DNA from: Culicoidibacter larvae
Lineage (GTDB): Bacteria; Bacillota_I; Bacilli_A; Culicoidibacterales; Culicoidibacteraceae
Assembly: GCF_005771635.1 (NCBI RefSeq)
Contig: NZ_VBWP01000015.1
Location: 1 to 36,869 of the forward strand
Direction: 5' to 3'
DNA: 36,869 bases
Part shown: positions 1-36,869 of the stretch, one piece after another
How positions within the stretch are numbered: position 1 is the stretch's first letter
Layout of the letters: every line of letters starts with the position of its first letter
The notes under the pieces: model-generated
Databases searched by the model: none
The model's input: the letters and a program-made list of their open reading frames with translations, nothing else
Told to the model about the DNA's origin: nothing
Made by a program: the position numbers and the translations under genes

Positions 1-65
1 TAAGACGGCTAGTCAATTTGATTTCTCTTTAATCAAATACCACTCCTGGCGATAGAAATAGCACC

Positions 66-143
66 TTATGGGCGCACGCTATAAAAAGATTTCAAGTCGA
101 AACAAATGATATTATCGGATAGTTTAAATGCGTTAAGATCCAT
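66..143 (-). pseudogene. uvrX-like Y-family DNA polymerase, N-terminal remnant
   Basis: A 25-codon minus-strand frame starts with ATG at 143 after a purine-rich AGGGTAG ribosome site. It contains IICFDLKSFYSV, which matches the first catalytic motif of UvrX/UmuC-type Y-family polymerases (usually CIDMKSFYASVE, with the metal-binding Asp). It stops at 66-68 just after this motif, whereas the family is about 400 residues long. The C-terminus of the same kind of gene is at 36715-36869 on the same strand. If the molecule is circular, the two pieces lie in the right order with most of the middle missing. I infer a deleted gene; a short functional peptide is unlikely. Confidence 0.55.
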
Positions 144-426
144 ACTACCCTACCCTTTCCGAATGAACCTTATCTTCTGAGCTCCCCTGCTCGCTTCTAT
201 TATCGGCCAAAGGAAAATTGCTGTTGGTCACTATACCGTCAAAATTTGGTCATATAATGAATAAGTGAACAAATAAAGACAACATTAAGATGCTGTCTGT
301 CACTCTATTTGGTACTTACAGACATCATGATGTGTAAATAAGCCATTTTTAGCCGTTTCTAGCGCTGTTCTATTGTTGTGTGCGGAATTATTGCTAACAT
401 AGTACAAATAACGCTTAAAACGAAGA
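144..426. other. Intergenic stretch, no gene seen
   Basis: No open frame with a ribosome site is visible on either strand. There is a weak hairpin (GTCTGT near 296-301 with ACAGAC near 319-324) and a TATAAT-like box near 254, but no convincing promoter pair and no SOS-box palindrome upstream of the uvrX remnant. It lies between the divergent uvrX remnant and the end of the partition operon. Confidence 0.4.
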
Positions 427-449
427 AAAGCGCCCGATTTGAGCGCTTT
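427..449 (-). terminator. Intrinsic terminator of the parA operon
   Basis: AAAGCGC (427-433) pairs with GCGCTTT (443-449). Read on the minus strand, the stem is followed by a T-rich tract (TTCTTCGTTTTAAG). It lies just after the stop of the ribbon-helix-helix gene. Confidence 0.7.
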
Positions 450-457
450 GATATTAG

Positions 458-730
458 TTATCTTATGTTTTTATCTACATTTGGTAAGTATTGTCTTAAA
501 ATATGATTGAGTAAGTCACTGGTAGAAACTTTGTTACTCTTTGCAATATTTTCTAACGCTATTGTTAAATCCTCATATAAATAATATGTAGTGGACTTCT
601 TTTTAGGTTTTTTTGGTATCACTAAATCAATATTACTTTTTCCAGCATCAATAATTTCATCAGCAAATGAAGTCGTCTCAGATAGATCTGTTGGCTGCGA
701 GTTATTAAATTTCTCTGTAAATCTTGACAT
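458..730 (-). CDS. Ribbon-helix-helix partition partner (ParB/ParG-like)
   Basis: This 90-residue protein probably binds the plasmid centromere and works with ParA. The N-terminal ~40 residues are polar and probably disordered. Residues ~44-83 (KKSTTYYLYEDLTIALENIA and following, ending in SDLLNHILRQYL) have the strand-helix-helix pattern of MetJ/Arc/CopG folds. This resembles the small second protein of type Ib partition loci such as ParG. The ATG overlaps the last base of the parA stop (TAATG), with GGGAGG upstream, so the two are translationally coupled. The likely target is the block of 24-bp repeats upstream of parA, or the palindrome at 1581-1606. The family is inferred from length, position and predicted fold; sequence identity to ParG is not obvious. 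Confidence 0.7.
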   Translation of the reverse strand: MSRFTEKFNNSQPTDLSETTSFADEIIDAGKSNIDLVIPKKPKKKSTTYYLYEDLTIALENIAKSNKVSTSDLLNHILRQYLPNVDKNIR

Positions 731-1527
731 TATAATACCTCCCTTGATATTAGTTCATCTAATAAATTATTGTATGCCTCAAAAGATTTTGCCTTTTTAT
801 CATAAATGTTGATTGGTAAACACTGTCCTTCATTAGCTTCGTTAATTGCAACATTTTTAGGAATATAACTCTTTACCACTATATCTTTAACTACTGAATG
901 CTCATTATTTATGCCAGCAAAGAAATCTTTAGCAACATTAGTGTTTGCTTCTACTCCATTTACAATAAATGCGTTGATATTTGATGGAATTCTCATTCTC
1001 TTACAAATATCACTCCATAAGTCAATAAAAAGCTCTGCTCCTTCATATCCACTGGAGCTTGCATTAGATACGATAAACACACAGTCAGAAGCAAGATACG
1101 CATTTTGGTTCACAACACTCATTGATGGATTAGTATCAATGAATACGTAGTCATACTCTTCCAATGTGTCAATATTATCATCAAAGTAATTTGATAAAAT
1201 ACGTTCTCTTGCTGTTTCACCAGCAATTTGCATTTCCGTAGCTGTGATTTTGACTGTAGATGGTACAAGATCAATATTTGGTCTAACCTCTTTAATGATT
1301 AATAACCCTAAAATTGTTTGATTTTTAAACATATTTGCAGATGTTGCTTCTAACCTACTCTTATCCACTCCAGCGTTAGCAGTAGTATTGCCTTGGGCAT
1401 CAAGATCAATTAGTAATATTTTGCTGCCTCTTTCGGCCATTAATCCTGCTAGATTATACATTACTGCGGTTTTTCCTGTTCCGCCTTTTAAGTTTGCAAA
1501 TGAAACTACCTTCTTTAACTTATTCAA
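730..1527 (-). CDS. parA: ParA-family partition ATPase
   Basis: This 265-aa Walker-type ATPase acts in plasmid segregation by forming ATP-dependent gradients on the nucleoid. The deviant Walker A motif KGGTGKT is at residues 14-20, and DYVFIDTNPS (about residue 105) is the Walker A'/B region typical of ParA/MinD. The start is TTG at 1527, preceded by GGAGGTG at a spacing of six; an upstream ATG at 1629 would lie inside the 24-bp repeat block and has no ribosome site. The lack of a long N-terminal HTH domain places it in the short type Ib class. It is transcribed from a near-consensus promoter at 1549-1577 and is followed directly by the ribbon-helix-helix gene. Confidence 0.92.
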   Translation of the reverse strand: MNKLKKVVSFANLKGGTGKTAVMYNLAGLMAERGSKILLIDLDAQGNTTANAGVDKSRLEATSANMFKNQTILGLLIIKEVRPNIDLVPSTVKITATEMQIAGETARERILSNYFDDNIDTLEEYDYVFIDTNPSMSVVNQNAYLASDCVFIVSNASSSGYEGAELFIDLWSDICKRMRIPSNINAFIVNGVEANTNVAKDFFAGINNEHSVVKDIVVKSYIPKNVAINEANEGQCLPINIYDKKAKSFEAYNNLLDELISREVL

Positions 1528-1548
1528 GTTAAACACCTCCGTAACTAG

Positions 1549-1577
1549 ATTATAAATAAAGCAAAGGATAAAGTCAA
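1549..1577 (-). promoter_or_regulatory. parA promoter
   Basis: On the minus strand TTGACT (1572-1577) and TATAAT (1549-1554) are separated by 17 bases. The expected start point is about 10-15 bases before the GGAGGTG site of parA. Confidence 0.8.
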
Positions 1578-1580
1578 TAT

Positions 1581-1606
1581 AAATATTATATCTAGGTATA
1601 ATATTT
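1581..1606. promoter_or_regulatory. Palindrome next to the parA promoter, possible operator
   Basis: AAATATTATA (1581-1590) and TATAATATTT (1597-1606) form a perfect 10-bp inverted repeat with a 6-base centre. It is placed just upstream of the -35 box. Autoregulation by the RHH protein is a reasonable inference; it could also be an AT-rich UP element. Confidence 0.5.
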
Positions 1607-1628
1607 AAAGTTTTGTTCTTTGAGAGCA

Positions 1629-2084
1629 AAACTCAATATAAAAGTAGATATAAAACTCAATATAAAAGTAGATATAAAACTCAATATAAAAGTAGATATA
1701 AAACTCAATATAAAAGTAGATATAAAACTCAATATAAAAGTAGATATAAAACTCAATAAAAAAGTAGATATAAAACTCAATATAAAAGTAGATATAAAAC
1801 TCAATATAAAAGTAGATATAAAACTCAATATAAAGGTAGATATAAAACTCAATATAAAAGTAGATATAAAACTCAATATAAAGGTAGATATAAAACTCAA
1901 TATAAAGGTAGATATAAAACTCAATATAAAAGTAGATATAAAACTCAATATAAAAGTAGATATAAAAATCAATATAAAAGTAGATATAAAACTCAATATA
2001 AAGGTAGATATAAGAATCAATATAAAAGTAGATATAAAACTCAATATAAAGGTAGATATAAGAATCAATATAAAAGTAGATATA
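1629..2084. repeat. Nineteen tandem 24-bp direct repeats (centromere or iterons)
   Basis: The unit AACTCAATATAAAAGTAGAT plus ATAA repeats 19 times without spacers, with only scattered single-base changes (for example AAAAAAG in copy 6, AAGG or AGAATC in later copies). Because 24 is a multiple of three, both strands carry long repetitive frames (KLNIKVDI on plus, ILSFISTF on minus) that are artefacts. Arrays upstream of parA normally act as the centromere (parS/parC); repeats of this size beside a replication gene can also be iterons. The position, between parA and the candidate replication region, fits either. Confidence 0.85.
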
Positions 2085-2096
2085 AAAAAAAATCTA

Positions 2097-2124
2097 TTGA
2101 CAGCTTGTTTTAAAGTAATATATG
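2097..2124 (+). promoter_or_regulatory. Promoter of a short non-coding unit
   Basis: TTGACA (2097-2102), 16 bases, TATATG (2119-2124), directly after the 24-bp repeats. A second -10-like box (TGCTATAAG) follows. The next plus-strand gene is ~650 bases away and a terminator intervenes at 2265-2299. Confidence 0.6.
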
Positions 2125-2130
2125 CTATAA

Positions 2131-2299
2131 GTAATTAAATAGAAAAAAACAGCTATTGCTACCAACAATAACTGTTTGCTTTTAGTAGTTATACTAAATC
2201 TGTTTCTCAAAACTTGATATTAGTATAGCATTTTTACCTATGCAATGCAATAGATAAATACACTAAAAGCGCTAAAATAGCAAGATTTAGGGCTTTTTT
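2131..2299 (+). ncRNA. Candidate ~165-nt RNA with terminal terminator
   Basis: Between the promoter at 2097-2124 and the terminator at 2265-2299 there is no ORF. There are two hairpins: AACAG/CTGTT with inner ATTG/CAAT at about 2146-2176, and TATACTAA/TTAGTATA at about 2190-2226. Position between the repeats and the candidate initiator suggests replication or copy control, but that is inference. Confidence 0.45.
2265..2299 (+). terminator. Intrinsic terminator
   Basis: AAAAGCGCTAAA (2265-2276) pairs with TTTAGGGCTTTT (2286-2297) with one unpaired base, followed by a T run to 2299. Confidence 0.75.
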
Positions 2300-2310
2300 C
2301 TATTCAATAA

Positions 2311-2764
2311 GACATTGCTAGAGGTTTTACAAAGGTTTCACTTGAGAAAACCGACCGAAGCCACCGTTTCAATAATGCTGCAGCAACTGCAGTACTGCGT
2401 AAACTAGCGAAAGGCCCAGAGTTGAGCCGGCGCAGATTCAACCGTTGCGGATAATACAGATCGTACAGGAGAGAATACTAAGGCACAACTGTACATAAAG
2501 ATCGAGAGCATGCTTATAACTAACGCAGATCCAAGGGTGTATTGCGGGGAGTTAGTTATGTCTAGGGAGTTCCCGAAAGCATGAGCGGTGGCGACACCAG
2601 TGAGTTAATGAGCTAAATAGTTCGTTGAATGACTGGTATCGCCAACGTTGCTCTCCTTATTATTTTTAAGTAAGTAATAGAGGAGAGTAACGAGCGCAAG
2701 CAAGGCACGTTATCCCGAAAGGGTATATTGTGTTATTGCTTACTGGTGTTAGGTAAACAATGAG
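2311..2764 (+). ncRNA. Candidate structured RNA or replication origin, ~450 bp, no ORF
   Basis: No gene is visible here, but local complementarity is dense. Examples are CTGCAG/CTGCAG (2378-2392); GTACAG/CTGTAC (2463-2468 with 2489-2494); ATAACTAAC/GTTAGTTAT (2516-2524 with 2551-2559, perfect, nine pairs); a GGTG-GCGA-CACC tetraloop hairpin near 2585; ACCAGT/ACTGGT enclosing 2595-2638; a 12-pair stem CGTTGCTCTCCT/AGGAGAGTAACG (2646-2657 with 2681-2692, one G-U); and GNRA-like loops near 2696 and 2717. It is more GC-rich than its surroundings and runs up to the ribosome site of the HUH gene. It could be a large regulatory RNA, a long structured leader, or a double-strand origin. Large RNAs next to replication proteins are known in plasmids (ARRPOF of Fusobacterium is one I recall), but I cannot confirm membership. 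Confidence 0.5.
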
Positions 2765-2776
2765 GTGAATGCTATA

Positions 2777-3649
2777 ATGAAACGACTTATATTTCTAAGA
2801 GAATCAAAACATAATGAAGTACTTGAACGATATAACTTTTTAACTGCAACTTGTTTAGGTTCTTACGGAAGTAATTTAGCAGCTTGGAAAAATCTTCAGG
2901 ATTTTGAATACAGTCAGGTCCGGAAGAGTGTGAAGAGTAATAATGTTGCAAAAGAATACTTAATCGAGTTACCTAATAGCTGGTTGGACCGAAAGGACCT
3001 TTCAGCATTATGTAAAAACTTAGTTGATCGTATATGTCCGGGTTTAGCTGTTGTAAGTTGGTTTGTTCGTGATGCAGCTGTCGGTGAGGATCACAACTTA
3101 CATTTAGTTGTCTTGTTTAGCTTACGCAGTTTTGCATCAGAGTATGCTAAGTATACTAGCAATTTTTATTTTGATACCGCCGGCCGTGTTTCCAGAGTAG
3201 CAAAACCTGGTTATACTTTGCGTTATGCAAAAGGGGATTATAAGGTCGATGCAGAGGGTAAGAAAATTGCTTCAGCTTCAAAGTTTACAGCTAAAGACAA
3301 GAGCTATGATCATCCTGGTCGTAAATACCATGTTAAATCATTAATTAAGCAATTCTTTGAAGAACAAGATATGCGGGATTATTCATTGCGCCGGCAATAT
3401 CACATTAAGAAGATTCGTTATAGTGGGGTAGTGAATAAAAAGGTGTATTATATGCTGAAGGATCATGCGGCATTAGTTGCTGAATTTTATCAAGTTTATC
3501 TAGAACTGGCTAGTTATTCAAAAGAAATAAAAAAAGCTGCACGTGTGATATTGCAGCAGGTTTATAATAAGCAACAAAAAGCAAAATTGATTAAGGAACG
3601 GATTGCTGCTGTAAGGTTTGGTTTGAACAAGATGTATAATTTGATATAA
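2777..3649 (+). CDS. MobA/MobL-like HUH protein, candidate replication initiator
   Basis: This 290-aa protein resembles the N-terminal nicking domain of MobA/MobL relaxases. A Tyr in LGSYGSNL (Tyr30) aligns with the nicking Tyr of AAYRAGEKL. EYLIELPNSWLDRKDLSAL (60-78) matches the strand and helix before the metal site, and DHNLHLVVLF (105-114) matches NPHAHIMLTT. Here the first metal His is Asn107, with His106 next to it and His109 kept, so the HUH motif is altered. The C-terminal third is basic. The start is ATG 2777 after GAGGTGA (spacing eight); the GTG at 2765 overlaps that site. A separate MobP2 relaxase serves transfer, and no other Rep is visible, so a replication role is my inference. 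A degenerate mobilisation protein is the alternative. Confidence 0.6.
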   Translation: MKRLIFLRESKHNEVLERYNFLTATCLGSYGSNLAAWKNLQDFEYSQVRKSVKSNNVAKEYLIELPNSWLDRKDLSALCKNLVDRICPGLAVVSWFVRDAAVGEDHNLHLVVLFSLRSFASEYAKYTSNFYFDTAGRVSRVAKPGYTLRYAKGDYKVDAEGKKIASASKFTAKDKSYDHPGRKYHVKSLIKQFFEEQDMRDYSLRRQYHIKKIRYSGVVNKKVYYMLKDHAALVAEFYQVYLELASYSKEIKKAARVILQQVYNKQQKAKLIKERIAAVRFGLNKMYNLI

Positions 3650-3653
3650 AAAA

Positions 3654-3677
3654 AAGGCCAATTTAATTTTTGGCCTT
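3654..3677. terminator. Hairpin after the HUH gene
   Basis: AAGGCCAA (3654-3661) pairs with TTGGCCTT (3670-3677). On the plus strand the A run precedes the stem and little T follows, so the T tract is on the minus strand. It could end the HUH transcript weakly or block antisense transcription coming from the right. Confidence 0.6.
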
Positions 3678-3748
3678 AGGTGTTTACCACCATGTTACGA
3701 TTTATGTATATTATATTTCAAGAATGTTAATAAATCAACTAAATTAAT

Positions 3749-3777
3749 TTGTGAATAAGCTGAATGTACAGTATAAT
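3749..3777 (+). promoter_or_regulatory. Promoter of the XRE/TPR regulator
   Basis: TTGTGA (3749-3754), 17 bases, TATAAT (3772-3777), about 35 bases before the TTG start. Confidence 0.7.
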
Positions 3778-3811
3778 ATTATTATGTTTATCTTGAAGGG
3801 AGTTGGTTGAT

Positions 3812-4708
3812 TTGAGTAATAAGCTAAAATTAGGGACGCAAGTTAATGAAATCAGAAAAGGAAAAAATTATTCTCAAATCGAGCTTGCTTCTGAAGAATT
3901 AAATAAGAATACAATTGTTAGAATTGAAAAAAATGTTAACTCTCCATCTGTAGATACACTTAATATAATTGTAAATAATCTGGGTATAGATTTTTGCACT
4001 TTGACTAAGTATAATGAGTATGCTAATTTTACAGATTATTATAGGATTAAAGATTCAATTGAAGATTGTTTTGCAACATTAAACTGGAGTAAAGCAAAAC
4101 TGCAGTATGAGTTAATATCTAAAGATATGTATGACTCACTTCCACTGAGAGAGCAGCAGTATGTAGATATTATTCAAATAGAACTAGTTAAACATATAGA
4201 ACGAAACTATAGAAAAGCCGAATTACTTGCTAAAAAGTCTCTCAATAAAACTCTTAAAGCTGGGGCAGACTTCTTTTCTCATAATGAAATGGAGTTAATA
4301 AATATTATTTTTCAATTTGATCAATCAAGCCAACACATGGAACTGATTGAAAGAGTTCTAAATTGGCTAGAAGGACTTCCGGATAGTTTACAAGATTTTC
4401 CAGCATACCTGTTGCTACTAAATGGATATTCAACATATTTTTATGAAATTGAAGATTGGAACAAGTCATATACTTTTGCTTCCAAGGGTTATGATGTCGC
4501 AATTAGAAGTAATGGCTTAAAATTTATTCCTAGTTTTTTATTTACAAAGGGACTATGCTTGGTAAAATTAGGTCAAGATGTAGGTGAAGGTAAGAAGCTC
4601 TTAAAAGACTCATTAGAGTTTTGTAAATTGATAAGAATGGAAGATTTCTATGGTGCAATAATACATGAACTAGAAAAGTATAACATTAATTTAAATCAGG
4701 ACTTATAA
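3812..4708 (+). CDS. XRE-family regulator with TPR-like C-terminus (Rgg/PlcR type)
   Basis: This 298-aa protein is likely a cytoplasmic transcription regulator. Residues ~5-60 (GTQVNEIRKGKNYSQIELA, then NKNTIVRIEKNVNSPSVDTL) are a typical XRE helix-turn-helix. The rest is all-helical with repeating pairs (YRKAELLAKKSL, WNKSYTFASKGYDVAI, and KKLLKDSLEFCKLI), as in TPR-containing RRNPP regulators such as Rgg and PlcR, which often bind signal peptides. The start is TTG 3812 with AAGGGAG at a spacing of nine; the in-frame TTG at 3803 overlaps that site. No obvious signal-peptide gene lies beside it. Its immediate neighbour is the large RNA unit at 4760-5522, which it may control (inference). Confidence 0.8.
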   Translation: MSNKLKLGTQVNEIRKGKNYSQIELASEELNKNTIVRIEKNVNSPSVDTLNIIVNNLGIDFCTLTKYNEYANFTDYYRIKDSIEDCFATLNWSKAKLQYELISKDMYDSLPLREQQYVDIIQIELVKHIERNYRKAELLAKKSLNKTLKAGADFFSHNEMELINIIFQFDQSSQHMELIERVLNWLEGLPDSLQDFPAYLLLLNGYSTYFYEIEDWNKSYTFASKGYDVAIRSNGLKFIPSFLFTKGLCLVKLGQDVGEGKKLLKDSLEFCKLIRMEDFYGAIIHELEKYNINLNQDL

Positions 4709-4723
4709 TAGGGTCCTTTTTTT
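4698..4723 (+). terminator. Intrinsic terminator overlapping the regulator stop codon
   Basis: AGGAC (4698-4702) pairs with GTCCT (4713-4717), followed by a run of Ts. The stem begins inside the last codons of the regulator gene and ends two bases before the next -35 box. Confidence 0.6.
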
Positions 4724-4724
4724 A

Positions 4725-4753
4725 TTGACACAATTAAGACTCAATAGTATAAT
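4725..4753 (+). promoter_or_regulatory. Consensus promoter of the large RNA unit
   Basis: TTGACA (4725-4730), exactly 17 bases, TATAAT (4748-4753): a perfect sigma-A promoter. No gene starts downstream for 1 kb. Confidence 0.85.
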
Positions 4754-4759
4754 TAATAT

Positions 4760-5522
4760 ATAAATTTGAGTATATAGAAATTTAAAACAATAAAACATTG
4801 ATATTATGTACTCATATTTGAGTATTTATTGTTACCTATCAGTAATTAACTAGAAATAGTTTTGTCGATCTGTCCTGTTAATTACTGATAGGTGGTAATA
4901 ACCACAAATTCCATATATTGAGTCATTATAGACTCGTTGTGGTATTGGAAAAGGACAATATAGACATCTCCGCAAAAAGTTGATCTATATTGCCCTTCGG
5001 TACTACAGCAAATGCTGTAATATTTGACGCCATTAAAAGTTTAATGACACTAATCATTATACTAGAAAAGTAAGGATGGTACAAATGAAACGGTTAAATA
5101 ATGGAATTATTTTGTTCTCTGACAAGATATATTATTGAAACTGTGGATGAGTACAAGCAAGTACATGAGAATTGCGGCTCCTTGTAATCGGGCTTTGGAA
5201 TGTCGAGATGATCCCTAAAGTTGAAGCGATGGAAATGATATTGATCATAATCACCAAAAAAGGATTGTGATTTCTAGATCAGAACAGGTGACTAAACAAA
5301 TAATATAATAGCGATGTGTGGAAATCCAGCCCGACCGCTATGCTCTAAAAAAGAGTTAAATAGAAATCTATAACTTGTTGTATAGTAAGATCAACAAGGC
5401 AGCGCCTAAAGATAAGCGGTTGCTGACAACCTAATTTAATAGGACAACAGGAATTTATTATTCCTGTTGTATGTAATATAGAGTAGTACTTTTGGCTCCA
5501 ATTACCAAAGTACTGCTTTTTT
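4760..5522 (+). ncRNA. Candidate large structured non-coding RNA (~760 nt)
   Basis: The stretch is bounded by a perfect promoter and an intrinsic terminator (5483-5522) and holds no convincing ORF. A 17-codon frame at 5088 has only a weak ribosome site. It is built from consecutive hairpins: ACCTATCAGTAATTAAC (4834-4850) with its exact complement at 4877-4893; ACCACAA/TTGTGGT (4901-4907, 4937-4943) enclosing GAGTC/GACTC; GGACAATATAGA/TCTATATTGCCC (4953-4964, 4984-4995, one mismatch); TACAGC/GCTGTA (5004-5019); CATTAA/TTAATG (5031-5046); AATCAC/GTGATT (5249-5272); ATAGCG/CGCTAT (5308-5341); CTTGTTG/CAACAAG (5374-5398); and ACAACAGGAA/TTCCTGTTGT (5444-5470). Size and ornateness recall the ROOL and GOLLD classes found in Firmicutes phages and plasmids; I cannot assign it to either. 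Confidence 0.7.
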
Positions 5523-5558
5523 GGTTATACTAGTTCAACATATATTACATACAACAGG
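5461..5558. repeat. Inverted repeat pair 1 flanking the terminator
   Basis: CCTGTTGTATGTAATATA (5463-5480) and TATATTACATACAACAGG (5541-5558) are an exact 18-bp inverted repeat. The terminator of the large RNA lies between the arms. The left arm also pairs with 5444-5453, so two structures compete for it. The arms share the core TTCCTGnnGTATGTA with pair 2. Confidence 0.75.
5483..5522 (+). terminator. Intrinsic terminator of the large RNA unit
   Basis: GTAGTACTTTTGG (5483-5495) pairs with CCAAAGTACTGC (5505-5516), with one bulged T, followed by six Ts. Confidence 0.8.
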
Positions 5559-5577
5559 GGTAGTAATTAAATAGATT

Positions 5578-5729
5578 TGTTGTTCCTGCAGTATGTATCA
5601 GATGCTGGCAACTTATTTGAGTTGTTATCAATTTCTTGTAATAATAATTTCTTTCTTTTCCCCCCGAAAGTTCAATATTCATTTCAACTATGTTTTATTA
5701 ATGATCTGATACATGCTGCAAGGATAACA
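5578..5729. repeat. Inverted repeat pair 2, related to pair 1
   Basis: The arms at 5578-5603 and 5704-5729 match as an inverted repeat at 22 of 26 positions (core TTCCTGCAGTATGTATCAG and complement). The ~100-base centre is AT-rich, has no ORF and contains a run of six Cs. It may form the leader of the HNH-type gene that starts at 5758, or be a protein or recombinase site. Confidence 0.65.
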
Positions 5730-5757
5730 AGTCTAATAAAGGCAAGGAGAGATTGAG

Positions 5758-6266
5758 ATGGAAGAGTGGAAACAAATACCGGGATTAGATGTTTTCTATG
5801 AAGCAAGCAATACCGGTAAAATACAAAGACAATATAAAACTAAAGATAAGCTACTACAAGGATACCAAAGACGTGGTCGTCTTGTTGTAAAAGTGAAAAG
5901 AAACGGAAGAATGGTTGAGACGTCGTGGGCGAAACTCATTTGGAATGCATTCCATGGGCCGGTACCGAAAGGCGGATATGTTAGAAGAAAAGATTGCCGA
6001 CGAGGGTATGAGTTAGATAATTTAGTGTTACTATCAAATAAGCAGAAGTCGTTGTATATGAGTCAAATCAAGAACAACGATATTTTATTAGCGCAAGAGC
6101 AGCTGCACGACATTTACATGTCAGTTATCAAACGGTGTTAGATACTATTAATAATAAGATTAAAAAGCCAATATATCCATTAAGAAAGGCAACTGCTGAA
6201 GAACGTCAAAGTATTATTGGAATGGTTCGCCAAAACCGAGGTATTAATTATAACACTGATAGTTAA
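5758..6266 (+). pseudogene. NUMOD4/HNH-type endonuclease, frameshifted
   Basis: The first frame (127 codons, to 6141) opens with EEWKQIPGLDVFYEASNTGKI, a NUMOD4 DNA-binding motif of HNH homing endonucleases. It is followed by KLIWNAFHGPVPKG and ELDNLVLLS, the outer parts of an HNH fold. The central Asn-His pair is replaced by RRKDCRR, so catalysis is doubtful. The family's C-terminal helix-turn-helix is present only in a second frame, shifted by one base (SARAAARHLHVSYQTV), which continues to a stop at 6264-6266. A single-base deletion between about 6042 and 6085 explains this. No canonical slippery heptamer is present, so programmed frameshifting is unlikely. The start ATG has GGAGAG upstream. 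Confidence 0.65.
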
Positions 6267-6339
6267 ATAAAATATTGTAAAAAATCACTATTGAATCAGT
6301 AAATCAAACAAAGTAAAATTATATTAAGGAGAGAGTAAG

Positions 6340-7137
6340 ATGAATAAGTTTAAGGAAATGAGTAAACAAACAAAAGTGATTATCGCAGCTGTTCTAGCAG
6401 TTGTCATTATTATTGCCGGCAGTGGAGTAGGTGTTGTAGCCCATACAAAGTATCAAAATGACCTGATTGACCAGCAGTTACAAGGACTCGATGCAGAGTA
6501 TACCGCATTTAATACCAACTTTAAAGATATATATAAAGACTATATGCCAAATCCTTGGCCTAGCGATGCGAACTACTTACAAGCAGTTGCGGATCGTGAT
6601 GATGTAACAGCATATTATGCATTACAGGAATATATGGCTGCAGTTTTAGAAGCAGGTCTTGTTCAAGTTCAAGCTAAAGTGACTGCATTAAGATCTGAAT
6701 TTGAAGGAATTAAACAGAGTGATGGATACAATGATAGTGAGAAACAAGATATTGCGACAAAAAAACAAGCAGCGCTGGACTTATTAAATAAAGAAGATAT
6801 CTTACCGCCACACATCAGTAAAATTACTGAGGCAATCAATACATATAAATCTGCTGTTGATATCGCAAATAAACGGGTTGCAGAAGATAAGAAAAAAGCT
6901 GAGGAAGCTGCCGCAACCACTGAATCAGGTAGCTCCGATTACTATAATGATTATTCTGATAATGGCAGTTATAGTGGTAGTGACTCAAGTAATAGTGGCT
7001 CAGGATCTGGTGGAGGCGGAGGTGGCAGCACGCAAACTTGCTGGATAGAGTATGTTGAAGATACTGTAGAATATACACTTCCTAATGGCGATACTGGAAC
7101 CTCTACGATCTATAGACCAGTCAAAGTTTGTAATTAA
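6340..7137 (+). CDS. Membrane-anchored extracellular coiled-coil protein
   Basis: 265 residues. After a basic start (MNKFKEMSKQTK) a single hydrophobic segment (VIIAAVLAVVIIIAGSGVGVV, residues ~13-33) probably anchors the protein, with the rest outside. Residues ~40-190 are helical and charged. A Ser/Gly/Tyr-rich linker (~191-232, with a run of Gly) precedes a short C-terminal domain with two Cys (TCWIEYVEDT and PVKVCN), which may form a disulfide. AAGGAG is well placed before the ATG. I do not recognise a family. As first intact gene of the transfer operon it may be a surface component for mating contact (inference). Confidence 0.7.
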   Translation: MNKFKEMSKQTKVIIAAVLAVVIIIAGSGVGVVAHTKYQNDLIDQQLQGLDAEYTAFNTNFKDIYKDYMPNPWPSDANYLQAVADRDDVTAYYALQEYMAAVLEAGLVQVQAKVTALRSEFEGIKQSDGYNDSEKQDIATKKQAALDLLNKEDILPPHISKITEAINTYKSAVDIANKRVAEDKKKAEEAAATTESGSSDYYNDYSDNGSYSGSDSSNSGSGSGGGGGGSTQTCWIEYVEDTVEYTLPNGDTGTSTIYRPVKVCN

Positions 7138-7147
7138 ATAATAATAC

Positions 7148-7172
7148 AAAAGCACTATTAAGTGCTTTTTTT
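7148..7172 (+). terminator. Intrinsic terminator inside the transfer operon
   Basis: AAAAGCACT (7148-7156) pairs exactly with AGTGCTTTT (7161-7169) and a T run follows. Confidence 0.75.
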
Positions 7173-7188
7173 GTTGGGAGGAACAGAT

Positions 7189-7224
7189 ATGAACGCAAAT
7201 TGCCGATCACCGGCACACAATTAA
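7189..7224 (+). CDS. Candidate 11-aa leader peptide
   Basis: GGGAGG (7176-7181) with spacing seven precedes ATG 7189 and a short frame MNANCRSPAHN. It lies directly between one terminator (7148-7172) and a second (7241-7273), upstream of the large surface protein gene. The arrangement looks like a translated attenuation leader. It is too short to judge by content. Confidence 0.35.
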   Translation: MNANCRSPAHN

Positions 7225-7240
7225 ATAACAAAACCCAATT

Positions 7241-7273
7241 AAGCAGCTGTTATGAATACAGGTGCTTTTTTTC
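7241..7273 (+). terminator. Terminator or attenuator before the surface protein gene
   Basis: AAGCAGCTGT (7241-7250) pairs with ACAGGTGCTT (7258-7267) with one mismatch, followed by seven Ts. It lies 30 bases before the ATG at 7303 and just after the small frame at 7189-7224. Confidence 0.6.
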
Positions 7274-7302
7274 TATGACAATACAAAAAAAGGAGGATGG
7301 AC

Positions 7303-9756
7303 ATGAAACAGTTCATCAAATTTATTTTTACATTCTTATTTGTGATGCTTATCGCATCAAGTACAATGCAGCCAGTATTCGCATCAAGTGAAAATAACCA
7401 AACGATTGAAAATACAACTGAAAACATCAATACTGAGGATAGTACAAATAATGAAGTGATTACTTCCAAAGTAGAAGATACTACCACTACTAATAGTACA
7501 ATCTCAAATAATCAATTATATAGTCGGCATGTTACTTATCAAATGGGAGACTATGATATTTTAGTGCCCTATAATGGCGTCATGACACACCCAAAAGATA
7601 TCGAAGGATTTGTTTACAATGATGGCGAGTATCCACAATATCCAAAAGGATGGCTCAATGCCGTTACTGAAAAATTAAACGAACAATTACTAAGTAATCA
7701 AAATAAAGCCTTACTACGTTCATCAGTTAGAATGTATGAGCAACTAGGTTATATAGATGGAAATGGATATCGTACATTTATTAATCGGTTAGAATCAGAT
7801 TCAAAAGTGGCTTTTTGTGCACAGCGGACAAATGATCCAGTTTCATACTCTGATAATTTTTCTGACCCAAGTCACTTTAATAATATTAAAATGACTCAAG
7901 CGCTTTATGTAGCATGGGCAGATGCGTACGGAATTATGGGTAATAATGATACTAATTATAAATATGTTGTTGCACAATCAAGTTCATGGTACGGCGAAGG
8001 AACAGCTGATTATTGGTCAAGTGTTTATGCGCATGGGTATGGAGATGTGTCTGGTAAATATCGACAAGTAAATGATAAGGTAAATGCTTTATACAACGGT
8101 AGCAGCAGTCTAAATTTTACAGAAACGAATTTATCTTCTCATTTCGATCCAATAACAAATACTATCACTACAACAAGTTTTAAAATTAAGGATGACTCTG
8201 CAAGTACAGATGTTGTAACTAATATTAAAAGTGGTTATTACATCACGAAGGTATCTGATAATACACCAGTAACAAAACTTACAAAAGGGAATGAATATGT
8301 TATTCGTACTGCTAATTTAATTGCTGATGAGTCAATCTCACTTAAAGGTACAGTAACTATGCCAAACCCACAAGCTGATATTGTTTATCCACCAATGGGG
8401 TTTGAAGATTTGCAAGCATTATTTTACTACACAGGTAACGATCCAAAATCAGCTTCAGCAACACTAACAGCTGACATCGCACCGGCATACATTCAAATTG
8501 GTGGATTTAAAGCCAATGAAGATTTTGAAGTGTTACCGGATACAGAATATGGGCTATATGATAATCAAGCTCGTGAATTAACTCGAGTGATGACGGATGA
8601 AACCGGAAAATTTTTAACAGCTCCAGTAAGTGTTCTGCTGTTTGATGGCGCAACCTATATTCGTGAAGTGAATACTGCGGATCCAACGCAATATGCACTT
8701 GATTATGAGAAGTATTATTTACCGGACTTAACTGATCCAAACACGACAATTGATTTAGTTGATGGTGTCTATTATATTAATGATAATCAAATGCTGATCA
8801 ATGAGTATGTACGTGCAGGAGAAATGTCGATCTATAAAGACGACTTTGAAACTGGGGCACCACTTGCAGATGCAGAGTTCAAAGTAACTCGTCTAACTGG
8901 TGAAGCCTGTGTTGAAGAAACTGATTCAAGTGATAATAATACTGAGTCAAATACAACTGATACAAACTCAACTGAAAATACAACAGGTGTTATTGACTGC
9001 CAAGTTTCATTTACAGTCAAAACAGGAGCTGATGGATATTACAACTTTACTGAGGAACAATTAGATCAATTATTATATGGTGATTATGTCGCCGAAGAAA
9101 TTGTTGCTCCAAATGGATACATCCCGAGTATAGAGAAAGCCTATTTCACCGTTGATAGTGAAAGTAAAGTTATCCGCTTGGTCTTCCATAATCAAAAAAT
9201 CAAAGCACTTGTTGAAACCGGCCAGCCATTTGATATGATGATCATCATTGGTGTTGGAATTGGTGGAGCAGGGATGTTGTTATTTGCTTTCCGTAAAAAG
9301 AAACTCTCTAAAAAGCTGACTAATACTGCCGCTGCTATCGCATTAACATTAGCTTTAGCTGGTGGAACCGTACTTGCTAATCAAGTAGGCGTATTTGCCG
9401 CAACTGAAGATGATATCGAATATATTGAACCATTGTTACCTGATGCAACCGCTCCGACCGACCCAATTGAAGGTATCACAAAGGTGCCTGAGGTTGATAC
9501 TATTGTTATTACACCGGATACACCAGTCTCTGAAGTAGGCACAATTGATTCAAATACCAGTAGTGCAACAACTGCCGGAGCTGGTCAATCAGATGTATCG
9601 GGAACAGAGGCAACTAGCGGATCACTTCCATTTGCCGGTGAGCATATTGTTGAATATGCATTAATCGGTGCAGGCATGCTTGCATTTGTAGGATTACTTA
9701 TTGTTTTTAATGTCGTACACAAAAAATCGAAGAAAAAAGAAGAATCACAACAATAG
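7303..9756 (+). CDS. Large surface protein with thioester-like and SpaA domains and two sorting signals
   Basis: 817 aa. A signal peptide (residues 1-28, ending PVFA) leads into a Thr/Asn-rich stretch. Residues ~165-260 resemble a thioester (TED/TQXA) adhesin domain: Cys172 in VAFCAQR and Gln225 in VVAQSSSWYGEG could form the Cys-Gln bond. Residues ~505-632 are a SpaA-type prealbumin-like domain. Then LVETG (636-640), a membrane helix and RKKK form a sorting-signal-like end, but the frame continues. A second signal-like segment (~673-700, ending VGVFA), an acidic/Thr-rich stretch, and LPFAG (775-779) with a helix and KKSKKKEE tail follow. This looks like a fusion of two sortase substrates. 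ATG 7303 is six bases after AGGAGG; the ATG at 7297 is too close. A mating-contact adhesin role is inferred. Confidence 0.75.
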   Translation: MKQFIKFIFTFLFVMLIASSTMQPVFASSENNQTIENTTENINTEDSTNNEVITSKVEDTTTTNSTISNNQLYSRHVTYQMGDYDILVPYNGVMTHPKDIEGFVYNDGEYPQYPKGWLNAVTEKLNEQLLSNQNKALLRSSVRMYEQLGYIDGNGYRTFINRLESDSKVAFCAQRTNDPVSYSDNFSDPSHFNNIKMTQALYVAWADAYGIMGNNDTNYKYVVAQSSSWYGEGTADYWSSVYAHGYGDVSGKYRQVNDKVNALYNGSSSLNFTETNLSSHFDPITNTITTTSFKIKDDSASTDVVTNIKSGYYITKVSDNTPVTKLTKGNEYVIRTANLIADESISLKGTVTMPNPQADIVYPPMGFEDLQALFYYTGNDPKSASATLTADIAPAYIQIGGFKANEDFEVLPDTEYGLYDNQARELTRVMTDETGKFLTAPVSVLLFDGATYIREVNTADPTQYALDYEKYYLPDLTDPNTTIDLVDGVYYINDNQMLINEYVRAGEMSIYKDDFETGAPLADAEFKVTRLTGEACVEETDSSDNNTESNTTDTNSTENTTGVIDCQVSFTVKTGADGYYNFTEEQLDQLLYGDYVAEEIVAPNGYIPSIEKAYFTVDSESKVIRLVFHNQKIKALVETGQPFDMMIIIGVGIGGAGMLLFAFRKKKLSKKLTNTAAAIALTLALAGGTVLANQVGVFAATEDDIEYIEPLLPDATAPTDPIEGITKVPEVDTIVITPDTPVSEVGTIDSNTSSATTAGAGQSDVSGTEATSGSLPFAGEHIVEYALIGAGMLAFVGLLIVFNVVHKKSKKKEESQQ

Positions 9757-9770
9757 GTTGTGGTTCTTTT
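9742..9770 (+). terminator. Small intrinsic terminator spanning a stop codon
   Basis: GAATCACAAC (9742-9751) pairs with GTTGTGGTTC (9757-9766, one G-U), followed by TTTT. The stop codon of the surface protein lies in the loop, and the next ribosome site (AGGAGG) starts a few bases later. Confidence 0.55.
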
Positions 9771-9788
9771 ATTTAGGAGGAAATCAAC

Positions 9789-10862
9789 ATGGAAAATAGT
9801 CAAAGTTTTGAAATTAATGAAAACAATGAACTGGAAATGAACGAACGGCTTGAATTTGATATGATGCATGACAGTTTACAAAGCATGATGGCAAAGTATA
9901 AGGCAATGGTTGCTGAAAGCCATGCTTTAAATGAGCGGCAGATTACCTTGATGGAATCACTCAGTACATCAGGCAGCACACGGATTGATGCTGAATTACT
10001 AAGTATTGTTACCGCTGCCCTTGAACATGCTGAACGTTCAAAAGACCAGGCACTGGTCTTTTTTAACCGCTACAATGAACTTGCGGAAAAGTATCTGCAG
10101 TTCAATGAAGAAAAGCGCATGAGTGCAGCACAACAAGCCGAACAGAAAACTCAAGCTGATCGTTCACTATCAACTGCAGACCAGGAACTTGCCAAGACAA
10201 TTGAAGCACGGCGTGCGCAGTATCAAGGAATTGAACCAGCAGCTGTTCCGGCAGTTGCCGTCGCAAGCATGGTTGCCTTTGATTATGGCACGTTGATGAC
10301 AATTAAATATGGTGAAGCGTACTTTTCGGGAATTTGGGCAAAAATCGTCAATGATAAAGTCCAATTAGATTTTCCAAAATACGCTGCACCGAATGGAGAG
10401 AAGTATCCGGTCTTTTGTTTTGATAAACAGCTAAATCAAAGTATTGGAGATGCACTCTTGCCACATCTGACTGCGATGAAAAAAGGAGACAAGCAGAAAA
10501 ACCTTGCGCTTGATATTCCTTTTACCCCAGCGCTTACATTAGTGAAGTCCCACAAAACTGAAAAAGGAGCTTTCACGAATTTTTCATATGGCGGTGTATA
10601 CATTAATAATACATTTGCTGGAACCAATCAAGAACAAGAACAGTATATGAGCATTCCAAAAGCATACCGGAAGGACAAGGAAGCAGAATATGTGGTCACA
10701 TTTGCGAAAGAGGCACTGGAACCGGTAGTTAAAACCTTACATGTCATGGTTGATCAGTATGATGATAAAATCATTCAGAAAACTGATTTAATGACTGGTG
10801 AGATTTCAACTTTTGAACGGCCGCAGCACAAACAACAACACCAAGCAGCTGAGATGGAGTAA
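9789..10862 (+). CDS. Unknown protein, coiled-coil N-terminus, shared C-terminal domain
   Basis: 357 aa, no signal or membrane segment. Residues ~1-150 are helical and charged (LQSMMAKYKAMVAES, AEQKTQADRSLS). Residues ~172-330 form a domain that clearly recurs in the next gene. Shared elements are IKYGEAYFSGIWA / LKYGDLYLSNILA, LDFPK / LEFPK, VFCFD / LYCMD, DIPF / PVPF and FSYGGVYI / FTYGGVHF. The first part of that domain loosely resembles SpoVG (strand, FPK-like loop, then a helix ending in a leucine pair), but I would not assign it. It has AGGAGG before the ATG and is likely cytoplasmic or associated with the transfer machinery. Confidence 0.65.
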   Translation: MENSQSFEINENNELEMNERLEFDMMHDSLQSMMAKYKAMVAESHALNERQITLMESLSTSGSTRIDAELLSIVTAALEHAERSKDQALVFFNRYNELAEKYLQFNEEKRMSAAQQAEQKTQADRSLSTADQELAKTIEARRAQYQGIEPAAVPAVAVASMVAFDYGTLMTIKYGEAYFSGIWAKIVNDKVQLDFPKYAAPNGEKYPVFCFDKQLNQSIGDALLPHLTAMKKGDKQKNLALDIPFTPALTLVKSHKTEKGAFTNFSYGGVYINNTFAGTNQEQEQYMSIPKAYRKDKEAEYVVTFAKEALEPVVKTLHVMVDQYDDKIIQKTDLMTGEISTFERPQHKQQHQAAEME

Positions 10863-10876
10863 GTCGGCATACTATT

Positions 10877-10907
10877 AAAACAAGCCTATGACTAGGCTTG
10901 TTTTTAT
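10877..10907 (+). terminator. Strong intrinsic terminator inside the operon
   Basis: AAAACAAGCCTA (10877-10888) pairs exactly with TAGGCTTGTTTT (10893-10904) around a four-base loop, with further Ts. The next ribosome site AGGAGGT begins at 10911. Confidence 0.8.
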
Positions 10908-10923
10908 TTTAGGAGGTAGAAAG

Positions 10924-12525
10924 ATGCAAAAAATAATTAATCAATTTAAAGAGTACTGGGAAGATGAATTGATCAGCTCAGTCGATGAAGAGTCAATTTG
11001 GTGGAGTCCTACTTTACAGCTCGGTATTAGTGGTGAATTTGAGGATGGTGTTCGTGGTAATGACCACAACAATTTAATCAATTATATCAAGCGAGCGTTT
11101 CCTCATGAAGATCCATTGCAATTTATCCATAATGAATTAAATTTTTATCGGATTGTTCCGGAGACAAAGCAGATATTAAAGTCAGAACAACAAACAAGTA
11201 TTCATCTAGTAAGTGGTTTTAATATTGTGGATTACCAATCATTTAATACTTCTAGACTCGAAAAACAAGATGAGTTGATAGAAGAGAATAATAATCAACA
11301 ATTATTAAAACCTACAATACATTCAGATGATTTTGGCAATGAGTACCACGCTTATCAATTTACTCTAGATGAGGGAATTTCAATTGAAACCAGGCTTCAA
11401 TTATTTGAAAATAGTTATGCAGAATTAGCGTTTACAATTAACAATGCCTATACTGAGTATGTGAGTATTGATAATTTTTATGATTTTCAGACGGCCGTTG
11501 GTGATACAACGAAAAAAATACTTCAATCAATCATCCGAGAACAATTAGCAGCTAATCCAGAACTCATTTCAAAACGTGATGGCTACTTTGGTCTTGCCAC
11601 AGAACAAATCTTAGACTATGAAGCTCAGCTACTAACAGAGCGTTTTGCCGATGAATTATCCAGCGTTGTTATTGTTAGAAATGAGTATACGTATGAACGT
11701 TATTTTGTTGAATATGATGTACTGGAAACAAGTGGCACTACGAGTGGCAATGTTGATGTTGTTGTAGCGCCAACACAGAATCCGGCAGTAATTGTTAAGG
11801 AATATATGTCGAAATTGGGTATTGATTATCAAATTACTGGTTTATTCAAATATCGCAACAATGACTTATCAGAAGTAGAGGAGACCAATTTATTGAGTGA
11901 TTACAGCAGTGAATTTCTGTCCGATGTCGCTGTTTTTAAAATGACTAAACATGAAGATCATACAAACATAAAACTAAAATATGGTGATCTTTATCTTTCT
12001 AATATACTAGCAACACTTGATAACAATAAACTATCATTAGAATTCCCTAAAGGAGTTGCCGGCCAACCACTGTACTGCATGGATATGAAAACATGCAAAG
12101 CAATCACAAAAGCCTTAACACCGTACGTGCAACAACTGGAAGTCGGTGAAACCAAGTATGATATCAATTTACCGGTCCCGTTTGATCACAAAATGACATT
12201 ATTAGGCTGTGATGAACCAGTTGGCCTACACCAGTCAGTCAAGTTCACATATGGCGGTGTACACTTTAGTCATGCGATGTTGCGTGAAAACAAAGAGTCA
12301 AAACCCGAAATTGTCTTTATGCAACCATCAATTACGATTACTAAAGGCGTTTATAATGCAGTTGGATTGCACGATACAAGAAAAGATGAGATTGCCGAGT
12401 CACTATCAAAACTGACAAAGTCGTTTTCAGATAAGTCGATACAGTCAATTGACTTCAAAACCAATCAGATTGATACACAAAAACGAACATTTACAGATAA
12501 GCTGAAAAATGTTCTGGAGATGTAG
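10924..12525 (+). CDS. Unknown protein, paralogue of the upstream gene in its C-terminal half
   Basis: 533 aa, soluble. Residues ~1-120 (EYWEDELISSVDEESIWWSP...) and ~120-330 show no family I know; the middle is acidic with alternating strands and helices. Residues ~345-500 are the same domain as in the 9789-10862 protein (LKYGDLYLSNILA, LEFPKG, LYCMD, FTYGGVHFSH). Tandem paralogues just before the coupling protein suggest a joint role in substrate delivery or regulation of transfer (inference). The start is ATG 10924, six bases after AGGAGGT; an upstream ATG at 10888 lies inside the terminator hairpin. Confidence 0.65.
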   Translation: MQKIINQFKEYWEDELISSVDEESIWWSPTLQLGISGEFEDGVRGNDHNNLINYIKRAFPHEDPLQFIHNELNFYRIVPETKQILKSEQQTSIHLVSGFNIVDYQSFNTSRLEKQDELIEENNNQQLLKPTIHSDDFGNEYHAYQFTLDEGISIETRLQLFENSYAELAFTINNAYTEYVSIDNFYDFQTAVGDTTKKILQSIIREQLAANPELISKRDGYFGLATEQILDYEAQLLTERFADELSSVVIVRNEYTYERYFVEYDVLETSGTTSGNVDVVVAPTQNPAVIVKEYMSKLGIDYQITGLFKYRNNDLSEVEETNLLSDYSSEFLSDVAVFKMTKHEDHTNIKLKYGDLYLSNILATLDNNKLSLEFPKGVAGQPLYCMDMKTCKAITKALTPYVQQLEVGETKYDINLPVPFDHKMTLLGCDEPVGLHQSVKFTYGGVHFSHAMLRENKESKPEIVFMQPSITITKGVYNAVGLHDTRKDEIAESLSKLTKSFSDKSIQSIDFKTNQIDTQKRTFTDKLKNVLEM

Positions 12526-12527
12526 CC

Positions 12528-14453
12528 ATGAGATTTGTCACATTTATTAAATATGCGCTTTTTGGTGTTCTTATTTCAGTGTTAATTACCATGGTTGTAC
12601 AAGTAGGATTGTATCTATTTGAGCATGGCTTATTTTCTTTTACCGATATAGATATGAATCAAATCGTGTGGTGGAACAACTACTCATGGATAATATTTGG
12701 AGTTATTATGCTCAAACCATTCGTTGAACTCTTTATTTCAGTGAAAGGATACTCAGATCATCACTCACATGGGAGTGCAAGATGGGGTTATAGGATTGAA
12801 CTTTTTCTGACATCTAGGTATGTAGCCAACGTTCAATTGATAAATTCGCTTTTATCAAGCTTTGTTCCAAGAGATCAAAAAAGTGGTGGCGGGCTAGTTC
12901 TTAAAAGTAATATCTTTGGCCAATACGTCGATGCTGATGATAATCATGCAACAGTGATCGCAACGACCGGTGGAGGGAAATCGCAATTGGTCGCAATTCC
13001 CACCGCTAAATCGATTGCCGATAATGGCGAGTCAGTTATTATTGGGGATGTGAAAGGTGAGATTTATGATGAGATGGCCGGATATTTTAAGTCAAAAGGT
13101 TATGCGATCAAAGTTTTAAACTTATACGATCCACGGCGCAGTGATTCATACAATCCTATGGCTCAGATTATTAAGGACTATCAAGCCGGCCGGGTGAGTG
13201 AGGCAACTACCTTACTTAAATCATTTACGCATACGCTGCATGTCAGTACTTCATCTGGAGATGATAAAATATGGGGCAAACTTTCAAAACAATTACATGA
13301 TGCCTTGTTTCTTGCCTTGCTTGAAACTGGTAAATATGAACAAGTAACCGTTGCCGGCACAATGAATTTAAAGAACCGATTATCGGATACTGAAAATGGA
13401 TTAGATGACTTCTTTAGTTCGTTACCGACAAGTTCGGATGCAAGACGTTCGTATAGTGCAGTGAAAGAGGCGGCACAGTCGCCAAAGACACGCTCAAGTA
13501 TCATGATTAATTTTGATGCCAATTTAGATATCTTTAATGACCGGCTGCTTGCTCAAATGACCTCTATCAATACTATTGATATTGAATCAATTGGGAAAGA
13601 AAAGACCGCGGTGTTTGTCATTATTCCTGATGCGGAAACATCACGCCATGAGTTAGTCTCATTTTTCATTCACCAGGTATACTATACACTCGTCAACGTA
13701 GCCGTCGCAAACGGTGGCCGCTTACCGGTCCGTACCAATTTCTTACTTGATGAGTTTGGGAACTTACCAAAAATTCCGGAAATGAAAGGAAAACTTGGCG
13801 TCTCTCGTTCCCGGGGGATGCGTTTCTATTTATTTATTCAATCGTTTTCGCAGTTATATGAGATATATGGTGATCATGTCGCAAAATCAATTCTTGATAT
13901 GACCAACGACACCATCTATATTGGGACCAACGGTCTAGAAACCGCTGAAAACATTTCCAAGCGAATTGGTTCTAAAACCATGAAAGTCCAGTCGAGAAGT
14001 TTTTCGCCTTGGGCAATCCTACAAAGCAATCGTAATGAGTCAAATCATGCAAGAGCGTTACTGAGTGCCGATGAATTAATGAACCGACTCAAACCAAACC
14101 GGATTGTACTATTACGATCTAAAACACCACCACAGTATCTTAAACTACGGCCGTGGTGGAAACAAAAACCGAAAAATATTGAACCAATGGAACTGCCGTA
14201 TGGAACCCATACAAGCTTAGATCCATTTTTTACTGAAGAAAAAGTCATTGTTCAATCAAAATCAACCAACGGCTTAATGCAACAAGTTGAACGCTTACTC
14301 ACTGAAGATGAGTACAGTTACATTAAAGTCTTTGAGTTAGAGGAGATTGAGGCTAAGACTTTATATCATCATATTATGCACTTTGCGACAAAAGGCGCAA
14401 TCAGTGAACAAAGTATAGAGGCAATCATGCCTTTATTTCAATCTATTCTATAA
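12528..14453 (+). CDS. VirD4/TraG-type coupling protein (T4CP)
   Basis: 641 aa. This inner-membrane ATPase brings the relaxase-DNA complex to the secretion channel. Two N-terminal membrane helices (~8-32 and ~50-68) are followed by the Walker A motif TTGGGKSQ (about 146-153), then GDVKGEIYDEMAGYFK, typical of TraG/VirD4 proteins. The Walker B region NFLLDEFGNLPKIP is at ~403-416, followed by SRSRGMRFYLFIQSFSQL, the conserved sensor region. Length and motif order agree with firmicute T4CPs such as TrsK. The ATG is two bases after the previous stop, with GGAG upstream, so coupling is likely. Confidence 0.93.
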   Translation: MRFVTFIKYALFGVLISVLITMVVQVGLYLFEHGLFSFTDIDMNQIVWWNNYSWIIFGVIMLKPFVELFISVKGYSDHHSHGSARWGYRIELFLTSRYVANVQLINSLLSSFVPRDQKSGGGLVLKSNIFGQYVDADDNHATVIATTGGGKSQLVAIPTAKSIADNGESVIIGDVKGEIYDEMAGYFKSKGYAIKVLNLYDPRRSDSYNPMAQIIKDYQAGRVSEATTLLKSFTHTLHVSTSSGDDKIWGKLSKQLHDALFLALLETGKYEQVTVAGTMNLKNRLSDTENGLDDFFSSLPTSSDARRSYSAVKEAAQSPKTRSSIMINFDANLDIFNDRLLAQMTSINTIDIESIGKEKTAVFVIIPDAETSRHELVSFFIHQVYYTLVNVAVANGGRLPVRTNFLLDEFGNLPKIPEMKGKLGVSRSRGMRFYLFIQSFSQLYEIYGDHVAKSILDMTNDTIYIGTNGLETAENISKRIGSKTMKVQSRSFSPWAILQSNRNESNHARALLSADELMNRLKPNRIVLLRSKTPPQYLKLRPWWKQKPKNIEPMELPYGTHTSLDPFFTEEKVIVQSKSTNGLMQQVERLLTEDEYSYIKVFELEEIEAKTLYHHIMHFATKGAISEQSIEAIMPLFQSIL

Positions 14454-14470
14454 TTTGGAGGAAATGAATT

Positions 14471-14773
14471 ATGCAAACAATGATTTATCAAAAACTACAA
14501 GCAGCACAAGCCTTTCTATCAAGGTATGAGCCATCAATGCCTGCTGAGGCAGAGCAAATTACCAATACCATTGATACATGGGTCGCTATTGGCAAATATA
14601 TCTGTGGCGGTCTGTTCGTCTTAGTCATTATGGGTGTTGGACTAGGTATGTGGCTCGCCCCAGATGAGTTTTCTAAACACAAAAAGAAGATACTGGTTAT
14701 TGCCGGTGGGGCATTACTCATCTTTGGAGCCGCTTTTATTGCAGCTACCATTCAACAGACAATCGCAGGATAG
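14471..14773 (+). CDS. VirB2/TrbC-like small membrane protein
   Basis: 100 aa. It has two hydrophobic helices (KYICGGLFVLVIMGVGLGMWLA at ~38-59 and ILVIAGGALLIFGAAFIAATI at ~74-94) joined by a short basic loop (KHKKK). This is the pattern of VirB2/TrbC pilin-like subunits, which also have a helix before the first segment. It sits between the T4CP and the VirB6-like gene, a usual place in Gram-positive systems. GGAGG precedes the ATG. Assignment rests on topology and position. Confidence 0.7.
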   Translation: MQTMIYQKLQAAQAFLSRYEPSMPAEAEQITNTIDTWVAIGKYICGGLFVLVIMGVGLGMWLAPDEFSKHKKKILVIAGGALLIFGAAFIAATIQQTIAG

Positions 14774-14782
14774 GTGATGTAT

Positions 14783-16519
14783 ATGAGCAAGCAAAAGCAA
14801 CCAGGTTCTTTGGTTCTTAAAGTGTTGCTGTCATGCTTTCTGTTTCTTATTTGTGTTGTTGTGTCCCCAGTAGCGGTCGAGGCAAAAGCTCCGAATGATG
14901 ATTGGGATACCTGTATTCAGAATGGCGGAAACCCATTAGAATGTTTGCCGGATGAAGAAAAGGTTGATATTTGTGGCAATACTCATTATGCTAAATCGCA
15001 AGATGGCCAGTGTGATGGGATGAGTCAGATTTATTATGAACAAGAAACTTATGAGCCACTGTACCCATATATTAAGAAAAGTGATGCTGGAGCATCGCTC
15101 ATTCGTAGTATTGGTTACTGGCTTGTAGATCTACTTGGAAACTTTGTTGATGCACTCTATACCATAGCGCTCAATATCGTGACCCTTGGTCAAACCTATA
15201 TTCTTGATCGTGAAACCAATAGCGATTTCCAGGATATCTATTACTGGGTGATGTTTATTGCCCTAAGTTTACTGCCAATCTTTTTAATCATTCGTGGAGT
15301 GAAGGTATGGATGGCAACGAACGACAAGGGGCCAAAGGAACTGAAAGACTTAACCAAGTCAATCTTAATTGGCTCAGTGTTTTTGATTGGCATCAGTTTA
15401 TTGTTCGTGCAGGGAGTGAGTTTCACGGGTTCCGCCTTTGGGTTAATGACCAGTGGCTTAGAAACGAAATCACCAAAAGACAAAATCTTAAAAGCATCAC
15501 TGATTGATATTGAATATGTCCGTGATGTGCTGCAGAGTGGTGGCACTATGGAATCGCTCAATGATGAATACAATAATCTTACCGAAAAAGAAATGGAGTA
15601 TTTTGAAATCAATGAGCCGGCCAAGTATGAAATTGGTACGAATAGCGGTGGGTATGAATTTAACCGAGTTATTATCAGCTATCATGACCGCCAGCAGGAT
15701 TATGTTGTTGGCAAAATTAACTACACCGGCCTATTTAGTTTAGGGAGTGAATACATCTATAAATGGTATATGGATATCTTTTATGTATTAGCGTCCTTTA
15801 TTATTATTACCATTGCCCTGGCGTTTTATTGTATCAAGGTACCACGTATCTATTTAGAACTTGGGTTCTCAAGATTAGTAGCGCCAATTGTTGCGATGAG
15901 TGATATTGGCTTTGGCGGTCGAATGAAAGAATTTGCGAAACATATCGGCTCGAACTTTGCGCTTATATGGGTGATGGGCTTAGCCCTCGTGTTTTACTTT
16001 AACTATACCGCTTGGGTGTCAACCGCAACCGGAAGTATTGGGGCATTGAACTTCAATGACACGGTGACAAAACTTGCTTTCCAGTTTGCCGGTATGTTGT
16101 TCATGCTTGATGGCTCTAAACTGGTCACAAAACTCTTAGGTGTTGATGCCGGCGTCCAAGATGGCAGTACAGCCATTATGCAAGCAGCGGCAGCTGGTCG
16201 AATGGCCGGAGGTGTCGTTGGTGGTATTAAGGGTGCCGCTGGAGCTGCGATGCACGCAGCTGGTCAATTTGTTACTAATCCGGTCATGAAACAAGTTGGT
16301 AAATTCGATGCGAAACAAGATGCTAAAAATGGTAACCCAACTGAACCGATGGAAAATGCGAAAAATAAACGCTCATTCTTAGGAGGCTCACAACAGAGTT
16401 ACAGTGATGGATACAATGCAGAACTTATGAAACACCAGCAAGAAGAAGCAAAGAACTCACATGGATTCGGAAATGTTGAAGGACAAACAATACCGAAAAA
16501 AGATAATCAGAATAAATAG
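14783..16519 (+). CDS. VirB6-like polytopic channel protein
   Basis: About 578 aa. A signal-like segment (~10-35) is followed by an external Cys-containing region (CIQNGGNPLECLPDEEKVDIC). Several membrane helices follow (~118-140, ~150-170, ~190-215, ~330-355, ~390-415, ~425-445), then a Gly/Ala-rich stretch (AAAAGRMAGGVVGGIKGAAG) and a polar tail. This is the TrbL/VirB6 layout: the protein forms the channel core in the membrane. The start is uncertain: GTG 14774, ATG 14777 and ATG 14783 are in frame, and the AGGTG-like site favours 14783. Confidence 0.75.
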   Translation: MSKQKQPGSLVLKVLLSCFLFLICVVVSPVAVEAKAPNDDWDTCIQNGGNPLECLPDEEKVDICGNTHYAKSQDGQCDGMSQIYYEQETYEPLYPYIKKSDAGASLIRSIGYWLVDLLGNFVDALYTIALNIVTLGQTYILDRETNSDFQDIYYWVMFIALSLLPIFLIIRGVKVWMATNDKGPKELKDLTKSILIGSVFLIGISLLFVQGVSFTGSAFGLMTSGLETKSPKDKILKASLIDIEYVRDVLQSGGTMESLNDEYNNLTEKEMEYFEINEPAKYEIGTNSGGYEFNRVIISYHDRQQDYVVGKINYTGLFSLGSEYIYKWYMDIFYVLASFIIITIALAFYCIKVPRIYLELGFSRLVAPIVAMSDIGFGGRMKEFAKHIGSNFALIWVMGLALVFYFNYTAWVSTATGSIGALNFNDTVTKLAFQFAGMLFMLDGSKLVTKLLGVDAGVQDGSTAIMQAAAAGRMAGGVVGGIKGAAGAAMHAAGQFVTNPVMKQVGKFDAKQDAKNGNPTEPMENAKNKRSFLGGSQQSYSDGYNAELMKHQQEEAKNSHGFGNVEGQTIPKKDNQNK

Positions 16520-16550
16520 AAACGTAGGTTTACGTTTCTATTTATTTTTT
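16517..16550 (+). terminator. Intrinsic terminator inside the T4SS operon
   Basis: TAGAAACGTA (16517-16526) pairs exactly with TACGTTTCTA (16531-16540), then TTTATTTTTT. It overlaps the stop codon of the VirB6-like gene, and the next gene's AAAGGAG follows at once. Confidence 0.75.
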
Positions 16551-16570
16551 TACCGAAAGGAGTGGAACAA

Positions 16571-16882
16571 ATGGCAACAAAAATATCAAGTCAGCTTGTA
16601 GATGGGGTAAAATTTGGACCGATATATTTATTTGATGTACTTGGCGCAATTGCCTTCATCGGTGTATTTGGCTTTATCTTAGCTGAATATATCCATAGCT
16701 ATGTGTATTGGTTTTATTTAGTATGGATTGTCATTGTTGCGATTTATGCGATTCTTCCAGCCGCCCAAAATAAAGGAATCAGAAATTATAAAGCGATGAT
16801 TTGGTGGCTGCAAGAACGAGTTAAACAACAATTATTTGAAAGAGATGAAAGGGTGAGTGACAATGAAGAAACGGCAGATTAG
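16571..16882 (+). CDS. TrsC/PrgI-like T4SS membrane protein
   Basis: 103 aa with two membrane helices (~17-38 and ~42-66), a short N-terminus and a helical charged C-terminus (MIWWLQERVKQQLFERDERV). Proteins of this kind (VirB3/PrgI/TrsC position) come directly before the TrsD and VirB4-type genes. ATG 16571 is eight bases after AAAGGAG. The family name is based on order and topology. Confidence 0.65.
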   Translation: MATKISSQLVDGVKFGPIYLFDVLGAIAFIGVFGFILAEYIHSYVYWFYLVWIVIVAIYAILPAAQNKGIRNYKAMIWWLQERVKQQLFERDERVSDNEETAD

Positions 16883-17423
16883 TAAACTAAGCAAATTATC
16901 AGCACTACTCAGTTATGATTCGAGCCATCGTGTCTATAAAGTGATTGACCGGCTTGAACCCAAAGAATGGTGGGTCGGTGTTGTTGAGGTAATCGGCTAT
17001 GATATGACTTCGATGACTGATGAAGAAGTCGGCAGTATTCTTGATGCCTATTGGGCTGGATTGAAAGTCCTAACCTTCCATATAAAAGGCATCAGTTTAA
17101 AACATGCGCTGCGCTTTGAAACGCAGAAAGAACATATCCAGCAGCTGATTGATGCTAACAAAGGAAATGCGGAATTACTGCAGGCAGAATATTATAAGCT
17201 TGAACGTGAGGAAAATCATTCGGAAATATTTAAACATTACTTTTTTATTTTTGGATCAAGTCCTCTAGAAGCGGCAGAAAACATGAAGCGATTTAGCAGC
17301 TTGTTATTTGCGAATGCGTTTATGAATATTATTGAAATATCAAGTGATGAGATGCAGATGCTCTCATACTATTTACATAATAAACGCCGGAAGAAAGGGT
17401 GGGATTTACATGGGTCGTCATAG
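16863..17423 (+). CDS. TrsD-like protein (VirB4 N-terminal-like partner)
   Basis: 186 aa, soluble. It resembles the small TrsD/TraD protein that precedes the VirB4-type ATPase in staphylococcal pGO1/pSK41 transfer regions. Its content (SSHRVYKVIDRLEPKEWWVGVVEVIGYD... and a later FFIFGSSPLEAAENMKRFSS) looks like the N-terminal domain that other VirB4 proteins carry fused to the ATPase. ATG 16863 follows AAAGGG. It overlaps the upstream gene by 20 bases and the downstream one by 14, so the three are tightly coupled. Confidence 0.65.
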   Translation: MKKRQISKLSKLSALLSYDSSHRVYKVIDRLEPKEWWVGVVEVIGYDMTSMTDEEVGSILDAYWAGLKVLTFHIKGISLKHALRFETQKEHIQQLIDANKGNAELLQAEYYKLEREENHSEIFKHYFFIFGSSPLEAAENMKRFSSLLFANAFMNIIEISSDEMQMLSYYLHNKRRKKGWDLHGSS

Positions 17424-19251
17424 AAAGAAAATGAAAGCCATAAAAAAAGAAAAAATAGTCTGGCAAACTGATCCTGATTTGTATGATTACATTTGGCAGA
17501 CTCCAATTGCGCCTAAGGCGAAGTACATTGATTATGGTTCGTGGTATTCTGCGTGTATTATGATTTACGATTATCCAACCGAGGGTGATGCGCAATGGTT
17601 TGCGAACTTTCTGTTTGCAGATGGTATTTTTACCTTTGATATTTTTACTCCTAAAAAATTAAAAGAGTTAAAGAAGATCAAGAACACCTTACATGAAATG
17701 CGCAGCCGTTTGAGTGCCAGAGACACGATTGAGCGGATTACTGCAGAGGAACGGTATCAGGAAATCTATGCCACCATTCGAGAAGTTGCCTTAGGTAATG
17801 AAGCGATTATCTCATTACTGCCAAGAATTTACTTGACTGATAATAGCCTAGATGGGCTTGAAGAACAAGTACGAGCAGTTGTTGAACATCTTGAATTGAA
17901 AGGCTTTATGGCCAGTGTCTTTTTGAACCAGGCACGTAACAATGAAATAGGCTTGTTCTTACCGGCCACACTCGGCGGGTTACCGTATAAAAAAATGGAA
18001 GCAACACCATTAATGATGTCATATCACTATTCAAGAACCCAGTTATTGGATCAATACGGCTATTTTTTTGGTAAAACCTTTGACAAATATCCGGTCGTGT
18101 TTAATCCATTTGAATTGACAAATAAGCGTTTATCTTACTCCGGACTCATTTTGGGAGACCTGGGTGCCGGGAAATCAACGACACTTAAGCGTCTCATTTG
18201 GCTGAATTACATTCGTGGTGATTATGTAAGGATCATATCAGTGAACCGTGAGTTTGATAATCTCACGCAGCATATGGGTGGTATCAACCTTGAAATTGGC
18301 GGTTCTACTGCGCTCAATCCGCTCTATTATCACCAATATAAAGATGTGCCGGCATCTTCGTGGACGGCCAAGAATATTGAACGGGTCCAAAGTTTCTTGA
18401 AAATCAGACTTGGGGATGCGATTAGTACCGAACAGCTGACCGAATTTTCTGCAGTCTTATTTCAACTATATGGTGAAGATGGACCGAAAGAAGAAATCAT
18501 TTTCTCAACCATTATTAACCACTTAAAGCAGAGTATCTTTCATCCTGATGGCACACCAATTAAAGATGAGAAAATCTATGATCGCAAGTTTGCCCGGATT
18601 GAAGGGTTGATTCAATTACTCTCTGAATTTGAAACCGGAGGTTCGAGTATTTACTTTAACCGCAAGAGTTCATTTGATATTAAATCACATCAGGTTGTGA
18701 ATATAAATATTTCTGCAGTCCTTGGAACAGAGAACTACAACGCCATGCTTTTTACTTTGATGCATTATCTGGATACAGAACTGCAGGAAAAGGGGTGGCC
18801 GGAATTACAAGCTTACAATGAGCGTGAGAAAGAAATCTATGAAGTTTCACGGTACTCCATTTTTATGGATGAAGCCCATTATTACTTTAACTCGAAGAAT
18901 GATGTAGCGGTTGATAAGCTTTTACCAATGGTTCGGATTATGCGGAAGTATTTCTCTGGTCTTTGGCTTGCGACCCATACAATTGGCGACATGTTGAAGA
19001 ATGGTCAGCAAAGCGAAACGCTGCAACAGCTGTTTGAAATATTACAGTATACCTTTGTCATGAAACAACATGCAAATGCAAGAGAGGCATTACGAAGTGC
19101 CTTTAAACAGGCTTTATCAGAACATCAGTTACAACAAATACCACAATTTGAAAAGGGTGAGACGTTCCTCATTATTAATGGTGTCGGTACCTATGGCATG
19201 AAGGTGAGTGTCACCCCAGAAGATATTGCGATATTTGGTGGTGGTGCGTAA
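17410..19251 (+). CDS. VirB4/TrsE-type conjugation ATPase
   Basis: 613 aa. This is the cytoplasmic ATPase that powers assembly and transport. Walker A GDLGAGKST is at ~249-257, Walker B SIFMDEAHYYF at ~482-492, followed by RIMRKYFSGLWLATHTIGDM, the conserved VirB4 motif before the final helices. The first ~130 residues are basic and carry part of the VirB4 N-terminal domain, the rest apparently being in the TrsD-like gene. The start is ATG 17410, six bases after AAAGGGTGGG; in-frame starts further upstream lie inside the previous gene and lack ribosome sites. Confidence 0.93.
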   Translation: MGRHRKKMKAIKKEKIVWQTDPDLYDYIWQTPIAPKAKYIDYGSWYSACIMIYDYPTEGDAQWFANFLFADGIFTFDIFTPKKLKELKKIKNTLHEMRSRLSARDTIERITAEERYQEIYATIREVALGNEAIISLLPRIYLTDNSLDGLEEQVRAVVEHLELKGFMASVFLNQARNNEIGLFLPATLGGLPYKKMEATPLMMSYHYSRTQLLDQYGYFFGKTFDKYPVVFNPFELTNKRLSYSGLILGDLGAGKSTTLKRLIWLNYIRGDYVRIISVNREFDNLTQHMGGINLEIGGSTALNPLYYHQYKDVPASSWTAKNIERVQSFLKIRLGDAISTEQLTEFSAVLFQLYGEDGPKEEIIFSTIINHLKQSIFHPDGTPIKDEKIYDRKFARIEGLIQLLSEFETGGSSIYFNRKSSFDIKSHQVVNINISAVLGTENYNAMLFTLMHYLDTELQEKGWPELQAYNEREKEIYEVSRYSIFMDEAHYYFNSKNDVAVDKLLPMVRIMRKYFSGLWLATHTIGDMLKNGQQSETLQQLFEILQYTFVMKQHANAREALRSAFKQALSEHQLQQIPQFEKGETFLIINGVGTYGMKVSVTPEDIAIFGGGA

Positions 19252-19844
19252 TGGCATCTTTAAAAAAACATAAAGTATTGATTACCATTGTATCGACAAT
19301 CTTGAGTTCAGGACTGCTCATGTTTCTATCACTGTGTGTGTTTGTTGCGGTTATTGTGTCTTACGTCTTAACCGATGATCAACCGACAATTAATACCGAA
19401 GCGCCTGGAAGCGCTCAAGTGAGTGGTTCACCATTTATTGATCCTTATATTGTGACCGAAGAATATGGGTGGTATACAGGTGCTGAAAGCAGCTTTGGCC
19501 GTCATGCTGGCGCTGATCTTGCATCATTACAAAAATATGCTGATGTCTATTCGGTTGTTGATGGAGTTGTGATTGAAGCAGTGAGTGGTTGTGTAGTTGG
19601 CGGCTGTGGTGGTTATGGTAATATGATTACCATTAAAGTTGATGGTAAAGAGCTGTATGTCAGGTATGGTCATTTCTTAGTTACCCTTGTTAAAGAGGGT
19701 GATCATATTGTTAAGGGTCAGAAAGTCGGTGTAGAAGGAGCTACCGGAAAAGTAACCGGAGTGCATCTCCATTTTGAGGTACGTACCGCTCCTGGGTACA
19801 ACAAAGATGATACTGTCGACCCGAGAAAATATTTTCTATTTTAA
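19251..19844 (+). CDS. Membrane-anchored M23 (LytM-type) peptidoglycan hydrolase
   Basis: 197 aa. An N-terminal membrane helix (~9-40) leads to a short linker and an M23 zinc endopeptidase domain. Metal ligands are visible: His85 and Asp89 in GRHAGADL, His172 and His174 in GVHLHFEV. In conjugation systems such an enzyme opens the wall locally for the channel. Most Gram-positive T4SS use NlpC/P60 or CHAP plus lysozyme-like domains at this position, so a lone M23 domain is less usual. The start overlaps the VirB4 stop (TAATG). Confidence 0.9.
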   Translation: MASLKKHKVLITIVSTILSSGLLMFLSLCVFVAVIVSYVLTDDQPTINTEAPGSAQVSGSPFIDPYIVTEEYGWYTGAESSFGRHAGADLASLQKYADVYSVVDGVVIEAVSGCVVGGCGGYGNMITIKVDGKELYVRYGHFLVTLVKEGDHIVKGQKVGVEGATGKVTGVHLHFEVRTAPGYNKDDTVDPRKYFLF

Positions 19845-19855
19845 GGAGGGATATG

Positions 19856-20584
19856 ATGAATGAGAAAAAACTCACGCTATTAAGCGGTAAACAGAACAAA
19901 GTCTATATGCGGATCTTAGTGATCACATTGCTTGTCTGTATTGTTGCCTTTAGTTCAAAACTCTGGCTGCCGGATGACCGGGAGAATAAGAGTAATTATG
20001 ACTCGCCAATTATTTTAAACCGGCAAGAAACAATTACATTCAGTGATCCAATTATTCATGGCCAAACATTACAGGTGGCATACCACTATGTGCAGTCCAA
20101 ATCAACTGAAGCAATACCTATACCTATACTGCAAGTAAAGGCCGGAAACAAACAAACACTTGAATTTACCCAACTGATTACTTATAAGAGCAGTGCTGAA
20201 GAGAAAGGATATTTACAATTCAATTTCAGCAAACCAAGTGATGCGTACTATTTTCAATTGAACTACAGTAACGATCAGGGAGCAACTTTTGAGACCGGTA
20301 AGCGTATCGATTACCGGGACTTTGTACCGGGCAAATTAGCCAGTGCGAGTGAGACAGTGACAGAAGATGCCCAGAAAGCCAATGAGCTTTTACAATTAAA
20401 AGCTGACCATGAAGCTATTCTCAAGCAGCTAGAGCAGACTAAGACCAAGTACGAACAAGAAGTTGACTCAGAGAAGAAAGAAGCATATCGGCTTGAATAC
20501 AATGCATTGGCCGAACAAGCAAATGCGATCGCCGATCAGATTAATCAACGGCTTGATGAGTCAAGTCAAAACAATAAGGAGTAG
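19856..20584 (+). CDS. Single-pass membrane protein with external beta-rich domain
   Basis: 242 aa. A membrane helix (~17-37) is followed by a strand-rich region (residues ~50-165, for example IILNRQETITFSDPIIHGQTL) and a C-terminal coiled coil (~180-240, rich in Gln/Lys/Glu). The topology is like VirB8 scaffold proteins (short inside, one helix, outer domain), but the coiled coil is extra and I see no family motif. AAGGAGG at 19843-19849 favours ATG 19856 over ATG 19853. It is probably part of the T4SS. Confidence 0.6.
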   Translation: MNEKKLTLLSGKQNKVYMRILVITLLVCIVAFSSKLWLPDDRENKSNYDSPIILNRQETITFSDPIIHGQTLQVAYHYVQSKSTEAIPIPILQVKAGNKQTLEFTQLITYKSSAEEKGYLQFNFSKPSDAYYFQLNYSNDQGATFETGKRIDYRDFVPGKLASASETVTEDAQKANELLQLKADHEAILKQLEQTKTKYEQEVDSEKKEAYRLEYNALAEQANAIADQINQRLDESSQNNKE

Positions 20585-20589
20585 ATAAT

Positions 20590-20943
20590 ATGAACAGGTA
20601 TGAATCAATATTAATTACCTACAAGCAGATTAAGCAAGATTTAAAAAAGACCGCTGATAAAATTAGTGAAATTTTAAAAGCGGAGTTCTTATTCGCCAAA
20701 TGGTCTGAAGGCTATTTTGTGATTAAAGTAGAAGATAAAACCTACCAAGTGGCCCAAAAGGGAAAGGATAAAATCCAAATCTCTAGTTCGTTTGGAGCTG
20801 GAACGTTCCCCTTTAGCAACATCACTAAAAAGCAAGAACAGTATGTCGTCATGCTTTGGCAGCGCTACTTAGCATTTAATCAAACGTGTAATTATTATAA
20901 GAAGCTGATTGAAACCAGTCAGCAACAACTTGAAACAGTATAG
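20590..20943 (+). CDS. Small unknown protein of the transfer operon
   Basis: 117 aa, soluble, basic, with helices at both ends (ITYKQIKQDLKKTADKISEIL and LAFNQTCNYYKKLIETSQQQLE) around a short strand-rich middle (GYFVIKVEDKTYQVAQ). No family recognised. It starts five bases after the previous stop, and ribosome site and stop overlap (AAGGAGTAG). Confidence 0.55.
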   Translation: MNRYESILITYKQIKQDLKKTADKISEILKAEFLFAKWSEGYFVIKVEDKTYQVAQKGKDKIQISSSFGAGTFPFSNITKKQEQYVVMLWQRYLAFNQTCNYYKKLIETSQQQLETV

Positions 20944-20956
20944 GAGAGGGTAGAGT

Positions 20957-21664
20957 ATGAAGCCAGTAAAAAGAGGAGTCTTCGTAGGATTGATAATATA
21001 TATGCTTACTGATATAATCAACAAGATAGCGTTATATATGAATGGAGGAAGTTATATGACATGGGACTTTTTTAGTAATACATTACTAATCCCTGGTTTG
21101 CTCTCATTTGCCGGCGCATTAGTGATGACGGCGCTAGGTAATTTTTTAATATTTAAAAACTTGCCCAGTAAAATTGAAGCAAGTATTGATAGTAAAATGA
21201 AGGAACAATTTAGTAATATGGAGCTACATTTTGGTAAATCAGGAAATTTATCAAACGAACATGAAGCTTTATCGAAAGGTCATGAAGACATAAAAACAAC
21301 AGCTAATTATCATGAACAAGAATACTTTAAACCGCTGTTAAAAGATTTAGTTATCAAACAAGCTGTTAATGAAAACACTTCAAATGCGATAAGCTATTTA
21401 GAAACTGTCGCAGCAACCTTACAAAACAGAGAGTTGGAACACGTCAAAGAGATGGATGTACTAAAACAAGAGTTTGCGGCTCAAGTGCGGATAACGAATG
21501 CCAGCATTAAAGAGTTTAAAGATGAAAATATAAGTCTAAAAGTAAAGGTTATTGATTTAGAAAATAATGTCAAGCAAAAAGACGATATAATTCATCGATT
21601 AAAGGAACAACTATCAAAATATCAAGTCAATAATAAAGATCAAGATTATGATCTTGGAATGTAA
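20957..21664 (+). CDS. Membrane protein with long cytoplasmic coiled coil
   Basis: 235 aa. Two N-terminal membrane helices (~8-27 and ~41-68) are followed by ~160 residues of charged heptad-like sequence (KEMDVLKQEFAAQVRI, KDENISLKVKVIDLENNV), ending in a polar tail. It has no recognised family. It may be a scaffold or tether of the transfer machinery. GGAGAGGG lies before the ATG. Confidence 0.6.
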   Translation: MKPVKRGVFVGLIIYMLTDIINKIALYMNGGSYMTWDFFSNTLLIPGLLSFAGALVMTALGNFLIFKNLPSKIEASIDSKMKEQFSNMELHFGKSGNLSNEHEALSKGHEDIKTTANYHEQEYFKPLLKDLVIKQAVNENTSNAISYLETVAATLQNRELEHVKEMDVLKQEFAAQVRITNASIKEFKDENISLKVKVIDLENNVKQKDDIIHRLKEQLSKYQVNNKDQDYDLGM

Positions 21665-21687
21665 GAAGCAATTATTGCTTCTTTTTT
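21665..21687 (+). terminator. Intrinsic terminator inside the operon
   Basis: GAAGCAA (21665-21671) pairs with TTGCTTC (21675-21681) and six Ts follow. The hairpin begins one base after the stop codon. Confidence 0.7.
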
Positions 21688-21717
21688 CTATATCAAAATT
21701 TTCAGGAGGTATCCAAT

Positions 21718-22359
21718 ATGGAGAACATAGAAAAACAAGTAAATAAGATTGTGAAACAATGTAAAGCAATCTATCAGAAAGTCCAACAAAATCAACGGGT
21801 TGAAAATATAATACTGAACTTGGTAATACTCTTGCGAATATTTAAACCTGCAGCATTAGTTTTATCGAGTGGAGTGATGATTGCTTTTCTATATTATATA
21901 TGTCAAAGTGAACCGGAAAAAAGTATATTTGAAATTGCGATGATTTTGACTCCAATAATTGTATCATCATTAGTCATTCCAATTATTCTTGGTAGTATGT
22001 TTTTAAAACTGCTTACGCAACTATACCGTGGTTTAGAAATTATTGTATGGGGAATTAAACAGTTTTTAAAAGTTTTGTTTATGCTGATTTCGTTATATCC
22101 AATTCTTGATTTACTTAGATTAGTAAATACTGGTGATGAGTATTTATTTTTAGATAGATTAGTACTCTATTCAATGATTGGAATTGTACTTCTTGGACTA
22201 TTGATAAGCTTTAATTATCTTTTTAAGAAGGTATGGGGACGGCGTACTCTTGGCCAATATGATGGTCAAGTGCTACCAAGTCATTTAACTGCTGCTACAT
22301 TAAAAGAGGCTCATCAAAATATAAAAGATAAGGAAGGTGCAGAATATGAAGCAGATTAA
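21718..22359 (+). CDS. Polytopic membrane protein of unknown function
   Basis: 213 aa. The N-terminal ~30 residues are helical and basic. Hydrophobic segments lie at ~42-62, ~72-98, ~112-130 and ~148-166, and the C-terminal tail is cytoplasmic and polar. AGGAGG precedes the ATG. The end overlaps the start of the ParM-like gene by 14 bases, which links the transfer operon to the segregation genes. No family recognised. Confidence 0.6.
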   Translation: MENIEKQVNKIVKQCKAIYQKVQQNQRVENIILNLVILLRIFKPAALVLSSGVMIAFLYYICQSEPEKSIFEIAMILTPIIVSSLVIPIILGSMFLKLLTQLYRGLEIIVWGIKQFLKVLFMLISLYPILDLLRLVNTGDEYLFLDRLVLYSMIGIVLLGLLISFNYLFKKVWGRRTLGQYDGQVLPSHLTAATLKEAHQNIKDKEGAEYEAD

Positions 22360-23299
22360 GATTGCCGCCATTGATTACGGCAATGGCTATTTTAAGCGAA
22401 CATATAATGGAGTAGACGTATTAGTGGATCCAAGCATCTATGCGCAGCTGCCAGATAATCAATTTATTCTAGATGAAACACAATCAGTTATTACGGTGAA
22501 TAAATGGTCGGTGATTATCGGTGAGCAAGCATTAAATAGCGGCTTTCCAATTACTACCTTAGTTGGTACGACTGACGAGGAGAAGTACGCTAATCCGCTG
22601 TATAATGAACTCTTATTTGCGTTTATCGCAAAGGACATCGGCAAAGATGTCTGTATTGAACATTTAGTGCTGGGAGTGCCGGTCCATCATTATGCGAATT
22701 ATGCGGAACCAGTAAAAAAGCTATTCCATAATAAACATAAAACTATCTGGATAGATAATAAAGAAATTAAAGTGAGTATTAAATCAGTGAAGGTCGTTCC
22801 CCAACCAATGGGAACCTTTGAATTGTTAGATGCAAAAGCGAGTCGCTTATTGATTATTGATATTGGATATGGGACAACAGATGTGACTGAATTTATGAAC
22901 CAGGCACCATTCCAATTCTATGGTGAGAATACCGGTATTCGTCACGTGTACCTAACCCTGCAAACCTACTTATCAGAAACATTTCCATCGCTCACGTTGG
23001 ATCCATATAAAACCGCTCAATATATTCAAGCCGGAAGTCTTGCATATAATGGCAAGACTGAAAAACTCGATAAAACTAAAATCAATCGAGCCATGGACTA
23101 CCACTTTAATCAGCTCATGGAACTGATTAAGCAGAAGTCCGGGATTGCAGAAAGTGATGTGATTGTATTCTCTGGGGGTGCAGCAGAGATGTTTCAACCA
23201 CAAATTGAACAATTAAAAAATAAGAAGATTCAATTGATGGATCAGGCGCAAGTCGCAAATGTTCTCGGGTTCTATCAGATAGGGGAGCGATTAGTATGA
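22346..23299 (+). CDS. parM: ParM/StbA-like plasmid actin
   Basis: 317 aa. Actin-fold ATPase that forms filaments and pushes plasmid copies apart. Actin motifs are visible: phosphate 1 AAIDYGNGYFK (~6-16), phosphate 2 LLIIDIGYGTTDVTEF (~170-185), and the adenosine motif VIVFSGGAAEMF (~272-283). Length matches ParM. The start is ATG 22346, eight bases after AAGGAAGG. It overlaps the next gene by four bases (ATGA). With the two small genes and the repeat cluster that follow, it makes a type II partition locus. Bacterial actins for other tasks (Alp-type) are possible. Confidence 0.88.
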   Translation: MKQIKIAAIDYGNGYFKRTYNGVDVLVDPSIYAQLPDNQFILDETQSVITVNKWSVIIGEQALNSGFPITTLVGTTDEEKYANPLYNELLFAFIAKDIGKDVCIEHLVLGVPVHHYANYAEPVKKLFHNKHKTIWIDNKEIKVSIKSVKVVPQPMGTFELLDAKASRLLIIDIGYGTTDVTEFMNQAPFQFYGENTGIRHVYLTLQTYLSETFPSLTLDPYKTAQYIQAGSLAYNGKTEKLDKTKINRAMDYHFNQLMELIKQKSGIAESDVIVFSGGAAEMFQPQIEQLKNKKIQLMDQAQVANVLGFYQIGERLV

Positions 23300-23595
23300 G
23301 TGATATTTCAATTCGCACACAGCGATTAAAATTTACGCACGAGGAATACCAAGCTCTCGGTCAATATCAGAGTGCCACCCAAGTAACGGAATTAGTTGTA
23401 TGGATGGCTGCTATTTCAAAACGGTTGCCAGAAGGTATGACGCTGCAAGAGTTTTTATTGACGGCCTTAGAACAAATTGAACAAGCAAATGAACCTAGTA
23501 TAGCTAAGCCATCAAACCAAGTTGAACCACATATTACGGAGCCTGCAGTGGCTGATGAGTATGCGATATTTAAAATACCTCAGGAGGAGTTCTAG
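23296..23595 (+). CDS. Small ParM partner, candidate ParR
   Basis: 99 aa. Residues ~1-65 are helical (RLKFTHEEYQALGQYQSATQ, WMAAISKRLPEGMTLQEFLL); the tail is acidic and Pro-rich, as expected for a part that touches actin filaments. ParR proteins are small DNA-binding adaptors encoded directly after parM. No clear ribbon-helix-helix is visible, so the role is inferred from position. Translation is coupled (ATGA). Confidence 0.55.
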   Translation: MSDISIRTQRLKFTHEEYQALGQYQSATQVTELVVWMAAISKRLPEGMTLQEFLLTALEQIEQANEPSIAKPSNQVEPHITEPAVADEYAIFKIPQEEF

Positions 23596-23597
23596 TC

Positions 23598-23855
23598 ATG
23601 AAGAAAATACGTAATCATATATTTACACCACGATTTGAGCAGTTGGTTGGTACAAGACATACCAGTGAATCGCTCGCAAGTATTACCGCTCAACCAGGTG
23701 ATCAGTTTGAAATTACTTATGAAAGTAAAGCTGTAATTCGCTTGCGTTTGGTAAGCGTTCGTAAAAAGGGTGTCAAAATATTAAAGGAAAACAGTGAAAT
23801 TGTTGTTCCACCGGAACAGTTTTTACATGCGTTTAGTCAGGTTGGGGTCATATAG
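23598..23855 (+). CDS. Small basic protein, second ParM-operon partner
   Basis: 85 aa, strand-rich and basic (DQFEITYESKAVIRLRLVSV, RKKGVKILK), like a small barrel or nucleic-acid-binding fold. GGAGG precedes the ATG. Its stop codon lies inside the first inverted repeat of the candidate centromere. It could be the DNA-binding component of the locus. No family recognised. Confidence 0.5.
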   Translation: MKKIRNHIFTPRFEQLVGTRHTSESLASITAQPGDQFEITYESKAVIRLRLVSVRKKGVKILKENSEIVVPPEQFLHAFSQVGVI

Positions 23856-24005
23856 AGGTAACTATTTTACCTCTATATGACCCTGTATAATTCTATATTT
23901 GCTTAAGTGACATATAAGGGTAATAATATTACCCTTATGTTACCCACGAATGAAGCGGTATTAGTTGAATGTCATATAAAGGTAAGATAATGACACCTAT
24001 ATGAC
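23845..24005. repeat. Three inverted repeats with a common half-site, candidate parC
   Basis: Six copies of a half-site close to GTCATATAAGGGTAA are arranged as three hairpins: a perfect 17-bp pair (23845-23861 with 23867-23883), ATAAGGGTAAT/ATTACCCTTAT (23914-23924 with 23928-23938), and a looser pair (23971-23983 with 23995-24005). A small cluster of such sites next to parM fits the centromere bound by the adaptor. The hairpins might also end the transcript, though T runs are poor. Confidence 0.65.
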
Positions 24006-24030
24006 CCGAACCAATATTTTTTTAAATAAA

Positions 24031-24190
24031 TCTGTGTGACAATTGTACGTCACCGCACTGATTTAGGTGTGCCATTTGTGCGCCAAGGGCGAAAAAATGT
24101 GCCCATAGAATGGCTAGGCACTGCCTAGCTTTTCCCACTGTGTGGGAACATTCTCCCTTATGCTCATGTCTAAGGCAGACTGTGTTCCAT
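24031..24190. other. Candidate origin of transfer (oriT)
   Basis: This ORF-free stretch lies directly upstream of the mobilisation genes. It holds inverted repeats typical of oriT: GTGAC/GTCAC (24036-24053), GCTAGGCA/TGCCTAGC (24113-24129) and TTCCCAC/GTGGGAA (24132-24148), then an unrepeated segment with TAAGGCAGACTGTGTTCC that could hold nic. The nic base itself cannot be assigned from sequence. Confidence 0.6.
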
Positions 24191-24209
24191 TTTGAAAGTA
24201 GGTATAAAT

Positions 24210-24470
24210 ATGAAAGATAAACAAGAAATCCGAGTTCGCAACGTTCCAAAAGATATTGTTGCGATTCTTGATGAACAGGCAAAACGTTCCGGACTTTCTC
24301 GTGAAGAATTTTTGCGAGAGTGGTTGGAAATAATTGCGAAGCATGGCTTGCGAAAAGACATCGACATGCAGTATGGATATTTGCTTGGCGAACTGTTGAA
24401 TGCATTTCATGAACAAACAATAGTGATTAATAATTTAGTCAAAGTATTAGGAGGAGAAGATGATGAATAA
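24210..24470 (+). CDS. Ribbon-helix-helix relaxosome accessory protein (MobC-like)
   Basis: 86 aa. EIRVRNVPKDIVAILDEQAK followed by SGLSREEFLREWLEIIA is a clear ribbon-helix-helix, as in MobC/CopG-type accessory proteins that bend oriT and recruit the relaxase. The C-terminal part is helical (LLGELLNAFHEQTIVINNLV). ATG 24210 is chosen; an in-frame TTG at 24192 would add six residues. It is the first gene after the oriT candidate. Confidence 0.75.
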   Translation: MKDKQEIRVRNVPKDIVAILDEQAKRSGLSREEFLREWLEIIAKHGLRKDIDMQYGYLLGELLNAFHEQTIVINNLVKVLGGEDDE

Positions 24471-24822
24471 AAAAGATGAGCGTGTATTTTTTCGACCATC
24501 GGAAAAAGTAAGCCGGCTTCTTGAGCCACAACGAAATAAATCAGCATACATTCAACAGGCCATATTGGCGTATGAAGAAAGTAATACAATTATTGAGGAA
24601 CTGCGCCGGTTGAGAATTGCGTCAAACGAAGTTCATAAAATGAATCAGATATTAATTCTCATGGTTGACTTCCTGATCAAAGAGTCGGGGAGTGATGCTT
24701 TATCTTACGCAATTGATTCGCCATACTTTTCAAAGCATCCGGTCACCACTGATATTGAAACAATGCTTGAAAATAATATCATTAATCAACAAGTATATAA
24801 AAATGGACTGCAAAGGGATTGA
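24460..24822 (+). CDS. Second small mobilisation protein, RHH-like N-terminus
   Basis: 120 aa. RVFFRPSEKVSRLLEPQRNKSAYIQQAILAY looks like a strand followed by two helices, as in ribbon-helix-helix proteins. The remainder is helical. The start (ATG 24460 or 24463, after AGGAGG) overlaps the previous gene. Its place between the MobC-like gene and the relaxase suggests a relaxosome role. Confidence 0.65.
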   Translation: MMNKKDERVFFRPSEKVSRLLEPQRNKSAYIQQAILAYEESNTIIEELRRLRIASNEVHKMNQILILMVDFLIKESGSDALSYAIDSPYFSKHPVTTDIETMLENNIINQQVYKNGLQRD

Positions 24823-24828
24823 TAAATA

Positions 24829-26034
24829 ATGAGTGATTATATGATCCAGTCTGGTTGTAATATTATGATGGAGTACTTAACTGCAGATAATATTCGTTTC
24901 GATAGTAATGCGGAATATGAATCGATTATTGATTACATGACCAGAGAGGAAGCAACGCTGAGACATAGTGAAGCGGTCTTTACTGACATTCAAGCGAATA
25001 TCCAAAAAGCAATCGAACTCCATCCCAACCAACATAATGAAAGTTTAGCTAATTATATTGAATATATGACAAGAAGCAGTGCTAGTGAGTCGAGACTTGA
25101 GCATGGGAAATTATTTAACGCTGCCAGTGGAGCATTGAGTGTTGAAGAACAAGAAGCAATTGTTGCTTCCTTTAAAGCCAAAAAAGAAAAGGGTCAAAAG
25201 ATGTATTTGCAGGTTGTGTCATTTGATAATGCTTGGTTAGAGAAGTATGGCATATTAGCAGGTAATTATCTAAATGAACCATTACTAAGAACGGCAGTAC
25301 GTGCCGGTATTGATCGCTTACTGACAAAAGAAGATTTTACCAGTCCGGATAATATGGAGTGGGTCGGTATTGTCCATTACAATACTGATAATATTCATGT
25401 TCATGTTGCGATGATGGAAGAGAACCCGGTTAAAATTCGTGGTCAGTTTTCGCAAGAGTCTTGGAAGGCTGCACGTAGTGGTATTGTTGCGCAGCTGATG
25501 ATGGATTTAAAATTCACTAAGCAAATTGGTGAACTTAGAAATACGTTATATCAAACCGCTACGAAAACTGAAACATTAAAGGAAGCCGCATTTCTTTTTA
25601 AGACATTGACTGATGAATTACCAATCAGACGTATTTATTATGCGCATACGAAACCAAAGCAAAGAGAGTTAATCGACCAGGTCACGAATCTGATATTAAA
25701 GGATAATGCAGAGTTTCAGGAGTATTTACAGTTTGTTTCAAAGCAATCTGAATTGTATAGTGAGGCGTATGGCCGGAATTCTAAGAATGATTATTTTGAA
25801 AAGCAAGTTGCTGACCTGCGCAAGCGGATTAGTAATGCGGTGATTGCGCAGGCGTATGAGCGGAAGAAAGAAATTGTTGCTGATCGTACCGGACCGGAAA
25901 AGAAGAGCGACAAATCAAAGTCAGTTGTTTTATCCAAGTCTTTTCAGACAATGACCAGACAAGCAAGACGTGCTGCCCTTGAACAAAAACAACGTGATAT
26001 GCAGGCATATCATGATTTAGATCGTGACTTGTAA
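24829..26034 (+). CDS. MobP2-type (MobL family) relaxase
   Basis: 401 aa. This enzyme nicks oriT and leads the strand into the recipient. The N-terminus has the family's paired motifs IIDYMTREEA (~33-42) and YIEYMTR (~75-81), which hold the candidate nicking Tyr. Then comes GQKMYLQVVSFDNAWLEKYG, and the metal motif NIHVHVAMME (~187-196) gives the HUH His pair. The C-terminus is helical and basic. This matches the MobP2/MobL relaxases of Gram-positive plasmids such as pLS20. Ribosome site AAGGGA is weak with spacing ten. Confidence 0.88.
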   Translation: MSDYMIQSGCNIMMEYLTADNIRFDSNAEYESIIDYMTREEATLRHSEAVFTDIQANIQKAIELHPNQHNESLANYIEYMTRSSASESRLEHGKLFNAASGALSVEEQEAIVASFKAKKEKGQKMYLQVVSFDNAWLEKYGILAGNYLNEPLLRTAVRAGIDRLLTKEDFTSPDNMEWVGIVHYNTDNIHVHVAMMEENPVKIRGQFSQESWKAARSGIVAQLMMDLKFTKQIGELRNTLYQTATKTETLKEAAFLFKTLTDELPIRRIYYAHTKPKQRELIDQVTNLILKDNAEFQEYLQFVSKQSELYSEAYGRNSKNDYFEKQVADLRKRISNAVIAQAYERKKEIVADRTGPEKKSDKSKSVVLSKSFQTMTRQARRAALEQKQRDMQAYHDLDRDL

Positions 26035-26051
26035 GCGGAGGTGAATGTCGA

Positions 26052-26282
26052 ATGAGCATTAAGAAACAACTTGATGAAGTCAAACAATTTTGGTCAGTAC
26101 CACGAACAAATGTGGAAGCGTTACGCCGGCTAAAGAAAGAATATAAAAATCGTAATGCTAATCAAGTAGATAATTTAGAGTCATATTTACATAGTATTGG
26201 TAATGAATTTCTTGAAGAAGAAATCGAAGCTTTAGCAAGTAAAGACCCATCGGCACTCTATGATGGGTCTTTAAAATGGTAA
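26052..26282 (+). CDS. Small acidic helical protein after the relaxase
   Basis: 76 aa, mostly helical (KKQLDEVKQFWSVPRTNVEAL, LEEEIEALASKDPS). GGAGGTGA precedes the ATG. The last codons contain a strong hairpin (26241-26272). No family recognised. Confidence 0.5.
   Translation: MSIKKQLDEVKQFWSVPRTNVEALRRLKKEYKNRNANQVDNLESYLHSIGNEFLEEEIEALASKDPSALYDGSLKW
26241..26272 (+). terminator. Hairpin inside the 3' end of a gene, end of mob operon
   Basis: AAAGACCCATC (26241-26251) pairs exactly with GATGGGTCTTT (26262-26272). Only three Ts follow before an A run, so termination may be partial. It lies inside coding sequence. Confidence 0.5.
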
Positions 26283-26382
26283 ATATGAAGGTTTCTAGAA
26301 TAGTTTTAGGATGATATCTATATAGGTTTACTATTCTAAAGTTGTTCTAGAGGCTTTATTTTTATGTGAAGGGAAGAAATAT

Positions 26383-26562
26383 ATGATGAAAGCAAACATT
26401 GGAATAATAGAAGGTACTTTTGATGATAATCCTTCATCTTTTAATACGAGCTATTTTTGCCGAAGGGTATTGCCAAGACAACTCATGTTTGAGAACTTAC
26501 AGATTGCATATGAAGAATCAAGAATGCACCTAGATATGAAAGTAGTTGGTGATTTGCGATGA
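26383..26562 (+). CDS. Small 59-aa protein coupled to the methylase gene
   Basis: A short frame with start ATG 26383 (or 26386) after AAGGGAAG. It reads MMKANIGIIEGTFDDNP... and ends ...DMKVVGDLR, mixed charge, no signal or membrane segment. Its stop overlaps the methylase start (ATGA), which supports translation. The upstream region has a 9-bp inverted repeat (26297-26305 with 26331-26339) that could regulate it. No family recognised. Confidence 0.55.
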   Translation: MMKANIGIIEGTFDDNPSSFNTSYFCRRVLPRQLMFENLQIAYEESRMHLDMKVVGDLR

Positions 26563-27374
26563 AACGTATTCTTAATTATCCAGGTAGTAAATGGCAACAT
26601 GCTCAAAAAATCATACATCTAATGCCACAACACAAATCATACTGCGAACCATTCTTCGGAAGTGGCGCAGTATTTTTTAATAAATCGAAAGTGACTCTTG
26701 AAACAATTAATGATATTGATGGTCGACTAATCAATATGTTTACCCAAATGCGTTCATGGCCGTATGAGTTAGCTCAATTAGTTGAACTTACTCCATATAG
26801 CCGAAAAGAATATGAATTATCATTTGTATTGAGTGATGATCCTTTAGAAGATGCACGCCGTATGTTAGTTCGATGTTGGATGGCGATAGGTGGTAAAACA
26901 AATGGGCCGGTTGGATGGCGACGAAATATTTCTTGGAATGGTCCATACAATACGTTTGAGTGGAATGACTTACCAAACAGAATATTTGATGTTGCGGTGC
27001 GATTAAAGGATGCTCAAATTGAATCTAAAGATGCTATTCAGTTAATTAATGAGCTAGATGTTGATACATTGCTGTATGTTGATCCGCCTTATGTCCAAAG
27101 TACATATACCGCTGCACATTACAAGTTTGAGTTTGATGATAATCAACATATTGCGTTAATTCATACCTTAAAAAAGCATGATGGATATGTGTTGCTATCA
27201 GGCTATGACAGTGAACTGTACCAAGATTTATTAAATGACTGGTATAAAATCGAATATTCAACCAATATTGGTATTACAACCCAAAGGAAGAAAACAGTGA
27301 ACGAGGTGCTTTGGTTAAATTATAGACCTGAAGAACAAACTTCACTCAATGATTTTTGGCAAAGTGTTTACTGA
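26559..27374 (+). CDS. DNA adenine-N6 methyltransferase, Dam (D12) class
   Basis: 271 aa. It transfers a methyl group from S-adenosylmethionine to adenine in DNA. Motif order is that of the Dam/D12 group: NYPGSKWQHAQKI (~5-17), the cofactor loop CEPFFGSGAVFF (~28-39), and the catalytic motif LLYVDPPYV (~171-179). Size fits an orphan Dam. No partner restriction gene is nearby. On plasmids such enzymes protect incoming DNA from host restriction. The specificity cannot be read from the sequence. Confidence 0.9.
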   Translation: MKRILNYPGSKWQHAQKIIHLMPQHKSYCEPFFGSGAVFFNKSKVTLETINDIDGRLINMFTQMRSWPYELAQLVELTPYSRKEYELSFVLSDDPLEDARRMLVRCWMAIGGKTNGPVGWRRNISWNGPYNTFEWNDLPNRIFDVAVRLKDAQIESKDAIQLINELDVDTLLYVDPPYVQSTYTAAHYKFEFDDNQHIALIHTLKKHDGYVLLSGYDSELYQDLLNDWYKIEYSTNIGITTQRKKTVNEVLWLNYRPEEQTSLNDFWQSVY

Positions 27375-27380
27375 ATCAAC

Positions 27381-27440
27381 AAAAAAACCGGCAGAATATC
27401 CGCCGGTCAGTTCGTGTAGTTCTCCCAGGAGAAAAACTAC
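27381..27440 (-). ncRNA. Candidate ~60-nt antisense/small RNA
   Basis: On the minus strand an extended -10 box (TGATATAAT, 27447-27455) is followed by a compact unit: a hairpin GTAGTT/AACTAC with inner CTCC/GGAG (27416-27440), then ACCGGC/GCCGGT (27387-27407) and a run of seven Ts (27381-27387) as terminator. No minus-strand gene is nearby. It runs opposite to the space between dam and the 27582 gene. Confidence 0.55.
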
Positions 27441-27446
27441 AAATAA

Positions 27447-27455
27447 ATTATATCA
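27447..27455 (-). promoter_or_regulatory. Extended -10 promoter of the 27381-27440 RNA
   Basis: TG-A-TATAAT on the minus strand. No good -35 box is 17 bases upstream, which is typical for extended -10 promoters. Confidence 0.5.
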
Positions 27456-27498
27456 TACTTGTTTATCAAGTGTGCACTATTTACAAAGGAGTGAGAGT

Positions 27499-27540
27499 AT
27501 GCAAGTATATGTTTATAGGCACATTATGTGTGTGCCATGA
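27499..27540 (+). CDS. Possible 13-aa leader frame
   Basis: AAAGGAG at spacing seven precedes ATG 27499 and a frame MQVYVYRHIMCVP. The ribosome-site context is nearly duplicated before the real gene at 27582. It may be a leader peptide or chance. Confidence 0.25.
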   Translation: MQVYVYRHIMCVP

Positions 27541-27581
27541 AATTCCAAAACTACAAACAAATTTACAAGGAGTGAATAACA

Positions 27582-27968
27582 ATGAAGTATAAAGATAATA
27601 CCGTATTTTATATTCCGGTGATCCAGGAGGCACTATTCAATGCTGAAGACGAGGTGATAGAGAAAATTAAGTTGCGATTATTATCAGATACAAACTGGAC
27701 TGATATAACAAAATTTCACATCGCCATGCAAGACCGACCATACGAAATTGAAGTCTATTCCATGTATTCAAAAGCAGATATATTCAGTGAAACGTATGAA
27801 TCTATCGATACACAACAATTACATGGTGAAAGTGAGCTGCTGCAAGCGTCTGATTTCCAACCATTTATCATACTTGAGTATGCAGCCGGTATATTTGGAC
27901 AACCAATGATTGTCCGGAACCTTGAGGAATATCGTGCCATTCAAGCTGAAGGTGTGGATAATGCATAA
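27582..27968 (+). CDS. Acidic protein of unknown function
   Basis: 128 aa, strongly acidic (many Asp/Glu, for example NAEDEVIEKIKL and GESELLQASDF), soluble, mixed strand/helix. CAAGGAG precedes the ATG. It overlaps the peptidase gene by eight bases, so it is probably in the same operon. Its acidity recalls DNA-mimic anti-restriction proteins such as ArdA, but no motif supports that. Confidence 0.6.
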   Translation: MKYKDNTVFYIPVIQEALFNAEDEVIEKIKLRLLSDTNWTDITKFHIAMQDRPYEIEVYSMYSKADIFSETYESIDTQQLHGESELLQASDFQPFIILEYAAGIFGQPMIVRNLEEYRAIQAEGVDNA

Positions 27969-28944
27969 ATCAAATGAGAAGAACAAAAAATATTTACAAT
28001 ATTACTTTCATTCCAGTGAAAGCCTTGGGTCGACACTCAAGGCTTTTTTTCAAGTCAATTATGAAGCATCTTATATTAAGGAAGGGTTTTATCAATTTTA
28101 TCATAACCCTGGCAGCCAAGTTGTTTTAGTTGCTCATTTAGATACAATACATCAAGAGCTGCCAACAAAAATCTTTCAGGGAGCCGGTAATACATTTTCT
28201 GCCAAAGAAGGTATTGGTGCTGATGATCGAAATGGCGTGATCGCAACAGTTGAATTATTTCGGCGATCCGTTGACAGTGGTAAACCGGTACCGTCAATCA
28301 TTTTTACTTATGGTGAAGAACTTGGTGGTATTGGTGTCCGGAAACTAGCAGAGGACCGAGAACTGGTTGGACTATTAAAACAAAAGCATCTCTTCATCGA
28401 GTTTGATCGAAGAGGGGCACATGACTTCGTGACCTATAATAATAAGAACAAAGAATTATACCAGGTACTTACAGATGTCGGATTCAAAGAAGCTCGAGGC
28501 AGTTACACCGATATTGTCACATTAGCAGATGCAACTGGAGTCATGGGTGTTAATATATCTGCCGGCTATTATAATGCGCATACAAAACAAGAGTTATCAA
28601 ATTTTGATGAACTCTTTTTTAATATTGATCGTATAGAAACATTGCTTCCGGTATTTGAACATAATCAGTATTTTATTGAGGAACCGGTGGCTGACATCGA
28701 TTCAACAGCTGACTTAGTACGTATCGCTTATGCTGAAGCATTTGAAAACTATATTACCATGCAAAGTATGCATGGCATCGAGCACTCAATCAGCATCGAA
28801 GCTATTACTGGACTTTATCCTGACTATATTGATGAGTACGAAGAAATTGAATACCTACTTGAGTACGCCAAAGACGTGGATGTTTTGGCAGTAAACAAGC
28901 AACCAATTATTGAACATGAATATGAACAGATGGAGTTGATATAA
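27961..28944 (+). CDS. Zinc aminopeptidase-like protein (M20/M28/M42 clan)
   Basis: 327 aa. All elements of a two-zinc peptidase are present: VAHLDT (His59, Asp61), GIGADDRNG (Asp88 as bridging ligand), TYGEELGGIG (Glu119 as base, Glu120 as ligand), IEFDRRG (Asp149) and YYNAHTKQEL (His207). This order matches peptidase T/M28/M42 aminopeptidases, so the enzyme is probably active on short peptides. ATG 27961 overlaps the upstream gene; a GTG-like start at 27910 has no ribosome site. A peptidase is an unexpected plasmid gene; it could degrade a signal peptide or small toxin (speculative). Confidence 0.8.
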   Translation: MHKSNEKNKKYLQYYFHSSESLGSTLKAFFQVNYEASYIKEGFYQFYHNPGSQVVLVAHLDTIHQELPTKIFQGAGNTFSAKEGIGADDRNGVIATVELFRRSVDSGKPVPSIIFTYGEELGGIGVRKLAEDRELVGLLKQKHLFIEFDRRGAHDFVTYNNKNKELYQVLTDVGFKEARGSYTDIVTLADATGVMGVNISAGYYNAHTKQELSNFDELFFNIDRIETLLPVFEHNQYFIEEPVADIDSTADLVRIAYAEAFENYITMQSMHGIEHSISIEAITGLYPDYIDEYEEIEYLLEYAKDVDVLAVNKQPIIEHEYEQMELI

Positions 28945-30264
28945 ATGTCGTTTAAAGCAATCGCAAGAGCACACATATTAGAGCGAATGAACAGTGAGTT
29001 CAAGCACCCGGATGCACTCCCGTTTACAACGATGAGTGAGCAGTTTTTAAATAACTATGTAGCAGCCAATAAAGAACATATCTATCACTTGTTTGGTGAT
29101 GCCTTTTCTTTTATACAAGAGGTTCATACCTCAACCAGTAAGTTTGATGCCGACACGATCAAGGATTATTTCCGGCATCAATTAGGAAATAATTGTCCGG
29201 ATGTATTAATTGAAAATGCTATTCACTTTACCCGTTATGTGATGTGTGATTCAAGTAAATCAGATATGAATACAAATAAAATAGTGAATGATTTTGAAAT
29301 TTCGGGAATGACTTTTAAAGTAAATCAAAAAGTCTCAAAGTCCTTTGTAAAGTATGTGACGCAGCTGTCTAGAGATGAATCTCTACAATCAGAAGAACTC
29401 AATACCTATAAGCGCATATTTGGCGACATTTATGATCGGTATATCCAAACATTACGGCAGCTTGAATATATTGATGTCAAAATGTATATGCGGATTTCAA
29501 TTGATCCACTTGATTATTTCTATATGGGCAAGACACGCACACAGCGCTCATGTACGAATTTTGATGTGCATGAATTTATGGGTAGTGATTATGCGAAGGC
29601 AGTCTTTACCTATTTACAATCACCAACATTCATTGCGACCTTACATACCGAACTAGCGAGTGCACAGCAGGGGCACGAAGGTGATTATCGACGTGTTTAC
29701 TATTATGACGTTGATGAACAATTGTTACTTGGTACTAGGCCATACGGAGCAAGTAAGAAGCAGAATATCTTTTTAAGTAACCAAGTAGAACATTTTTTCC
29801 GAAACGCCTGGCAAACAAATTTTCCGGTTTCTTCAATGATAGGGCGGATCCCACAAAAAACAAAAGCACCACAATCATTCAAAGGAATGCCTAGGTTAGC
29901 TGTTCATATGAGTGCGTATGATGTTGGATACTTAGACGTTTTACATTATTACTATAATAATGACTATATGATTCATCATGCAGGAACAGGGATACAAACC
30001 TCATTCCTGGACAGTCAGGAAGAAGATGATTATATTTCAATTCAGGAGGCGAAATGGAATAAGCACAATCCATATAAAATAGCGATCAATAAAGCACGTT
30101 GTCTAGTAGCGGAATCGATGCAGCAAGAGTTTTCTCATATATTCAATGTAAATCAAAATTTATATGATTATTCTATCCATCCAAACATGCGAGAACTGGC
30201 CACAGAACAAGAGCGTGCAGCGTTCAAAAAAGCAAACCAGAAAGAAGAAGCATTTGAAATGTAA
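28945..30264 (+). CDS. Large protein of unknown function, phage-like motif
   Basis: 439 aa, soluble. It starts directly after the peptidase stop (TAA-ATG). A central stretch (YMRISIDPLDYFYMGKTRTQ then RSCTNF, ~192-220) resembles a motif I associate with uncharacterised firmicute phage proteins (HPLDYLxMS then a Ser-Cys pair). The following part is strand-rich with many Tyr. I do not know a function. The peptidase and this gene look like a two-gene module. Confidence 0.6.
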   Translation: MSFKAIARAHILERMNSEFKHPDALPFTTMSEQFLNNYVAANKEHIYHLFGDAFSFIQEVHTSTSKFDADTIKDYFRHQLGNNCPDVLIENAIHFTRYVMCDSSKSDMNTNKIVNDFEISGMTFKVNQKVSKSFVKYVTQLSRDESLQSEELNTYKRIFGDIYDRYIQTLRQLEYIDVKMYMRISIDPLDYFYMGKTRTQRSCTNFDVHEFMGSDYAKAVFTYLQSPTFIATLHTELASAQQGHEGDYRRVYYYDVDEQLLLGTRPYGASKKQNIFLSNQVEHFFRNAWQTNFPVSSMIGRIPQKTKAPQSFKGMPRLAVHMSAYDVGYLDVLHYYYNNDYMIHHAGTGIQTSFLDSQEEDDYISIQEAKWNKHNPYKIAINKARCLVAESMQQEFSHIFNVNQNLYDYSIHPNMRELATEQERAAFKKANQKEEAFEM

Positions 30265-30302
30265 AAAGCCTTGGTACACTGAAGTGTGCCAAGGCTTTTT
30301 TT
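30264..30302 (+). terminator. Strong terminator, end of the dam-to-439aa operon
   Basis: AAAAGCCTTGG (30264-30274) pairs exactly with CCAAGGCTTTT (30289-30299), extended by ACAC/GTGT inside, and more Ts follow. Confidence 0.85.
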
Positions 30303-30316
30303 GTTATCTTGAAATA

Positions 30317-30325
30317 TGGTATAAT
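30317..30325 (+). promoter_or_regulatory. Extended -10 promoter of a small RNA
   Basis: TG-G-TATAAT (30317-30325), directly after the strong terminator at 30264-30302. Confidence 0.5.
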
Positions 30326-30331
30326 TATTAC

Positions 30332-30402
30332 TGCATACAGAAAAGTATGCGGCAAATTTTACTAAAGCACGATATGTAATGGGTTGCATAACGTGCTTTT
30401 TT
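30332..30402 (+). ncRNA. Candidate ~70-nt small RNA
   Basis: After the extended -10 box come a hairpin GCATAC/GTATGC (30333-30350) and an intrinsic terminator AAAGCACG/CGTGCTTT (30364-30399) with a T tail to 30402. No frame with a ribosome site lies within. It has the same plan as the minus-strand unit at 27381-27440. Confidence 0.55.
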
Positions 30403-30416
30403 AATTGTGATATATC

Positions 30417-30425
30417 TGATATAAT
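30417..30425 (+). promoter_or_regulatory. Extended -10 promoter of toxin locus 1
   Basis: TG-A-TATAAT (30417-30425). The expected start near 30432 gives a ~95-nt structured leader before the toxin frame. Confidence 0.6.
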
Positions 30426-30525
30426 AATAGTTGAGATCACAAAACGGTTGACGGTAGAGCCTCTTGAAGTTTTTCAAGCATCAGGAGGCAACCCCTCCTG
30501 AGAGTAATTGAAGGAGGTGGTGCGT

Positions 30526-30660
30526 ATGTCAGATGATATTATTGTTGCGATTATTGGGGCAATTGCCCTGGTAATTACAACGACAGTAACAGCAGTTGCT
30601 AATTATTATTCTGCCAAACAAAAAAACTACCGCCAGAGCCGGTCAAGCAAAAAGCGGTAG
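30526..30660 (+). CDS. Small hydrophobic toxin of a type I locus (TxpA/Hol_Tox-like)
   Basis: 44 aa: acidic start MSDD, a membrane helix (IIVAIIGAIALVITTTVTAV, residues 5-24), and a very basic tail (RQSRSSKKR). AAGGAGGT is at 30511-30518. The leader has a hairpin CTTGAA/TTCAAG and CAGGAGG/CCTCCTG (about 30483-30500) whose CCCCTCCT could also mask the ribosome site. GTTGACGGTAGAGCCTC (30447-30463) is complementary to 30676-30691, giving a 5'-3' clasp as known for TxpA/BsrG mRNAs. The stop codon lies in the terminator stem of the opposing RNA. Type I toxins of this kind disturb the membrane when the antisense RNA is lost. Confidence 0.7.
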   Translation: MSDDIIVAIIGAIALVITTTVTAVANYYSAKQKNYRQSRSSKKR

Positions 30661-30710
30661 TATCAACTAATTATTGAGGCTCACCGTCAACTTGACTGTG
30701 GTCTCTTTAT
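30620..30710 (-). ncRNA. Antisense antitoxin RNA of locus 1
   Basis: A strong minus-strand promoter (TTGCAA 30740-30745, 17 bases, TATAAT 30717-30722) faces the toxin gene. The RNA ends at ACTACCGC/GCGGTAGT (30626-30661) followed by a T run on the minus strand only. It overlaps the 3' third of the toxin frame and the 3' arm of the mRNA clasp, as RatA does for TxpA. Confidence 0.7.
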
Positions 30711-30716
30711 ATATAT

Positions 30717-30745
30717 ATTATAGTATAAACAGCAGGGGATTGCAA
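30717..30745 (-). promoter_or_regulatory. Promoter of antitoxin RNA 1
   Basis: TTGCAA (30740-30745) and TATAAT (30717-30722) on the minus strand with a 17-base spacer. Confidence 0.75.
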
Positions 30746-30775
30746 ATGATATAAATTATTATTAGGAGTCAAATG

Positions 30776-31390
30776 ATGGGAAAAGAGAATGTTAAGAGAA
30801 TATGTATTTACTTCATTGCTACTTTATTTGTTTTTGGAATAGTGTTCGTAATAGATGGACTTAACATTGGCACACTATTATTTTCAAATCTAGTATATAA
30901 TTTGAATTGGGATTTACTTGGAATTTGTGCTACGATAATTACAGTAGTTATTGGCTTTTTTATAAGTTTCGCTTTGATTGAGAAATCAAACATTGAGAAA
31001 GACAAGCAAATTAGAGCAATAATAAGTATAAGGTACAATAACATAAAAAACAATCTTGGAGAACCATTTAAAATTCTAAAAACAGAGTGTAGATGGCCAA
31101 GTGACTTATCTTTAGATTACTATAGAGAACAACTTGACGAAAATTATATCGAACTAAAAGAAGTAGCGCTTAGTGGATATCTTGCTAATGAAGATTATGT
31201 ATTTTGTAATTATTTGTATGATTTATCGAGTATCAGTCTATCTGAGGTAGAAAATCAATACCAAATCCCAAGAATTGCTGATGATTTAAGTATTTTAGAA
31301 AAAGAAATTAGGAAGAAATATTCTTTAAATAAATCTAATAAATATAGTGAATTTCTCGAAAAAATTGGCTTTTATCAAGATAATAAATAA
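30776..31390 (+). CDS. Two-helix membrane protein of unknown function
   Basis: 204 aa. Two membrane helices (~8-28 and ~45-65) are followed by ~130 residues of charged, helical cytoplasmic sequence (KSNIEKDKQIRAIISIRY..., DDLSILEKEIRKKYSL). AGGAG is seven bases before ATG 30776; ATG 30773 is also possible. More AT-rich and Lys/Asn-rich than the transfer genes, which suggests recent acquisition. It lies between toxin locus 1 and the secreted pair. No family recognised. Confidence 0.6.
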   Translation: MGKENVKRICIYFIATLFVFGIVFVIDGLNIGTLLFSNLVYNLNWDLLGICATIITVVIGFFISFALIEKSNIEKDKQIRAIISIRYNNIKNNLGEPFKILKTECRWPSDLSLDYYREQLDENYIELKEVALSGYLANEDYVFCNYLYDLSSISLSEVENQYQIPRIADDLSILEKEIRKKYSLNKSNKYSEFLEKIGFYQDNK

Positions 31391-31559
31391 ATTGTTTTCA
31401 CGTTGAGGTTTACATAAGCTTTATGATGCGAAATATGAAAAAATTATTGAAATTATATTATTTTGATTTACTAAGTATATGAGATTTGCTATATTAAGAC
31501 TAAGCAAAATACTTTCTGGGGAGTGAGGAGTTTTGTAAAAAATATTAGGAGGAAATATA

Positions 31560-32546
31560 ATGAAATTATTTGACAAAATTGGAAACGGATGTTGGTATTT
31601 TTCGCTAGTAATCTTAATGTTTGTAACTTGTATAGCTGTTACAATACCTGTTAGTGCAAATGCTGAAGAGGGAATCCATACAGAGGAATTTAATGCCACT
31701 GTAAAACAAGAGGAAGAAGTTTATCAAGATGCTGGTATTGACGAAGTTGAAACTGAAATATCTGCGCTTGAGGCAAAGTATGCTCAAGAACAGAATCAAT
31801 CAGTCTCTCCTACTGCTAGAACTCTAGGTGCCCAATCAGTACAATCGTATAATAATCCACAAGAATACTATACAAATGAAGATTTGGCAAAATTAGAAGC
31901 TTTAAATAACGTTAGAGCTGATAAAATTATGGAATTAGGTGTTGCTGGTGGCGCAAAAGAAGACAATGAAATGGAGTCATCACAGCCGGTAATGTCTATG
32001 CAAAGAGCCGCGAAGTGGTCATACTATGGTTGGAATGGAGCAGGAGATATTTTTATTCATACATATACTCCTTTCCCAATGGGAGATTTCGGTCATGCTG
32101 GACTTGGTGGTGATACTCCAAGTACAACTATAGAGGCGAAGGGCGAAGGCAAAGTTGTAAAATGGTATTCAGACCAATTTTTTACATATAAGCCAAGTAC
32201 AGGATTATTAACTGCAGTACATGATAATGGTGCGTGGGCTTGGTACCGAGTATATAGTGCTTCCCTTCAACAGTACCAAGATGCCAAAAACTATGCCCAT
32301 AATAAAATATTAGGTGCACCATATCCTAAAGATATTCATTGGACATTCTATAATCCAAACATGTCGAGTTGGGAATATCATTGTGCGGAAGTTGTTCATT
32401 TTGCATGGTTACGTGGAGCTGGGAAGTTGGTTAGTAATTCTAAAGACAATAAAGCAGTCGGACCATATGGTTTGGGACCACAGAACAAGTATGGAGCTAC
32501 ATATCGATATCGTGGTGATTTAAGCTCGAAAGGATCGAATAATTAG
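31560..32546 (+). CDS. Secreted permuted NlpC/P60 (YiiX/YebB-like) cysteine hydrolase
   Basis: 328 aa. A signal peptide (1-~34, ending PVSANA) precedes an acidic linker with coiled-coil character (~35-150). The C-terminal domain has GDIFIHTYTPFPMGDFGHAG (His179) first and EYHCAEVVHFAWLRG (Cys275) later. This His-before-Cys order is that of circularly permuted NlpC/P60 proteins (LRAT/YiiX-like), which act on amide or ester bonds in peptidoglycan or lipids. AGGAGG precedes the ATG. It is immediately followed by an anchored partner. Confidence 0.75.
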   Translation: MKLFDKIGNGCWYFSLVILMFVTCIAVTIPVSANAEEGIHTEEFNATVKQEEEVYQDAGIDEVETEISALEAKYAQEQNQSVSPTARTLGAQSVQSYNNPQEYYTNEDLAKLEALNNVRADKIMELGVAGGAKEDNEMESSQPVMSMQRAAKWSYYGWNGAGDIFIHTYTPFPMGDFGHAGLGGDTPSTTIEAKGEGKVVKWYSDQFFTYKPSTGLLTAVHDNGAWAWYRVYSASLQQYQDAKNYAHNKILGAPYPKDIHWTFYNPNMSSWEYHCAEVVHFAWLRGAGKLVSNSKDNKAVGPYGLGPQNKYGATYRYRGDLSSKGSNN

Positions 32547-32547
32547 T

Positions 32548-33669
32548 ATGAGGAGAACTTTTGCAATACTTGGATATGTCTGTATGGCAGCAATTATAGG
32601 TGTATCGGGATTCTTTGTTTATCAATATATATTTCCACTTAAAGCTGAATCTGGAGATCTTATTGTTTTTTCAATGACATATAATGGACCAGAAACAACG
32701 AATCACGCCTACATATTGAGAGGTGAAGAACCAAATACTCAATTGGTAGGTGAATTGAAAATACCTAATGAATTAAAAAATGGAAAAATCATGGGTAAGT
32801 ATTTTGATTACGAAAATTCAGTATTGTACTTCTCAAACGACTTTGGATTTTATTCATATAATCTTGAAAGTAATGAAGTTATTACAATTCAACAAGGTCA
32901 AGCTGGATTTACATTCAAAAATCTTGATGGAGTGATTTGGTATAATCTTGATGTTGGCTTTAATCAACAAAAACCTGAGAACGGCTATACCAATCAATTA
33001 TGTGAATATACGATTAATACTGGAAATAATACTTGTCACACTATTCATAATCTGCAAATATTTGATGTTGATATGGATATAAATAGTTACTATTTGGCAG
33101 GGTATGCAAGTGATTATGAAAATTTCAACAACATGGTTAAAAGCTTTTTGGTATTAGATAATCAATTTAAAGAAACAAATAGAGTTAGAATTGATTTTAA
33201 TGATGGTTGGTTTCCAGAAGTATTTGTAAATAGCCAAAACAACCAAGAAGTTATGATTTATAACGATATTGTATATTATTCTTATAATATAACTACTAAA
33301 GAGTTTTACGAGGATAATATTCAAACGTATACTACTAGGCTTAATTCAGGATTTAAATCATACAATATTGTTGGTGGTGGGCATGGTCATCTAGATTATA
33401 ATGAAGAAAAAAACTGTACTAATATTGCATATGCAGGAGAATCTGTATCATGCAAAGATGGGATGTTAATCATTCAACCGTTGTCACAAGGGTATCGTTC
33501 TAATCCATATAGTAATGGTTTTCTTGTGAGACCGAATGAGATAATCAGAAACGGTGGAATTATTGAAGAATATATCAATATTATTGATTTAGAGACCCTT
33601 ACTGAAATTAAAAGATTTAATTTAGTTGAACCTATTTCAGGAGTAAAAGACGCAATATATATTCCATAA
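32548..33669 (+). CDS. Membrane-anchored extracellular beta-rich protein
   Basis: 373 aa. A single N-terminal helix (~5-27) anchors it; the rest is strand-rich with many Tyr/Asn and regularly spaced segments (DLIVFSMTYNG, NSVLYFSNDFGFYSYNL, EVMIYNDIVYYSYNI, NIIDLETLTEIKRF), which suggests a beta-propeller. It contains several Cys (CEYTIN...C, NCTN...SCKDG) that could pair outside the cell. It starts two bases after the hydrolase stop, so the two are coupled. It may be a chaperone, inhibitor or receptor for the hydrolase (inference). Confidence 0.65.
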   Translation: MRRTFAILGYVCMAAIIGVSGFFVYQYIFPLKAESGDLIVFSMTYNGPETTNHAYILRGEEPNTQLVGELKIPNELKNGKIMGKYFDYENSVLYFSNDFGFYSYNLESNEVITIQQGQAGFTFKNLDGVIWYNLDVGFNQQKPENGYTNQLCEYTINTGNNTCHTIHNLQIFDVDMDINSYYLAGYASDYENFNNMVKSFLVLDNQFKETNRVRIDFNDGWFPEVFVNSQNNQEVMIYNDIVYYSYNITTKEFYEDNIQTYTTRLNSGFKSYNIVGGGHGHLDYNEEKNCTNIAYAGESVSCKDGMLIIQPLSQGYRSNPYSNGFLVRPNEIIRNGGIIEEYINIIDLETLTEIKRFNLVEPISGVKDAIYIP

Positions 33670-33670
33670 T

Positions 33671-33712
33671 AAGACTAAAACACATCAATGGATTGATGTG
33701 TTTTAGTCTTTG
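33671..33712 (+). terminator. Long perfect hairpin after the secreted pair
   Basis: AAGACTAAAACACATCAAT (33671-33689) is exactly complementary to 33692-33710 with a two-base loop; TT follows. It may work on both strands. Confidence 0.75.
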
Positions 33713-33754
33713 GTTAACATAATCTTTATTATATGAATATTGTGAAATAGTGAT

Positions 33755-33790
33755 AAAAACGGTGGAAAATTCAATTTTCGCTGTTTTTTT
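33755..33790 (+). terminator. Second terminator-like hairpin
   Basis: AAAAAC and GAAAA (33755-33769) pair with TTTTC and GTTTTT (33775-33788) around an internal loop, then Ts. No transcript start between this and the previous hairpin is clear. Confidence 0.45.
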
Positions 33791-33831
33791 CACTTTTTTG
33801 TGACTTAACGTTTCGTTTTGTTATAGGCTCA

Positions 33832-33840
33832 TGTTATAAT
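33832..33840 (+). promoter_or_regulatory. Extended -10 promoter of toxin locus 2
   Basis: TG-T-TATAAT (33832-33840). Start expected near 33847. Confidence 0.6.
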
Positions 33841-33940
33841 AACCATGAGGCCATTTAGATGGTTGTCGGTGGTAGCCTCTTTCGAGAGGTTGAAGAACCT
33901 CTTAGATCTATTTTCTGGAACTGGAGGTGATTCGTTTTTT

Positions 33941-34087
33941 ATGACAGAGGCGATATTTATTGCTCTTATCACTTATGGATCTGCTATTGTGATTGCAATT
34001 GTTGGTGAAATTGGTAAGATTATTATGCAAAAGATTAAAAGTACTGACCATAGAAAAAACCACCGCGGCCGACCAAGCAAGCGGTAG
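33941..34087 (+). CDS. Small hydrophobic toxin of a second type I locus
   Basis: 48 aa: MTEA, then a membrane helix (IFIALITYGSAIVIAIVGEI, residues 5-24) and a basic tail (STDHRKNHRGRPSKR). GGAGGTGA lies ten bases before the ATG at 33941. An in-frame ATG at 33845 is at the transcript start and is not used. The leader shows the same plan as locus 1: GGTGGTAGC (33869-33877) is complementary to GCTACCACC (34112-34120) beyond the gene, and the stop codon is in the opposing RNA's terminator. The peptide differs in sequence from toxin 1, so the two antitoxins are probably not interchangeable. Confidence 0.7.
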   Translation: MTEAIFIALITYGSAIVIAIVGEIGKIIMQKIKSTDHRKNHRGRPSKR

Positions 34088-34144
34088 TTAATCACAAAAA
34101 CATTTTTTAAAGCTACCACCTTCAACTGATAATGGTCTCTTTTC
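34053..34144 (-). ncRNA. Antisense antitoxin RNA of locus 2
   Basis: Promoter on the minus strand: TTGTTT (34174-34179), 17 bases, TATAAT (34151-34156), with an extended TGC. The RNA ends at a hairpin (34059-34066 with 34081-34088) that pairs fully only as minus-strand RNA (one G-U instead of a C-A mismatch), followed by Ts. It covers the 3' end of the toxin mRNA. Confidence 0.65.
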
Positions 34145-34150
34145 TATTTC

Positions 34151-34179
34151 ATTATAGCATGCCCGCGGAAAGCAAACAA
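34151..34179 (-). promoter_or_regulatory. Promoter of antitoxin RNA 2
   Basis: TTGTTT (34174-34179), 17 bases, TATAAT (34151-34156), with TG one base before the -10. Confidence 0.65.
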
Positions 34180-34198
34180 GAGATTTAATAAAAATTGC

Positions 34199-34272
34199 TT
34201 GACAAATGCGTTGTTTTTTTGATAACATAAGAAGCCTCGTTTTGACCATTTAGTATTTGATGGTCATTTTTT
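34199..34272 (+). ncRNA. Possible very short RNA or terminator unit
   Basis: TTGACA (34199-34204) with a weak -10 (ATAACA, 34222-34227) is followed within 20 bases by TGACCAT/ATGGTCA (34243-34266) and six Ts. The RNA would be only ~45 nt. It overlaps the end of the convergent SRAP gene. Confidence 0.3.
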
Positions 34273-34846
34273 ATTTGGCAATAGAATGCCATGACAGCTG
34301 TACATCCATTTTAGGTTTTGTCCATTGTTCTAGTTTTGCACCGGCAAGGTAATCAGAAATCTGATCATCATCTAACATTAACGGTAATCGATCATGAACA
34401 ACCTCGAAAGCTGGCGTTGCTTGTTGTGTTATTATGACATAATGCGGTATACCATCAGTGATTTTGTACAAACCGGCAAATTTTATGATGTCCTGGTTGT
34501 TTTCGGTTATGATATTTTTCTCTTTACGGCCGGTTGAGTCGGTCCACTCGTAAAATGCCGATGCCAGGATTATACAACGATGCAGCGTAAAATCTTTCCG
34601 GTAGAACGGTTTTTCTAATAGTGTTTCTTGCCGGCCGTTTATGATATGGCCTTTATGGTCCCATTTTGGAATACCCCATTGCATAACCATGTACCCGGAA
34701 TTGGTTTGAACAATCCCGGAATTAGTTGGGAACACTTCATAAGTTGCTGACTTGTCACTATATTTCAATTTAGCAATTTCATCAGGATCATTATCTAACA
34801 GATCCATAGCGGTACTATAACCGATTGATTCATAGCGGCCACACAT
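34271..34846 (-). CDS. SRAP-domain protein (YedK/HMCES family)
   Basis: 191 aa. This family forms a covalent bond with abasic sites in single-stranded DNA through Cys2 and shields them from strand breakage. The start is fixed by the chemistry: MCGRYES at 34846 puts the Cys at position 2, with AGGGGTG upstream; the longer frame from 34894 would bury it. Other family marks are the middle segment MQWGIPKW, FYEWTD (catalytic Glu), and PAFEVVHDRLPLML with the conserved His. Conjugation passes through single-stranded DNA, so a plasmid-borne copy is sensible. Confidence 0.9.
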   Translation of the reverse strand: MCGRYESIGYSTAMDLLDNDPDEIAKLKYSDKSATYEVFPTNSGIVQTNSGYMVMQWGIPKWDHKGHIINGRQETLLEKPFYRKDFTLHRCIILASAFYEWTDSTGRKEKNIITENNQDIIKFAGLYKITDGIPHYVIITQQATPAFEVVHDRLPLMLDDDQISDYLAGAKLEQWTKPKMDVQLSWHSIAK

Positions 34847-34916
34847 AGCCATCACCCCTACTCCATATTGTAACCTGATTATACTACGTGGCATAAATTG
34901 CGGTTATTGTTATGCA

Positions 34917-34980
34917 ATAAAAAAGCAGCGGCTTAAATGGCCACTGCTTGGGATGCGGATTGATGGATAAATCTATCTGC
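34917..34980 (-). ncRNA. Candidate small RNA A (minus-strand cluster)
   Basis: Promoter TTGCTA (35009-35014), 16 bases, TATAAT (34987-34992) with extended TGA. The ~64-nt RNA ends at AAGCAG-GGC / GCC-CTGCTT (34923-34947) and a T run on the minus strand. No frame with a ribosome site lies within. Confidence 0.5.
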
Positions 34981-34986
34981 AGGTTT

Positions 34987-35014
34987 ATTATATCAAACTA
35001 CTTTGATTTAGCAA
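34987..35014 (-). promoter_or_regulatory. Promoter of small RNA A
   Basis: TTGCTA, 16 bases, TGA-TATAAT on the minus strand. Confidence 0.55.
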
Positions 35015-35046
35015 TAAAAAGATGGCCCCGGTAAAACACCGGAACC
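35011..35046 (-). terminator. Extra minus-strand terminator between RNAs A and B
   Basis: CCGGT (35028-35032) and ACCGG (35038-35042), extended by GG/CC, followed on the minus strand by ATCTTTTTATT. It overlaps the -35 box of RNA A and would stop read-through from RNA B. Confidence 0.5.
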
Positions 35047-35063
35047 AAGGGGATGAGGAAGAT

Positions 35064-35110
35064 AGAAAAAAAGAAAGGAACTTTCTTTTTGGGTAACATA
35101 TCTGCTACCA
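35064..35110 (-). ncRNA. Candidate small RNA B (minus-strand cluster)
   Basis: Promoter TTGTAG (35140-35145), 17 bases, TATACT (35117-35122). The ~47-nt RNA ends at AAAAAGAAAG/CTTTCTTTTT (35068-35090) with a three-base loop and T tail on the minus strand. Confidence 0.45.
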
Positions 35111-35165
35111 ATAAGTAGTATAACACCACTCGCTCTGGCCTACAACCACAAATTATATTTTATGT

Positions 35166-35256
35166 AAAATAAAGCAGCCCCAAATCGAGGCTGCCAGTTA
35201 TAGGGATTTACTCTAGAAATAGAGTTTCATGGATAAGCATACGTGCACATGTATGC
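35166..35256 (-). ncRNA. Candidate small RNA C (minus-strand cluster)
   Basis: Promoter TTGCAG (35286-35291), 17 bases, TAGAAT (35263-35268) with extended TGA. The ~90-nt RNA has AGCATAC/GTATGCT (~35236-35257), ACTCTA/TAGAGT with a four-base loop (~35210-35226) and a terminator GCAGCC/GGCTGC (35174-35194) followed by TTTATTTT. Confidence 0.55.
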
Positions 35257-35262
35257 TCTTTC

Positions 35263-35291
35263 ATTCTATCATACTAGGTCTTGGTCTGCAA
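35263..35291 (-). promoter_or_regulatory. Promoter of small RNA C
   Basis: TTGCAG (35286-35291), 17 bases, TAGAAT (35263-35268), with TGA just before the -10. Confidence 0.55.
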
Positions 35292-35300
35292 TAACGGTGA

Positions 35301-35564
35301 TTACTCAAAATATTCTGCTTTTGATTCTAGTTCAATATATTCAGCAAACTCCATTTTTATTGTGTTTTCGTCTAAGTTCATGTACTGAATGTATTTTGAA
35401 ACATTTTTCGGGATTTTCATTGTCTCAATGTCATGGCTGTATCGTATTTTTAGTGCCCTTACGAATGCTGCTGTTTGTCTTTCATCGAGTTGCTGCATAT
35501 ATGGTTTAATATACTCTTCAAAGACAAATTCTCTATACTGCTGCTCAAGATCAATTGTTCTCAT
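35301..35564 (-). CDS. Small acidic helical protein, unknown
   Basis: 87 aa. It is helical and charged (LEQQYREFVFEEYIKPYMQQLDERQTAAF, then RALKIRYSHDIETM), ending in a Glu-rich tail, with no membrane segment. The start is ATG 35564 after AGGATGG; the ATG at 35576 lies inside that site. An extended -10 (TGG-TATCAT) is about 30 bases upstream on the minus strand. No family recognised. Confidence 0.5.
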   Translation of the reverse strand: MRTIDLEQQYREFVFEEYIKPYMQQLDERQTAAFVRALKIRYSHDIETMKIPKNVSKYIQYMNLDENTIKMEFAEYIELESKAEYFE

Positions 35565-35721
35565 TACTCTATCCATCCTATCAGTTTTTATTTATGATAC
35601 CATACTATTATTTTGTTTTGTAGTGTCATTTTTGCACTAGACTTCTTTAATCATCTATAATATTGTGATTTCTTGATTTATATTATATACTAATGTATAG
35701 GGAATGAGAGGAGAGATGGTT

Positions 35722-35883
35722 ATGATAACGTATTTACCGGGCCAATATACTTGTGTATCGTGTGGCGGTAAAATTGTAATTCAAGAGAAAACAAAAGATG
35801 CATTAGTGTGTCCGAAGTGTGATGGCACAGTATTTTCAAATTGCAGCGGTTTTCGACCAATTAAAAAACCGAGACAAGACTAA
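35722..35883 (+). CDS. Small zinc-ribbon protein
   Basis: 53 aa. Two CxxC pairs (CVSCGGK and CPKCDGTVF) separated by 15 residues form a classic zinc ribbon, preceded by TYLPGQYT, the usual start of such small firmicute proteins. The tail is basic (RPIKKPRQD). AGGAG is eight bases before ATG 35722; ATG 35716 is also in frame. Function unknown; possibly nucleic-acid or protein binding. Confidence 0.65.
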   Translation: MITYLPGQYTCVSCGGKIVIQEKTKDALVCPKCDGTVFSNCSGFRPIKKPRQD

Positions 35884-35893
35884 GTGGGAAGGC

Positions 35894-35922
35894 TTGCAAA
35901 GCTCTTCTACTTGTTGTATACT
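35894..35922 (+). promoter_or_regulatory. Promoter of antitoxin RNA 3
   Basis: TTGCAA (35894-35899), 17 bases, TATACT (35917-35922). Confidence 0.7.
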
Positions 35923-35928
35923 ATGTAT

Positions 35929-36003
35929 GTACAGCGATGGTTAGTTAGTACATTAAAAACATAAATAAAAAAGAAGCCAGCTTCGACTTTGGCTTCTTTT
36001 TTT
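35929..36003 (+). ncRNA. Antitoxin RNA of an Fst/par-like locus (RNAII equivalent)
   Basis: The ~75-nt RNA starts after the promoter at 35894-35922, forms ATGTAC/GTACAT, and ends at the shared terminator. It contains CGATGGTTAGT (35935-35945) and CATTAAAAACA (35951-35961). Both recur as direct repeats in the toxin leader at 36066-36076 and 36082-36092. Because that copy is transcribed from the other strand, the two RNAs are complementary over the toxin start codon, as in par of pAD1. Confidence 0.7.
35971..36003. terminator. Bidirectional terminator shared by toxin and antitoxin RNAs
   Basis: AAGAAGCCA (35971-35979) pairs exactly with TGGCTTCTT (35990-35998), with T runs on both strands (seven on plus, six on minus). 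Confidence 0.85.
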
Positions 36004-36012
36004 GTGGCCTCT

Positions 36013-36084
36013 CTACTCACGATTATCTTTATTATCTCTCAATAATATGATAATGAGTAGGATTACGATGGTTAGTAATTCCAT
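36013..36084 (-). CDS. 23-aa hydrophobic toxin of an Fst/par-like locus
   Basis: MELLTIVILLIILLL followed by a charged tail RDNKDNRE: the size and layout of Fst-family type I toxins. GAGGTG (36091-36096) is six bases before the ATG, and the GAG is inside a hairpin CTCGC/GCGAG (36094-36110), so translation may be masked. An extended -10 TGG-TATAAT (36132-36140, minus) gives a transcript of ~150 nt that ends at the shared terminator. The start region carries the direct repeats with the antitoxin RNA. Confidence 0.7.
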   Translation of the reverse strand: MELLTIVILLIIILLRDNKDNRE

Positions 36085-36131
36085 TAAAAACACCTCGCTT
36101 TCTTGGCGAGTATAGTTTAGCCACGTGTTTT

Positions 36132-36140
36132 ATTATACCA
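36132..36140 (-). promoter_or_regulatory. Extended -10 promoter of toxin 3
   Basis: TG-G-TATAAT on the minus strand; no consensus -35 box. Confidence 0.55.
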
Positions 36141-36176
36141 TAAATCACTATTTAATTAGCATCAATTTAAACACAA

Positions 36177-36204
36177 GGCAACTGCACGTGCAGCTGCTTT
36201 TTTT
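36177..36204 (+). terminator. Plus-strand terminator-like hairpin
   Basis: GCAACTGC and GCAGCTGC (36178-36197, one mismatch) around ACGT, then seven Ts on the plus strand. No plus-strand gene ends here, so it may insulate the YolD genes from read-through. Confidence 0.5.
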
Positions 36205-36388
36205 ATTTAATATCAATTATTGAATCATTTTGAATAAATACTCCGCTAATATTAATATGACCAGGCTTTCTATCATGATTGTTATAATAGCCGGTAATTA
36301 TTTGAATATTATCGTTAAGCCAATAACTCACTGTAATTGGTTTATTGTACCCCAAAGTCATAAATGGTCCATCTTGATTGCTATTCAC
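36203..36388 (-). CDS. Second, short YolD-like protein
   Basis: About 61 aa. ITVSYWLNDNIQIITGYYNN and ISGVFIQNDSIIDI resemble the strand pattern of the C-terminal half of YolD-like proteins (hydrophobic strand, Y-x-DG-like turn, G-x-I). The start is uncertain: GTG 36388 overlaps the upstream stop (GTGAATAG), with GGGTGA nearby; ATG 36361 is the first ATG. Probably a partial duplicate or divergent partner of the gene before it. Confidence 0.5.
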   Translation of the reverse strand: MNSNQDGPFMTLGYNKPITVSYWLNDNIQIITGYYNNHDRKPGHINISGVFIQNDSIIDIK

Positions 36389-36722
36389 TGTTTTCACCCG
36401 TAATCTCAATTGAAATGAATGCTGTAAACTCATACTTCGTTTCCTGAATAATGATAAAGCGATCAATCAGATTGACTTTATCAACTCTGCCGGTGATTGC
36501 TATTATTTGTCCATCTTTGAAATATTTAAGTGCTATTTTGGTTTCTTTCGGCCGGATGGCCAACATAACCTGGTTTATCTCCTCTATTTGTTCTTCAGAT
36601 AATTCTGGCTGAGTTTTCAAGTTATTAATACGATCCAGGTGATACTGGCCAGCTATTGGATCAGAGAGTGCAGCAAATGGATACCACTTCTCTATTTTGC
36701 GTACTTTATCAGGTTTAAGCAT
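36381..36722 (-). CDS. YolD-like protein
   Basis: 113 aa. The sequence follows the YolD family: KIEKWYPFAALSDPIAGQY, then PELSEEQIEEINQVML, then IALKYFKDGQIIAITGRVDKVN and a final strand FTAFISIEI. YolD-like genes are commonly found next to uvrX and are thought to act with that SOS polymerase. ATG 36722 is preferred; GTG 36731 is an alternative. It overlaps the uvrX stop by eight bases, the usual coupling. Confidence 0.85.
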   Translation of the reverse strand: MLKPDKVRKIEKWYPFAALSDPIAGQYHLDRINNLKTQPELSEEQIEEINQVMLAIRPKETKIALKYFKDGQIIAITGRVDKVNLIDRFIIIQETKYEFTAFISIEITGENSE

Positions 36723-36869
36723 TATGACCACCCACCAAACCGCTTCTCGCCAAGAAGCTTGCTTTCGGCATTAGTGAAGTGGCGCTAAATAACGCTGTCT
36801 GGCCGTATTTTCGTTTTATTCCATTTATGGCCACGTTTAACATATACTGGTTGTCTACGGGCCGAAACA
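36715..36869 (-). pseudogene. uvrX-like Y-family DNA polymerase, C-terminal part (runs off the window)
   Basis: The last 51 codons read ...VDNQYMLNVAINGIKRKYG, then FLARSGLVGGHNA, which is the C-terminal end of UvrX-type polymerases (AIN-IK-KYG, then ARS-LVGGH). Joining the right end to the left end continues the frame for nine more codons (REIKLTSRL) to an in-frame stop at 29-31. So the gene is either cut by the window or, if circular, internally deleted; the N-terminal motif at 66-143 supports deletion. Confidence 0.7.

Follow-up and report, generated by a model that had tools for sequence, protein, structure and literature searches.

GOLLD RNAs are found in phages and prophages, often near tRNA islands, and to our knowledge neither GOLLD nor ROOL has a known function. 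In plasmid pCF10, Anti-Q promotes termination of PrgQ at IRS1, which PrgQ in excess escapes (PMC8265641, PMC7117660). EGeRS1 of pLS20, rich in inverted repeats and 420-750 bp in size, precedes establishment operons, and EGeRS1-B has no sigma-A promoter and a raised GC content (PMC8708921). The locus described in this work resides in the window, that is the whole stretch of 36,869 nucleotides analysed, which corresponds to the entire contig C15 of the 2.5-Mb genome of Culicoidibacter larvae. Genes encoding a coupling protein, a VirB4-like ATPase, a MobL relaxase, ParM, ParA and a SpaA adhesin were recognized by Pfam, and by gene content the contig is a conjugative plasmid. Next to the ParA gene, 19 copies of the 24-bp tandem repeat AAAACTCAATATAAAAGTAGATAT, 95% identical, cover positions 1628-2087, and may represent iterons or a partition site.

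The structured RNA and its copies

The original prediction placed a large structured non-coding RNA, equipped with a promoter and a terminator of its own, past the regulator gene, which ends in a terminator-like hairpin found by scan (4698-4717, + strand), and the features it lists are present. The promoter, TTGACA-17-TATAAT at 4725-4753 (+ strand), is indeed perfect (12/12), and ranks first among 28 promoter-like sites in a scan of 4 kb. Folding of the region 4762-5526 (765 nt) gave an MFE of -214.8, compared with -157.4±7.5 for dinucleotide shuffles (z -7.66), and none of the 20 shuffles equalled it. The exact 17-bp stem is formed by ACCTATCAGTAATTAAC (4834-4850) and GTTAATTACTGATAGGT (4877-4893), and extends outward within helix P1 (4824-4903, + strand). 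The intrinsic terminator at 5482-5522 (+ strand), recognized by eye, consists of a 13-bp stem, a loop exceeding the limit of the scan, and a T6 run. As predicted, convincing ORFs are missing: none of at least 50 codons is found on the + strand inside the RNA region, and the sole + strand ORF with a good Shine-Dalgarno sequence, at 5085, has 17 codons. The predicted extent of about 760 nt stands in part. Start and first terminator had been placed correctly, and delimit a short form (4760-5522, + strand) supported by fold z-score, homology and covariation, but by homology with the other three copies the unit probably runs to about 5640. The resulting long form (4760-5640, + strand) is suggested by the 3' ends of those copies, as seen in the 3' alignment and in leader folds. 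The window homologue of their terminator is located at about 5612-5634, downstream of 5522; its U-tract is poor or lost here, and another terminator, that at 5482-5522, stands upstream of the conserved 3' tail.

Four copies of the RNA have been identified in the genome, on four elements. Those in C18 and C21, small contigs corresponding to small plasmids, are 76% identical to the window RNA. The fourth, diverged copy resides in the 473-kb contig C1, and was found by the core covariance model R1 (E 6e-5); with the refitted model R2, built from C18 and C21 only, its E value is 1.6e-7. The folds of the two most similar relatives have z-scores of -7.8 and -10.5. The sense promoter lies at the same place in C18 (12/12, spacer 16) and C21 (11/12), and scores only 9/12 in C1, and a 3'-end terminator is present in the C1, C18 and C21 copies. 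The C1 copy marks the left end of an integrated conjugative element of about 35 kb with TcpC, VirB4 and SpaA genes, the right end of which carries a UPF0236 transposase. A 13-bp direct repeat, AAATCCTGAAGAG, flanks this element (L018 3656-3668 and L076 14098-14110, both pieces of C1). TTGACA precedes the right repeat, and TACAAT follows the left one after 7 bp; that circularization might thereby create a junction promoter for the RNA is doubtful, the spacing being 20.

Other segments are shared by the carriers. The C18 and C21 contigs end in the same sequences (L008, from C21, 1-240 and 9753-9865; L009, from C18, 14424-14663 and 1-113), and have several modules in common at 85-99% identity; by sequence, they may be either two related plasmids or one co-integrate split by assembly. 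An identical stretch of 105 bp, which includes a long inverted repeat, gives equal model matches and is possibly an origin of transfer or replication, is found on three plasmids (window 2586-2691; L008 2401-2506; L009 6391-6496, - strand), upstream of a gene encoding a 294-aa protein (window 2765-3649). This protein is 84-92% identical among the three plasmids, and C18 and C21 carry in addition a paralogue 29% identical to it. It matches no Pfam family, has no relative in viral contigs and a single weak match among plasmids, and its structure prediction is too poor for use (pLDDT 47); its sequence presumably recalls MobA/MobL relaxases, the full HUH motif being missing. In C18, ORF translations inspected by eye suggest that the stretch L009 8961-14396 is probably a modified-peptide operon, as it encodes membrane proteins and an ABC transporter ATPase together with two or three proteins of radical-SAM-like type.

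Covariation was evaluated over 51 core pairs of the four copies, in an alignment obtained with the C18/C21 model, and compared with 500 shuffles. In this alignment, which was fitted to the structure tested and is thus biased towards it, 15 of the 51 pairs are changed on both sides (5.8±1.6 in shuffles), 94.4% of the cells are paired (85.3±1.5 in shuffles), and the covariation score is 0.33 (0.14±0.03 in shuffles). None of the 500 shuffles reached the real core in double changes, pairing or covariation score, and slid registers gave 1-2 double changes and 27-50% pairing. Nine pairs changed on both sides were counted across copies in helices 1 and 2, and in P1 such changes are evident on inspection, the window having CCTATCAGTAATTAAC/GTTAATTACTGATAGG where C21 has CCTAAGAGGAACCCA/TGGGTTACTGTTAGG and C1 has CTATGGATAGT/ACTATTCATAG. 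Since the family is known from one genome, and C18 and C21 are close, the covariation is limited to three independent lineages. The copies show a structure under selection. Covariation among them backs the claim of a large structured non-coding RNA, and the presence of compensatory changes, with no protein frame conserved, favours this reading over a coding one. Downstream of P1 the alignment includes hairpins P4 (4956-4992, pairing 4956-4964 with 4984-4992), also seen in the folds, P5 (5006-5017) and P6 (5031-5046), all on the + strand; P6 does not vary among the four copies. In each copy, folds of the + strand are more stable than those of the - strand.

The 5' domain is organized differently. 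In each copy an inverted-repeat search found two interleaved helices, in the order A<B<A'<B'. In the window, helix A pairs 4767-4777 with 4804-4814 (11 bp; 4767-4814, + strand), and helix B 4786-4794 with 4825-4833 (9 bp; 4786-4833, + strand), a helix pair reached by one of 200 shuffles. The two arms measure 11 and 22 bp in C18, 10 and 27 bp in C1; over the copies, 0-3 of 200 shuffles were as good, and the first helix of C21 is weak (7 bp). C1, C18 and the window have arm sequences with no relation to one another. No linker separates A and B in C18, and we infer that both helices cannot fully form in one molecule, which might denote either a switch or intermolecular pairing.

Relatives were looked for in several collections. 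Blastn searches against plasmid (72,556 records) and phage collections gave no match to the RNA outside the source genome. Exact RNA patterns had nine matches in viral contigs and two in genome contigs, none accompanied by a second RNA feature, and several hundred genomes from the class and the phylum yielded no accepted relative with models R1 and R3. Matches of 19-24 bits in other genomes lack all the conserved blocks and were rejected as chance; reverse-strand matches of R1, R2 and R3 over P1 were also discarded, as they reflect the palindrome of P1 itself. The RNA is a real, new, structure-conserved family of one sampled lineage.

Regulator, 3' tail and a predicted antisense promoter

A conserved block, ATTATA..AGAAAA followed by ACAA, reads as a promoter on the opposite strand. 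In the window this candidate antisense promoter is TTGTAC-17-TATAAT (5056-5084, - strand), with a perfect -10 and a weak -35 (3/6), for a total of 9/12, and an aligned site occurs in all copies. C21 and C18 both have TTGTCA-17-TATAAT (11/12), C1 has TTGTGA-18-TATAAT with an extended -10 (10/12). The chance of such sites at a given position is 6e-5 and 3e-5 for the two 11/12 sites, which are non-independent, 5e-4 for the 10/12 site, and 6e-3 for the window. In the 1.6 kb scanned in C21 and C18, the top two sites are the sense promoter and the antisense one. Promoter position and folds predict an antisense, counter-transcribed RNA of about 107 nt with three hairpins (4942-5049, - strand). The three hairpins are shared by the predicted antisense RNAs of all copies; the last one is P4 read backwards, is terminator-like, and is presumed to act as antisense terminator, with a T6 run in C1 and a weak U-tract in the other copies. 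Antisense sequences are identical at 101 of 108 positions between C18 and C21, and about 50% identical between C1 and the rest. Such divergence implies that each element would be regulated separately, with C18 and C21 as the exception.

The 17-codon mini-ORF (5085-5138, + strand, MKRLNNGIILFSDKIYY) adjoins the antisense promoter. Its start codon is found at a homologous place in all four copies, but coding is not supported. The peptides are 17, 45, 59 and 40 aa long; three copies share a short N-terminal stretch, C1 nothing. Differences between C21 and C18 are all non-synonymous, stop codon included, and an alignment gap shifts the frame relative to the window. The ACAA-ATG block had been considered as the ribosome-binding site of a conserved leader peptide; this was dropped as the main reading, given the lack of peptide conservation and the agreement of the block with an antisense promoter.

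The regulator gene upstream of the RNA (3803-4708, + strand) encodes a 301-aa protein. It had been described as XRE/TPR, which is right (Pfam HTH_3, 5e-6); the type, overlooked at that time, is RRNPP (PlcR/ComR/PrgX), as denoted by PDB matches to PlcR (E 4.8e-8, residues 9-292), ComR (0.0018) and PrgX (0.028). The C18 regulator matches PrgX (2.2e-5), and that of C21 is of the HTH/TPR type, as assigned by HTH and length only. In C1 a related protein is encoded at the right end of the element, and circularization would therefore bring it upstream of the RNA. C18 and C21 have a small divergent XRE gene interposed between regulator and RNA. About three copies of the palindrome TACAAGATTTCTTGTA, spotted by eye, lie beside it in C21 (L008 4611-4760), and are likely operators. 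About ten RRNPP-type regulators are encoded in the genome, and those checked have no RNA nearby. As an example, two are adjacent at C10 9755-12006, one 53% identical to that of the window, and the RNA is absent from their surroundings. Since these regulators are frequent without the RNA, adjacency is weaker evidence than it appears, supportive but not decisive.

At the other end of the unit, the tail CCTGCAGTRTGTATCAGA (5585-5602, + strand) is identical in 17 of 18 columns in all four copies, and directly precedes the terminator in C1, C18 and C21. Its complement, the partner CTGATACATGCTGCARGGATA (5706-5726, + strand), is identical in all four copies, and is located 103-160 nt past the tail and 20-35 nt before the Shine-Dalgarno sequence of the first downstream gene. 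Within each copy tail and partner can pair over 20+ bp (-34.8 to -37.0 kcal/mol), and the few tail differences between copies preserve G-U pairs with the partner. Invariance of the partner and tail changes that keep G-U pairs favour a role in the read-through RNA, or a trans-acting tail. The tail partner is absent from 395 genomes of the class. Between terminator and partner all four copies carry a run of six to eight C, spotted by eye (window 5660-5670; about 6212-6220 in L008, 4633-4638 in L018, from C1, and 2707-2712 in L009), which could mask the downstream Shine-Dalgarno sequence.

The first downstream gene in the window encodes a NUMOD4/HNH protein (5758-6141, + strand, Pfam), with a frameshift near 6080 and the other frame running to about 6267; an intact homologue of 182 aa follows the C1 copy. 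In both the window and C1 an adhesin and T4SS genes come next. The SpaA-fold surface adhesin of the window (7297-9756, + strand; Pfam SpaA, 1.4e-10) belongs to the downstream conjugation block, which is marked by the T4SS coupling protein (12528-14453, + strand; Pfam T4SS-DNA_transf, 2.7e-64). In C21 the RNA is followed by a YopX-type gene and other small accessory genes. No adhesin and T4SS operon is found in the C18 and C21 contigs; genes downstream of the RNA are therefore not always conjugation genes.

Alternative readings of the unit

The original prediction had missed the antisense promoter, the pairing of tail and partner, the assignment of the regulator to the PlcR/PrgX type, and the position of the RNA, which heads a downstream gene block. 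These features point to a regulated leader, or attenuator, over a free-standing ornate RNA. Promoter, terminators, predicted counter-transcript, regulator and adhesin/T4SS block match the logic of pCF10, and the unit is accordingly read here, with moderate confidence, as an antisense-controlled giant leader RNA that would work like PrgQ/Anti-Q. The strong sigma-70-type promoter, plausibly set by the adjacent RRNPP-type regulator, would make a highly structured sense RNA of 0.76-0.94 kb, normally stopping at the terminator(s), short of the gene that opens the downstream block. The internal promoter on the opposite strand would constitutively make the three-hairpin antisense RNA of about 107 nt against the P4-P6 region. 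When antisense RNA is in excess the nascent sense RNA would be paired, and termination would win; when sense RNA is in excess, because the regulator is relieved or the element enters a cell without antisense RNA, transcription would read through into the operon. In the read-through RNA, tail and partner would form a stem of 20+ bp before the ribosome-binding site, and may set processing or translation. The RNA would probably act as a brake on the genes that each element uses to spread or settle. The copies, their covariation, the promoter, terminator and pairing sequences and the protein families are the observed base of this scheme. From them we infer the production of both RNAs, their meeting and each regulatory step. 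When the antisense target was kept unpaired in silico, the terminator fold was unchanged in the window, C18 and C21, and 15 nt were altered in C1 only, an outcome that does not support a simple thermodynamic switch. The target lies about 500 nt before the terminator; in known attenuators it is nearer.

The rival explanations rank, in falling probability, as ornate RNA, ColE1-like primer, DNA-level element and type I toxin-antitoxin. The first of them, unlikely but the best of the set, holds that the unit is a free-standing RNA of the GOLLD/ROOL kind, a folded and possibly multimeric particle, the downstream genes being mere neighbours. Size class, ornate fold, carriage by mobile elements and strong sequence drift with the structure kept are all in line with it, and the C18 arms (11 and 22 bp, no linker), which cannot both form in one molecule, could mean intermolecular pairing. 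Yet the carriers are plasmids and an integrated conjugative element rather than phages, ARAGORN found no tRNA gene near any copy, and an internal antisense promoter, and a tail pairing into the downstream leader, would not be expected. Rfam models gave no match at gathering score to the window, C18, C21 or C1, only sub-threshold chance matches, and those of GOLLD, ROOL, OLE and ARRPOF were unmatched up to an E value of 10 in the window, 1 in C18 and C21, and 5 in C1. The original prediction holds for the structured RNA unit, and fails for its membership in one of these classes.

Less likely again is a new class of large mobile-element RNAs, in which the same core fold serves four elements, the interleaved 5' arms of 22-27 bp would join separate molecules (or form a switch with two states), and the shared tail would let the RNAs of co-resident plasmids and an integrated conjugative element act in trans on the downstream leaders of one another, each element remaining under the control of its own specific antisense RNA.

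Lower in rank, and quite improbable, is a ColE1-type replication primer, the sense RNA being a preprimer similar to RNA II, and the antisense RNA a copy-number inhibitor similar to RNA I. A strong promoter and a long structured sense RNA are common to both systems, and the predicted antisense RNA of about 107 nt, with its three hairpins, presumably resembles RNA I closely in form. Against this, the Rfam RNAI model matched neither strand of the copies, terminators are found at the 3' end, one copy resides on an integrated element, and the C-run would have to be on the other strand to give a hybrid of the RNA II type. The 19 iteron-like repeats and ParA suggest another origin, or partition site, on the window plasmid, and the near-identical antisense RNAs of C18 and C21 (101/108) would make the two incompatible, if they are separate plasmids.

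It is more improbable still that the element works at the DNA level, its hairpins acting in single-stranded DNA at or after transfer as single-strand promoter, single-strand initiation site or origin of transfer, or as an establishment sequence similar to EGeRS1. The tail includes TTCCTGC, which we take to be reminiscent of P-type nick sites, and the unit heads an accessory or transfer block on conjugative elements. EGeRS1 provides a precedent, as inverted-repeat-rich regions of several hundred bp precede establishment operons there (PMC8708921), and strong predicted RNA or single-stranded DNA folding and the occurrence of several diverged copies are shared as well. EGeRS1, however, lacks a sigma-A promoter and is high in GC; here most copies carry consensus duplex promoters on the 5' side and terminators on the 3' side, the promoter of the window is perfect, and the GC content of the core is about 0.33. 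The plasmid collection in which blastn found no match to the window RNA may or may not hold pLS20. The higher stability of + strand folds in all four copies also disfavours a DNA-level role; G-U versus A-C changes between C21 and C18 (11 versus 7, and 8 versus 12) are too even to speak for a strand, or for the RNA or DNA level. Finally, a type I toxin-antitoxin maintenance module, in which the mini-ORF at 5085 encodes a toxic or signal peptide silenced by the antisense RNA, is suggested by a Shine-Dalgarno sequence and start codon which the four copies all have at the homologous place, beside the antisense promoter, but is highly improbable, as the peptides share little, the frame is not maintained, the antisense RNA would not cover the ORF, and a peptide leaves 800 nt of structure unexplained.

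Comparison with pCF10

The antisense-controlled leader finds its closest parallel in the PrgX/PrgQ/Anti-Q/IRS1 system of pCF10, and in TraA/mD of pAD1. In these systems, as here, an RRNPP regulator is encoded beside the promoter of a structured leader, a small branched antisense RNA (here predicted) is directed against the leader, terminators precede the operon, and the leader holds a mini-ORF; in the window and C1, an adhesin and then T4SS genes follow. The systems differ in several respects. The leader is 0.76-0.94 kb long here, 380-530 nt in pCF10, for which no counterpart to the covarying core, the interleaved 5' helices and the tail-partner pair is described (PMC8265641, PMC7117660). No sequence match between pCF10 and the window RNA was found. 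The pCF10 leader encodes an inhibitor peptide; here the mini-ORF starts at a homologous place in all copies, with a peptide that is not conserved. The regulator gene is on the + strand, upstream of and codirectional with the RNA; the antisense RNA is therefore not the 5' part of the regulator transcript, unlike in pCF10. Given the differences in regulator orientation, size and fold, and antisense transcription being predicted, membership in the PrgQ/Anti-Q family is not claimed.

The unit adds to the known repertoire a large RNA family, supported by covariation, which current RNA libraries miss. It ties an ornate RNA of mobile elements to a concrete, testable setting, made of a predicted antisense RNA, a regulator of the peptide-receptor type, terminators, and a block of conjugation or accessory genes. 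As a relative in kind of GOLLD and ROOL endowed with an obvious circuit, it may allow the purpose of such large RNAs to be tested by ordinary reporters. A further suggestion is that control of transfer or establishment by RNA, known in detail from pCF10, has an unrelated and more elaborate counterpart in a branch of the same class that is poorly sampled.
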